Part shown: positions 1 to 64,000 of the stretch, in pieces
Layout of the letters: the number at the start of each line of letters is the position of its first letter
How positions within the stretch are numbered: position 1 is the stretch's first letter
NCBI RefSeq assembly: GCF_034190915.1
Contig: NW_026947484.1
Coordinates: 137,118,982 to 137,182,981 of the forward strand
Direction of reading: 5' to 3'
Length of the DNA: 64,000 nucleotides
Source of the DNA: Cavia porcellus
Taxonomy: Eukaryota; Chordata; Mammalia; Rodentia; Caviidae
Notes under the pieces: model-generated
The model's input: the letters and a program-made list of their open reading frames with translations, nothing else
The model's database searches: none
Told to the model about the DNA's origin: nothing
Position numbers and translations under genes: made by a program

Positions 1-651
1 TGAATAGGACAGCAAAATTATCTTGTGTGATGCCATAATAATGGTGGATACATGCCATTATACGTTTTTCAGGACCCACAGAGCATACAACACCACGAGT
101 GAACCTTACTGTAGACAATGGACTTTGACTGAGTGACATTCAGTGTAGGTCTTCAGTGATAACGAACGCACCACTCTGATAAGCAAGGATCGCAGTGCAG
201 GAGCTCGTGCATGTGCAGTGCAGGGGCTGGACGGAAGAAAGTCTGTTAGAAAAACATGCTGACTAATTTTCTACCGTTCTATTTCACTTTTGTTGTGATT
301 CTTTTATTACAGTACGATGTCTTGCTTTGTTCTTCAGTAGCCTCTCCTGTCTTCACTGCATTTTCCATCCAGCTGATTCCAAGAAACCGTCTTGCAGATA
401 GTCCAGTAGCAACGCTCCATCCTCTGCTGGGTTCCGTCAGCAAAACCCTTTACCTGAAAAACTAGGTAATTGCTCTCCTACCTCAGTATTCAGTGGTTTT
501 ATAGACAATATTTCTAGAGAAACCTCACCAAGCTGGCCCATGAACTTTGGTGTCATGACCACAAGCCAAAGGGGAACGCTCAGTTCTGCCCTGCACACTG
601 ACTGTTCCCCAGTCTCTGAAGGTGAGTAGCCCATATCTTCTTCCTTTCTTT
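1..651. other. Unassigned flank
   Basis: No gene or repeat family recognised. The short open frames here have no similarity I know and look like chance. The right end, 632-645, is one half of the probable target-site duplication of the next element. Confidence 0.4.
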
Positions 652-1638
652 CTTTTTTTTTTTTTTTTTTGCGGGGTGGGCGGTGTTTAAAGATAATAAA
701 ACCAAGCAAAATAAAACAGATTAGGGCTGGGGAGTTAGCTCAACAGCACAAGCACCTTCCTGGCAAGTGCGAGGTTGTGAGTTCAATCCCTGGTATCCCC
801 CCCCAAAGATAAAACAGAATATAGCCAATCAAAACAAACCAGTGTAAGTAACACAGGCCTTCAAAACAAGATAATAGGACAACGGTTACCATAATGTCTC
901 TTGTTGTCTTCAAAATAGCTGCCCATAACTTCAGACATAGTAAAAATCAAACAAAACAGAACAGAATAGAACCAATAAAAACAAAACAATGAATGCAGTA
1001 AAGGACTTAAAACAAGACAATAGTAAATCCAAAATGGCTACCATAATATATCTTGTTATCTTTGAAATAGCTGCCCATGCCACTGGATATAATAAAATCA
1101 AGCAAGACAGAACAGAATAAAACCCAAGCCAACAAAACAATGAAAATGGTACAGGGCTTCAAAATAAGATAATAGGGAATTAACAATGGCCACCACCTTC
1201 AGAAAAAGATCCCCCTTAGACATTACATTGCATATTGTTATCTTCTGAATAGATGATCAGACTACTGGCTTTAGACTTACAAACCTAGTGAAACACTTAA
1301 CACTACAAGTATTTAGTTGTATTTTATCTCAATAGCTACCATTGCAGCCTGTGTTTCTCCAGATCAGCCAGTCAGGGCGGCAGCCAGGAGTGGGGGCCCT
1401 TGCCTCTTCTTGTCTCCCAGCCCATGTGCCAGAAGGGGCTGGCATCTGGATATCTCCTTACCAGCCTGCACATGGCACAACTCACAGGGAGGGCTTGTTT
1501 CTTGTTGACTTCCTGTTCTCCACACATTCGGCAATGGTACCAACTCACGGGAAATGGCTGGCACCTGGCCATCCTCTCAGCGGCCCATGCATGGAGGGCT
1601 TGCTTCTTGTTAACTTCTTGTTCTCCTCCCTTACAGTT
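646..1638 (-). mobile_element. V-family composite non-autonomous retroelement, copy V1
   Basis: Read on the minus strand, the element starts with GC-richer tandem units of about 119 bp (ctggcatctgg at 1439, ctggcacctgg at 1558; each unit also carries a cttgttgacttcctgttctc-like block). It continues into AT-rich repeats of about 152 bp (starts near 842, 995 and 1147) and ends in a T-run on the plus strand (652-671), the complement of a poly-A tail. The AT-rich unit matches the 3' region of the HAL1 copies at 24.7 and 32.1 kb. A 14-bp direct repeat with two mismatches (catatcttcttcct at 632, cataccttcttgct at 1639) brackets it. It has no credible ORF. Mobilisation by L1 machinery is inferred. 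An ID element is inserted at 724-806. Confidence 0.65.
724..806 (+). mobile_element. ID SINE inside V1
   Basis: tRNA-Ala-derived SINE with a recognisable A-box-like start (gggctggggagttagctc) and B-box region (gaggttgtgagttcaatccc). It is flanked by a repeat of ataaaacaga on both sides, which suits a target-site duplication. It is therefore younger than V1. Confidence 0.85.
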
Positions 1639-1639
1639 C

Positions 1640-1967
1640 ATACCTTCTTGCTCTCACCCAAACTTTCAGCATTTTCTGCAACTGTACCCTGCTCAACTGG
1701 TGAGCACATTTCTTGCTTTATTACGAATAGAGAAGCTTTGAGATGGAAGGCACTCACCTTCCCATTACTAAATCTAGCAACCTTCATTCTCACCAATCTC
1801 TTCTCCAAGACACTGAAATGGATTGAAATTTCCTCCCCCTAATTAAAGCCAAGCCCTGGCTTGAGATCTGGACCTCAGGCCTTCCTTCTCCTTCTCATGG
1901 ACACGTCTCCTACAGAGATCACTAATACCTCGTCTGCCAAGATTTCACTGTATTAAGCCTTTTGCAT
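1640..1967. other. Unassigned spacer
   Basis: About 330 bp between V1 and the L1 3' end. No repeat or gene recognised. Confidence 0.4.
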
Positions 1968-2768
1968 CACTTTACAAACATGCTCATCTTTAAAAGAAGA
2001 CACATGAAAAGATGCTCACCATCATTAGCCATCAGAGAAACACTAATCAAAACCACAAGTTGCCGCATCACACCTCCTAGATGATGATAATCAAAAAGGC
2101 GGATAACATGAGCTGACTGGGATGTGAAGAAACCAGAGCCCTCTTTCACTGCTGATAGGCATGTAAAATGGTACATCTGTTTTGGAAAATAGTTTGGCAG
2201 TTCCTCAAAAACATTAAACGTAGGGCAAGGCCCTGGGTTCAATCTCCAGCATTGAAAATAAATTAAACATAGGGTTACCATATGAGCCAGCAATTCCTAG
2301 GTACCTAGCCAAGAGGAAAAACCAGTGTCCACTCAGAAACTATGAATGCATGTTCACAACACTGTTATTTGAAATAGAAAGTAAAAACAATCCAAATATA
2401 ATTAAATCAATGAATGGAAAAACAAAATGTGATACATTCAGACAATTAGTATTATTTTAAAATGAAAGAAATAAACTGATACTTGCTACTACATGAACTT
2501 TGATAGTTATGTTCAATGAAAGAGGCCAAACAGCAAATTTATGGAGACAGAAGATGATTGGTGGTTGACTAGTGATGGATGGTTGAGATAGACCTGGATT
2601 ATGGTAATAGGTATTGTAGTTTCTTTGTGAGCTGACAAGAATGTGCTAAGACTGATTGTGGTGATGGTTATACAACTATCTGGATAAACTAAAACTATAG
2701 AACTGTACACTTTAAGTGAATGAATTGTATGGCATTGACTTATATCCCAATAAAACTGTTATTAAAAA
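1968..2768 (+). mobile_element. L1 3' end (ORF2 C-terminus and 3' UTR)
   Basis: The sequence follows the end of mammalian L1: the 'acatgaaaagatgctcacc' region, the 'tggtacatctgttttggaaa' region, 'gttaccatatgagccagcaa', then the 3' UTR with 'attgtggtgatggttatac' and a terminal aataaaactgttattaaaaa signal and tail. The reading frame is destroyed by many stops. It is a 5'-truncated L1M-type copy. A decayed ID-like piece sits at about 2222-2265. Confidence 0.85.
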
Positions 2769-3289
2769 ACCTGAGATTCTCTTTGGGACCCTCATTCTCT
2801 CTTATCTGCTACCCAATGATTTGTTCTCCTTCACAGCCAAACTTTTTGGAAGTTATTTTTTACCTGCTATCTCAACTTTTCTTACTTCCCTTCATTACTG
2901 ATCATAACATCACTTATTACTGTTATTATAAAATTATTCTTTATTTGACGACTACAGATCTAAAGAGTTGAATTACTCATACTTTTCATTTTTAGTGTGA
3001 ACAAGGACCCCGCATGTTTTCTTTTCTTTTTTTTTTTTCATTCCTGATCACAACTTACCTTCCTACCACACAGACACCCATGCAAACGTATTTTGCCTAC
3101 ATTCCTGACTATGCATTATTGTTGGAAAATAATGTATTATATCTGTGTGTTTCTAACATACACAAATGGTAGCATGTTATACCAGCCTCAGAGACAGTGT
3201 GCAGTGAGCAGAGTATAGATTGGAGCCCCAGCTTTGCGCATTACCCACTCTTGACTTTAAATATGGTGTTTGAGAGACAGTTTCCATTC
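2769..3289. other. Unassigned AT-rich spacer
   Basis: Nothing recognised apart from a T-run near 3022-3039. Confidence 0.4.
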
Positions 3290-3425
3290 TATATGTGTAA
3301 AACAAGGACTCATTCAACAAACATACACAAATACTTGTTAGGAGCTTTCTATGTGCATGGCACTGCTCCATGCACTGGTGACACAGACAAAAACTCTGCC
3401 CTCACAAAGCTTATCTATAATTGCA
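3290..3425 (+). repeat. Ancient mammal-wide repeat fragment (MIR/L2-like)
   Basis: The text 'ttcaacaaacatacacaaat', 'tatgtgcatggcactgctcc' and 'tgccctcacaaagcttatct' follows the well-known ancient repeat core ('tattgagc..tatgtgccaggcactg'). Family assignment within MIR/L2 is uncertain. Confidence 0.45.
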
Positions 3426-3432
3426 GAGATAC

Positions 3433-3560
3433 ATACTGTAATCCCAGCCCTCGAGAGGCTGAGCCAGGAGGATCACTGCAAGCTTGAGGCCAGCCTAGGC
3501 TACAAAGTGAGTTCAAGGCCAGCCTGAACTATGTAATGAGACCCTGTCTGAAAAAATTGC
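3433..3560 (+). mobile_element. B1-type SINE
   Basis: 7SL-derived SINE: 'tgtaatcccagccctcgaga', 'gaggctgagccaggaggatc', then a second block 'ttcaaggccagcctgaacta' and 'gagaccctgtctg'. The leading part of the monomer is missing or degraded. Confidence 0.85.
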
Positions 3561-3892
3561 TGTAAGAGTGAAATAAATTAGAAAAATCTATTAGTATTTT
3601 GTTTTCGATTAATTTTTACTTTTTTATTAAACATTATATTTTCATATATATATATATCCTCCCCTTCCCACTAGTGGCTGGTAATGTTCCATAGTTTGCA
3701 TCCACCATGTTTCATCTGCTTATTTCCTAGTGATAGAAACCTGGGTTGTGTGAAAAGACACAAGAGTATTTATAATAAAAGGCAGGGGAAAAAAGTACAG
3801 GCAAAAAGATGCAAAGGAATCAGTCTTTAGAATTGATATGTTAAATAATAAACACAACATATGTTTAAAGAAAATACAGAAAGTCACCAATG

Positions 3893-4022
3893 AGCTGGGC
3901 TTTGTGGCACACTCTGTAATCCCAGCTCTGAGGGGCTGATGGTTGCAAGTTCAAGACCAGCCTGAGCTACAAAGTGAGCTCAAGGCCAGCCTGAACTGCA
4001 TAGTGAGACCCCATCTCAAAAA
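3893..4022 (+). mobile_element. B1-type SINE
   Basis: Starts 'gagctgggctttgtggcaca' and ends 'gagaccccatctcaaaaag'. It shows the same two-block B1 form as the copies at 3.4, 19.4 and 39.9 kb, with 'aaagtgagctcaaggccagc' joining the blocks. Confidence 0.88.
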
Positions 4023-4500
4023 GACAGAAAGTCATCGATGTTACGAAACTTTCATCTGCCTGCTTATGGTGCAAAAAGATGATTTGTTCTTTTCACGTGA
4101 TCAACCTGTCCATGAATATCCTTACCAGTCTTCAGACATCAGCACTGCAAAAGGCAGGGATAGAATTGTATTTCTTAGTCCTGCAGGCACCTAAGGGGTA
4201 TAACTAAAGCTTTCATTTATTTGAGGGAACAGAATGAGATAGCACCACCATCCATCATTGTTATTGCTGTTTGTCTCAGCATCCAGAATGTCCTGTCCTG
4301 AGACTGTGGGATGTAATGTACCCATTCATAATGCAACAGGACAGAAAACCATGTGGCTTCCACAGTTGCCTCGATTTGTGCCCCAGTACAGTGATACTGT
4401 GATACACATTCTGAAGCCTCCTCATCGACCTGTGGCGAGGTTCTCAGTAGAACTGTCAGGACAGGAATTCTGGAGCACAGAATGAATGATATGGTAAGTA
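4023..4500. other. Unassigned spacer
   Basis: Contains a 75-codon open frame (4258-4485) with no recognisable similarity, no Kozak or splice context and no conserved motif. I treat it as chance. Confidence 0.4.
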
Positions 4501-4621
4501 CATAACTTACATATTTTCCAAATATATTAGCTGTCTAGTATTAATTTGAAAAAGTAGCAGCACAAACATATCAGAACATACTATGTAAAAGTAAATGAAG
4601 CATGTAGTCCAATAAAAAGAT

Positions 4622-4707
4622 AAGGGGTGGGAATGTAGCTCAGTGACAAAAATGTTTGCCTAGCATGCAAAGGCCCTGGGTTTGATGACCAGCACTGTTT
4701 TTTTTCA
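4622..4707 (+). mobile_element. ID SINE (diverged)
   Basis: 'gggtgggaatgtagctcagt' followed by 'ggccctgggtttgatgacca'. Diverged ID element within the ancient L1. Confidence 0.75.
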
Positions 4708-5236
4708 AAAAAGTTTAAATTAAAAAAAATTATCGGATTGGTTTACTAAAGTTTTTGGGATATATCACTTAACTAAGGTTATATAAAACTGAAGGGAAAA
4801 GTATATATATAATAAGCTACAAAATGTATAATGATAAAAAATTTGGGGTTTATGCACAGTTGTAGCCTCAAAATGTATAAAGCAATAACTAGCAAATATA
4901 AAACAAGAAAAAAACTCCCAATGGTAGTTGAATATTTTAATAGACCTTGTCTCATTTATTTATATAAAACAAGCAGGCTAAAAAACAGAAAGATTTTAAA
5001 ATATATGGAAGTACAGTTTCAGCAAAATTGTTCTAATTAATGTTCATAGAACATTGCACCTAACATCTGCAGAACGCATTTTTAATAATGTAAGAAATAC
5101 TTAGAAAAATTGACCATACATTTAGCCGTAAGACAAGTCTCAAGTTTCAGAGCACTGAAATCTTGTAAAATGTGTTCTCTAGCTACAATGCAATTTAGTT
5201 AAATTCAGTAAAAATATAGTTAGAAAAATACTTCAT

Positions 5237-5319
5237 GGGCTGGGGATTTAGCTCAGTGGTATAAGCACCTGCCTGGCAAGTATGAGGTTGTGAGTTTGAT
5301 CCACGGTACAAAAAAAACT
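5237..5319 (+). mobile_element. ID SINE
   Basis: A well-preserved copy: gggctggggatttagctcag followed by 'ggttgtgagtttgatccacg' and a short A tail. Confidence 0.9.
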
Positions 5320-6189
5320 TCAACTAGTTGAAAATTAAGGAATTTGAGTATAAATATCTTATATTTAAAAGAGAAATTATAATGGAAAAATTATCAAACA
5401 TTTAGAATTAAATAATAAAAATACTATATATCACAAATTTGGGGTGCAACTAACAGAATTTTTAGAACTCTTGTAATTTTTGATGCACGTATTAGGAAAA
5501 AAGAAAGGCTATCATTCACTGCAAGAAAGTAAAAAAATCAACATATTGAGCCTAAGAAAAAGTGAAGCAGATCAAGTAAAAAAGAGCATAAATTTCTGAA
5601 ATGTAAGTAAATAAATGCAGAGGCTTTCAATATATTCAAATGTCTGCTCACTGAAAAGATTGATAGTGGTGTTAAACCCTAGCAAGCTCAGTTTTAAACA
5701 AAGAGGCGACATAAATAATGTCAGGGATGAAAATTGCACATTGCTGCAAATCCTACAAATTTAAAAAAGATTAAATAGATAAAAAGAGCTGAATAACTTT
5801 ATAACAATAAATTTGAAATTTTTAGTGAAGTAAGAAAATCCTCCTAGAAAAATACAATTTACCAAAAGAAAGAAAAGGAATCCTCATACAATTCAGTAAG
5901 AAAATCAGATGCATAGTTTAAAGCTTTCTCTTAAAATACAGACCCAGATGATTTGACCGGTAAATTCTTTTAACCACTTAATGAAAAAAAATGTCAATAT
6001 TATAAAAGTCTTTCGGAGAGTAATAGCACCCTAACTCATTTTGAAAGGCCAAAATAACCTTAAGTCTAAGTTATCCAAGTAATTCTTAAAGAATATATTG
6101 GACCAAATCTCAGGTCTGAAAAAAGATGTAAAAGTACCAAACAAGTTTGACCTCAGGTTGGACAACTTAGAAAGATTGTGTCAAAATCA

Positions 6190-6262
6190 AAAGCACTAAC
6201 AGGGTTAAGGATGGAGGTCGGTGTGAAGCCCCTGATTTCAATCACCAATACCACGAAAATAA
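6190..6262 (+). mobile_element. ID-like SINE remnant
   Basis: Only the second half is recognisable ('gaagcccctgatttcaatca' then 'ccaataccacgaaaataaaa'). Old or truncated. Confidence 0.4.
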
Positions 6263-6412
6263 AAATAATATTTCTCTATATGTCTGTCTGTATCTATGAT
6301 ACCATATCATGCCAAGTTGAGTTTGCTAGTGTATGTTAATTGTTTTAGCCCTTAAAAAGCTAGTAAATGTACTTTTTACCTTATCAGAGAAAATAGGAAA
6401 AGTCATATGATT

Positions 6413-6490
6413 TGGGGGGGGGGGTATTGGGAATCGAACTCACGATTTCGCACTTGCCAGGTACTTACGCCGCTGAGCTAAATCCTGGCA
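6413..6490 (-). mobile_element. ID SINE, antisense
   Basis: Plus strand reads 'gggaatcgaactcacgattt' to 'gccgctgagctaaatcctgg', the complement of an ID element. Several CpGs survive, which suggests a fairly young insertion into the old L1. Confidence 0.85.
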
Positions 6491-6727
6491 TACGATTTTT
6501 CAAGAAAACTTTTAACAAATTAGAAGTAAAAATAATTTCCTTAATCTGAAAAGTATTTTTAAATCTAATATAGCATATCTATAATAAAAGTTGTAGAAAT
6601 TAGAGAAAGGAATAAAACAGTAATTGCCCACAGGAATGTGATTTATAGAGAGTCCAAAATAATTGAAAAATATCCTAGTTTAAAAAAAAAACGAGCAAGA
6701 TTGCTAATAAAAAAAACTTACTTTGGT

Positions 6728-7048
6728 CAGTTTGTACTGCTTTAATAAAGTACCTTGGATTGAGAAAATTATAAATAATAGAAATCTATTTTTACAGTTC
6801 TAGGGGCTGGGAGGCCTAGACTAAAGTGCCAGCATATTTGGCATCTGGTAGATTCTTTTCTCTGTTTCAGAGACACTGCTTCTTCTGTGTGCCCACCCGG
6901 TACCAGTCCAAATAAGGCACTAATACCACTAATAAAGGCAGAGCCCTCCTGAAACAATCAGCTCTCAAAGGTCTTATCTCTTAAAATTACTTCAACTGGG
7001 ATTAAATTTCAACAGGAATTTTGGGGAGTATGAAGATCCAAGCCATAA
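6728..7048 (-). mobile_element. MaLR (MLT1/MST-type) solo LTR, antisense
   Basis: Plus strand shows the complement of a MaLR LTR: 'tttaataaagtaccttggat', 'ttacagttctaggggctggg', then the CT-rich middle. It interrupts the ancient L1. ERVL-MaLR LTRs carry no protein coding sequence. Confidence 0.6.
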
Positions 7049-7184
7049 CTAAGATCAACATAAAAATGTATTCACTTTTCTATTTGAGAAACACAGTGAG
7101 AAAATCAAATTTTAAAAGGATATTATTTAAATAATATCAAAATTCGTGAACTAATTATAAAAGTGAGGCTAATATATTCATAGA

Positions 7185-7245
7185 TCAGTGGTACACCATA
7201 TACTTAGTATAAGTGAAGCCCTGAGTTCAATTCCCAGCAGTGTAA
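7185..7245 (+). mobile_element. ID SINE remnant
   Basis: 'gatcagtggtacaccatata' and 'gccctgagttcaattcccag' are the two halves of a diverged ID element. Confidence 0.55.
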
Positions 7246-7882
7246 TGATTACCTACAGAAAACTGTATGGCAGAAATTAAATTTCTAAATAAATAGAGTG
7301 GATTTTACAATACATTTATAAATTGAAATAATCATTTGTTTAAATGTACATTTTCCCCAATCTGATCAGTTTAATCCTATTAAAATGTGAAAGTATAGAT
7401 TTGGGATTTTTAAAAATTGAATTTGATAAATGTGTTCTAAAATTTATGAGGGAAAGTGGAGGTTTAAGAATAACCTAGACTATTTGAAGAGCAGAGTATG
7501 AGAATTTGCTCTCTTTGAAATCAAGATTTATCATAATACAGCAGTCAAAGCACTATAATATTAGTGTAAGAACAAAGCAATAGACTAATGGAATAGAAGA
7601 GAAAGCCCAGAAATAAACTCAGATCGCAGATGTTGGATATGATCAAGATGGAAATGCCAGGTAAATCAGCTCTTCATGTAAATGTGAAATATAAATAATA
7701 AACCTTCCAGAAATTAATTAGGAGAAGCATCTTCATGATATAAAAATATTTAACAGAAGATAGTAAAATATTTTAACTATTCAAGAACATTTTTAAATTT
7801 CTAATTTCTTACCCACTTTTATTGAATTTTTTAAAGAATATGTTACTTAGTTGCCACATATTTTTGAGTTTTTCGGGTTTCC

Positions 7883-7985
7883 TTTTTTTTTTTTTTTTTT
7901 TTTTTTTTCAGTTCTGGGGATTGAATCCAGGACTTTGAACGTGCTAGGCCAGCACTCTACCAATGAGCTGCATCCTTAGCAATTC
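7883..7985 (-). mobile_element. ID SINE, antisense, with long T run
   Basis: A run of about 28 T (poly-A tail on the minus strand) precedes 'ctggggattgaatccaggac' and 'accaatgagctgcatcctta', the complement of an ID element. Confidence 0.8.
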
Positions 7986-8067
7986 CAAAAAACTGATAAA
8001 TTAAACTATAATAAGATTAAGATTTTCTGTTTCTACAAAGACACCATTAAAAGAGCAAAAGGAACAG

Positions 8068-8130
8068 GTTGAGATTATCACTCAGTGGTAGAGCATGCAC
8101 AAGACCTGGGTTTGATCCCCAAAACCACAT
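8068..8130 (+). mobile_element. ID SINE
   Basis: 'gagattatcactcagtggta' and 'cctgggtttgatccccaaaa'. Diverged ID element. Confidence 0.7.
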
Positions 8131-8169
8131 GCACACAAAAGCCACAAAATATCAAAACTTACCAAGAGT

Positions 8170-8312
8170 GTAGTTGGGGGTGGTGGTTCATGTCTATAAT
8201 TCCTGTAATTCAGGAAGCAGAGGCAGGAGAATTGTTGCAAGTTTGAGATCAGCCTAGGCTACATAGTCAGTTTTAACACCAGCTTGAGCTACATAGCAAG
8301 ACCTTAGAGATA
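8170..8312 (+). mobile_element. B1-type SINE
   Basis: 'gttgggggtggtggttcatg', 'gaagcagaggcaggagaatt', 'tgagatcagcctaggctaca', then a second 'cagcttgagctacatagcaa' block. Confidence 0.85.
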
Positions 8313-8472
8313 TTTATATCATTTCCCTAAGACAAATGTAATTATTACATATCATAAATATATGCTAATAAAAAGTCTATGACATGGGAAAATATTTACA
8401 ACTGAAGAAAGAGTACATTTCCAGGCTATTTGAATGCCTACAAATCAGTTTTAAATGGTGTTTAGCACTTCC

Positions 8473-8587
8473 AAAAAAAAAAAAAAAAAAAAATTGGGGC
8501 CAGTGATTTAGCTCAGTGGCAAAAGTGCCTGCCTGACAAGCATGACGTCGTGAGTTTGATCCCCCAGTACCACACACACAAAAAAAC
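8473..8587 (+). mobile_element. ID SINE preceded by an A run
   Basis: An A run at 8473-8492 is followed by 'ggggccagtgatttagctca' and 'gtcgtgagtttgatccccca'. The A run on the 5' side may be the target or the tail of an older insertion. Confidence 0.85.
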
Positions 8588-8650
8588 TGCAAAGGAGGAA
8601 ACATGGTAAAATCATCTAAAAATGTGCGATGGCTCTTTCAAATTCACCAG

Positions 8651-9149
8651 ATATCTTAAATCTGTAGGAAATCCCACAGGAGGAAAATGAGACCAGGATA
8701 TCTGCGACCTGGTTCCCCCTCTTGGTGTAATTGCCTTGGACAGGCTTCACTCATCCTCCAAAAGTGACCTATGCCTTGGGATTCTGTTTTTTTCTGAAGG
8801 TGGTGAAAGATTCACTGCCGCTAGATTTGAGCTTTTGCACTATCTCAGCATTTCCCTTCAGCAGCTCACACCTATTTAAGCCATTCCTTCTCCCTCCTTC
8901 TGTTTCCCGTCTTTCTTCTCTCTCTCCTCCCCCTCTCCCTCTCCCTGCCTCCACTCCCCCCACCACGTATGCATACAACACAATCATCCTATACTGAGAG
9001 TATCATCTTTTCCCTGTTTGAATTCTAGCTGAGGTATTACTTAATCTTATTATTGAGCAATAAAATTCAAATTTAAACCACACAAAATATCATTTCATAC
9101 TCAGCTGGATTGTTGAAGTAAAACTTATTGACAAAGCCAAGTGTTAGTA
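8651..9149. other. Unassigned, with a pyrimidine-rich tract
   Basis: Nothing recognised. 8876-8962 is strongly C/T-rich (many ctccctct motifs); the overlapping open frames on both strands are low-complexity artefacts. Confidence 0.4.
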
Positions 9150-9899
9150 AGGATATGTATCGGGTCCTGACCTAGATCCCCAGTCTCCCAAATGAGTGTA
9201 CAGCGGAGGTTTAAATAAATTGAGACAAGTGGTATGAATTTGGTGCTCCACGAGGGTCAGAACCCTTTAGTTGAGATTGAGACTCCAAGGGCTAAGACAA
9301 AGACTTCTCTGGACCCCCACTTTATTTATTAGGCCCAACAACAAGGGGTGGGGAAACTGAGGAAAGTGTAAGCAATGAGCAGGATCTTGGGAGTCACTTC
9401 AAGGATGTCTCCAAGTAATGAATCAAGTCAATTCAGTAGCACTGTCTTATCATGAAGACATGAAGAAATGAGACTGTCGGAATAATTTCTGCAGCTGCAG
9501 TCTCTACCTATCTAATTGATGTTTGAGCCAAGTGTCAGCAGCTGTGGCCTTGTCTTGCCCTTTGCGGTATCTCTGGCCTCACAGGCCACTACAGGCCTCA
9601 GCCAGGACCAGTGATTCAGAGAGTTTCACTTACTATGAATCAGCTCCCGTCACCAGGCAAGGGGCCGAGGCCTAGGACAGACTCACAGATAAACATAGAA
9701 AGCCAATTAGTAAAATTTAAATCCTGCTCAGAGCTGCTTCATAGTGATTTTCAACAGATAAAGATAAAGTCCTCACATACTGCTGGAAAAGGCATAGTTA
9801 CTTTAGCAAATAGATTTACTTTTATCTTGCAAATTTAAATATGAGCCTGGAAATTTCAGTCCTACATCCATATGTGAGGGCAGTTCTCAAGCTTCAGCT
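9150..9899. other. Possible degraded LTR, unclassified
   Basis: Moderately GC-rich, with a reverse aataaa (tttatttatt at about 9322) and no coding potential. The texture is LTR-like, but I cannot match it to a family. Confidence 0.2.
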
Positions 9900-10345
9900 A
9901 TGTCAGCTTTTTGTTGCTGTGACAAAATACCTAAGAAAACCAGATTAAAAGAGGAAAAGTTTATTTTGGCTCACAGTTTCAGTCCTCTGTCAGCTACCTT
10001 TATGGGTATGGGTCTATGATAAGATAGGACTTCATGGTAGAGGAGGGTGCTAACCCAACGACAGTCAGGAATCAAAGAAAGACAAGGAGCCAGAAGCAGA
10101 GAGAGTTCCTGTAGGGCACCCCTCCCCTATGCTCACTTCCTCCACTAGGTCTCACCTCCAAAGTTCTATCAGCTCCCAAAGACGCTGTCAAATTGTGAAC
10201 CTATCGTTGGATTAATACACATATGAGGTTACAGCCCTCATGATGCAATCTTCTTCCCAGGGCACATTCTCTGAACAGTGCTAACTTGGTGAACAAGTTT
10301 TTGACACATGAGCCTTAAAGAACATCCCAGACCCAGATCATGTCA
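9900..10345 (-). mobile_element. MaLR solo LTR, antisense
   Basis: The complement of a MaLR LTR: 'ttgctgtgacaaaataccta', 'gtttattttggctcacagtt', 'ggattaatacacatatgagg', 'gagccttaaagaacatccca'. Near full length and without internal sequence, so a solo LTR. Confidence 0.75.
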
Positions 10346-10492
10346 TTTATCTGCCAGTGGCTACCAGAGGGCTTATTAAAACACAGGTTGTCAGGCTCCT
10401 CTCCCTCTGCATCTGACTCAAGTCTAGAATGGAAACTGAGATTTTGATTTGATGGTAGGACTACATTTGAGAACCACTGCCCTGGAAACATT
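10346..10492 (+). mobile_element. MER5A-like hAT-Charlie fragment
   Basis: 'gagggcttattaaaacacag' and the 3' terminus 'tttgagaaccactg' are the hallmark of MER5A-class non-autonomous hAT elements. The 5' inverted terminus is missing, displaced by the MaLR LTR. Confidence 0.7.
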
Positions 10493-11992
10493 GCACCATT
10501 ATCTTAATAATAATAAACCGTGGACATATCTAACTCAAATATCCTCAACTCTAAGTTGGACAAATAAATGATAAAAATCAGAATTCTAATCCAGTCTACA
10601 AAGGAATGAAACAGCAACAAACATCAACATGGATAAATCATAAGAACAAACTAAGAAAGTGGTTTTTAAAGATACCTAGATGTTAAAATTATTAAGACAA
10701 GCACCAGATTAACAAAGTTACCCCCTTCGGTACCTCTAGGGATTGGCTGTGGTTAGATGTGATTAGAAGGCATGCTGAGTATTAAAAAGCCCATCCATGT
10801 TCTAGTCTGGTAGTAATTGATTGCACAGATGTTTGTTCTATAGTTACTCTTTGAAGTAGATATATCTATCTTTGGACCACACTCTGGGAACACTGCCCTA
10901 GAACCTCCGAATGAATCCATCAAAAGTTAAAAATTCTATACCAGTACTCTCCCCAAGTCTGGGTCACTCATTTCTGGAAAGTGAACGGGACATAAATAGT
11001 CAAAGTTGCTCCTAGAGCTCAGGGTAATAGCAAGCTGACCTGGCCCTCCCACCACCCTCAGAGCCTTCTGTGAGCAGCTGCAGGGCACATCAGCCCCTCC
11101 ACAAAGACAAGTCATAATGCATATGTGTGGTCTAAATCCACATGTGCTTACCAAAGAAAAGTATGTTTGCTACCAGAAATACAATTAATAGAAATGCAGC
11201 TTTTCCCACAAAAAAATAAAACACGTTTTTCATCATTAGGTTTATGGTTTAGTTCCTGAAAGCCATTCTCTCAAGCTTATCATTCTAGAAAAGAGTTATT
11301 GTCCCATATTGGTATAAGCAATGGTTCCTTCTTGGTGTTTTTCTTTTTTCCAGAACAATAAAGCCTCCATGTTAAGCCAAAGCAGAAAACTTCAAAACCT
11401 TCAGCTGAAACTGGATTATGTTGTTACTTCCACACAGAAGTCTGTTCACTGCTTTCTTCTGCTCCTCCTCCCCTCTGCACCTTTAAATCCACAATAACTT
11501 CTCTTTGCCACAGACGCATTTCCACTCGAATATATTTGCCCTGTTAAAGTTTGTTCTTACTGAAATATTTCTCCCAGGGAGCTTTCAGCGAGTGGTTCTG
11601 TTTCTGTCCCTTGGGGTGAGCATAAATCCGATCTCTCTTCACCATGACAGCCTTTCACACAGATTAAGGCAGTTGCCACATCTTTTCTGAGTTTTCTGTC
11701 TTAGTCCTTCAGCCATCAGCCACGTGGTGGTTTCGAATCCCTTCTCCAACTTGGTGAATGTATCTCAGGCTCCCAACAGGAAAAGGAAGTCCAGACCTGA
11801 AAACAAGAAGAAAAACTATTTTTACTCTATCTGTCTCAGATTAGTTGTCTGAAGCCCTAACAAAAACTGAACTCGTGCAAGATAGATTGTACAACAGAAA
11901 AATAAAAAAAGTTTAATAACATGTGTAATACAAGTTTACACGGGATTACTCAATGATGAGTAGCTCAGAAGAGTGGTTAGAGATTGGTGTTA
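10493..11992. other. Unassigned 1.5 kb
   Basis: No gene. 'gaccacactctgggaacact' at about 10876 resembles another hAT-type terminus. The rest is unrecognised; short frames at 10936-11154 and 11505-11690 carry no known motif. Confidence 0.35.
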
Positions 11993-12214
11993 TAGAGCAC
12001 TTGACTTAGTTTTCCTCTGTTGTAACGAAATGCCCAAGATTGGGTAATGTTACAAAGAAAAGAGGTTTTTTGGCCTTCAGTTTTGGAAGGTTGAAGTCCA
12101 GAATTTATTAGATCCCTTGACCCTGCCCTTGGTGAGGACCTAACGGCGGATGATATCATGGTGAGCATGGTTGTGAGAGTGGTCAAGTGAAGCTGGAGAG
12201 AAAGAAAGGACCAG
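11993..12214 (-). mobile_element. MaLR LTR fragment, antisense
   Basis: 'tgttgtaacgaaatgcccaa', 'gattgggtaatgttacaaag' and 'ttggtgaggacctaacggcg' follow a MaLR LTR in complement. Truncated on the right where L1 3'-UTR sequence begins. Confidence 0.65.
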
Positions 12215-12234
12215 CAGCTTTTACTTTATTTTAT

Positions 12235-12572
12235 CCTGTTAGCTGATAGGCAGGAGTTAAACATATTTGTAGATACAATGTGATAATGTAGTGCTGTATC
12301 AAATCAGGATAATTAGCACTTCCATTTCCTTATCATTTTTTACAGTTAAATAAAAGTGTCTACTTTTTGGCCTTCAAAGAACAGACTCTTTTCTTCTTTT
12401 TCTGAGATAATCATGTTTAACTTAGAAAATAGGCACACAATTCATCTTCAAAGCGTTTCACTGTAACAGCAAACTTAGTTTTATAGAATTTAAACATTAA
12501 AGGGTTTTTTAAATTCTATTTTGCTGCCATTATAAGATAAAATGGAATCTAGAGTAAGTCAAGGAAATCAAT
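12235..12572 (-). mobile_element. L1 3' UTR, antisense (left part of a split copy)
   Basis: 'atcaaatcaggataattagc' and 'acttccatttccttatcatt' match the antisense 3' region of L1M elements. It continues beyond the LSM5 retrocopy. Confidence 0.65.
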
Positions 12573-12838
12573 TCATACTTTAGGTCCTTCTCCTATTGGA
12601 ACTGCTGTTGTAATACAATGTTATTTCCATTTATCAAAATCTGGTCTACTTCTTCCTTCTGGTAGGATTTCCACCTTGGTGACATCTTCCAGCACCAGAC
12701 TGACGAAGGCATCAAACCCTAGAGTAATACACACAATTTTCTTCTTACTACTCATCACGATATGAGTTCTTGATTCTATACACCGGTCCGCAACTTCTAG
12801 CAACCACAGCTGTAGCTGGTAGCTGTGGTAGCTGCCAC
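12573..12838 (-). pseudogene. LSM5: LSM5 processed pseudogene
   Basis: Minus-strand translation follows the U6 snRNA-associated Sm-like protein LSm5 from end to end without introns. In the parent gene this protein is part of the LSm1-7 and LSm2-8 rings in mRNA decay and U6 binding. Recognisable blocks are QLWLLEVADRC, ESRTHIVM, the Sm1 core TLGFDAFVSLVLEDVT and a C-terminal VPIGEGPKV followed by a stop at 12573-12575. The start codon is GTG instead of ATG (12836-12838). A frameshift near 12600-12640 separates the Sm2 region (NGNNIV) from the C-terminus. No poly-A tail remains obvious. It is flanked on both sides by antisense L1 3'-UTR sequence, so it landed inside an existing L1. Not expected to make a functional protein. 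Confidence 0.85.
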
Positions 12839-12874
12839 GTCTATGCTGGAAACGGCCTCCTTGTTATTATTTCT

Positions 12875-13577
12875 CTGTGTTTGGAACATCGAACTCTACA
12901 TCTCTTGTTCTTTGTAAGTCACATGAGTAAGTTGTTGTGAACTATATTTACCCTACAGTGTTGTAGAACACTAGAACTTATTCTTTTTGTCTAGCAATTT
13001 TTTCCTAGCTTCTAATGGTCACTATTCTAGTTTCTTCTTTGACATCTACTTTTTATGTTTCCAATATGACAGAGAGTATGTAGTATTTGCTTTTCTGTGT
13101 CTGTCTTATTTCATTTAACATAATGCCTTCCAGCTCCACTTTTCCATAAGTGACAGGCTTTGAGTTTTTGTGGCAGAATAATATTCCATTGTGTGTATCA
13201 CTACATTTTGTTTATCATTTTATTGGCCCATAGGCACCTTAATTGAGCATGTATTTTAGCTCCTGTGAATAGTGTTACAATAAACATGGGAATGCTGGAA
13301 CTTCTTTAATATACTGATTACAATTCCTTTGGAGTCATATCCAGAAGTGGAAAAGTTGGACCATGCAGTAGATCTATTTAAAGGAATCTCTGTATCCTTC
13401 ATAATAGCTGTACTGATTTACATTTTCATCAACAGTATATGAATTTTCCTTTCTCCACATTCTTGTTAGCATTTATGTTTGGCTTTTTGATTACAACCAT
13501 TCTAAGTAGGGTGAAATATGTCCTTGTGATTCTGATTGTATTTTCCTGTAACTAGTGATATGGAGCTTCTTTTTTTT
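12875..13577 (-). mobile_element. L1 3' UTR, antisense (middle part)
   Basis: 'ttgtagaacactagaactta', 'ttccattgtgtgtatcacta', 'caataaacatgggaatgctg', 'ttacattttcatcaacagta' and 'tctccacattcttgttagca' follow the antisense L1 3' region in order. It breaks at about 13577, where half-LINE copy C is inserted, and resumes at 15483. Confidence 0.8.
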
Positions 13578-15482
13578 AGATTTATACTTTAACTTTATTT
13601 TTAAATTTTTTTATTTTAAAGAGAATAAAACAAAAGAGAACAGAACAAAGCAAATCAGAACACAACAATGCAAGCAACACAGCACTTCACAACCAGACAA
13701 TCAGACATGAACAGTAGCAACCATAATGTCTCTTTTCTTCTAAGGGATTTGAGCATACCTTCACACACATTAATATCAAACATAACAAAATATTATAAAA
13801 CCATTCAAGAAAATGAAAAGATTGCAAGACTTCAAAACCAAATAACAGAAAATGAACAATGGTTATTATAATATCTCATTTTCCTCAAAAAAAGTTGTCC
13901 ATACCATCACACATAATAAAATCAAATAAACCACAACAGGATAGAACCAATCAAAACAGAAGAACAAAAGCATGTTATGACTTCAAAACAAGATGATAGC
14001 AAATCAGCAATGGCTACCATAATGTCGTTTTCTTCAAAATAGCTATTTGTATCATCGCACGTAATAAAATCAAACAAAACAGAAAAAAACTATTTTGCTT
14101 TTGGGTCCCATTAACTCCTTCTGTCTCTTATGCTAGGGTTCACGAGTATGAATTCGAACTGTTTTCGGCCATGAACATGATCTCCAGTTGTATCCATTCA
14201 CCTACAGGAGCCTTGAGGTTACTCTACTTTACAGCTGGGTAGCTTTCCACTGCATGAAAGTATCATATCTTTCTTATGCATTCTGTGGTTGATGGACAAG
14301 TTACTCTTGCTTTTTTTTTTTTGTCTCCTTTTACATGAAACAATAGTTTTCTCCTTTGATTTTCAGTCTATGAATTTACTTTCCAGTTAAATGTTTCTTG
14401 TATACAGTGTATCTACAGATCTTGTTTCTTGATCCACTCTCCCTGTTTCTTTTTATTTTTGAATTGAGGCCATCTACATTAATGGTTACAACCAGCATAC
14501 ATTGATTTGTCTCTGCCCTGCTACCCTCCTGCGGTTGGCCCTCCACTTTCCCCCTTTATTCCACTGCCTGTCTTGTTTGGTGATCCTCTATTGCTGCTGT
14601 TCCTGGAACCATGGTCATATTTATCTCTCTAGAATATCCTTTAGCACTCTCTGTAGGGTTGGTTTATTAGTCATGAATTCCTTCGGTTGTTCTTTATCAT
14701 GGAAGTATCTTGCTTTTCCATCAGTTAAGAAAGACAGTTTTTCAGGGTACATCAATCTGGGTTGGTGGTTGTTTTCTTTCAGGACTTGAAACACTTCACT
14801 CCAAACTCTTCTGGACTTAATAGAGTTTGTGTTGACCTATGCAGCTACACTGTAGCTTCCTTTTTCTTCCATGACTGTATCTCCTAGCCTTATTCTATGT
14901 GGGCTAGAGGTCTGAGTTTGCCTTTTGCTCCTTGGTCTTGAGGTTCTCCTGAGTTCTTCCCAACCAGCTGGTTGTGGGGCCCCAGGCACTTTCCCACATT
15001 GGCTACCCCTAGGCAGTATAGGGGGATGGGACAGGCACCTGGCTTCCTCTAATTCCAGATTTACAGGGAGACAGCAGGACATGGAGCAGGCTTCTCCAGA
15101 CCTATGCAGCTACACTGTGGCTTCACTGATGACCAGGGGTGCGTGGAATGTGGGGCTGCTTCTCAGCCTCTGTATTTACACTGGGACTCCCACAATGAAA
15201 GCAGACACACAGGAGTGTATTTGTCTGATTCTGCTAGTGAGTGATGGCTGCCTGCGGAGCCAAGGGCCTCCAATGGTGGCCTACGGATGCACAGAGCTTA
15301 CCCTCTGTGTGTCCCTGCTCCTGCTGGCTGACTGCAAGAAGGAGCCTTCTGGTGGCAGCTCCCTCAGGGTAAAGGTGGATCCATTGGTTCTCTCTGCCCA
15401 TGCTGGCTGCCTGCAGGATGTGGCATTCCCGTGGTAGCAGCAGCAGCTCTCCTGGTTCTCTCGGCCTGCACTGGGCACCTGG
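13578..15482 (-). mobile_element. Half-LINE (L1/HAL1-type) element, copy C
   Basis: A 1.9 kb minus-strand insertion into an antisense L1. In its own 5'-to-3' sense it has a GC-richer 5' region (15482 to about 14830) and the C-terminal part of ORF1 (about 14825-14620; its antisense frame parallels that of copy B, e.g. SGYINLGWWLFSFR). A short piece of ORF2 endonuclease start follows (about 14600-14390), then unassigned sequence, then AT-rich repeats of the HAL1/V 3' type (14090-13600). The RT domain is absent. Imperfect flanking repeats ggagcttctttt (13562) and ggagctttcttta (15483) look like the target-site duplication, and the host L1 reads on correctly across them. ORF1 N-terminus is missing. 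Confidence 0.6.
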
Positions 15483-15790
15483 GGAGCTTTCTTTATTCAC
15501 ATTTTTGTGCGCTATTTGTATATCTGCCTTTGAGAACTGTCTGTTCAGATTATATTTGCATTTTTAAAGGGATTGTTTTTTACTATTGAGATTGTTTTTT
15601 AGTTTCTTACATATTCTGGTTATTAATTGCTGTCCAATGAATAGTTTGTGAATGCTTTTCCTTGCTATATGGTTGTCTCTACATTCTGTCTCTTCATTGT
15701 GTTGATTGTTTCCTTTACTGTGCTGAAGCTTCTTTTATTTTTTGCCACCATCCCCAATCTAGGCTCATCAGCTAACGCTGTAAAACCAAT
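15483..15790 (-). mobile_element. L1 3' region, antisense (right part)
   Basis: 'tgagaactgtctgttcagat', 'tacatattctggttattaat' and 'ctttactgtgctgaagcttc' continue the antisense L1 broken at 13577, with no gap expected from the L1 layout. Confidence 0.75.
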
Positions 15791-15791
15791 A

Positions 15792-15795
<4 letters not shown>

Positions 15796-15841
<46 letters not shown>

Positions 15842-15861
15842 ATAGATAGATAGATAGATAT
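15796..15861. repeat. (AT)n followed by (ATAG)n microsatellite
   Basis: About 43 bp of uninterrupted AT alternation, then four to five gata/atag units. Probably polymorphic. Confidence 0.95.
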
Positions 15862-15989
15862 AAACTGCGGTACTGAATTCTAGAATGCAATAACTTACTC
15901 TTCTTGTCTAGCAGTTTCCTTCCAGCCTCTAATAGGCACCATTCTACATAGACTTTTTTTGATGCAAAATCTTTCTAAGTCATTGAGCT

Positions 15990-16078
15990 GCCTTAAGCTG
16001 AACTCAATGTGGAAACTTCCTGCTTCAGCCTCGCAACATATTGGGATTGCAGGCGTGTGTCACAACGTCCAGTCCAAT
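15990..16078 (-). mobile_element. B1/7SL-derived SINE fragment, antisense
   Basis: Plus strand 'cttcctgcttcagcctcgca' and 'gggattgcaggcgtgtgtca' are the complement of the B1 5' half. Confidence 0.6.
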
Positions 16079-19000
16079 ACAGGTTCTTTTTATTTGGTTA
16101 ATACACGTTTGTACTACATAGTGTTTACATTCGTTTTAGGGAGTAGGTGCAGTTACTTTTATGTTCATACTTTTCCCCCCTCCTCCTACTTTCCCTCTGT
16201 CTCTGGAAACCCTTCCCATTTGCAAAACATTTATCTTACTGTCCCCTATTGTATATCTTTCATTTTGTTTTATAAAAATTATTTATATTTTGAGAGCCTC
16301 CTATAAGAGAAGTTATGTGATATTTAAGCTTGTGTGTATAAGGTATTTCATTTAACATTATGGTCTCAAGGTGTATCCATTTGCCTATAAATGCCTCCCA
16401 ATTCTTCTTTTTTTGGGTGGGGAAAGTGGAACTCCATTGTGGATAAATACAATACTTTCTTTACTAATTATCTGTTGATAGACATGTAGGCGGCTCCCAA
16501 GTTTTAGCTATCATGCATTATGCTGCTATAAACATGCATATATATGTATCATTGTAATAGGATGTCTTTAACTCTTTAGGAAAGATATCTAGAAGGGGAA
16601 TAGATCAGTTAGCTGAATGTGCCTTCAGGTGTTTCTGCATTCTCTGTTATTTTCCAGTGATCCATACCTGTTCTTGTGCCAATACCATGCTGTTTTTATC
16701 ACTGTAGCTTTGCAATATAACTTCAAATCCAGGATTGTGTTGCCTCCTGTTTTTTCAGCCAGGATTTGATTTTGGAATTCCGGGTCTCTTTCATATGAAT
16801 TTTAAGACTGTTTTCCTTACTTTTATGAGGAAAGCTGTTGTTATTTTGATTGAGAGTATTTTAAATCTATGTATCAGCTTTGGAAATATGGTCATTTTGA
16901 TGATATCAGTTCTGCCTGCCTAGAAATAGAGAATGTCTTTCCATTTTCTGATATTTTGTTTGATCTCCTTGTTCAGAGTACTATAGTACTTACTATAGAG
17001 GCCTTTCACATCCCTGGTTAGGTTAGCTCCTAAATATTTAATTTTCTTGATGCTACTGTGAACAGCACTGTTTTTTCTAATTTATTTCTCAGTGAATTCA
17101 TTATTGATGTACAGAAATATCATTGATTACTTTTGTGTTACAGTAACTTTATATCATGCTACATTCCTGAGTTTGCTTATTAATTCTAGTCATCTATTGG
17201 TGATATTCTGGGAGTCTTCTAAGTAAAGAACCATGTCATTGAAAATTATAATAGTGTGACTTTTTCCTTTCCTATACATAACCTTCTATTTCTTTCTCTT
17301 GCCTGATCTCCCCAGTTAATTTTTGAGAATTGTTTAAGAAAAAGTGGTGATAGTGGGCAACCTTGTTTTGTTCCTGATTCTGGAGGGAAGGATTTGAGTT
17401 TTCCCCTATTTAATATGATGTTGATAGCAGGTTTTTCATGAATGGCTTTTATCAGATTGACTTCAGGCCCTCATATCTATTTTATTCAAGGTTTTATTTT
17501 TATCATGAATGTATGTTAGATTTCCTCAAAAGCTTTTCTGTACCTGTTGAGATGATTTCTGTGATTTTTCCCTTGCTTCTGTTTGTGTGATGTGTTACAC
17601 TTATTGATTTATATATGTTGAACCATCCTTTCATCCCTGAGATGAAGTCTACTTGGTTATGAAATATGACTCCTTTGATGATTTACTACATTCTGTTTGA
17701 CAATCTCTTACTGAGAAATTTGTTATCTATGTTTGTTAATGAGATTGGCCAGTAGTTGTCTTTTGCGGTTGGATCCTTGTTTGGTTTTGGAATCACAGTA
17801 ATACAGGCTTCTGGAATAACTTTTGCAGTGTGCTTTCCATTTTGATTTTATGAAAGTGTTTTAGGAGTATGCACATTAGATTTTTCCAGGAAGTTCTTAT
17901 AGAATTGGGCAGTGAATCCATCAGGACCTGGGCTTTTCTTGAAGAATTTTGAACTACTGCTTAGATTTCATTGCCTATTATTGGATTATTCAGGGTTTTT
18001 ACAACTTCTGGGTTCAGTTTTGGTAATTCATACATATGTAGGAATTCATCTATTTCTTTTAATTCTCCAATTTTTTGACATATAGTTTTGCAAAGTAGTT
18101 AGCTAATAATTGTCTGGATTTTGGCATTATCTCTTCTGGTTTCATCTTCTTCATTTTTGACTGTGTTGTTTGGGACTTATTTTTGGTATAATTGGCTATT
18201 TTGTTTTATTCTTTTAAAACCCTTTGATTCATTGATTCTTTGTGGTTTTTTAATTTATGCGTTACTCTCCAATTTTATTGATTTCTGTTCTTATCTTTAT
18301 AATTTCCTTTCTTGTACTATCTGTAGATTTGGATTGATCTTTCTTTCCTAAGACCTTCAAGTACATTGTTAGGTTGTTTACTTGGCCATGCCCTGTTTTT
18401 CTGATGTGGGAATTCATAGCTATAAAGTTTCTTACGACAGCTTTCATTGTGTCCCATAATTTCTGATATGTTGTACGGTTAATATTATTTAATTCTAAGA
18501 ACTGTCTTATTTATTCTTTGATTTCTTCTGTGATCTATTGATTATTCAAGAGGGTGTTGCTTTATTTCCATGTGTTTGCATAACTTCTGTGGTTTCTTTT
18601 GCCACTGATTTCTAATTTTATTGCACTATAATCTAAAATGTACCATGCACTAAATATACACGGTATAATTTAGATTTTTGCTTTTTCTTAAGCATGCTTT
18701 ATTTGCTAATATGTGGTCTACTTTGGCAAATGTTCTATATGCTGCTGAGAAGAAGGTGTATTCTGTTGTTCTTTGATGGATCTGTAGATATCTATTAAGT
18801 CCATTTATCCAAAGGTTTTGTTCAATTCTAATATTCCTCTGTTGATCTTTTTGTCTAGTTGATGTATTCATGATAGTACAATATTGAGGTCCTCACTGTA
18901 ATCATATTGATGTTTATCTGATCTTTTATTTCTGGTAGTGTTTATTTTATGAAGTTGGGTGTGTGGTTGTTTGGTCAATACGTGTTTACAATTGTTATAT

Positions 19001-19435
19001 CTTTCTGTTGAATTGTTCACTTAACTAATATGCAGTGACATTCTTTGCCTCTTCTAGTCAGTTTTGGCAGCAAGTCCACTTTATCTGAAAATAAGACACC
19101 TTGTTTTGGGGTTCCTTTGCATAGAATATTGTTTTCCATCTTTTGATTTTTAGGTTTGTAAATTTCCTTTTGTATGCAATGGATTTGTTGTGTACACCAT
19201 ACCTTTTGATTTTGTTTCTTGATCCATTCTGCCAATAAGTGCTTTTTGACTGGCAAATTGTGACCATTCACATTGAGTTATTACTGAAAGTTACTGACTT
19301 TTTCCTGTCATTGCATTATTTTCCTGTTGCTGATTGTCTTTCTCTTTTATTTAACTGTTCACTCTACCTGCTGTATTCATTCTAGTGGCCTTTTGGCCTT
19401 GTTAGCTTTAGTGTCTCTGTCTAAAATATCATTGA

Positions 19436-19585
19436 AGCTGGGCTTGGTGGTGCACTCCTGTAATCACAGTACTTGGGAGGCTGAGGCAGGAGGATCACTG
19501 CAAGTTCAAGACCAGCCTGAGCTACAAAGTGAGTCCAAGGCAAGCCTAAACTGCACAGTAAGACCCCGTCTCAAAAAAACAAAAT
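19436..19585 (+). mobile_element. B1-type SINE in the antisense L1
   Basis: Starts 'gctgggcttggtggtgcact', has 'ggctgaggcaggaggatcac', joins to a second block at 'aaagtgagtccaaggcaagc' and ends 'gaccccgtctcaaaaaaac'. The short repeat aaaatatc on both sides is compatible with a target-site duplication. Confidence 0.9.
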
Positions 19586-19741
19586 AAGAATAATAACAAA
19601 ATATCCCTGAAAATTTTAAAGGGTGCTGGTTTGGTGGTCATGAATTTCTTTAGGTTCGCTTCATTATGGAAATACCTTATTTCTCCATCAATTCAGAAAG
19701 AAAATGTTGCAAAATACATCAGTCTGAGTGGAAAGATTCTC

Positions 19742-19830
19742 GTTTTTTATTTTGTTTTTTGTACCAGGAATCAAACTCAGGACCTTGCCAGCAGGCGCTG
19801 CACCACTGAGCTAAATCCCCAGCCCAGAAG
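19742..19830 (-). mobile_element. ID SINE, antisense
   Basis: 'gtaccaggaatcaaactcag' to 'actgagctaaatccccagcc', the complement of an ID element with its T-rich tail on the left. Inserted in the ORF1-side part of the antisense L1. Confidence 0.9.
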
Positions 19831-20699
19831 GTTTTTCCTTTTAGGGCCTAAAACACTTGACTCCGAGCTTTCCTGGCCTTTACGGTTTGTATTGAGAAGT
19901 CTGTTGCAATTCTAATGTGTTTTCCTTTATAAGTGATTCACTGCTTTTCTCTAACAACTTTTAAGAATCTGTTCTTGTGTTGGAGTTCGGAGATTTTGAC
20001 TATGGTACATTACAGAAGAGATTCTTTCCTGATTTTGGCTATTTGGGGTTCTATGTGCCGCACTTGTGTGTGTGCTAAATTCTTTTCCCCTATTTGGAAA
20101 GTTTTATATTATTTCTCTAAATAAGTTTTTATGCATTTGTGCTTTCTTCTGACTTTTCACTATGCAAATTAATCTGAGATTAGTCTTCTTTGTGTCGTCT
20201 AACAGCAGTTGCATGCGTTTCTCATGGTCTCTTGCTGTGATAAAGCTCTCTCTCAGTAACTGGTTAGCAAAAACAATCCTGGCTTCTCATTCTCACATTG
20301 TGTCTTCACTTTGACCCCCTACTGCTGTCCATAACTTTAACAGAATTTTTAATCTCCTGAAGTTCTGTTTTGTGTCTTTTCCTGCACTTTAATTCTTTTT
20401 TATGCTGGACATTCATATTTTGTATCATTCTATTTAGTTGAGCCAGCTTCTTATTAGTACCTTCTGTAGCCTTGCCTATTGTTTTATTAGGCCCATTATC
20501 TGCTTATTTATACCTTCTCTGAACTTACTAATCACTTTATTGATTTATCTCTTCTCATATATTTTTTAAATAATCCAGGTGTATGGTTGTTCATTTCTTC
20601 CCCCCTCAATACTCCACAGATCGGCTTTTGGGAGATTTTGGAGACATTTCATTGCCTTATCTTTTCATGTTTCTATGTTTTATTTGTGTGTTTCTTTAT

Positions 20700-20797
20700 T
20701 TTTATTTATTTATTTTTTTTGTGCCAAAGATCAAACTCACTACCTCGCACTTGCCAGGCAGGTGCTAAAAACCACTGAGCTAAATCCCCAGCCCGTA
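20700..20797 (-). mobile_element. ID SINE, antisense
   Basis: 'gatcaaactcactacctcgc' to 'ctgagctaaatccccagccc', with a T-rich tail to the left. Confidence 0.9.
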
Positions 20798-21186
20798 ATT
20801 GTGTGATTTTTCTGTGTATGTGTGCTGAGGTCTGCAGGTTGATTCCAGTGGAAGTGTTTGTTGGTACAGAGACTTCTTTAGTTAGTGTTGCTTTTCAGTG
20901 TTGCACTGTAGAAATGGTAACTGTAGGTCTTTGCCTCTGTCTCCAAATCTAACCACTTCCATTTAATTGGGAGGGAAATCTGCAGTGCATTTGGCTAAAC
21001 ATTCCATTCCCCAGGAATCAGCAGCAGTACTGTTCCCACCAAAGCAATTCAGATATTGAAACACAGAGAAAACCGATTCATAGCTATAACTATGTCACTT
21101 TAGCTATAGTAGTAAAATCAGGAATAATAGCATCAAAACCAAACTGGCTACTGACGTACCTTAATATATCAACAAGAGCATCCCGC
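20798..21186. other. Unassigned spacer
   Basis: No repeat or gene recognised between the ID element and the TPT1 retrocopy. Confidence 0.4.
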
Positions 21187-22030
21187 CCCGCTCCCCCTCC
21201 TTTGAGTGCTACTCCAGCAGCACTGTGCTCACTCTGAGCTCCTTGTGCCTGCTAAGCTGGCGTGGCCACCGTCTCCCTTCAGCCACCATCACAATTATCT
21301 ATCGGGACCTCATCATCCACGTTGAGTAGATATTCTCCCACATTCACAAGATCCAGGAGCTCGTGGAAGGTGGAGGCCAAGACGGTCAGTAGAACAGAGG
21401 GTAACACTGGTGACTTGCTCATTGGTGGAAATGCTTCCCCTGAAGACCCAGAGTGTGAAGGCACACAAGCACTGTAGTCACTGGTGCTCATACTGTCATG
21501 AGCCATCACTTGCAGGAAGCCAGCTTCACAGAAGAGGCCCACAAGAAATGCCTCGAAGATTATATGAAATCAATCAAAGGCAAATTTGAACAAAGACCAA
21601 AAAGAGTAAAACTGTTTGCGACAGGGGCTGCAGAACAAATCAGGCACATCCTTGTTAATTTCAAAAACTATCAGTGCTCTACTGGTACAAGCATGAATCC
21701 AGATGGCATGGTTGTTCTCCCGGACTACCATGAGGATGGTGTGACCTCATTTATAATTCTCTTTAAGGATGATTTAGAAGTGGAAAAATGTTAATGGATT
21801 TGGTGGTTACCTTGGGTCTTTCACTTGTCATAACCGCTGCTTGTCATCCACACAACACCAGAATTTTAAACAAACGCAACTGATGTCATTTTGAATGCAT
21901 CACTTATTTTGACATGATTTATTTGAAGTGGAGGCATTGTTTTTTAGGGAAAAAACACATGTCATGTAGGTTGTCTAAAAATACAGTGCATTTAAACTCA
22001 TCTGAGAGAATGCCTCTTAGTTTAATACAT
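21187..22030 (+). pseudogene. TPT1: TPT1 (TCTP) processed pseudogene
   Basis: An intronless copy of the translationally controlled tumour protein mRNA: part of the 5' UTR (ending 'cgtctcccttcagccacc'), the coding region (21291-21794) and the 3' UTR ('gcttgtcatccacacaacac', 'atgtcatgtaggttgtctaa', 'tgcatttaaactcatctgag'). Translation follows TCTP in order: IIYRDLI, a frame-disrupted segment, [87 protein letters not shown] and a terminal EVEKC. The initiator ATG is now ACA (21291-21293), an in-frame TAG follows shortly (about 21327), and reading frames shift at least twice. It is dead. The tail end is not marked by poly-A, so the 3' limit is approximate and could extend past 22030. Confidence 0.92.
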
Positions 22031-24665
22031 GTGTAAACTGAGCCCATTGCAGTGTTTGTAGACAAGATTGAGCTCGCCACAGACCACTGCTAAAAAGCAT
22101 AAGACTGTCTTCAAATAACTTCTGCAGTGGAAACTACTTCTGAGACTGGAACGTAAGACAAGAGTCAAAGTTTTAATCCTCAATTGCAGTAAAGGAAAAA
22201 AGACTGTTGCCATAGTAGTGCCAGCATTTGAAGTGGAGCCTTATATATTTCATCACTTACAACGGAAGTAATTAAATTTGAAAGAGATTACCGAAAGAAT
22301 AAAAAGACTTAACTCAGTGGGAAGCTATATATATACATATATATATATATGTATATATATATCCTTATTCATAGAAAAAGACCCTATAATTGTTGCATAA
22401 ACACTAAAACAAACCAAATATTGACCTATAGTAAATATCTACTAAATGAACAATTTTAACTCCACTAACAATAGAACAGTATTCAACAAGAATACCATCT
22501 GAAGATTCTAAAGATCTAAAGATTATAAGGATTAAAGATGATAAAGATTAAAATAACCATCTAAATAAGGATTTATAAAGCTTTATGTTTATTGTTGCTA
22601 TCCAACTGGAGGGTGCTTTTCTCAACTCAGGAAGAATTATGAGGTAGAGACTCAAAAGAAGACTAAACAAAAGTATTGTAGAGTGAAAGCAGAAAGTAAT
22701 ACGTATTGTAGAGTCAAGGCATAAAACAGCAAATGAACCTGGATATCGGCTCAAATGGGTAGTCAAAGGGACTCACATACAGGAGTTTTTATACATACAA
22801 ATGGCATGTCAGTCACATTGACATGAATTCTATGGTGTTACAAGCAAGCAAGTTTGACTTAGAAGTGGGCCTGTATGATCTCAAGGTATATAGCTAGCAT
22901 ACATTTATAAGCACCATTAATTATAACTTTGAAGAAAATATATTTTTTAGAGAGTTATGAATATCTTACTTCTGGGCAGGAAAATCTCACCAATCCAATG
23001 AGGTCTTTTGGTTTTTGAGCACCCAGTGTCTTGGTCTTGGCTTTTATGTCCTTCACTCAATCTCCTATGGATTCCTGTTCTGTTTGCTATACTCTTTGCC
23101 CCTCTGTGACACTTTCCACACTTAGTCCCCTCATGGACCAGTATCATGCTAAGAGATCTTTTCATCTTCTCACAGGGTCCTGCTCATCCTCAGCATCATA
23201 TTTTACAGAAATTGATAATTTAAATTACTGTTGGGAGCCTCCAATTGGATTATGAAAAATGACATCTGAACCTTAGATAATGAATGGCATCTAAGCCCAA
23301 CCACGCCGTCACAGAGGACTCGTGGTTCGTTTTCCCCAGGTCTCTTGTTATTTCCCCATTTCAGTTATACGAGTAAAGATAGGAAGGAATGGGGGGAGGA
23401 AGGTAAGGAGAAAAGTAAATTTTAAATATTAAACAGTGAAACATGAGGAGGATAGAAAACTGATAGGAAATCCTACCGAGGCATAAAAGAAAGTTAATAG
23501 TATGAGATAACAGTAACAGAAAAGAATAAACAAACAAAAAGACTAATGAAAACAATCAAAATAAAGAAAAAGAAATAAAATAAAAAGTTAAAGGAGAAAT
23601 AACAAAAAAAGAGAAAAACAGCCCTCAACCTTTGGAAAGAATAATAAAGTTAAAGAAAAAAATTTTTGAACAATAAAAATTTTCTGTGTTTTTGAAGGTG
23701 AGTTCGTTTTAGTATCGGCAGTTGTGGAATCCAGTAAGTCACAATTTTCTCCACCTAACTTTACAGCATGTGGGCTTATGAAGTGCCTTTCCTGTTCCAG
23801 GGGTCCCTGTGTCTATGCACCCTAGACTGTGGCAATCACTCAAGCTGAGGCATCCCTGTTCGTGTTAGTACATGGAAAAAGCAATCAACCTTCTGGTCAA
23901 GCAGATTATGGGACTTAATGCCAAAATTTTCAGATCCAGCCTCCTCTGGAAACTGCACTCACCAAGGATGGTTTCTCACAATGGAAGGCAAGGTCCTTGT
24001 CCTGTGCAGCCTGATCTTAAGCTTCTCAAGGGGTCTACTTTTAGCCTGGAGCCTCTCCATAGTTGTCTTCCATGGCTTTCTCTTGCCCAGCCACAATGGG
24101 AGGGTAACAGGGGAAACCCTGAAGTGGAGTTATTCTATAATTGTTAAATCAACCCTTCCCAAAAGGGAGCCTGATTAAATACTCTCTGACAAGGTGGTGG
24201 GTACTACACTGGGTTTCTTCTGCAACTCTAGTTTGCCATGAAGGAGTCAATTTTGGATTTAGACCCTATGCTGTATTTGTAGTTTACAATAATTGTACAC
24301 TTTCCTTGAGGCTAGTGTTGATGGCCAGGTCTATTATTTCTTCTGAAGTAGCTGACTCTCCAGGGCTTATTTTCTTTTTATGGGTGTTGGCCTCATCCAC
24401 AATCAGATTGGTTGGGTGGCCAGCAGATTTGCTCTCCCATGTCAAGGGGAAATAAAATACATATTGGGCTTGGAGTTCTTAGGTAGCTGTAACCTACCTA
24501 AGGAATATTATCCAGGGGCACAGAGTTTGCTGGGATCAAACACTGCATGGGTTCAGATTCCTTCCATTTACATGTGACACAGGCATTGAATTCCTCCTTC
24601 ATGCAAGGCATGGAGATGAGTTTCTCTGTCTTGATGCTATTTCTTATAGGAAAGTTATTCTGCTT
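22031..24665. other. Unassigned 2.6 kb, partly A-rich
   Basis: No gene recognised. 22325-22362 is an AT palindrome. 23360-23690 is strongly A-rich with many short aaaga runs and could be an old LINE or tail region. 23700-24550 is a moderately GC-balanced block without recognised similarity. The last roughly 100 bp probably belong to the antisense L1 that hosts the next element. Confidence 0.35.
22325..22362. repeat. AT-rich perfect palindrome
   Basis: Alternating TA with one 'acatatat' and one 'atatgtat' disposed symmetrically, so the block can fold on itself. Simple-sequence origin likely. Confidence 0.85.
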
Positions 24666-24680
24666 AGAAAGTTCTTTCCT

Positions 24681-27453
24681 GGGGGAAGAGCAAAGATGGT
24701 GGATAGATAACAGTAGGCTACAGAGGCTCTCTGAGATAGTCAACTTAGAATTCAACATAATACAGTGTGAGGAGCCCCGAACAGAGGGAGATGAATTTGC
24801 TCATCCCAAGAAGAAACTAAGGTGAGAAGAACCAATCAAACATACAGTCCCAGTGCTATTAATAAAACAGCTAAAGGTTCAGTGCTCCCACCACAGCGGG
24901 CAACTTGTCGAGCTGTCCAAGGTCCCCGCTTCAACTCATTGGAGGTGGAGTCACACTGAGGTCAGGGGCCGGCCAGCTGAACGGAGAGCTGAGCTGGTGG
25001 GGAGCCTGCATCAACCTGTAGTAAGTGATAGGAGTGAAGCCATTCCACAGAAAAGGGGGCTCCAGTGAACGACATTCTAGGACCAGGCAGGACTGGCAAG
25101 TACAAGAGGCAGCAGTGATTTCAGCCAGTTGTTCCCTTCCTGAATAGGATTGGTAGAGTGAGCTAGGCCTGGGTCATATAATGTGGCTGAGACCAAATAG
25201 GTTATCCAAAATCAATTCCCTAGGGCAGTGGAGCACACTCATGCAGTGAAGCCTCATAGTTTGACTCACCCGGAGGGGAGGCAACACATAGTAATACAGT
25301 GCAGGCCTCAGCTTGAGTGATCCGGAGGGAGGGGCCAGCATACGCTGCCGCTGTCTGCAACTCACTAGCACACTGCAGTGGGAAGAGTCACCTAGCCAGC
25401 GTGCTACAGAAGAATTGTAACCAACAAAGAAAGAAACCAGGGACTCCTGGAAGAAACAAAAAAGATGGGAAGAGGAAACAATAAGAAAAAGTGCCGAGGT
25501 CCCAACCTTGAGAACATTGATCCAGGACAGGCAAATACAAAGAAGAAGGAGAACAGCAAACATGCAATATCAGACACAGCACCAGTGGACATAAAGAGAT
25601 ATCTTCAGGACCTCATGGATGAGTTCAAAAGGGAAATATTTAGCCAAGTAAAACAAGATATAAGAAGATTAATAAAAGAGATGCTAAGTACCCCTCAAGC
25701 AGACACAGACAGAAAGGAGGAACTCAAAGGAGAGAACCACTTGATGAAGAATATAAAGAAAAATATAGAATATATGAAGCAGATTCAAAGAGATTACCAG
25801 GAAATTAAAAACTATGGAAAGATGGCAAATCTGCCTGAAAGAAACTAAGGATAGATTATCAAAACTGGAGGACAGTTTTGCAATGTGTGATTATGAAAGG
25901 AAAGAGAAGATTGGTTATAATCTCTAATGCAGATGGCCTTGATACACTAAATTAAAAAGAACCACACATGGAGTATATCAGGAGGCAGGGTCCACCGAGA
26001 TGCTATTTATAGGAAATATAATTAACATGAAAAAGAGTACAAGGACTGAAAATCAAATATGAGAAAGCAATGCCCTAGGTGACAGAAGACCAGAGAGTAA
26101 TAGGGGCAACTAGACCAGTATTTGTGGAAAGGTTGCAAAGACAGTCTTTAATAGGAAAAGGAACACAATTAGAGATCAAGTCCAGGAGAGAGAAGGTTCG
26201 GAACCACTTAGGTAAGTAGCAGATTGCCCCCCCCCCAATTTAAAACCAAGGGTCTTGGTCAGACCCAAAAATGCACAGTGTACCCTGAGGAAGTGAAAGG
26301 GGAGGAGAGTCTTAAAAAAGATGGCAGAAGATATTGTTAATAGTGTATCAGGATTTAAAACCCACATTACTCACACCACTCTGCTTAGATAGATTTTATT
26401 CTTTTTTTTGATAGATTTTATTCTGTCCCAGTTTGTCTACTTGCATTAGATTTGAGGACACAGACAGCTATCCCAAAAACATCAGGATATAGCACAATAA
26501 TCATCTTTAATTTCCTATTATCTTAATCTGGAGCTCTGTATGATTTATACTGTTATATCATGACTGATCTTAGTAAAATCTTATTTGTTTGATTGCTGTT
26601 TGGCATCAACAGATTTTATTCAAAACCAATATGATTGATAGTATCAAGTCTGAGAGTATAGCCAACTACACTGAAGATGACAAGACTCTATGATACACAT
26701 TCTTGTTTGATAACTGCCTGTTTTTGAAGTTTTATACTATATACAAAGTTGTGTTTTTATTAATACTGTTATGTACTGATATATTCAATTATACTATGTC
26801 TGATGATATAGCCAATTCTATTGAAGATAACAAGAGACAACACAGGAATTATGGTAAACTCCTTGTACAATGGTCTTATATTGTCTTTTTCATTTCATGT
26901 GTTTATAGGAATATGTTTTGTTTTGCCTTGCTTTATTTTGTTTCTCCCTCTAATATAGAAATACATGTTAAGTCTCATGCATCTGTATAACCTACAAACA
27001 GTTCATGAGAACTGATCTTATGACACATGATGAAATGAATAGATACTATGAAGAAAAAGAGACACTAACATACCCAGTGTGGATCCTGGAGTGTCATAAT
27101 GTGACACCCAGCAATAGTATTATTCTTTGTTCAGAGTGATATTAGCCTGCTTGGGTTGTTCAGTCTCAACATACTTGAAGATATGGATAACTGCATGTAT
27201 GTTTAAGTGTATAGGATTGACAACCATATTACAAAGTTTTTGTTGGATAGCTAAACAGAACTGTTTGCAGTCTCACTGTCTGAATTCCCACTTTATGTGT
27301 TCCACTTTTGTATCTTGAACAACTATTTGTAAACGGGCAGTACGTAAACATTAACTAGTAATTTCTTACTGTTTATTTTTTCTCTGAATATTTGCATTAT
27401 TTCTACCCATTTTCTGTTTTGTTTAGTCTTTCTTTAAATAAAATTTTAAAAAA
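24681..27453 (+). mobile_element. HAL1-type half-LINE, copy A, with perfect target-site duplication
   Basis: A 2773-bp insertion between two identical 15-bp repeats, agaaagttctttcct, at 24666-24680 and 27454-27468. In order: a 5' UTR (24681-25460), the N-terminal half of ORF1 (from 25465), and a short ORF2 endonuclease-like remnant near 25915-26060. An unassigned section follows, then an AT-rich 3' region whose repeat period is 150 bp (gtctgagagtatagccaac at 26648, gtctgatgatatagccaat at 26798). It ends in an ataaaattttaaaaaaag tail. No RT domain is present. Copy B shares the 5' UTR, ORF1 and 3' repeats. HAL1 elements (ORF1-only L1 derivatives) are established in mammals; this copy fits that class but also keeps an ORF2 scrap, so it may be a separate deletion derivative. 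Transposition would need L1 ORF2 protein in trans. Confidence 0.85.
25465..25905 (+). pseudogene. LINE ORF1 N-terminal half (copy A)
   Basis: The open frame 25465-25848 encodes 127 residues: a basic, low-complexity N-terminus (MGRGNNKKK), then DLMDEFKREIFSQVKQDIRR and the start of the coiled coil. After a frame slip near 25780-25840 the coiled coil continues as ETKDRLSKLED in another frame. The RNA-binding RRM and C-terminal domains found in copy B are absent, replaced by ORF2-like sequence at about 25915. ORF1p normally trimerises through its coiled coil and coats LINE RNA; this truncated product lacks RNA-binding domains. Confidence 0.8.
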
Positions 27454-27769
27454 AGAAAGTTCTTTCCTATGTCTATACTTTTGAAAATCTTATCAATTTT
27501 ATCTTCTAGTAGATAAAAGTGTTTCTGTTTTATTTTCTATGTCTGTGATCTGTTTTTATTTTATTTTGATTTATGGTGATTAGCATGGGTCTAGATTCAA
27601 TCTTCGGTATGTGTGTAACCAGTTTTCTCAGCACTAGTTGTTAAAGAGACTACTACTTTTCATCCAGTATGTTTTCAGTCCCCTTGTTAAAGGTCAGGTA
27701 GCTTGATATGCCTGGGGTTATTTCTTCATCTTCTATTCTGTTCCATTGATATTCACATCTATTTTTTTG

Positions 27770-28660
27770 AATTTCTGAATTTTTATTTTAAAGAGAATAA
27801 AACCAAGCACAATAAAACAGAATAAAGCCAATAAAAACAAACCAGTGTAAGTGACGCAGAATTTGAAAACAATAGGATATCAGCAATGTTTACCATAATG
27901 CCTCTTGTTGTCTTCAAAATAGCTGCCCATAACTTCAGACATAGTAAAAATCAAACAAAACAGATTAGAACCAATAAAAACAAAACAATGAATGCAATAA
28001 AGGACCCAAAATAAGGTAATAGTAAATCCAAAATAAGATAATAGTAAATCCAAAATATACCATAATATATGTTGTTATCTTTGAAATAGCTGCCTATGCA
28101 ATCAAATATAATAATATCAAACAAAAAACCCCAACCTAACAAAACAATGAAAATGATACAGAACTTCAAAACAAGATGTTAAAGAATTAATAATGGCTAC
28201 CCCCTTCAGAAGGAGATCCTCCATAGATGCTACACTGCACACTGTTATCCTCTGAATAGATGATCAGATCACTGGCTTAGACCTGCAAAGTCAGTGAGGC
28301 ACTTATCACCACAAGCATCAAATGTGTATTTTACCTCAACAGCCATCTTTGCAGCTTGTGTTTCTCCAGACCAGCTGGTCACTTATGGTGGGGGGTGGAG
28401 GTATTTGGCTCCTCTTGTTTCCCAGCCCATGCTTTGGAAGAGGCTGGCATCTGGCTGTCCCTGCCTCATGGCCCATGCATGGCCCTGATTTGCAGGGGGC
28501 TTGCTTCTTGTTGGCTTCTTGTTCTCTTCCCCCACAGTCTGTGAATGGCACCAACTCACAGGAAAAGCCTGGCATCTGGCTGGCCCCAAAGTGGTCCACA
28601 CATTGTGCTGATTTACAGAGAGGGCTTTCATGTTGGTGACTTCTTGTTGTCTTCCCCTAC
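27770..28660 (-). mobile_element. V-family composite retroelement, copy V2
   Basis: A second antisense copy. Its own 5' part holds VNTR units of 125 bp (ctggcatctggctg at 28444 and 28569). Its own 3' part holds AT-rich repeats including complement of 'ctatgtctgaagttatgggc'. Flanking repeats cacatctatttttttg (27754-27769) and cacatgtctatttttttg (28661-28678) differ by a 2-bp indel and fit a target-site duplication. The host L1 reads straight across. A tandem microduplication (aatagtaaatccaaaata) lies at 28017-28057. No ORF. Confidence 0.75.
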
Positions 28661-28734
28661 CACATGTCTATTTTTTTGGACCAGTACTATGCTGCTATAT
28701 GCTGATAGTTTATTTATTTATTCATTTAATTTGT

Positions 28735-28870
28735 CCTTTTGAGACAGGGCTTTACTATGCAATTCAGGCTGGTCTTGAATTTACTTTGCAGACTAGGCTA
28801 ACCTTGAATTTACCATGATCCTCTTGCTTCAGCCTCCAGAGTACTAGAATTATACCACTGTGCCTGATGA
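28735..28870 (-). mobile_element. B1-type SINE, antisense
   Basis: 'tgagacagggctttactatg', 'ttcaggctggtcttgaattt' and 'gcttcagcctccagagtact' are the complement of a B1 element, inserted in the antisense L1 ORF2. Confidence 0.85.
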
Positions 28871-29125
28871 AACTAACATGAAATCATGCCTCCTGCCTTC
28901 CTTCTGTTGCCCAGGCTTGCTTTTGTTACTGTGGCTTTTTTCTGGTTCCATGTAAATCTTAAAATTGGTTTCTGTAGTTTCATGAGAAATGCTACTGTTA
29001 TTTTGATTGAGATAATCTTAAATCTATATATCAGTTTTGGTAATATGGCCATTATGACAATATCAGTTCTGCCTATCCAAGAATAAGGAATACCGTCCTT
29101 TTTGATCTTTTTCCAGAGTACTGAG

Positions 29126-29485
29126 CTTTCCTTACAGCGATCTCTTTTCTGTTCCATTGGTGTATGTATCATTTTTCTATGCCAATATTGTGCTGGTTTG
29201 TTTACTAGAGTCCTATAGCACGTCATGAGCTCAAATATTATGATGCTTCCAACTTGTTCTTTTCAGTCAAAATTGCTTTATTCAAGATCTATTGTAGGGG
29301 CTGGGGATTTAACTCAGTGGCATAAGTACCTGCCTTGCAAGAACGCAGTTGTGAGTTCGACCCCGGGGTACTGATTTTTTAAAAATGGTCTATTGAGGTT
29401 AAACATAGATTGTAGGCTCTTTTTAAAATTTTTTCCTATTTCTTTGAAGAGTTGGGAAAATTTTGCTCTTTTTACATAATCCTGT
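29126..29485 (-). mobile_element. Second antisense L1 ORF2 fragment abutting the first
   Basis: After the ORF2 C-terminal blocks of the preceding copy, the text restarts with 'ttctgttccattggtgtatg', which lies further 3' in L1 order. So this is a separate L1 piece. A minus-strand frame (28873-29226) runs through the junction by chance and joins the two pieces. Confidence 0.7.
29297..29373 (+). mobile_element. ID SINE
   Basis: A well-preserved copy: 'ggggctggggatttaactca' and 'gttgtgagttcgaccccggg'. CpGs are retained, so it is young. Confidence 0.92.
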
Positions 29486-29487
29486 CA

Positions 29488-29685
29488 CAAGAACTAACTG
29501 GGGGTCCCACAAGGGCTACATTAATTCTTTTTTATGAGTTCCAGTGAGCTAATTACCTTGCACTAGATTCCACCTCTTAAAAACCCTGTACCACCCATCA
29601 CACAGGAACACAGGGGAAACAAGGTTCTAATCCATAAACCCTTAGGAAACATGCAGACCATATCCAACCCACAGCAGCGCCTTAG
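29488..29685 (-). mobile_element. MaLR LTR fragment, antisense
   Basis: 'ctaattaccttgcactagat' and 'aaacatgcagaccatatcca' resemble the 3' half of a MaLR LTR in complement. Truncated at the left. Confidence 0.5.
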
Positions 29686-31984
29686 CAAGAACAGTAACTT
29701 GTGTAGGGAAAATGACAAAACAGAGGGGAAAAAGAACTACGAGGTCCTAGGAGTGGCAGATTGTGAGAGGGCAAATTTATGGCTAAACTAATGGCAGACA
29801 AGGGCTAGTTTTATTCTTTTATTGGTACATTTATATATATAAAATAACATTCATTGTACCTATACCTGATACATTCTGCTTCTTTTATTCTCTCGTCTAA
29901 GGGATAGCTTTATCAAAGTGTATTCTATAATTTCCTCTGGGTGTATTTCCAAGTTGTCTCTAACAATTAATGTCTGTCTTTCCTTGTAGAGAAGACAGAG
30001 GAGAGATCTTTACAAATGTAAGGTCTGCTTTTAGGCAAATAGGGGGAAAAAAGAAATTTTTTCTATCTGTTGCTTCTCAGTAGCCTTCAGTTCAAAATAA
30101 TTCTTTAAAGTGGCAATTTTTGGAGTGACATATAATGCTACCCTTCAAGCTATAATGTAAACAGTTACAGACTGCAGTATAATGATCAGTCTCTTCATTT
30201 TAGAAATTATGCACCTCTAATGCCATAGTTTTAAGGATGATAGTGTGTATCACATCAAGAAAGTGTTCACTGATGCCAAATACAGATAATGGAGGGACAA
30301 AAAGAAGAGGATATTAGTTGTCTTTTAAAAAGAAAAAGCTATTAGAGCCGTTTCGTGAAATATTTGTCATTGATGTCTAGTTGTCACACAGCACAATCAC
30401 AGCTGATGTCAAAACCTGAAGGGCTGCCAAGCAAATGAAGGATTTGTCAGATTATATTTGCCATGCTTTGGATTTGACAGCATCAGTTAACTCTAGATAA
30501 GTGGTCTCAGTTTTCATCATGTGTGGGCTCATTGTGTTCATAACAGATAAACTCTGAAGGCTCAGTGATTTAATACAATGAAAGTTTATTTCTTCTTTCT
30601 TTACTATTCATTGTGTGACTCCTGTATGGGTGGCTGGCTGTGTCCTAAGCAGTTTCAAGGATCTGGCTCCATCCTCTGCCATTGTCAGTGAGCAGTTCTC
30701 AAGGCTGCCCTGGGGATGAGGGTTGGGTCAGAGGTAGGGGGCTATTAAATTTAATAGCCAGAGGAAGAAAGAGCATAGCTGATCACCCAGGAGAAGATTT
30801 TTATGGCAAGATGTGAATGTGAAAGACTTCATTTCAGCTAGGACTCTATCAGAGATCACACTAACCTCAGGAAAGCTAGGAAACATTGTTATTGGAGCTC
30901 ACAGAAAGATATTTCCAAGTATGATGCTTTGACATGCGGAACATTTCAAGTTAAATGAATGTGGAAAGTCTTCATCGGTGCCTTAGAAGCAAAGTCTCTG
31001 ATTTTCCCTTTTCTTCTCACTAAGTAGAAAGACAGTGATATCTGAAGCTCCCTTATCAGACTGAAGGAAATTCTTCTAAAAGAAATACAATTATCTGGGA
31101 CTTCCTCCCTAAAATCTCATTAGCCAGGGAAGGCAAACTCATAGAAAAGAAGACTAAAAGGTCTCCACCTTTTATACTGAATACATGGTCTATATCATCT
31201 ATTCTTTTGTATATTGCCGTCTGTGAGACTATGTATACTCAAACACCTTTGTTGGTGGTGGGTAGCTTGCTAACACCTCCCAGAGCCTTAAGCGAACTTG
31301 TCCCAGGCTATACTTTGTTCTTTTGAGCCCATTATTTCTTTCTAAAAATCATTTACTGGCCACTCCTGCCACCCATTTCCCTCTCCTTTGTGAAAAGAAT
31401 ATTTATGCTTTAACCATCTGGCCCTTTGCATTTCAGATTTTGATATAAACTACCATTTGAAGTTCATTTCACAGGCAAGTATACCTCTTATATACATGTT
31501 CCTACTAATAGATTTGTGTACCTTTTCTGCTATCATCAGTATTTTTTTCAGCAGAATCAAGTCTTCAGTTGAGGAGGGGAAACTACCTTCACTTCTACAT
31601 AGACTATGTCTGTGCATGAGAAAAAGAATCTAATTCTTAATCCCTAACAATCCTATTTGGAGATTCTTGGTGGGGACCAAATAACATCTCAGTATTACTT
31701 TGCGAATAATAATGTGTGCCCTGAAAGGCTGTTAGGGAACTCCAGGGGTCTGTGGATCATAGTTGGAGACTATTGACCTAGGATATCAGACGACCTTGCA
31801 TAGGCTTAACTTATAGAACTCCAGTATGGGCTGGATTGTAGCTCAGCAGTACAGCACCTGCCTGGCAAGTGCAAGGCCCTTAGTTTGATTCCAGGTACAA
31901 AAGAAAAAAACCTCCATTATAACAACAAATGGATACACAGCTATCTTTTGCCTATAACTATCCCACGTTCAAGGTTTATTATAA
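29686..31984. other. Unassigned 2.3 kb
   Basis: No gene. 30560-30800 resembles an old interspersed repeat ('aatgaaagtttatttcttct') I cannot classify. Around 31740-31785 ('ggggtctgtggatcatagtt') looks like a hAT-type terminus. One ID element is listed separately. Confidence 0.35.
31827..31905 (+). mobile_element. ID SINE
   Basis: 'gggctggattgtagctcagc' followed by 'ggcccttagtttgattccag' and an A-rich tail. Confidence 0.9.
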
Positions 31985-32148
31985 TTTAAATCTAAAATGT
32001 CCTCCTTAATATCCATGTGTTAAAGGCTTGGTCCCAACCCAGCAATGTTCAGAGGTAGGACTTTGGAGAGGTGACTGGATCATGAGGACCCTGACCTGGC
32101 CAATAGATTAATGCATTGAGAGGTGGTGGAAACTTTAAGAATTGGGGC
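31985..32148 (+). mobile_element. MaLR (MLT1-type) LTR 5' part
   Basis: 'cttaatatccatgtgttaaa', 'tggtcccaacccagcaatgt' and 'gtgactggatcatgaggacc' follow the first half of an MLT1/MST LTR in sense. It stops where HAL1 copy B begins; the other half is not found downstream. Confidence 0.7.
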
Positions 32149-34242
32149 ATGGGCGAATAGATAACAACTGGCTACAGAGGTTCCCTGAGATAGTCAACTT
32201 AGAATTCAACATAATACAGAGTGGGGAGCCCCAAATAGAGGGAGATGGATTCTCTTGTCCCAAGAAGAAATTGCCGACCATCTCAGGTCCCACCGTGACT
32301 TGCCAAGCCTTCCGAGTTCCCACCGCTTCAACTCACTGGAGGTGCAGCTACATTGAGTTCGAAGATCAGCGAGCGGAACGGAGAGCTGAGTTGGCAGGGT
32401 GCCTGCATCAACCTCTGGTGAGTGACGGGAGTGGAGCCATTCCATTAATAGGGGAGCTCTGGTGGATGACATTCTGGGTCCAGGCAGGACTGGCAAGTAC
32501 CAGGGGCAGCAGTGATGTTAGTCAATTGTTCCCTTCCCAAACAGGATTGGTGGAGTGAGCTAGGCCCGGGTCACGTGACCTGGCTGAGACCCCAATAGGT
32601 TATCCGAGGTCAAGTCCCTATAGCGGTGGTGCACATTAACCACACTAATTCAGTGAAGTCACAGACGTTTGACTGATCTGGAGGGGAGGCAGCGCAAAGT
32701 AATACAGTGCAGGTCACAGCAGCTTGACTGATCCAGAGGGGAAGGGGACAGCATACTCTGTCCCTGTCTGCAACACACTAGCACAAGGCAGTGGGAAGGG
32801 TCATCTAGCCAGTGTGCTTCAGAAGAATTGTAACCAACAAAGAAAGAAGTTGGGGCCTCCTGGAAGAAGCAAAAAAGACGGGAAGAGGAAGCAACAACAA
32901 AAAGTCCCCAGGTCCCAATCCTAAGAACCTAGGACAGGTAAATACAAAGGAGAATGAGAACAGCAAACATGCAATATCAAACACAGCACCAGTGGACATA
33001 AAGAGATATATTTGGGACCTCATAGATGAGTTCAAAAGTGAAATATTTAGCCAAATAAAGGAAGATATAAGAAGATTAGTAAAAGAGATACTAAGCACCC
33101 CTCAAGCAGACACAGACAAAAGAAGGGTGGAACTCAAAGGAGAGAACCACTTGATGAAGAATATAAAGAAAATATAGAATATATGAAGTAGATTCAGAGA
33201 TCACCAGGAAATTAAAAACTATGGAAAGATGGCAAATCTGCTTGAAAGAAACTAAGGACAGATTATCAAAACTGGAGGACAATTTTGCAATGTGGGAGTC
33301 TGAAAGGAAAATGTTTTTAAAAATAACAAAGGAACAAGCAGTAACAATACAAAGACTAGAAGATGACAAGAGGATCTATAACTTGAGAATCAAGAATGTG
33401 AATGAAGAAGCAGAAGTCTAAACAAAGGTTATTTACAGAAATAATTAAGGAAAACTTCCCAAACATAGGAAAAGGAAATGATATTCTGATATGAGGCATA
33501 CAGAACTCCAGCCACCTACAACCAAAACAGAGCTACACCCAGGCATATAATAATCAAGATCCCAGAAATTCAATATAAGAACAGAATATTAAAAGCTGTT
33601 AAAGACAAAAAAAAAAAACCCAGATAACCTATAAAGGAAGGCCCATCAGAATAACAACAGTCTTCTTGACACAAACCATCAAGTCAAGAAGAGCTTGGAG
33701 TGAAATTTTCCAATCCCTGAAAGAAAATAACCTCCAACCCAGATTGATATACCCTGATAAACTGTGTCTAGAAATTAATGGAGAAACAAAATGCTTCCAA
33801 GACAAAGAAGAACTTGGGAAATTTACAACCACCAATCCAACTCTACAGAGAATACTGCAGGGCATTCTAGAGAGAGAGAAAAGTACTAGGATTCCAGGAA
33901 CAGTGGCAGAGAGGCTTCAATGAATGGAGCAGAAAACAGAATGAAGAAGATAAACAGACAACTGATGGCAAAAAAAAGAGCATAACTGAAATGAGGCAGA
34001 GAAGATTTTATTCAAAACTGATATGATTGATAGTATCAAGTCTGAGAGTATAGGCAACAACACTGAACATGACAAGATTCTACGATACACATTCTGGTGT
34101 GATAACTGCCAGTTTTTGAAGTTCTATACTATATACAAAGTTGTGTTTTTATTAATACTGTTATGTACTGATACATTCAATTATACTATGTCTGATGATA
34201 TAGCCAATTCTATTGGAGATAACAAGAGACAACACAGGGAGT
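32149..34242 (+). mobile_element. HAL1-type half-LINE, copy B
   Basis: Homologous to copy A from about 24703 onward but slightly 5'-truncated. The 5' UTR is 32149-32877, ORF1 32878-33923, then without any ORF2 the 3' AT-rich repeats start at 34009 ('gattttattcaaaactgata', 'gtctgagagtataggcaac'). The element breaks at 34242 after the block 'aacaagagacaacacaggg', about 600 bp before the 3' end seen in copy A, and KRAB sequence follows immediately. ORF1 followed directly by 3' UTR is the defining layout of HAL1. No target-site duplication could be found, partly because the right boundary is unclear. Confidence 0.85.
32878..33923 (+). pseudogene. HAL1 ORF1 (near full length, frameshifted)
   Basis: About 348 codons, the usual ORF1p size. 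Start ATG of copy A is ACG here (32878-32880). N-terminal and coiled-coil blocks (DLIDEFKSEIFSQIKEDIRR; then ETKDRLSKLEDNFAMWESER at 33221-33421) lie in two frames. The middle (33440-33600) carries the RRM-region text ENFPNIGKGND and the conserved TPRHIIIKIPE-type block, broken by stops. The C-terminal domain is intact at 33666-33920 (SRRAWSEIFQSLKENNLQPR, then LIYPDKLCLEING). ORF1p binds LINE RNA as a trimer and acts as a nucleic-acid chaperone. At least two frameshifts and several stops make it inactive. Confidence 0.88.
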
Positions 34243-34735
34243 GCTGACAGCCTGGAGCTGAGCACACTTCTAGTTTCTGTGACTTCTTCCTAGTGATCCT
34301 AGGACACCTTCAAGCAGTCAATGGAGAGAGTGACCTTTGAGGATGTAGCTGTGAAGTTCACCCCAGAAGAGTGAGATTTGCTGATGCCATCCCAAAAGAA
34401 GCTCTACAGAGATATGATGTGGGAAACACATATGAATATTATTGTGACAGGAAGAATATGGCATAATCAGCAAATTAAAGAAGAGGACAAAAATTGCTCA
34501 AGAAATCTAAGATATGATGAAGACAATTATTTGAGAATTGAAGAGCATCAATATAAAATAATGAAGACATAAAGACCTGCAGTGATTTCCAGTCCTTTCA
34601 GAAGCATGAAACAAGGAAGAGGAGAGAAAGAACCTGTCATTATGAGCAATGTGGAGAAGACAGCTCTGATCTTAGTGAACAAACTCACCCTGGGAAGAAA
34701 ACCCTTGTAGAGATTCCAGGAATGGTGTGATGTGG
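34243..34735 (+). pseudogene. Intronless KRAB zinc-finger gene pseudogene (N-terminal part)
   Basis: A 5' UTR (34243-34320) leads into ATG at 34321. The frame reads ERVTFEDVAVKFTPEE, a stop (TGA at 34372-34374 where the conserved KRAB-A tryptophan is expected), then DLLMPSQKKLYRDMMWETHM. It continues, still in frame, into the post-KRAB linker (GRIWHNQQIKEEDKN). KRAB-A and linker are normally on separate exons, so the lack of an intron indicates a retrocopy. A later frame shift precedes a TCHYEQCGED-like and HPGKK-like segment, after which similarity ends before any C2H2 zinc finger. KRAB domains recruit TRIM28 for silencing; this one cannot be made. The parent gene is not identifiable. Confidence 0.82.
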
Positions 34736-34946
34736 GGAGTCCTAAGCAGGGGGAGATATACCCGGGAACGAACTAAGCTGAGAGAAAACAATTGGAAATG
34801 CAATCCCGGTGCTACGATTGGAACAGTTGAAGTCGGTGCCAAAGCTGGAACCCGCACCTCTGGAAACCGCGACTTGAATTTCCTGCCTCCGCTGCTGCGT
34901 CTGAATCGACACAGCAGATACCATTTCAAATTTTTTTTAAAAGGCA
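34736..34946 (+). other. CpG-retaining segment of unknown origin
   Basis: About 210 bp with roughly ten CpG dinucleotides (e.g. 'acccgggaacg', 'ctacgattgg', 'aaccgcgac', 'ctgctgcgtctgaatcgac') in a window otherwise nearly free of CpG. It begins where KRAB similarity ends and finishes at a short A-rich tail (34926-34942). This looks like the 3' or middle part of a young retrocopied transcript or a LINE 5' UTR piece, but I recognise neither. Confidence 0.4.
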
Positions 34947-34949
34947 GGG

Positions 34950-35012
34950 GTTGGGTTGGAGTTATTGCTCAGTATAAAGGCCTTGAACTCAATCCTTAGA
35001 ACCTAGGGGAAA
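34950..35012 (+). mobile_element. ID SINE, decayed
   Basis: 'gggttgggttggagttattg', 'ctcagtataaaggccttgaa' and 'ctcaatccttagaacc' mark a shortened, diverged ID element. Confidence 0.55.
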
Positions 35013-37110
35013 AAATCAGGCATCTTTTACACAGGTCTTGTCCTTACCCAATGATCCTTCTCTGGAGCAAACGATAGCCTCACCTCTCAGTATTCAACTG
35101 TCAGTGGTGATAGAAGAGATAAACAAAACATCTTAGGCAATGTCTGCAGCTATTTGTCTGCTCTGTACTAAAATAAGTACAGATAAAGTAAGCAATTTCT
35201 GGGCAATGATTATACATTAAGGGTCCCTTGAAAGAGAGAAAAATTTATTTCACCTTCCTCAAAAGTGTGTCTTTAAAATGGGAAGTCCTGAGTAGCCTCT
35301 AAGAGTCTGTTGGCAGCCTGTGGGGCTGGTGGACACCATGTCTGCAGGTTAGGTAAAAAGTAAAGAGTACCTAAGAATTCCCTGTAAAGGGGGGTGAGAA
35401 GAGCTGAGTGATTCCCAGGCCATTTTTGTCTCGAAGGTTAGTTTCTTCTGGTCTCAGTTCCTCAGCTCCTCTTTTGCCCAGGTCTGAGAAGGTCTTTTCC
35501 CCAAAGCTGTGCTTCCCATTTTCTTCCTTAATCTTGCCAGGGCCCCAGGCGGAAGAAATTTTGGTGTCAGTTTCTTCTCTGCCCAGTGCAGAGTCACTGA
35601 CTTTAACAGGAGAACGAGATACACAAATTAATATGCATGGAACATTACAGGAGAGTAATTATCTAACAACCCAGACTGAGAAATTGTATCCCCTTCCTCA
35701 CAGGAGAGCAGGGAAAGGGGAGGAGTGTAGTCAGCGTCAAGGAGTAATAAATGATTTTTGGAGAATCTAGTGGGCCCAAAACAGACAATGGTCTTGGATA
35801 ACATTCTTGTCTTTTTAGGTGGTGTCAGGTTGAAGGAAGTTGAGGGTAAAGGGTGGGACTTCAGGGACAAAACTGCTCCATGCACAAAGGTTATTTCATT
35901 ATGCAAAGTTTCTCAAACATTGCTCAGAAGAATAGATGTATAGTCTTTTTGGGTCCATTGGAAGATTTTTACTCCCTCCTCCATAGTTAATATTTCCTGG
36001 TTATATAATAAGCTTCCCAGGGGGTCAGAGCTGAAACTATTGCATTTCTTTTGGAAGAAGTTCTCTCACTCAGTGGGACAGGGAATTTCAGAGAGAGCCT
36101 CCCTGTGGATGGAGAGGGAAGAAACAAAGGAGGCTGATGCTAAGGCAGCTATGAAGGTCTTACTGCTTCCTTTCATTTAAAGTGCTCAGCATTTCAAGGG
36201 ATCATACTTTTCTGACCCCAACACTAGGAAAAAGAGATGAGGCCTACGTTAGCCCTTCTTGTGGCCTGCATCACTCAGCTACTTATCGGAACTTGGGCCT
36301 ATGGCCAATAGAAGTGCCAGGTCATATTTGGTTTGGATATCCCAACTTCTGACCAATGGGCTACACCTGCTCCCACCCAAAATCTCCAAGTCAGGAAGCC
36401 TGGATGCTCCAGTGGACTCCTGTGCATGCACAGATGAGCTCAAAATCAGTCCTGTCCAAGGTAGCCAAGTAACATGCCTCTCCTCTCCAAGATCAGGGGC
36501 TTTTGCTGTGCTCAGTACGAGATATCTGAACTCTGCCATGGACGAAATGCACAAATGCTGCTTTCTTCACAATCCCTGGGGACAGTGAGGAGCAAAACCG
36601 AAGGAATGAGGCTCAGTTCTCCCCTGAAGTCGCTGAACGATCACAAAAGCCAGGAGAGGAGTTACAGAGTCAAATATATAGACATCATTGCTGTTTGGCT
36701 TACATAAAAGCTATAAGAGGAGGATAGAAATTTCTACCTGTATGCCAAGATCCTAGGGTAACACGCAACCTTCACAACTGTGCCTCCGAATGCAGGTCAG
36801 TGTGCAAAACTCAGTTGTGATGTAGCCAATAGCATATTCTAATAGCAACCAGAGGTGAGGAGGTGTGTTGAGCTGAGCAAGCAGAAGGGGTGAAACTGAC
36901 CAAGGAAAGGTATAGAACAAGGAGATGGCAAAGGCCTTCCTTCTTTTGGTCAGAACAATGGAGAATAGGAATGTCCAGTCAAAGCAAGGAACAGTTACAC
37001 TCAAGTAGGAACCTATGAGGAAGGGACATCCAAAATATCAAGGAGTGACAGTAGGTATAATTATACTGTTTCATGTGGAAGTAGAGATCCTAGATTTAAA
37101 AGTGTGTCAC
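35013..37110. other. Unassigned 2.1 kb, part possibly LTR-derived
   Basis: No gene recognised. 35380-36220 has an LTR-like texture (CT-rich start, 'aggtggtgtcaggttgaagg', 'caaggttatttcattatgca'), but I cannot assign it. The open frame 35408-35770 has no known domain. Confidence 0.3.
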
Positions 37111-37112
37111 AG

Positions 37113-37185
37113 GCCAGGGATATAGCTCAGTGGCACAGCACCTGGTAAGCACAAGGTCCTGAGTTCTGTTCCTAGTACCAAAATC
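37113..37185 (+). mobile_element. ID SINE
   Basis: 'gccagggatatagctcagtg' and 'aaggtcctgagttctgttcc'. Confidence 0.85.
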
Positions 37186-37314
37186 TCAATGAATAAGTAA
37201 AATAAAAGTGAGTCAAGACTGCTGACTTGTTATTTAAATACTGAAATAATGAGAAGATTATAGAAGTCTCTGTACCATATGGCTATACTTTAATGCAATA
37301 TTTCACATCTGGAA

Positions 37315-37392
37315 AGCCACAGATGTAGTTCAGCAGCACAGTACCTGCTTGGCAAGTGTGAGGTCATGAGTTCAATCACTGGCTCCAAAAAC
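37315..37392 (+). mobile_element. ID SINE
   Basis: 'ccacagatgtagttcagcag' and 'gaggtcatgagttcaatcac'. The 5' end is diverged. Confidence 0.8.
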
Positions 37393-37649
37393 AAAAATTT
37401 CACATGTGGGGGCACTTTTTCGTATGCTTGAGTAATCTATGATAAATATATATTTCTCAGTTTTTCGAAAGTAGTCAAGAGAGTGGTCTAAAAAAAGACT
37501 GGAAGTAAATAATTCAAGATATTAATGTAGTAATTCCTGGTTGTAAGAATATAAAGGAGCATTCTTTTCTTTTTAAGGCTTTCTATAGTTTTTAAGTTTC
37601 TCAAGATACAATGAAAGAACAAAAGTAATACAAGAAGCTCAAACTTGCA
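37393..37649. other. Unassigned spacer
   Basis: AT-rich sequence without recognised content. Confidence 0.4.
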
Positions 37650-37845
37650 GAAAGCTTTCAGGTTTCATAAACGTAGTTTTATTTAATACTCCCAATGGAT
37701 ACAAGAGATATGAATTATTTTTCTCATCTACAAATAGAGGAAACTGAGGCTAGTGTTCTTGAACTCCTCGAGATTACATAGCTGGGAAGGAAATTAATCT
37801 GAACTTGAACTCAGGTAATTTGACTCCGATTCTATGTTTCCGCCA
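37650..37845 (+). repeat. MIR element
   Basis: 'tctacaaatagaggaaactg', 'aggctagtgttcttgaactc', 'gattacatagctgggaagg' and 'tgaactcaggtaatttgact' follow the MIR core and 3' half in sense. Confidence 0.7.
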
Positions 37846-39309
37846 CTTGTACGGAACAATATAATGTGATGGCTGAACAACACAGACCTTGAAGAAAAAG
37901 CCACTGGTTTTCTCTTCTGTCACCCAGACCTCCAAGACCTCCAAGACCAGAAAAGGGAATGGGACCATGGTCACTTGGGAAATAAGATACCTATTCCGGA
38001 ATGAGCAGTGTTTGGCCATGGATTTAAGGAATCCTTAGATCCGAGCAGAGAAGTATGGGCTCCTATTTTTAAAATCTCCCCTACATAGTATCTCTAATGT
38101 AAAGATCTATACATAATCATGATTTTCCATCTGTGTTATTCTGGTTACTACTGCTGAGTTATAAATTAACCAAAAAAGTAATACTTTAAACCACCCATAT
38201 TGGTTTACTCATGATTTGTGCAAAAGTTTGGCAAGGACCACGCTGTTCTCACTTGAGGTCTCTCCTGTTATGGTCAGAAGTTGGCTGGATTTGGAGTGGT
38301 CTGGAGGCCCAACTGAATTGTTTGTGCCAGAATGTCACATGATTAGCAGCTGACCCCAGCTGAACAGGATCTAGCTTCCCTATGGACAGGCATCTCAAAA
38401 GAACAAGACAGCAGTTGCAAAACAAGTTCTGACCTGACTTCAGAAGGCATGTAACACACTTCCACTGCATTCTGTTGGTTAAGAATGAATCGTCACACAG
38501 ACTAGATCCCAAGAGAAGGGAATTAGACTTGATCTCTTGGTTGAAGAATGGCAGTGTCACTTTGCAAAAGAGCATGGAGGATGAGAAACATTGTTACGGT
38601 CACCTCTGGAAGATGAAAAGTCCCCTTTAGTCTTTATTCCCGTGTTTCCCAGTCTTTGTCATCTTATAACACACACTGAAAGCATGACAGCATTTATGGC
38701 TCATGACACACCAATTGGGAAACTCTGACAAGCTACAGGAGATGAAAAAAATCTTCCTTTCCTTACTTCAGAGTTCATATGCATTCAGGAGCAGTTTTTT
38801 TTCATGGGTAATTCTTGAGTTAATGGAAAAGAAACTCCCCTGCTCTGGTCCTCTGTGCTACAGGTATCTCTGTTATAAAGATTTTGTGTGAAAAAGCTTT
38901 GAGATAGTTTTTCATCCTATCTGCCTTAAACATTAAAGGAGAGAAAACGTGCGTTCTTCATGCGTCAGATCCAATCAAAAAGAATAGCAACTGTAATGGA
39001 TTGAGCACTTCAAATGCATTAAAACTCGAGATTTTGTAATGATTGCAAAACAATAATGACAAGAGAAATCATTATAGTAATTTTTGGAGGTTACCAAGGT
39101 ACTGATTCATGCAGAATGCTGAAAAACAAAGGGTAAGGACAAAGGATTTGTCCTGCCTTTCCTGTCTGAACTGCATTTCAAGGTCTGATGATGCTCAATG
39201 TGCTGCTTCTCCACTGCAAATCCATACCGCTTTGCTCTGCGTTGTGTCTCTGGGACTGGACCTCATCAGCATTTCCCAAGGATCAAGTAGTACAATATTA
39301 AGCTTTTGT
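37846..39309. other. Unassigned 1.5 kb
   Basis: No gene. 38140-38420 ('ctgctgagttataaattaac', 'tttggtttactcatgatttg'-like) resembles a mammal-wide repeat also hinted at 61265-61500; class unresolved. The minus-strand frame 38249-38575 is within it and has no known domain. Confidence 0.35.
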
Positions 39310-39700
39310 CAGTAGGACGTACTGGAGACACCACAGCAGGGAGTTCTTCTTCCGGGCTCCAGTTTACTTCCCTCCCTGCTCCTTCACCACAGAGCGGCCT
39401 GGGGGATTGGAGCGGCAGCGCTGTGGGCAGCTTCCTATCCAGCTGGGTCAGCCTCCTAACGGACAGTTTCCTGCTTGGCAGCTTTTAGCCTAAACACTCC
39501 GGTGAATTTCTCCACTACCCAGGGTCTGCAGTCACACTCTCTCCATCGATGGGATTGGGAGATTATTTTCTAGTTTGTCATTTCCTAGAGTGCTCTGATT
39601 CAGCTATAGGAATAGTGGCAGTTCCCTATGTCTGTGACTCATATAATATGTAGTTACAAACCTCTAGTTAATAATTTCTTGTATTAAAATTTTCCTATTC
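39310..39700 (+). mobile_element. Probable solo LTR or other old repeat, unclassified
   Basis: A GC-richer front with residual CpGs ('gagcggcagcgctgtgggca') runs into 'tctgtgactcatataatatg' and 'tcttgtattaaaattttcct'. The profile is that of an ERVL-type LTR, but the family is not established. Confidence 0.35.
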
Positions 39701-39712
39701 TAATCAGGGTTT

Positions 39713-39735
39713 TTCTTTTTTTTTTTTTTTTTTTT
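39713..39735. repeat. Poly-T run
   Basis: About 23 T in a row after 'gggtttttc'. It could be the tail of an antisense insertion I could not identify. Confidence 0.9.
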
Positions 39736-39865
39736 GGCTTCTGCTTAGACCAGCTGATTCACAAGTTTACTGAATTATTTCATTTTCTATTCCTATAGTA
39801 AAACACTTGGACTTGGACAATGTATAAAGAAAAATGTTTTATTTACATCACAGTTTTGGAAATTG

Positions 39866-40024
39866 GCTGGCCATGGTGGTGCACACCTGTAATCCCATCA
39901 CTTGAGAGGCTGAGGCAGGAAGATCATTGTGAGTTTGAGACCAGCCTGGGCAACAAAGGGAGCTCAAGGCCAGCCTGAACTGCATAGCGAGACCCTGTCT
40001 CAAAAAGACAAAAAAAAAGAAAGA
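39866..40024 (+). mobile_element. B1-type SINE
   Basis: 'ggctggccatggtggtgcac', 'gaggctgaggcaggaagatc', 'tgagaccagcctgggcaaca', a second block 'tcaaggccagcctgaactgc' and 'gcgagaccctgtctcaaaaa'. The best-preserved B1 in the window. Confidence 0.93.
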
Positions 40025-40054
40025 AAGAAGGAAAGAAACTGAAATTCCGTTTGT

Positions 40055-40425
40055 TGGTTTTCCTTTACTATGTCAGAATACCTGAGATAACTTAGTAGAA
40101 AGAAAGATTCATTTCAACCTATAGTTTCAGAGACTTTGGTCTATGGTTGATTGACACCATTGCTTCAGGCCTGGGGTGAGGGAGGCAGCACTTGGTGTCA
40201 GAAGTGAACATTAGAGGAAGCTGTTCACCTTACCACAGCCAGGAAGCAAAAGAGAGAGAAAGGAGTTGGTGTTCCAGTAGCCCTTTCCAAGGCAACCCCA
40301 GTGACCTAACTTTATCCCACTACCCTCCACTTCATAAAGGGTCCACCACATCCAGTAGGACCACAGGTTTGCAACCAAGACTAATGTGTGACACATTTGT
40401 GAGGTTCTTATCCAAATCACAGTAA
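40055..40425 (-). mobile_element. MaLR LTR, antisense
   Basis: 'tatgtcagaatacctgagat', 'gattcatttcaacctatagt' and 'ggtttgcaaccaagactaat' follow a MaLR LTR in complement. 'caaatcacagta' ends it. Confidence 0.65.
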
Positions 40426-40439
40426 AGTAAAAAACTGGG

Positions 40440-40785
40440 TGACCTCATTTGCTGCCCTCTGGTAAAGACCTGATGGTGGATGGCATCACAATGGTGGGAA
40501 CATAGGTAAGAGCAATCATATGGTGAGGCAGGAATCCAGAGAGAAGGGAGGAACCGGTCTTCCAGGCTTGCTCTTTTGGACAACCTTCTGGAGAAAACTA
40601 GTGAGGGTCTCAGGAGAGCTATACCGTTCTTTCTAAGAGTAGCCCCCGCCACCATGACCTATTTCTCACAGATCCCACCTCTTACAGATTTCATCACCTC
40701 CTACATTGTTACACTAAAGACCAGGCTTCCAACCTGAAAGTTTAGGGAGCATACTTATACTATATCCAAACCAAAGCAGAAACCA
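40440..40785 (-). mobile_element. MaLR LTR, antisense, second copy
   Basis: 'gatggtggatggcatcacaa', 'caccatgacctatttctcac' and 'tactatatccaaaccaaagc' give a second MaLR LTR-like unit directly behind the first. Either two insertions or two LTRs of one element that lost its middle. Confidence 0.5.
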
Positions 40786-41336
40786 AATAACCAATGAGGG
40801 AAACTTCTATATACAATTCAGCCATTTGTGCAAGGAAAGAGAGAACATTTTATAGTGAACTAGATCATTTTATAGTGAACTATGATCACAGTGGATCTGC
40901 AAGCCAGTAGGTAAAAGGTTGATGGGGAATCCAGCAATGAGTAGACCAGACCATACTGCCTAACCCCAGAGAGAGATTTGCTGTGAACTAACCCGGTGTA
41001 AGCTTCGGAGAGCCTCACAGAGATTCCTTCTAAGATCAAGAACTTATTTTTATATTTGTGATTTTTATTTTTTTCTCTTCAAGAATGTTTCTCAAATTGT
41101 GCAAACTTTAGACTCCACAAAACCTGTATCTATTCACTGCCTGAATCCACTGCCCTTTGTGAAGATCACAAAAAGAGAAAACCATGAGAATTTTGATTTG
41201 ATACAATGGAAAGTAGCACTAGCCATGAAATGCTTCTACCAAAAATTTTATCTCAAATTTTATCTCAAGCCTCTAGATATAATCATGACTTAAACAAGCA
41301 CTTGAATAAAACTGTCAAAAGCACTATACGAATATT
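40786..41336. other. Unassigned spacer with micro-duplications
   Basis: No repeat family. 'attttatagtgaactaga/tga' is duplicated in tandem at 40849-40885, and 'aaattttatctc' at 41246-41269. Confidence 0.45.
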
Positions 41337-41398
41337 ATAGCTTAGTGGCATAACTCTCTGCCTGGCAAGTGTAAGGTCCTGAGTTTGATTCCCAATAC

Positions 41399-41429
<31 letters not shown>
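41337..41429 (+). mobile_element. ID SINE with about 30-bp A tail
   Basis: 'ttatagcttagtggcataac' and 'aggtcctgagtttgattccc', followed by an uninterrupted A run at about 41400-41429. The long pure tail indicates recent insertion or tail expansion. Confidence 0.88.
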
Positions 41430-41430
<1 letters not shown>

Positions 41431-41974
41431 CCTAAATCCAAACAGAGATGGCAGATTTTAAAAGTTAGCTAGAAAGGAGGGTTTGAATAGTAATTTTAAA
41501 AGACTTGAGAAATATTACCATGTGTAATACCATGTGTTTTAAATCTGTTTAGAGATAAAGTAACCATTTATTAGATAGTTTGAATTTTTAAGCTGACCAC
41601 ATATGGTGCTAGGGAATTAGTGTTAATTTCTTTTAGATGTAAATGGTTTTGTGGATAGTATATTTTCTTAGATTTTCTTATTTTTAGAGATGATATATAT
41701 TTTAGAATGAAGTAATATGAGGTTTGGGACTTTTTAAAAAAATAATCTAATAAAGGGTCAGTAGTAGAGGTTATTGATGAGTGAAATCAGCATAAGGTTG
41801 AGAAATAGCAAAGCTGAGTAATGGATCCATGAGGATTAAGCATAAATGTACTCACTATACTCATTCACATTTTGGTATATGTTGGAACATGTAATAATAA
41901 AAAGTTTAATGAAATAAAATATATTCTACCATAGTGGTACTTTATCGGTATATTAATAATAAACAGATTCGTGT
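41430..41974. other. Unassigned AT-rich spacer
   Basis: Nothing recognised. Confidence 0.4.
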
Positions 41975-42345
41975 AGTATATTGCAGTTTCAGAACACTTT
42001 TCATACATAACTTAATACAATTTTAACTTCAGACCTATAAGGTAGATTTTATTATCTTCATTTCACAGGGTATAATTTCAGAGAGGTTAAATCAATGGCT
42101 CAGAGGTTAGAAACCAGGAAGAGACAAGGGTAGGATCTGAGTTCAAATGTGATTTCTTTTTTTTTTTTTTAATTTTTTTTTTGTCTTTTTCATTTTTATT
42201 GGTACCGGGGATCGAACTCACGACCGCCTGCTTGCAAGGCAGGTACTTATGCCACGGAGCTAAATCCCCAGCCCAATTGCTTTTTTTTTTTTAATTTTTT
42301 TTTTTTGTCTTCAAATGTGATTTCTAAATCCCATGTTCTACCTGG
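41975..42345 (+). repeat. MIR element split by an ID insertion
   Basis: 'taaggtagattttattatct', 'tcatttcacagggtataatt' and 'gttagaaaccaggaagagac' follow MIR in sense. It is interrupted at 42158-42309 by an ID element and resumes with 'taaatcccatgttctacc'. Confidence 0.7.
42158..42309 (-). mobile_element. Young ID SINE, antisense, with duplicated T-rich tail
   Basis: The ID body (42189-42275, complement) keeps several CpGs ('accggggatcgaactcacga') and the tail linker 'tttttcatttttattggtac'. A 16-bp perfect duplication, ttcaaatgtgatttct, flanks it at 42142-42157 and 42310-42325. Unusually, a poly-T/aa/poly-T/gtct block is present both left and right of the ID body. Confidence 0.9.
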
Positions 42346-42466
42346 TAAAGTGGAAGAAAAGCTAGGTGGTATTTTAAGTCACTTAATATCTGAGCCTTAG
42401 AAAAATTATATATATATGCATACATACACGCATGCACGTACACAATAGCTAAGGTAATTGTACTAT

Positions 42467-42548
42467 TTTTTTGATACTGGGGATCAAACTCATGACAGCA
42501 CACTTGCAAGGCAGGTGCTTATGACACTGAGCTAAATCTCCAACCCTG
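42467..42548 (-). mobile_element. ID SINE, antisense
   Basis: 'actggggatcaaactcatga' to 'actgagctaaatctccaacc'. Confidence 0.88.
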
Positions 42549-43834
42549 ATAATTGTACTATTGATCTTGTAGTTCAGGGAAAGAAACTGTGATTGCTCAT
42601 ATTGTTTGATCTGTTTTGCATTCCCTATCTTGTAATCTGAGCAAGTATTTTGAAGACAAAAATATGCAATATGGTGACTATTGTTAATTTCTTATCCGTT
42701 TGTTTTGAAATCCTATATCATTTCTATTGTTTTGTTTTATTTTAATCTCTGTAAAAGAAAAAAGAGAAATGAGAGCAATATATTTTTTTCTTACTTAGGA
42801 AATGCAGTTCTGATCATTTCTGGAAAAGCACATCATAAATTGTGAAGTACCATCTAAATTTAAGTGCATGTACATATACTAGTCCATCCGCAAGGGGTAC
42901 TACAAAAACAGAAGCAAATGAAAAGCCCTGGAGGCTGGTGTTTAAGCAAGGCAGACTTCGCTTTTGCCAGTCTTTTGACCCCTTTCTGTAGCCCTTCTCA
43001 CTTCAGGCTCCTCCTGTCCTCTGCCTTGAATGGCGATGGTTCTTCCTGTGGCACCGCCGAAGGCTGGCCAGTGTCCCTGGTGCACTCTGTTATGTAGCCT
43101 GTGGAAGTAAAAGTTCCACAGCAGCTGTTTATAACAGAGAGTTTTATGTCTCATTTTTAGGCTAGCAAAGTGAGTATGAAGCTGTATGGTATTTTCTGTT
43201 GCTATCCAGAATTTTCTATTAGATTACTTACAGTAAGTCATGAATTTTCATCAAGCAACATTGGAAAATAAATGAGACACTTTTGATTCTCCAAGGGGAA
43301 AATTTGAGTCATATAGTTGAAGCGACTAATACTAAACAATAAATTCTACAAAAGCAAAATCCTCTTTGGGGACTGGAAATATACATCTACATACTTGTGT
43401 CAAGTGGCAGAATCCAAAAAGTCACGTCATGACTGCTTGACAAGCGCAAGGCCCTGAGTTTGAACGCTGATACCAAAACTAAACAAAAGTCATGTCACAT
43501 ACATTTCCCTGAAACACACATGCAAGGACAGCAATATAATTGTGTTAGTGTATGGTTAAATATTAATAAGAGCACTAGACTATAACTCTGTATTTTGTTT
43601 TAAATATACAAGTTAAGTTATCTCTTTCATAATTAGTTATTTTATAATAGTTTTAGCTATAAGTAAATTTGGAAACCCCTTTACCTTGTCTCCATTTTCT
43701 TAGCCATAGGTTGGGAATAGTTATCATATATATCTGATAGAATAAAGAGAAATACAAGTATTTGTGTAAAAGTACATTATGCCTGGGCCAAAGCAGATAT
43801 TAAATGTTACTGTCTATTGAATATAAGTAGTTTT
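42549..43834. other. Mostly unassigned, one ID remnant
   Basis: No gene. An ID remnant lies at about 43428-43482 ('ggccctgagtttgaacgctg'). Open frames at 42864-43097 and 42942-43154 overlap each other antisense and show no domain. Confidence 0.4.
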
Positions 43835-44272
43835 CCTTGTGTATCTGCAAGGATTTTGTTTCAGGACAGGGAGACACCAAAATCAACAGATATTCAAATC
43901 CCTTACAGAAAATGGCATATTGGGCTGAGAGTGTTGCTCTGTACTATAGGATGCGTTAGGTCCCAGGTTTGATGCCCAGTACCACCACAATAATAATAAT
44001 AGTAATAATTAGTATTTACACATTATAATTAGTACTTACAACATAAGTACACATATATCCTCTTGTGTACTTTAAATCATCTCTAGGTTACTTATACCTA
44101 ATACAATTTAAACGCTACATACATAGTTGTTCTGTTGGTTAGGGAGAGACAGACAGAAAGTCTGTACATGTTTCATAAGGATGCAACTCTTTTTTTTTAA
44201 ATAGTTTTGGTTTGTGGTCGGCTGAATCCACGGATGTGGAACCCAAGGATACCAAGCGCTGACTGTACATAC
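43835..44272 (-). mobile_element. Tigger/MER2-like TcMar transposon
   Basis: 'gtgtatctgcaaggattttg', 'caccaaaatcaacagatatt', 'ctttaaatcatctctaggtt', 'acttatacctaatacaattt', 'aaagtctgtacatgtttcat' and 'tgaatccacggatgtggaac' reproduce the MER2-group non-autonomous Tigger consensus nearly end to end. The complement of its right end reads cagtcagcgcttggtatcct, the expected terminus. An ID element is inserted at 43924-44000. Strand choice is conventional. Confidence 0.8.
43924..44000 (+). mobile_element. ID SINE inside the Tigger element
   Basis: 'gggctgagagtgttgctctg', 'ttaggtcccaggtttgatgc', followed by a short (AAT)n-like tail. Confidence 0.75.
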
Positions 44273-45400
44273 TAAATTGCGCATCTAAGTCTGTAATTGC
44301 CACAGATGTTCAGAGAAGAAAGGGATCGATATGCCTGAGAAAGGAGGGAGGGTTGTGTGGATACCCTCGGCCCAGGGTGTGGTTGCTGAACACCGAAGAC
44401 ACTGGAAAAAATACCAAACCGCAAAATGTCAGTTTGAGAATCTTGATGACAAGTGTGTGTATGGGTATTCACTATACATTTTAAAAACTTTTCTGGATGG
44501 CTGATATTTGTCATAATAAAATATAGGAATCTAAAATTAAAATTAATCTGGTGGCCCCTCTGAGCCGTCATGGTCATGGTTGATCTAAGCAGAATAGAAA
44601 GAAATCCTTACAATACTAACTCAACTGACCAGATCGTAAATCCATTAAATGGCACTGGAGAGACAGAAATGAGAGTGGAGAGCACTGCAGAAGCACAGAA
44701 AGTTGCTCTTTGCTGATGTGGTAGACATGGGGCTGGAATCCCGGCTCAGGAGACTCGCTCCTGTGGCCAGGAAAGTATGCAGCATTTGAAACACAAGTGT
44801 AGGAGTTTCCCTTCCAGGCAAGCAGTGATCATTTCCAGTTCTGCTGCCAGCCTGCCTGAGGGAGCAGCCTCACAAACAATTACTAATCTCAAACATGGAA
44901 AATTTCAGTTCCTGGATTTCAGTAGCAACTTCTGGAGCTTGTGAAACTCAGCTCACTCCTCAAGAGCCAAATGAAACGGTAAAACTTCAGTTACAGTAAA
45001 CGGGGGACTCAAATGTCCTAAACTTAACATATATGAGCTACCAAGCATTGTGCGTGGAATGCATAGGAACTATTGCTCTGTTTTAATGGATTACGCAGGA
45101 CCTGAGTTAGGAAGCACAGAGTAGTATTTATTAGCATAGAGTAGGGGTTTGCTATGCACAGTGGCAGGTTACAATTATTTAAGCGGCAATTTTATTGACT
45201 TTGAATCAAATGAGATTACACATATATATCTGAACTCTAGACAAAATGTATGCATTTAGTATTATTGAAGTCAATAGGCATCTATTAAACACCTATCTTC
45301 TGCAATGTGAGTATATATACAGTATATACAGCATACTATTTTTTCTCTAATGAGTGAATTTTGTAATTTCAGAAACATGTCTTATTAAAACCTTTTGCAG
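44273..45400. other. Unassigned 1.1 kb
   Basis: No gene or family recognised. Frame 44272-44577 (minus) has no known domain. Confidence 0.4.
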
Positions 45401-45401
45401 G

Positions 45402-45466
45402 GCAGGGGATAGAGCTCAGCAGCACAGCACATGTCTGCCAAGTTCAAGGTCTTGAGCTCTATTTCC

Positions 45467-45470
<4 letters not shown>
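45402..45470 (+). mobile_element. ID SINE
   Basis: 'gggcaggggatagagctcag' and 'ttcaaggtcttgagctctat'. Its tail has turned into the CA repeat that follows. Confidence 0.8.

Positions 45471-45504
<34 letters not shown>
45469..45504. repeat. (CA)n microsatellite
   Basis: About 18 uninterrupted CA units grown from an ID tail. Confidence 0.97.
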
Positions 45505-45507
<3 letters not shown>

Positions 45508-45769
45508 CCAATCCTTTGCAAGTACAATCTCTTCCCCTGTGCCTTTCTTCAAGATTCATTGTACTTGTCACAGTCACAGTCATGCAATTATCAAATCTGG
45601 GGCAAAACTGAAATACTACATTCAACTGGTAAGGCGTCATTGCTGTTCTTCCAGTGGATTATCTGAGTGTTATAGTTTTTCAAAAATAAAAATACCATGG
45701 GGTTGGATGGTATAAATTGAAAACTCAAAGCCAATCTTATATAACTCATTCCACAGAGGCAATCCTGGT
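45505..45769. other. Unassigned spacer
   Basis: Nothing recognised. The open frames here are CA-repeat artefacts. Confidence 0.4.
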
Positions 45770-47335
45770 AACAGATTTTTGCATATAGTTTAAAATTCTT
45801 TTATGCACACACCAACATATGTGACCCAGATGTTGACTGTCCATCTCATCATTTTGGCTAACTCTCTTTTGGGCCCATACCATGCTTGACACAATAGTCA
45901 GCCCCTTAACCAGCATTGACAAGAAACCTTATATCATACTAAATGTGTCCTGACCAGCGTCTCCTGAGATCCATGCCATATTGGAACTTAGGACACTGGA
46001 AAACCAAGCAAGCAGCTTGCCTCCCTGGTAAGCGGCTGTGGTGTGGCAGGCTGTGGCCACCCCAGGGAGAGAACCACCAGTGTCTCCTGAGATCCACGCC
46101 ATGTTGAAACTTAAGATGCTGGGAAATCAAGCAAGCAGCTCACCTCTCTGATAAGCGGCTGTGGTGTGGCAGGCTGCGACCCCTCCAGGGGGAGAACCAT
46201 GAGTGTCTCCTGAGATCCGTGCCATGTTGGAACTTAGGATGCTGGGAGCCTGCCTCCCTGTTAAGCAATAGTGAATGTACCAGTGCATGGGTTTAGAGTC
46301 AAACATACCGCTTCCCCTGCTCCCCCCTTTAGCAAATGGGAACCAGAGATCTGAGCATCTCTTGGGAGGTTGACTATATGCAATATAGCAAATAAGGAGG
46401 ATTTCCTTCTACCATATTTTTGAAGGCAAATATTTTTACTACTGTTTCACTTTATTCTTATTAATGGTACTGTTCTATTCAATATTCTGTTTTGATAAGT
46501 TCTATAATGTTCTGTACTTCATTTTATTTTGCTATATGTGATTGAAAGAACAACTATTGTGATGATAATGAGGTATACTGTGATACCTATTACTGTTATC
46601 CCGGTAATCTGCTGTGAAGCTCTGTACGAATTTCACTATATTGTAACAAAACAAAACAAAACTAAATGTGTCCTGATTTTTAACTTATCAGCAAACAGCG
46701 AAGGGGCTAGAAAGAAGGTTCACATTGGATATCATCAGCATCTCTCCCAACAAAACAAAATGGTGTTGACTATGTCCCTCTATGATGTGGCCAGCCACAT
46801 CACAAACTGTGCATGTTTTCCATGGCCTCTGTTTACCCCTTTAGTTTCAGTCATGATTTTTAAAAGCATATTCTATATTTCCATTGCAACTCCCATCCTT
46901 TTCCAACAAGTTGTAAGGATGGTCTATATTTTATCTCATCAGTCCTTTTTTGGTGGACATTAAAGTCCTCTCTTTCTCTCTCTCTTGCTCTTTTTTGCTG
47001 TGTTAAACCATGTCATAATTACACATTGTACACTAGACAGGTTGTTGGGAAAATTCTTAGAAATGTAAAGTCTGGATCAAACACATACGCCTTCACAATT
47101 TGGATATGTTATGACAAGTTGCTCTGTAGGAAATGTCATGAATGTACATTCCCACAGAGCATAGAAACTGCATAAATTTTCTTTACATTTTTGCCAGCAT
47201 TGGATATTACTAACTTTATCATCTCTACCAAGCTAGTGGTGAAAGGTAGTGCCCTAATATTATTTTGATTTACATTTCTTTAATGGTAAATGCCAGTAAG
47301 CACCTTTTAATCAATATATTTGCCATTCATATTTG
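45770..47335 (-). mobile_element. Antisense L1M 3' UTR, split by V3
   Basis: 47040-47335 matches old L1M 3' UTRs in complement ('gtctggatcaaacacatacg', 'tgacaagttgctctgtagga', 'attttgatttacatttcttt'). The left part, 45770-45937, is less certain. V3 is inserted at 45954-46660. Confidence 0.55.
45954..46660 (+). mobile_element. V-family composite retroelement, copy V3, with perfect 16-bp target-site duplication
   Basis: A 707-bp insertion between identical repeats actaaatgtgtcctga (45938-45953 and 46661-46676). The 5' part is about 2.5 tandem units with periods of 123 and 122 bp (gtctcctgagatcc at 45959, 46082, 46204), GC-richer than the surroundings. A linker ('gatctgagcatctcttggga', 'ggatttccttctacca') follows. 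The 3' part is AT-rich with the HAL1-type repeat ('tattcaatattctgttttga', 'ctatatgtgattgaaagaac'), ending in acaaaacaaaacaaa. It has no ORF of its own; the frame 46529-46963 crosses the 3' boundary and is chance. This copy defines the V unit most cleanly. Confidence 0.9.
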
Positions 47336-47340
47336 TGTGT

Positions 47341-47405
47341 GTGTGATGCTGGGAGTCAAAACCAGAGCCTAGCCAAGTACTCTACTACTGAATTACAACC
47401 TCAGG
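47341..47405 (-). mobile_element. ID SINE remnant, antisense
   Basis: 'gatgctgggagtcaaaacca' and 'actactgaattacaacctca'. Confidence 0.6.
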
Positions 47406-47813
47406 CCACCATTTGCATTTCTTCCTCTATGAAAGTATCTTCTTTTTCCAGTTCTTTATGTAGGTGTTGGTAGCAGCACAGAGTCTCTTTTTCTTGAAAA
47501 TATCACTTCTTTTTGTTTCCAGGATGCTTCTGTCTTCTGAGTTTTGGTCCCTGTGGCCATACAGAATGATTGCATATTTTTCATGATAGGATTAGCATAT
47601 GTACACACTATATCTTAATTCTTGTTTTTCATTACCCCAGCCTGCTTTCTCTAACTCTTGATCCCCTTTCCCTATGCAAAACCTTTATTTTCATCATTGT
47701 TTCCCCTCTTAATTCCCTTTTTCCATTCCCTTCCCTCCCTTTCTAACCCTTCTTTCCAACTTCCTTCCCCACTCACTTGAAAAAGATCTCCCTAATTCCT
47801 ATCTCTTCTATTT
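47406..47813. other. Possible antisense L1 remnant, pyrimidine-rich
   Basis: 'acactatatcttaattcttg' and the later 'catgtgatatttagcttttg' (47922) recall antisense L1 3' UTR text seen at 16.2 kb. The middle is CT-rich and not diagnostic. Confidence 0.3.
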
Positions 47814-47815
47814 CG

Positions 47816-47860
<45 letters not shown>

Positions 47861-47901
47861 AATCGCATTACAACTCCTCTAGAGAGAGAAAGAGAGAGAG
47901 C
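47814..47901. repeat. (CT)n and (GA)n arms around a short loop
   Basis: A CT run (47814-47858) is followed 18 bp later by a GA-rich arm (47877-47901). The two arms are complementary and could fold as a hairpin. Confidence 0.9.
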
Positions 47902-48089
47902 TTCTCATACTAAGAGAAACCATGTGATATTTAGCTTTTGTGTCTGACGTATTTCACTTAACATCCTTGGCCCTTCATTGACTTCTTTTTGTTTATCTGC
48001 CTCTCTAATGTCTCTGTTCTCCAGGGTTGTGGCCTCTTTCTGCTTCTTTTCCTCTGAACACACTCTCCCACTGTGATCTCGTCCCCCAA

Positions 48090-48312
48090 TAATAGCTACA
48101 TTTTACTGATCACTTCTTATGTTCTAGACATTCTTCTGGGAATTCTGAATGCTTATTATTATAACTCTGTAAGGTTATCATTATCATCCCCAATCTTACA
48201 AATGAGGACACCGAGGTTACGTTACACGTCTAGGATTGTACCACCAGTAAATGGCAGAGCTAGAATTTAATGTCATGGTTGATCACATCTAATGTCTAAG
48301 CTCTTTGTGTTA
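48090..48312 (+). repeat. MIR element
   Basis: 'tagctacattttactgatca', 'tatgttctagacattcttct', 'tcccaatcttacaaatgag', 'ggcagagctagaatttaatg' and 'taatgtctaagctctttgtg' run through nearly the whole MIR consensus in sense. Confidence 0.88.
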
Positions 48313-48419
48313 CTCACCTTGTCATGCCCTCATTTGCCCTTCAAGTGAGATAACCCTAAATCTGTATTGCTTCTCTAGGATCCTCCTATAGTCAACAATC
48401 CTGTGTGTTCAGTTCCTCC

Positions 48420-49275
48420 ATAAAAAGTCTACCTGCTTATCTGCAGGTTATCTATGAAATTCAAGGTAGCTTGCTCCCATGAGCCTTCTCTCTATCCTAC
48501 TAGAGAGTTCTTTCAGCCTCAATCAATCATTCATTACATCCCATGGCATCTACTCACACATCTCAACTCCCACCTTTCCTCTGTTATCTCCAGCACAGAA
48601 CCTTATGATTTACTGGCCAGAATATCATACATTCCCTACACTATTTCCTCTGCCATCAGACTCTGCATACTCTAGTTCATCCCCAACCCTGCTGTCAAAG
48701 GTAGCTTCCCCAATAAGCAGAATAATCTTAAGTGCTTTGTCTTATAAAGGTTTTTATCTTTAAGACTCTTAAAGGAATAACTGAAATAATCATGCAAACT
48801 CATTGATAAGCTCTTACCCTCCTCCTTACCATCAGCCTGGTAACCCAAGACCCAACAGCTTGAAAGTAACATCTAAAGGTCCAGTGGCTCCCAATGCCCT
48901 GACACATCGCCTTGATTCCTGCCTCACACCCTGGGCACTAGACAACCAAATTCTTTTGTGCCTTCTCATAGACTGCTCTCTCTGTTTGGAATTCTCCTCC
49001 ATTCACTTCCTGTACTACTGAACACATGTAACTCTCTAAAATCTAGCCCAAATAACACTGGCCCTAAATTCCTCCAGGTTCCCAAGGCCTCTCTCTGATC
49101 TCATTTATTCCATTACAATTCCTACAGTTCCATACAGTTCCAAACAGTTCATTTGCCTATCTATAAGACAAGGCTGAGAACAGGTACCGTTTCTTACTGA
49201 TCATCATATGCTCAGCTGTGGCACTCAGGATGTATTTTATAACTGTGTAAGAAGTCAATAAATTCCATGCATTTA
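48420..49275 (+). repeat. L2 LINE 3' region
   Basis: 'ggtccagtggctcccaatgc', 'tagactgctctctctgtttg', 'gaattctcctccattcactt' and 'aaatctagcccaaataacac' follow L2 ORF2/3' UTR text. The end 'aagtcaataaattcc' is the typical L2 3' terminus. The left limit is uncertain. Confidence 0.75.
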
Positions 49276-49285
49276 AAAAGCGCTC

Positions 49286-49843
49286 TGGTGGGCAGCCATG
49301 GCTTAGCAGGTGGCAGCCACCCCAGGGGGAGAACCACTCAGTGTCTCCCAAGATCCACTCCATGTTGAAACTTAGGGCACTGGGAAACCAAGCAACTAGC
49401 TCGCCTCCCTGGTAAGCAGCCATGAGCCTACTGGCATGCAGGCTGAGAATGAAACATCCCATTTGCCACCCCCCCCCATTAGCAAATGGGAGCCAGAGGT
49501 CTGAGCATCTCTTGGGAGGTTGACCATATGCAATATAGCAAATAAGGGGGATTTCCTTCTACCATCTCTTTAAAGGCAAATATTGTTCTCACTCTTTTGC
49601 TTTGTTCTGTTTTTGTATTGCACTATTGTATTACTCTATTCAATATTCCGTTTTGATAAGTTCTATAATGTTCTGTATTTGGTTTGATTTTGCTATACCT
49701 GATTGAAAGAACAACTATTTGAAGATAACGAGATATACTATGGTAACTATTACTATTATCCCCATAACCTGCTGTGATGCTCTGTACCAATTTCACTGCA
49801 CTGTCTCAATTGGCTATGTTCTGTTGTATTTCACTACCTTCAA

Positions 49844-49873
<30 letters not shown>
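49286..49873 (+). mobile_element. V-family composite retroelement, copy V4
   Basis: A 588-bp copy with only about 1.5 VNTR units (gtctcccaagatccactcca at 49343), the same linker ('gtctgagcatctcttgggag', 'ggatttccttctaccat') and 3' AT-rich repeat ('tattcaatattccgttttga'). It ends in an (AAT)n tail at 49844-49873. Flanking 10-mers aaaagcgctc (49276-49285) and aaaagtgctc (49874-49883) differ only by a CpG-type transition. It sits just downstream of the L2 3' end. Confidence 0.82.
49844..49873 (+). repeat. (AAT)n tail of V4
   Basis: About ten AAT units forming the 3' tail of the retroelement; likely length-variable. Confidence 0.95.
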
Positions 49874-49877
<4 letters not shown>

Positions 49878-49883
49878 GTGCTC

Positions 49884-50427
49884 ACAATGTCTTTCCTTCC
49901 TCTGAAATGATTGTCAAGAAGAAGAAGGAAAGTGCTCCGGCTCAGTGGCTCAGTGACAGTGCACACAGGCTAAAGGCTTGTTCCGCATCTCTCCTTCCTG
50001 GCCTGATTTGGGAATTTTGCCCAGATACTTTGCCCAGTCACCTCCTGGACAATTAAGAAGATGAAGAGACCTAACACATGTAAGCAATCAAGACAGAAAC
50101 AGATATTGGCTTGCTAGCCACGGCAAAAATGTGGGACATGGTTCTTCACTCATCATAAGATCACAGCTGACATCTCTGTACCAAAAAATGGGTTAATAAG
50201 AAGCCAAAAAGAAACTAAACAGACACACTTGCTGAGTTTCCTCATGTTTGTCCAATCACATTTCAACATGGCTATCCATTTTTCACCCAAACTAAGCAAG
50301 ATGGTGGTTTTCCCTAGGTCTTTTTGAAAGTTTCTGAAGGCTCTCATGTTACGTAGTTTTTAATTAAATAAGCTTGTTATGCTCTATTATTTTAAAATCA
50401 ATTAATTTCTTTATTTTTACAGTGCTG
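49884..50427. other. Unassigned spacer
   Basis: Nothing recognised. Confidence 0.4.
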
Positions 50428-50494
50428 GAAATCTAGTCCAGGGCCTCATGCATCCTAGGCTTCTACTCTACCACTGAGTCACACCCCCCAGCCT
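50428..50494 (-). mobile_element. ID SINE, antisense, diverged
   Basis: 'gctggaaatctagtccaggg' and 'accactgagtcacacccccc'. Confidence 0.65.
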
Positions 50495-50618
50495 TCATGG
50501 TGAATTTAAATGTGACTCCAACCCCTACGTTCTTTCCATGTATCACTCCATTTCCTGAAAATGATTATTCTTCCTTTGGCTTTGGCTGTGTTGGGGTTCA
50601 GAAAATAAAACTCTAGAA

Positions 50619-50811
50619 CAGTGATGGAAAACATTTTAGAGACCGAGTACCCAAACTGCAATCCCAAACCAGCGCATTTACCACAAAGTGCCAACCCAGC
50701 AATTAAACCTGGATACTATGATTTTAGTTTAGAAAAAAATAACTCCTACATTAACATCTTTTTGTCTTAAAAGAAAAACAAATATCATGTGCCATAGGTT
50801 CGCTACCATTG
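50619..50811. mobile_element. hAT-type MITE with 8-bp target-site duplication
   Basis: A 193-bp unit starting cagtgatggaaaac and ending with a terminus whose complement is caatggtagcgaac, flanked by ctctagaa (50611-50618) and ctttagaa (50812-50819). An 8-bp duplication and CAGTG-like ends are typical of hAT non-autonomous elements. Family not named. Confidence 0.6.
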
Positions 50812-50819
50812 CTTTAGAA

Positions 50820-51132
50820 TTTGGCTCTTTGGCCTCCTAAGAACTCAGAGCTGAGGGACACAGGCAGGCCTCAGAAACAGCCTGAGAAGCAAAGTCACTC
50901 TTTGACCCTCTACTGTCTGTCCTGCACTCCCCACTCCAGATTCAAATCACAGGACCCAGAACGCCTCTTTCCCAAGGTGGGACGTAGAAATCAGAACGTT
51001 TCTCTGTCAAAGCCAGCTATAAGCCCTAGAAAAGTCACTCTCTTCCTTCTTCCTTGAAGACCTTCATTCAATAGGTGGTGCCCCATAGTTGCGAGGAAGG
51101 AAGGCTTTGAGACACATGTAACGTCACCATGA
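50820..51132. other. Unassigned spacer
   Basis: The open frame 50821-51057 has no recognised similarity. Confidence 0.4.
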
Positions 51133-51200
51133 AGGCTGGGGGTGTAGCTTAGCGGCAGAGCATGCATGAGGCCCTGAATTTGATTCCCAGCACTGTAAAA
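51133..51200 (+). mobile_element. ID SINE
   Basis: 'aggctgggggtgtagcttag' and 'aggccctgaatttgattccc'. Confidence 0.8.
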
Positions 51201-51253
51201 ATAAATCAGTTAATTAATTTTGAAAATAAGTAAGTTCATCATATTATATTCTC

Positions 51254-51665
51254 TGTTATGGTTTGGATTCAAAATGCCCTCCCAGAAAGCTCCAGAATTA
51301 GATTGTGGGAATGCTAATGTCACGGATTGATCAATTCATTTATGAGTGCATAGCTGTGTATGCTGTGTGAGGTACGGTCTGTTAGAGGAAGTTATCAGAA
51401 ACACAACATTAAAGGGCAAATTCTTGGCCTTGGTCCACCCTGCCCAATCCCTGCCTCCTCCCTCCCTGGCTCCTCTTCTCCTCCCTGTTTCCCAGGTATC
51501 AGCAGTTGAGCAGCTTTCCTCCACCATGTCCTTCTGCCATGATATTTCTGCATTTGGAGCCGGCAACCATGGACTAACATGTAACAAACTTCAGGCCAAA
51601 ATAAACATTTTCCCTTAAGCGCTCTATGCCAGGTATATTGTTCCAGTGACCAAAGAAACCTAACA
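51254..51665 (+). mobile_element. MaLR solo LTR, sense
   Basis: Complete LTR from tgttatggtttggattcaaa to aagaaacctaaca, with TG/CA ends, an aataaa polyadenylation signal ('ggccaaaataaacattttcc') near the 3' end and a CT-rich middle. No internal region is attached, so it is a solo LTR. The open frame on it is non-coding. Confidence 0.88.
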
Positions 51666-52624
51666 CACTATCCTAACAAGTTAATCCTGAAACATCACTG
51701 ACTTAACACAACAAAGGGTTAGTTTCACTCACAGGACATGTTCCCCAGGAGAGATGTGGCTCCTGTTATGCTCAGTACCAAAGCACACATACTGATAAAG
51801 TAGGACAGACTGTGGTCCCTGCAGAGCGTTCTGAAATGAAACCACCATACAGGATGCTAGTTAAAGTTTGCTCTCTGGGATCAATACCTATGGAAGAGAA
51901 GGAAACTGGACTGTGCAGAGGGACAAGCTGAGCTTCCACCCAGGCCCAACTGTAGCCTTCTCTAACATGGGTCCCCTGAGCCTGGGTAGCCCTCCAGAGA
52001 TGTCTGCATTGAGCCAGGATGGCCAGACCCTTATTCCTTCATGTCAATCATGGAGAATCTTAGGGAAGTTTGCTGCCTTGCTGAGGCACCCCAGCTAAGG
52101 GTTGGTTGTGAATAGCACTGGGGTCATATGGCTTTTATCGAACGGGGCATGAGCCCACATGTGGAGAAAACTCATCACTAGTTACACTCTAGGAACAAAA
52201 GAGGTTGACTGGGTATGAGCAAAAGGCTTTTTTTTATTCAGGAGTATGAAAATGAGCCAGAAGGAAAGGAAATCAGCCTAGAGTACTTTGATGAACAGGC
52301 AACTGCTGGACGACTCTAAGACTGAGCAGAACATGCCCTAGAGTTGTCCCACTCAGGATAAAAAAAAAGGTTGGTATTTTTCATCACATCCTGGTGAGAT
52401 TTTCAAAGCTGTCCCCTGGCAGTTCTGACCTGTTTTCACCAACCGAACAAAAGTTACAGGTGACTACAGAAGGAAGCTATTGATATAAAGAAACTCTGAA
52501 TGCCAAGGGAACACAAGTTAAGTATTAACAGTGCAAGCCATACCAAAGAAAGAGACCTGTATACCCTGTAATAATATTACATCACCTCAGCCTATTAGTG
52601 ACATATTCACACATCCCATGAACA
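51666..52624. other. Unassigned 1 kb
   Basis: No gene or repeat recognised. Confidence 0.4.
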
Positions 52625-52740
52625 AGAGCTTGTTGTATGGTCTGCTGCTCATCATTCCGAGCCTCAATTTACCAATCTATAAAATGGGAAGAATCACACC
52701 TAACTCCCAAGAGTGTGAGAAATGGAACCAACGTACATAT
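52625..52740 (-). repeat. MIR-like fragment, antisense
   Basis: 'gagcctcaatttaccaatct' and 'ataaaatgggaagaatcaca' are the complement of the MIR core. Confidence 0.65.
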
Positions 52741-52852
52741 GAATCTATCACTGTGAAATGGCAAAGATAATATCCCAACCTTAATCCTGAATCAAATAAA
52801 TGAAAAGAATCTATTGCAGTTCATTTAATTATTACTATATAACTTAACCATC

Positions 52853-53215
52853 TGTTATGGTTTTATCTAGATGTTTTCCCCAGCCTAATGCAGGCATGAG
52901 GGCAGGCTTCTACAGTTTTAAGTGGTCATAGTCCAATGCTGGGATAATGGGTGTGAGGGCTACCCCTGCCCTGGGTGGGTAGCCTGCATACAGTATAAGG
53001 GAGGGAAAGACGCTTGCTCTCCACATGCTCCGTTTTGCTCTTGTTACTCTGCTGTCTTCCTCCTCAATGAACTGTTGCCTTCTGCCATGTGCCACCCTGC
53101 CTGGAGCCAGCTGATTATGGACTGAAACTTTCACAAACTGTGAGCTAAATAAACCTTTCCTTCCTTAACTTTGGGTGTCAGGTGTTTCATCTCAGCCACA
53201 AGAGAAAAGAAATCA
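52853..53215 (+). mobile_element. MaLR solo LTR, sense
   Basis: From tgttatggttttatctagat, through 'gagctaaataaacctttcct' (polyadenylation signal), to a degraded end near 53215. Same overall plan as the LTR at 51.25 kb but only distantly similar. Confidence 0.8.
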
Positions 53216-56185
53216 GGATGCTATCCTACATGTATTCTCTTTGTGTATCATATGTAACATTAAAATAATAAGGGATGTTCATTTACATTAGAAGTTTTTG
53301 GCATTCTAAGACTCACTTCAAATATGTAAATAAACCAAAGCCAAGGAAAGAAGTTCAAATGACCTAGCACAACTCATCTTACTGGGCACTCGGGAACTGG
53401 TAACCATTTCTATTCCTTGAGAACTACTGAACATCAATCATATTAATCACAGTTGAAAATGGATTTGGAATGTGAATTACCCAGATAAATGATCCATTCC
53501 AGGGTCTATGTGGAGAGACAAAGGCTGACCTATGCCTGCTGAGCCACCATGTAAGCACAAGTCTTGGGAATTTTCTAACAGTGGGACCTACTTTCTGCTG
53601 GGCACTTCCAGTCCACGCTCCTGAGCTGGACAAGGACAAGAAGTCAAATATCTTCATGTGGATGCTGTTTTTCTTCACACCAACTTCTAAACAATTAAGG
53701 CTCCCTATTGCAATGTCATCAAAATAAGACGTGGAATTTCTCATCTGCTAGAAACTAGACAGGGCTTTTGAGAAGCAAACCATACACACGCTCAGAGCAG
53801 AAGAGGAAAACCAAAGAGAGAAGTCACTTTCAAAGCACAGAACCCCCTCTTCTCACCCTATCTATACACATGCTAAGCACACATTGCTTTTGCAATCTGC
53901 TACCAAAACAGAATTTTAAAATAAGCCCTAGACTACTCTCACCAAGCAGAATTTAGAAGATGGATTTATGTAAGGTGAATTTGTTTTCTTGAATTAGTTT
54001 CATTCACACACATGCACACACGCCCCCAGCCACATATAAATACTCACAAAATGCCACACTCATTAATAGGCCAAATGTGGAACAGGCAAGTACACTCTCA
54101 GCACCAGAGAGACTCTGGATAATTACGAGGATGGGCTTGAGGCTGCATAAAAATAACATGCACAGAAGCCAGCAGATGGCACTTAATCATAATTTTTCCT
54201 ATGATTTCTATTAATTGTCAAAGATTCTTCATTCTGTCTTCCCAATCAGACAAATGTATGTTAATATGGCACAGTAAGTAATGTTTTCCCTTTGAGATAC
54301 TAAATAAGCTTGTTACATAAAATTCCTCCACCTACATAACTAGCCCAAGACCCATTTTTCTCATGCATATATTTATCATACGCTGTGCATATTCATGCCT
54401 GTATATCTGTGTGCGTCCAAGCATGCAACATGCTTGACAAATGAAGAAAGGAAAAGCTAACACCTTCATTTATCTACAGAAGTAAGTCCAAACCAAGGAG
54501 CTGTTGTTCCTAAAACAGTCACACACAAAAAACCATTTAAACCACATTGTGGGCCAGAAATAGAAATGCAGAAATACCTCAGAGAGGCCACTTTGGCAAT
54601 TTCCTTCAAGGCTCCTATTACAAGCATTAAGAAGTACTTGACCCCTTCTGGGCTGTTCTGCCTCACCTGCTGAGTCCTTTACTCTCACCCCCGGCCCATT
54701 TCTGTCTTTTTCCTCACACTTCCACAATACCTCACCATTCTCTGCTTTCCTGTTTCCTTTCTTTATTCTTCTAGAGGTTTCCCACTCTCCCCTTCTCCCT
54801 CTTAAGCACTGTTCGTATTTTCTAAGTTTTGTGAGGACAGATGCTATACTAAGCGGGGTACTTGGTTTCTGACACCAGAAATTGACTCTGTTAAACAGAA
54901 AAAATTATTGGAGAACATTCAAAGAGTTCAGAAAATCGACAGGAAGCCTGGAAAATCTGGTTCAGAAAAACGGCCTGAACCAAAGGAGGTGACACCAAAG
55001 AACACAGTCAAGGTCACATCACTGAGAAACACTTGTTTGAGGCAGCCACCAGCACCCTGGCGACCAGCTGCTAAAGTCCACCATTGCCACTTGCTTCTGT
55101 TGAATAATCACCTGTGCCTGCCCGAGGGTTGCCTTGAGTCCTCCAGATTCCAAATCCAGCCTGGCAAGCCTAGGGCCACAGCTGAGAGCACAGGTCTTAG
55201 GAATTGCTCTTCAAGAACAGAGCAGTGGTCCCGGCTCAGACCACCATAGGGCAGGGACACAGCAGAGGTGCTGAGCAGCCCTGGGAAGATTGCAGGAGAA
55301 AGTGGACCTCCAGAAAGACTGGAGATGGTGCAGCTGTCCATGCTAAGTCCACCTTTGCCTGTGCACAGATGGAGAGGGCTGTCCTACCCAGATGACAGCA
55401 AATACCTGGGAAATGGAAAGACACAGGGCAGTATGCACATCAGTGATGCCAGGGTGGAGAGATAAACTAGAAAGTGAAACACGCGGGTGCTGCGGTCCTG
55501 CACTGTCTCCTTGGTTATTTTATGCATGCTTTGTCCAGGACCAAGTAAAGGGGCTACCGTGGCTCATGTGAACACTCCTTGTTTTCATGTTCCCCTTAGC
55601 CAATTTACATTCCAGCTCTTACGCACTGGTCTTTTAACCTCCCACGTCTTCACCCTTAATGGAGACTAGCATCTTTGCAGGGATGAAATCTATAACCTGA
55701 TTCCCAGCCCAGTAAAGGGGCCTCATGCTCTCCTGCCAGCTGGTCCCAATTAGGAGCTGGTTTGGGTAATCTGAGAGTGTGAGCTTGTCTGTGTAGTAGA
55801 TGTTCTAAGCACTTACTTCCCCTTAGGATCCTAGGCCCAACTAGAACTAATGGATCCTTTAATATGCTGAATTATGAGGTGATTTTTGCTGATTTTCCAA
55901 GTGAACGAAATAAAATATATCAATGAAATCACTCGAGGGCATGCCTGATAATCACCTCCAGCGCAGGGTGAGAAATGTGAAGGCGGCTCTCTGCAGTATG
56001 CTGGCAAATCTCCCATTTCACCAACATTTTGGGGGCAATTACCTTCATTCTTCTGTTTTAACAGAGGGGCTCTGTGTTGCTGCAAGTTTCCTTTGTGACA
56101 GGTGATGCCCAGGCAGGACTTTCGGGGAGCTCCAGCCCAGACTTACAGGACTACACATATAACTGTGCGAAATTTCATAGTTTTT
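53216..56185. other. Repeat-poor 3 kb without recognised gene
   Basis: No repeat family recognised. The longest frame, 54908-55249 (113 codons), shows no domain, signal peptide or splice-like context that I can defend. This is plausible unique intergenic or intronic sequence. Confidence 0.4.
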
Positions 56186-56300
56186 TTCAACTTAACATTC
56201 ATTGAGCAGTTGTTACATCCAAGACACTGCAAATTCTGGGAATTCGAAACTGAATAAAGCTCACAATCCAATTAGATGGATCTCTTCCAACCAGTGGTAC
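56186..56300 (-). repeat. Ancient MIR/L2-like fragment, antisense
   Basis: 'acattcattgagcagttgtt' and 'ctgaataaagctcacaatcc' recall the ancient core also seen at 3.3 kb; orientation and class uncertain. Confidence 0.35.
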
Positions 56301-56869
56301 ACCAAGGGGGTAGAGAGTAGAAGCTGAGAGGAGTGTTTTATCGCTGGCATTGTTTGTAATTGCCAGGGAGCATGGTGATTGTACAAACCAGATGACTTTG
56401 AGTTGTTTCATTATTTTTAAACTCTCTGAAGATTAACACACCTTTTGCTGCCTACACCTGGGCTGACATCTCCTGCTGGCTACCTCCCCATGTTCCACTC
56501 CTAATCTCTCTGCCAGTTGTGTCATCACAGGCACTCTGGGTAAGTGAGAGAGGAAAAAATAAATTGCATTTGAAGATACAAATGTCGTTGAAAGACAAGT
56601 ACCCTTAGGCAAGTGGGCATGTGTTCTTGGCTGGTTAATACCAATCTTATTTTGTAGACTTAACCTTTTGGGGGCCTGAGGTACTTTCCCCACCCACACA
56701 GGCTGTTCCTGGTAAGCGCAGGTTTGCACAGTAGGGACAAATTGGCATCCAGGAGGTCCTCAATGTCCTTAAATCACATTACCAGTATTTATAAGCCAGG
56801 TCCTTTTTCTCATTAAATTATTATTTAATATCTTTGGACTTCAATGTTCTTCTTGGCAGAGTGTGGTTA
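56301..56869. other. Unassigned spacer
   Basis: Nothing recognised. Confidence 0.4.
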
Positions 56870-56990
56870 AGGATAGTCTTTTCTGGAAGGGTCATTGTAT
56901 GGACTAAAGAGAATACATGTAAATGCACGTTGGCATATGAGAGGCACTCAGCGAATGTTAGCTGTTATTATATTAGTGTTATACAATGTG
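56870..56990 (-). repeat. MIR-like fragment, antisense
   Basis: 'tgagaggcactcagcgaatg' and 'ttagctgttattatattagt' are the complement of the MIR 5' region. Confidence 0.6.
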
Positions 56991-57455
56991 CTTAATTTCA
57001 AGGAGTAACTTTTAGAAAACTTTCTGTAAAATTCTGTTCATGCTCACTGAATGAGTATTCCGGAGTAATAATAAGAAGACAGAGAGCCTGGATGGCCAGG
57101 TTATGCATGCAGGACAACAGAGGGAGGTCACCCTCACTGATCCGGAAATGCCATGAGATGGAGCGGCTGAGCCTCGGGCCTGCATGGGTCCATATTCATT
57201 ACTTTCCATGGATATTTTTTTACAGTAAGAAATAATCTTCTATACATTTATTTTTTCATTTGTAGAACTGTATTTGGGTGTACACATGGATGTCAATTTA
57301 TTTATGGGACTTTATTTTATTTTCAACCTCAACTTGTCCCAGATTTGGTCAGTAGAAGCCCCTTCAAGGTGGTTTCACTGTCCTTTTATCACACCCTCAT
57401 CATTCTTGGGAAAATTTCTTATCTTGGGGTATAATAAAATGTTCTAGGTTTAGGC
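56991..57455. other. Unassigned spacer
   Basis: Nothing recognised. Confidence 0.4.
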
Positions 57456-57530
57456 CAGGTGTGTTGCTTTGTGGTAGAATGCTAGCCTGGTATGAGGTCC
57501 TGAGTTCAAATTCAAATACAATGAAAATAA
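57456..57530 (+). mobile_element. ID SINE, diverged
   Basis: 'aggccaggtgtgttgctttg' and 'gaggtcctgagttcaaattc'. Confidence 0.6.
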
Positions 57531-58095
57531 AAGGAAAGGAAAGAAACAATGTTCTAGGCTCATGGTTTTTTTTTTCCTGACCCCAGCCCTCCAATAATTC
57601 CACTTTTCCCAAGGAAAGTATAATTCCTTGAAGTGTAGATGTGCTGGGATCTAAGATCTGAGCACTTGGTGTACTCAGTTCTCATTGCTTTGTCGAGGTT
57701 CTTCTAGGTTCTTTCACTAGATGGAGCTAGAAAACACTTGTGTATATATACACATACACAGACATCTTTTTTCATCTCTACATCTATTGATCTCTATTTC
57801 TATGTATCTACCTATATATATCTCATGATTTATACTAGTAACTTTCAATGCAACACCACAGGATTATTTTGGTTTCTGTCTTTTAAATTTGTAACTCCCT
57901 TCCCCAGTAGTGAGAAATTTAGCTTCTATCTCAATCTACTTTCATGTAGCCAGACTTCTAATCCCATGGTCTGGGCCTTCCTTAAGTCAGCTTCCTCTCA
58001 ACTGGCTACTGATCCATTCAGGCTTTTTGATGAATAAAGAAAGGGAGACAAGACATATTTTTTAAAGACAGGAAGAGCAGGAAAGGAATGGAAGT
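57531..58095. other. Unassigned spacer
   Basis: Nothing recognised apart from short TA/CA tracts at 57740-57765. Confidence 0.4.
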
Positions 58096-58293
58096 AAAGA
58101 GAAGGGAAAGAAGGAGGAAAGGAAGGGAAGGGAAGGGAAGGGAAGGGAAGGGAAGGGAGGGGAGGGGAGGGGGAGGGAAGGGAAGGGAAGAGAAAGAAGG
58201 GGAGGAGAGGGGAGGGGAAGGGAGGGGAGGGGGGAAGAGAGAGGAAGGGAGGGGAGGGGAGGGGAGGGGAGGGGAGGGGAGGGAAGGGAAAAG
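58096..58293 (+). repeat. 198-bp uninterrupted purine tract
   Basis: Mixed (GGGAA)n and (GGGGA)n units with no pyrimidine on the plus strand across the whole interval. Many GGG/GGGG runs make G-quadruplex and triplex formation plausible. Open frames over it on both strands are low-complexity artefacts. Confidence 0.97.
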
Positions 58294-60469
58294 ACTTGGA
58301 TTACATTTTGATTGCATTTTTAAAGAATATTCTAGTAGATTTGTAGGGAATGAATTAAAGGAAAACAAGAGTGGATCCCTCTTTCTTATCTTGGCATTCC
58401 TAACACTTTGGGAGCATGTTTTAAGGAAGGCATCGTGTAATTGTTGAAGGAAAGGAGAAATAAAGTCGGGACAAGAGGGGAAGCAGCAGAGGAAGCGAGG
58501 GGGACCCAGGCATCCCAGAGGAAAGCGGTCTAGAGCAAATTTGTGTTTTTCTTTTCTGTATTGGAGTTGCTTCTCTCTACAATAGGCTGGAAGGAAAACA
58601 CCACACTGAAGTGCACCTTCCTCATTCTTTGAAGAACCTCAAGAGGCTTCCTGGAGTGACTTCCATAAAGGCAGTGTTTGGGCGCTGCTGCCCTGTAGAA
58701 GCAGACAGCATTCTGAAGCAGTTATCTCTTGTTCAGTGACAAATCGCTCATACGCTCTTCTAGTTATATAAATGTAGGTCAAGTAGAACCTTTGTCCTGG
58801 GCGGGCAAAGTTGTGAAAGGATTTTCCCTTTCTCTCTGTCTCCTACCCATTCCCAGTCAAACACTTCCCATTTTTCTTCTATGGAGCTATAAACATTCTA
58901 GAAGTGGGGAATCTATTTACAGGAGAGCCCAGCGCCTCTTGGAAGGGAAGGAATTAAAGTTCAAGTTCCTGCTTCCAACATTCATATTCAGGAACACAGC
59001 TGGGCTCCTGCTCGGCTGGAAAACAGATGAACCAGTGGGCCAGGTCCTCATGAAGTCAGACAGGCCAACCAAGTGGCAGAAACTGTGCCAGCCTGAGACC
59101 AGAAAGGTCGCTCTGTGTAAACAAAGGAGATGACTGCTAATAGCTACCAACCCATGGTATTGTGGAGCTGGCCCATACGCTGGCAAAAACCATGTTACAT
59201 TTTCAGGAATTTTGAGAGCCAGTTGTTAAATATAGCCATTAATAAATATTTCCCATTAAATAATTATATTTAAAACTAAGGTAATAAATCCTCAAAACAT
59301 ATCACTTAGAATTATTTTACTATACTTGATTGTTAAATCTATATTCTCAAAGTTATTTGCCTTAATTATAACTGTTGGGTGGAAATTGCTTACATGGTGA
59401 TGCATTCCTAAATCTGTGTTCAGCGACCTCATGCTAGTAGCCTGAAATAGTCATGGCAGAAGTATTTACACAAAGGAAACTGGCAAACTCTATCAGTCAA
59501 AACAACCACTTCTCCCCACCCCACCCAGGGAAACTGGTTGTTAAACATTTAGTAGCACACTTCTGGCTGCAATCCTTAAGTGTATCCACTCACTGGTATT
59601 TATTAAAACCAGTCAGATAATAAACTTGAAGACTGTACATACTGAGAAAACAGCACTGGAGGATCCCTCTTCTCAAAGACCTACTGAAAGACACCAGAGC
59701 AAGGAGGCATATTCCACCTCTATTCCCCAGATTTAACTGATTTCAAAATTATTTTGTCTTCCACCAGAAAGCCTCAACCACTATGAAATTTCCAATCCAT
59801 TTTTTATTCTATTGAGTTTCTAAATTATTTTGTGATAATATTACTCCTCAGGCCATATCCACGTCTACATCCTCAGGCCTCAGGTCATGTCCATGAAATA
59901 TCTGATATCCCATTGTGGCAGCAACAGAATCAGCAAATCCAAGGATCTTTTTGTCTTTAGGAGTCTCACAAATCTGGTTGAGAGTATCCATTTGAGCCTG
60001 ACCCTGGCAGTTGGACCAGGTCTCAGAAAGGCTTCATCAGTATCCACGGTTGTCACAAGACGAGAGGAATTTCCTCACTTTCCATATTTTGAATGTGACT
60101 CGTGCTGGTCAACTCATTCAGCAGTCAGCATCTCTGCCCAGAGAGTACTAACACAGGAACAGACTGGACTGGACGCTGGTTTACACTCAGATCCCGAGAC
60201 TAAGATAGTGGCTACAGATTTCAAAGGAAAAGCTGCCCTCCTTCTTTTGGACTTACTGCTGAATCTGCTATGTGGGCTCCTGAAAAATATGTGGGATAGG
60301 GAGACAGCCCACTTCAGTGGGAAAGAAGAGAGGGTAGGAGGAAGAAAAGTTAGGAAATCAAAAAGGAACATCGGATGATTTCTCTCAGCCTACTCTATCT
60401 GCTGAACTCTGCATCTCAACAAATAGCGCCACCCTTTACTAGTTGTGCAGATTTTGGTATCATCCTTTG
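58294..60469. other. Unassigned 2.2 kb
   Basis: No gene recognised. The frames 58729-59133 and 59887-60378 (134 and 163 codons) have no known domain. The latter ends in a leucine-rich then basic stretch, but without splice or homology support I leave it uncalled. Confidence 0.35.
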
Positions 60470-61240
60470 ACTTCCCTCCTTCTCACCTAACCCAAATTTA
60501 GTCCATCATCAACTACGCTTTTAAAATACAACCAGAGTGTAATCTCTTTTCCACCCCTTACTCCTATCACCGCCCAGATCCAAGCTACACTCAACCAGCT
60601 CTCCCTGGCACTGTCACGAAAACTCCAAACAGCTTTTGTTTCAGCAAAGCATCCTGAGTGATCTTGTTAAATGAGAAGTCAAATGACATCATTCCTCAGC
60701 TCAAGGTTTCCCAGTGGCTCTGATCTCATGCAGAATGCAGGCCAAAGTCTCCGACCTTCAAGGCCCATCTCCACACCATCCTGTTTAACCTAATTGCCAA
60801 AACTGTGCCCTCATTCCCTGTGCCCCAGCTGCAGTGGGCTTTTTGTTGTTCATTGGCTACACCAGACCACTCCCCTCCCGGGGGCTTTGTGGTTACGGGT
60901 GCTCCCAGGCACACTCTTCTCCCAGGTGAGCCAGAAGCTAACTGTTCGCTTTCTCTTAGTGTTTAACTCAAAACTCATCTCAGTGAGTCCCTTCCTAGCA
61001 ACCCTGTGCCAAACTTCCCCGTTCTCTCCATACTTCATATTCCTTTCGATTCCTTGCTTTTTCTCTTTGGCTACTATGACTCTGTGTGTGTGGCGTGTGT
61101 GTATGTGTTTATATGTGTGTGTGGCAGGCAGTGGTTATTGACTCTGCCACTACTTTGTGGGTTCTCCAGGGTACTGATCTGTATTTGCTTTATTCACTTT
61201 GCAGGTTCTAGAATAGTTTCTGGCTCACATTAAGTGCTCA
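60470..61240 (+). repeat. L2 LINE 3' region
   Basis: 'cagctcaaggtttcccagtg', 'ggccaaagtctccgaccttc', 'aaggcccatctccacaccat' and 'aactcaaaactcatctcagt' follow L2 text in order. A (TG)n stretch lies at 61084-61126. The start is uncertain. Confidence 0.7.
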
Positions 61241-61264
61241 TTTTAATGACCAGTTGTTGCATCG

Positions 61265-61500
61265 TAAGCCATTCTGAAACATGGTGACTTAAATAAGTTT
61301 TTAAAATAATTTCACAATGCCGTAAATTGACTAAGATCAGCTGGGCAATGCTTCCTTCGGAATCTCCATGTGCATGGAGTCAAATGGCAGCTGGGAATGA
61401 TGTCACCTGAGGGACATGGCTGGCACAGTATGCCGGCTTTTGGCCAAGAGCGCCACTGGGCCATCGTCTGCAGGGTCTGGATATGACCCCAGTTCATTGG
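61265..61500. repeat. Old mammal-wide repeat, class unresolved
   Basis: 'aaccattctgaaac'-like start, 'taagatcagctgggcaatgc' and 'ggcagctgggaatgatgtca' recall the repeat also suspected at 38.15 kb. Confidence 0.3.
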
Positions 61501-61502
61501 TG

Positions 61503-61597
61503 GCACTTTTTGTTGTTGTGGTTACCACGAGTTAAACTCAGGACCTTGCATTTGCCAAACAGGTGCTGTGTCACTGAGCTATATCCCTGGCCGGGTG
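61503..61597 (-). mobile_element. ID SINE, antisense
   Basis: 'gagttaaactcaggaccttg' to 'actgagctatatccctggcc'. Confidence 0.8.
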
Positions 61598-61651
61598 GCA
61601 CTGTCTTTAAAAATGAGATACCATGGTACTTAATGAGTGTTTGTGGGAAGA

Positions 61652-61778
61652 AGGAAGGCAGGACACGTTGGGGCAGGGAATGGTAGAAAAGAAAGAACTA
61701 GAAAATTTAGAAAGAAGAAAATAAAGAAAGGGAAGTGGAAGGGAGGGAAAAAAGAGGAAGAGAGGAAGAAGTGGAATC
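61652..61778 (+). repeat. Purine-rich tract
   Basis: Dominated by gaa/gga with a few pyrimidines; open frames here are artefacts. Confidence 0.85.
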
Positions 61779-63445
61779 CATTTTTGAGTTCCATAATAGC
61801 CCTGAGACAAAATTCATCCCTTTCCTGCCTGACCCTCCTTTGCCATCTCCTCAAATTGCACAATGACCTGTCTTAGAGCAGAAATTCATCCAATGTGCAT
61901 ATCAGAACAGGAACACTCTTGGCAGAGCCTTTTGCAATTTATACCCCAAGTTCAAATTTGAGCCAAGGCATGATTCCAGGGAAGAACAACACAGCACTTT
62001 ATCTGGATGCTGCACTTTCCACTTGGTAATTTCAAAGCAGTTTTGTAAACAACTGTCATCATTGTACAGGAGAGAAAAATGGAAGGAAACTAGTAATATT
62101 CAGGTAACCAATAATGAAGTCTTTGAGTTGATATTATATGGAAGTGATTAAGTAATTATGTGGAATCAAAAAAAGCAGGCTACAACTGCATCAAGTTAAA
62201 AAATATAATTTGGAAGAAATAAAATAAGTTCCCACATTAAAACACTGAAGTCACTTCTGGGATAGCAGGAGCTAGGAAGTAAAAATAGATTTATACCAAA
62301 CTAGGTAAGAAAAAATTTTAAATAGTTGTAGGAATATTAAAAATGGATTAACTTTTAAAATAGCTTGGAAGAGGTGAGTCATTTTCCAGAGCTTCAGGAC
62401 TTCGGTGCCTGCTGGGCACTTCTTCCTAAACCAACCTGGCAAATGGTCATCTAATAAGGAATTTGCAGGCAAGCACCTTGGCCAAAGCTCAGAGAAGTAA
62501 ATAAACTTAGGTTTCTGATGTTTCAGTGCCTCAGAGCAAAAAAAGGATGGGCGCTCATTTCCCCTAGTGATACTGATGGTGATATATAATACAGCAGAAC
62601 ACAAATTCCTTGAGCTTCAGTTCTTTTCTAACTGCTATATCATACGGATAAGGTGACCTTGGTTTACTTCATTTTCTGGCTTTTCTAAGTACTATTTGTC
62701 CACAGCCCCCAAGATACTTGTTCATTTTAGGGAAATTGAGTTAACGCAGAAGTGCAACTTCTCAAGCATTCATTTAAGATTAGACTTGGCAGAGTGAGGT
62801 TAAACTATGCCAAGCCCCCCCACAAATCGATTAAATATTTATTTATTTTCATGTAAGCCTGATGAGCAGTTCACAGATTGTAAAATAATCCACAATGGCA
62901 AGGACTCAGTTTCTTTTTTTCTTGTTTTTATGCCTTATCTGCATAATTTTCATTTCATCAGTCATCTCATGGTCCAAAATGAGTGCTTTAGTTCCAATCA
63001 GCCCTTACAGTCCCCTTCTATTACAAATAAAGAAGAAAAAAGTAAGAAAATAGCTTCTCTCTTTAAGAAAACTTGCTAGAAGTTGCTTACACTACTTATA
63101 GCAAAATGACCAAAACTTGCATGAATTTATCTAACTGAGAAAGAGTCAGGAAGACCAGAAAGTTGTCTTTCTAGCAACGTGTGCCTTGATGAGCATTAAG
63201 AATTCTAATACTATAGAATGGTAAAAACAAATGTTTTGCAACAAATTAAACAGTCTTTGCCATAGTTTACTGCTTTGACCACCCCAAAATATCTGTGCGT
63301 TTATTTTCCTCATGTAGGACACATTGCTTCTCCAAAGAGACCAAAAGCCTTACCAAGGACTGCCCACAGCTCCAAGTCAAGATTTCTAAGTGGCATATAG
63401 TTTCCATCTTTGAGTTCAGAGGTGATGTTATACCATCCTGCAAAC
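61779..63445. other. Unassigned 1.7 kb
   Basis: No gene or repeat family recognised. Confidence 0.4.
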
Positions 63446-63780
63446 TGACTTAGCTCAAGCTGCTGTAACAAGATACCTTAGACCAGGTAATTGATCAGTA
63501 ATATAAATATATTGCTCACAGTTCTGGAGGCTTGAAAGATCAGGATCAAAATGTCAGCAGATTTGGGGTCTGATGACTGCTTCAGAGATGGTACATCTTC
63601 ACAAGAAAGGCAAAAAAAGACAAATCAGAGTCCCTGAAGTCCTTTTATAAAGATATTCATCTCATTTGTGAGAGTAGAGCTCATAACCTAATCATCTCCT
63701 TTGGGCCCTCCATTGACACTACTGGATTAAAGATTCAATTTCAAGGTGCATTTTGCAAAGGAAACATTCAAACCGTAACA
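63446..63780 (-). mobile_element. MaLR (MLT1-type) solo LTR, antisense
   Basis: Complement of an MLT1-type LTR: 'tgctgtaacaagatacctta', 'tcacagttctggaggcttga', 'taatcatctcctttgggccc', ending 'attcaaaccgtaaca', whose complement is the tgttacggtttgaat start. Confidence 0.82.
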
Positions 63781-64000
63781 CAAGCCATAAACTAAAAGAC
63801 TAGTAATCAGGACACCTCCCCTCCCACAGTATATGTGTGCTATGATGGAGTAAGAACAAGAAAAACACAAAACTTCCCCTCAGAAAATGTAAAGCCCCCA
63901 GAGGTCATACCCTATAGTAATGATCAGATCCTCCTGAACAATAATATAGAGAACTCTTGCCCCCCCCCATGGGATCAAGTGACTATTCTGGTGAGGTGCT
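63781..64000. other. Unassigned flank
   Basis: Nothing recognised; runs to the window edge. Confidence 0.4.

Follow-up and report, generated by a model that had tools for sequence, protein, structure and literature searches.

At positions 45954-46660 of a 64,000-nucleotide stretch of Cavia porcellus DNA (the window), a preliminary description had placed a 707-bp composite retroelement with a VNTR in front and a borrowed 3' end, laid out on an SVA/LAVA-like plan. The locus raises the question of whether this segment is a mobile element in its own right, and from where its parts derive. The segment is flanked by a perfect 16-bp direct repeat, ACTAAATGTGTCCTGA (Table 1). The target-site duplication that had been read there stood up to a chance control: among 5,000 pairs of positions drawn at random from the window, with the same spacing and 35-base flanks, the longest exact match was of 15 bases and occurred once. 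The A-rich tail of the copy, AACAAAACAAAACAAA, overlaps the duplication by AC, so that the target-site duplication may be 14-16 bp long.

The internal layout also agreed with what had been described. Tandem Repeats Finder reported an array at 45953-46247 with a period of 123, 2.4 copies and 86% matches, compatible with the tandem units of 122-123 bp claimed for the 5' end, and a profile traced a partial third unit to 46284. The GC content was 0.49-0.62 in the first four 100-base steps of the segment and 0.24-0.35 in the last three, the GC-richer 5' part being followed by an AT-rich 3' part and the A-rich tail. The longest stop-to-stop frame within the segment has 93 aa (46127-46408, minus strand), and a 151-aa frame (46508-46963, plus strand) starts inside the copy and runs past its end; the statement that there is no ORF was therefore fair. 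Rfam gave no match in the window at gathering scores, and none in 45900-46700 at E values up to 5.

Table 1. Parts of the copy at 45954-46660 and related elements in the window.
Feature	Position	Strand	Basis or remark
Target-site duplication, left copy, 16 bp	45938..45953	+	exact repeat
GC-rich VNTR of 123-bp units, two complete and a third partial	45954..46284	+	Tandem Repeats Finder, profile
Unique core, approximate borders; 29-nt count motif at 46331-46359	46285..46440	+	
AT-rich 3' part, approximate border; best L1-type AT unit match 46521-46644	46441..46644	+	
A-rich tail of CAAAA repeats, attached ~50 nt short of the 3' end usual in the family	46645..46660	+	
Target-site duplication, right copy, 16 bp	46661..46676	+	exact repeat
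Copy B, same family: partial and one VNTR unit, core, AT part, (AAT)n tail	49286..49873	+	
Copy C, older sister family	643..1638	-	weak 11-bp flanking repeat, 1 mismatch
E: AT-rich L1-type units behind a piece matching the L1 ORF1 of H2	13600..14090	-	
H1, HAL1-like: 5' UTR, part of ORF1, AT-rich 3' array, A tail	24681..27453	+	
Copy D, older sister family: two own-type VNTR units, core, AT units	27770..28666	-	
H2, HAL1-like: L1 ORF1 dsRBD domain, then AT units	32150..34238	+	Pfam

We have then searched the genome (3.145 Gb) for further copies. A 29-nt motif of the core is present at 4,418 places when as many as 3 mismatches are allowed, and its reversed control at none. The whole element as query gave 6,006 places, which are first-look candidates and not individually verified; of the best 40 scored, 30 were retained, with 83-89% identity (own copy excepted). 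The VNTR by itself gave 4,090 first-look candidates, and again 30 of the best 40 scored were retained. The segment at 45954-46660 is one copy of a dispersed family with thousands of copies in the genome.

The order of the parts is common to these copies. Independent ends at the junction between VNTR and AT-rich part were not seen: the core lies behind the VNTR in all 30 VNTR-selected loci (the 45954-46660 copy included), and the AT part is present in 28 of them, the loci without an AT match being L047 and L051. The two sets of 30 amount to 60 loci, 53 of them distinct, and these 53 carry 2-9 VNTR units, partial ones included, mostly spaced at 120-125 bp; the unit consensus has 63% GC. Since the loci were mostly the best-scoring ones, long copies are favoured in this sample. 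Twelve further loci were selected by the core, being the first on contig C1 of the motif list with the loci of the whole-element search left out; in all 12, the core is preceded by one VNTR unit or more, if only a partial one (1-3 units). Locus L080 contains, at 53-1018, five VNTR units, followed by two in inverted orientation, one further unit and the core, and is a rearranged or nested copy.

Satellite or segmental duplication as the main cause of this abundance was rejected, as flanks and duplications differ between copies. Near-identical flanks were found in two pairs of the 53 loci (L016/L019 and L053/L054), and L059 and L030 have a diverged flank piece in common. Pattern scans for the family motifs in bacterial and archaeal genomes and in viral contigs returned 0 matches, as expected for host DNA.

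Insertion marks were examined in 65 loci, namely the 53 distinct and the 12 core-selected ones. Flanking repeats with a score of at least 12 were present in 24/65 loci, versus 2/387 mismatched flank pairs; at a score of at least 10 the counts were 33/65 and 11/387, with about 2 of the 33 expected by chance. The duplications measure ~10-18 bp, accompany A-rich tails and differ in sequence from locus to locus. The other 32 loci are without a duplication of score 10 or more, which may be due to age. In 28 of the 33 duplications the first base is A, a position at which A-rich tails partly favour A. L1 endonuclease sites have the form TT/AAAA, and duplications starting with A would be as expected of them. 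Altogether, the A-rich tail, duplications within 7-20 bp at A-rich sites and 5' truncation found here are those of a non-LTR retroposon. LTR retroelements produce short duplications of 4-6 bp; hence, a solo LTR or other LTR retroelement was ruled out by the ~10-18 bp duplications and the A-rich tails.

On inspection, the 33 duplication-bearing copies start inside a VNTR unit (L004 being doubtful). Ten of them start in a 4-nt window at unit phases 93-96, and a window as full as 10 arose in 1 of 20,000 random-phase sets. The remaining ones, including the copy at 45954-46660, start elsewhere, as 5' truncation would give. The commonest start being at one phase inside a unit, the unit probably carries a promoter and start site. 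The mouse L1 5' UTR contains tandem monomers with internal starts. The clustering of starts at one phase resembles that arrangement and would also fit an internally deleted L1 or HAL1, an element that would have lost its ORFs and whose VNTR would correspond to the monomer array in the 5' UTR of an L1 subfamily. The likeness to mouse monomer arrays covers both the tandem 5' units and the starts inside a unit; unlike them, the units were never directly before ORF1 in the loci examined.

At the other end, the family usually stops at about CTACCTTCAAAATAATAAA, followed by an A-rich tail. Earlier 3' ends were seen in the 45954-46660 copy, L009 and L011, and less so in L004 and L075. Three loci (L001, L009 and L011) end well early with A-rich tails of their own, suggestive of an alternative 3' end. 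The 5' end of the 45954-46660 copy lies ~28-31 nt inside the commonest 5' start of the family, and its match to the consensus stops at position 456, most copies reaching 506. Thus, the 707-bp segment stands as a bounded retrocopy, but not as the full unit, being short by ~28-31 nt at the 5' end and by ~50 nt at the 3' end.

To which element the 3' part belongs was addressed with the L1s of the genome. An ORF2-like frame of the window, used as query, gave 50,903 candidates, of which the best 150 were scored. One of these, L072, is an L1 flanked by a 15-bp duplication, with open ORF1 (356 aa) and ORF2 (1,291 aa) frames and domains for ORF1 RNA binding, endonuclease and RT; this L1 (L072, 1418-8087) is inserted within ORF1 of a HAL1-like element. 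Its 3' UTR contains an array of an AT-rich unit (best 57 bits; dinucleotide shuffles at most 5.0). The same unit was found in 5/5 further L1 3' ends, picked by long open frames among the 150 scored matches, with best scores of 53-61 bits (at most 5.5 in shuffles that keep single-base content only), and so in 6/6 L1 3' ends with ORF2. Three fuller HAL1-like elements have the AT module behind ORF1, without room for ORF2.

The AT profile built from the family itself recognised these ends as well. Its best scores were 12.7-29.9 bits on the five L1 3' ends and 18.5 on L072 (shuffles at most 6.3), and 9.0-15.1 bits on five HAL1-like 3' parts (dinucleotide shuffles at most 5.1); the strength of the match between L1 and family is moderate in bits. 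A similarity by mere AT content was rejected with the dinucleotide shuffles. The AT units common to the six L1 3' ends and the HAL1-like elements indicate that the 3' part derives from the 3' UTR of this genome's own, resident L1, the source of the 3' end described as borrowed.

An L1-derived 3' end is also what a deleted L1 or HAL1 would retain. Against this reading, the VNTR-selected loci run into the core and none directly into ORF1, in 30/30 loci of the family and 12/12 of an older family described below. Nearby ORF1 pieces occur in 3 of the 30 (L041, L043 and L059), lying upstream of the VNTR or past the AT part, in flanking HAL1-like sequence. VNTR and core were not found in one full L1 (L072) and three HAL1-like elements (L061-L063): the VNTR profiles gave at most 0.7 bits on their 5' UTRs, that of L072 being the sole L1 5' UTR, and earlier VNTR profiles had no match in the same four loci. 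The core profile reached at most 5.6 bits on L1 and HAL1-like sequence, versus 23-31 on two loci of the older family. We therefore consider an internally deleted L1 or HAL1 improbable.

Five further relatives or L1-type elements of the window bear on the 3' module, together with copy B of the family itself (Table 1). Copy B is 77% identical to the 45954-46660 copy over the matched VNTR, core and AT part, and is flanked by a weak 10-bp repeat with 1 mismatch. The core is present in copies C and D as well, which carry their own GC-rich tandem units, and the AT-rich part is common to C, D and E. Copy D has a 12-bp exact but T-rich flanking repeat and adjoins an L1 ORF2-like frame; copy C carries a SINE-like insert at ~722-795. 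Further L1-like sequence in E was read by eye. An AT-unit profile built from C, D and E only matched the 45954-46660 copy with 24 bits, copy B with 50 bits and H1 and H2 with 19.5-37.5 bits and more weakly, the best score in 20 shuffled windows being 8 bits. A further L1-type AT unit fragment (42 bits) lies outside the described copies, at 42638-42742 (plus strand).

H1 is bounded by perfect 15-bp duplications (24666-24680 and 27454-27468), and its 5' half gave 9,317 first-look candidates genome-wide, of which the best 40 were scored. Neither H1 nor H2 contains ORF2. The ORF1 N-terminal frames of both gave no Pfam domain, and neither did the frame at 28876-29262, which resembles L1 ORF2 solely by matching other L1 frames. 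A match to the ORF1 of H1 and H2 was sought in 45954-46660, and none was found. Elsewhere in the window, sequence behind H2 (~34260-34700) resembles, by eye, a copy of a KRAB zinc-finger transcript; a TCTP (TPT1) frame at 21462-21794 (plus strand; Pfam PF00838, E 4.5e-30) is probably a processed pseudogene; and a GGAAG tandem repeat with period 5 and 42.8 copies occupies 58080-58290. B1-like and ID-like SINE features would fit a rodent host.

Copies C and D belong to an older sister family with the same plan. With D as query, 9,194 candidates were obtained; of the best 40 scored, 8 were retained, with 76-80% identity to D. Its VNTR by itself gave 2,353 candidates (best 40 scored). For 12 of the first 15, D and two loci of the D query being left out, 601 downstream bases were taken: all 12 contained the sister family's core together with some or all of its AT part, and none contained ORF1. 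The unit consensuses of the two families aligned with a score of 66; 500 single-base shuffles averaged 28.6 (sd 8.6), and none reached that score. Cross-matches between the two VNTR profiles were at most 7.2 bits. By the alignment, homology between the two types of VNTR unit is probable. The plan has thus persisted through at least two waves.

Regarding age, the 53 loci diverge from the consensus by a median of 6.7% with CpG sites excluded, and the 45954-46660 copy by 9.6%. Plain alignment gives medians of 8.8% for these loci and 10.0% for the 12 core-selected ones. Identity to the consensus was 89-94% in the 40 best matches. As none of these 40 exceeds 94%, the family looks inactive now, and currently active copies among them are unlikely.

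The lack of a long ORF, the A-rich tail and the duplications would also fit a processed retrocopy, in this case one of a non-coding host gene whose transcript contains a tandem repeat and was copied many times, the AT similarity to L1 then being due to chance. Speaking against such an origin, which we regard as highly implausible, are the thousands of copies, a second, older family built in the same way, and scores of the AT match to L1 far beyond those of dinucleotide shuffles. The evidence argues strongly for a non-autonomous, non-coding composite retrotransposon with a 5' VNTR, a core and an L1-derived 3' end, probably copied in trans by L1. In this composite, the 123-bp GC-rich unit in tandem would form the 5' end, a unique core of roughly 150 bp would follow, and the 3' end would come from the 3' UTR of the genome's own L1 and be followed by the A-rich tail. 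The L1 reverse transcriptase would act on the transcript in trans, by target-primed reverse transcription. We infer that transcription would begin in the VNTR, that L1 would mobilise the element and that the 3' UTR common to both may play a role. The preliminary description was borne out in its check of genome copies, which have the VNTR-core-AT order in common, with differing flanking duplications and variable VNTR number, and its SVA/LAVA-like plan, with the VNTR in front and an L1-derived 3' end, was supported.

The element works like SVA and LAVA but is not a member of either. As in the SVA of hominids, a GC-rich VNTR with variable unit number precedes a 3' part from another retroelement in a non-coding unit, with an A-rich tail, long duplications and L1-type insertion. 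Unlike SVA, it has no CT-hexamer or Alu-like 5' region (by inspection of starts), its 3' part comes from L1 instead of HERV-K, and its 5' end is formed by the VNTR, within which the starts lie. Hominoid VNTR units measure 30-50 bp. That of SVA is given as 35-50 bp in a passage of PMC5753468, versus 123 bp here. The gibbon LAVA, PVA and FVA elements are likewise VNTR composites with varied 3' ends, the L of LAVA being LINE-1. According to a passage of PMC4432496, they have a CT/Alu-like region and the hominoid VNTR in common; neither was seen in our element, whose L1 piece, unlike that of LAVA, comes from the 3' UTR of the resident L1. HAL1 (half-L1) has the AT-rich L1-type 3' module in common with it and likewise shows insertion of the L1 type. 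HAL1 encodes ORF1p, as a passage of PMC5753468 states, whereas our element has VNTR and core in place of ORF1 and no internal frame above 93 aa. A truncated or deleted L1 would have the L1 5' UTR or ORFs ahead of its 3' UTR; in our element this place is taken by VNTR and core, which were not found in L061-L063 or L072. The resemblance to ape SVA seems to have arisen separately.

VNTR composites are stated to be specific to hominoid primates in PMC4432496 and PMC7353768, and the available part of a 2026 study of L1 chimeras (PMC13174262) names SVA and no other VNTR composite. Among the matches listed from a partial, open-licence literature, no VNTR composite outside hominoids was present. The chances seem about even that these are independent, undescribed VNTR composites outside hominoids, comprising at least two successive families that join a self-promoting GC-rich unit to the 3' UTR of the resident L1 in thousands of copies. 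With the VNTR as the 5' end and L1's own 3' UTR as the 3' end, the contribution of the VNTR can be told apart from that of a matching 3' end. The genome also offers natural swaps, one 3' module occurring in L1, in HAL1-like elements and in two composite families. A separately built composite would let comparison ask what makes a good L1 passenger.
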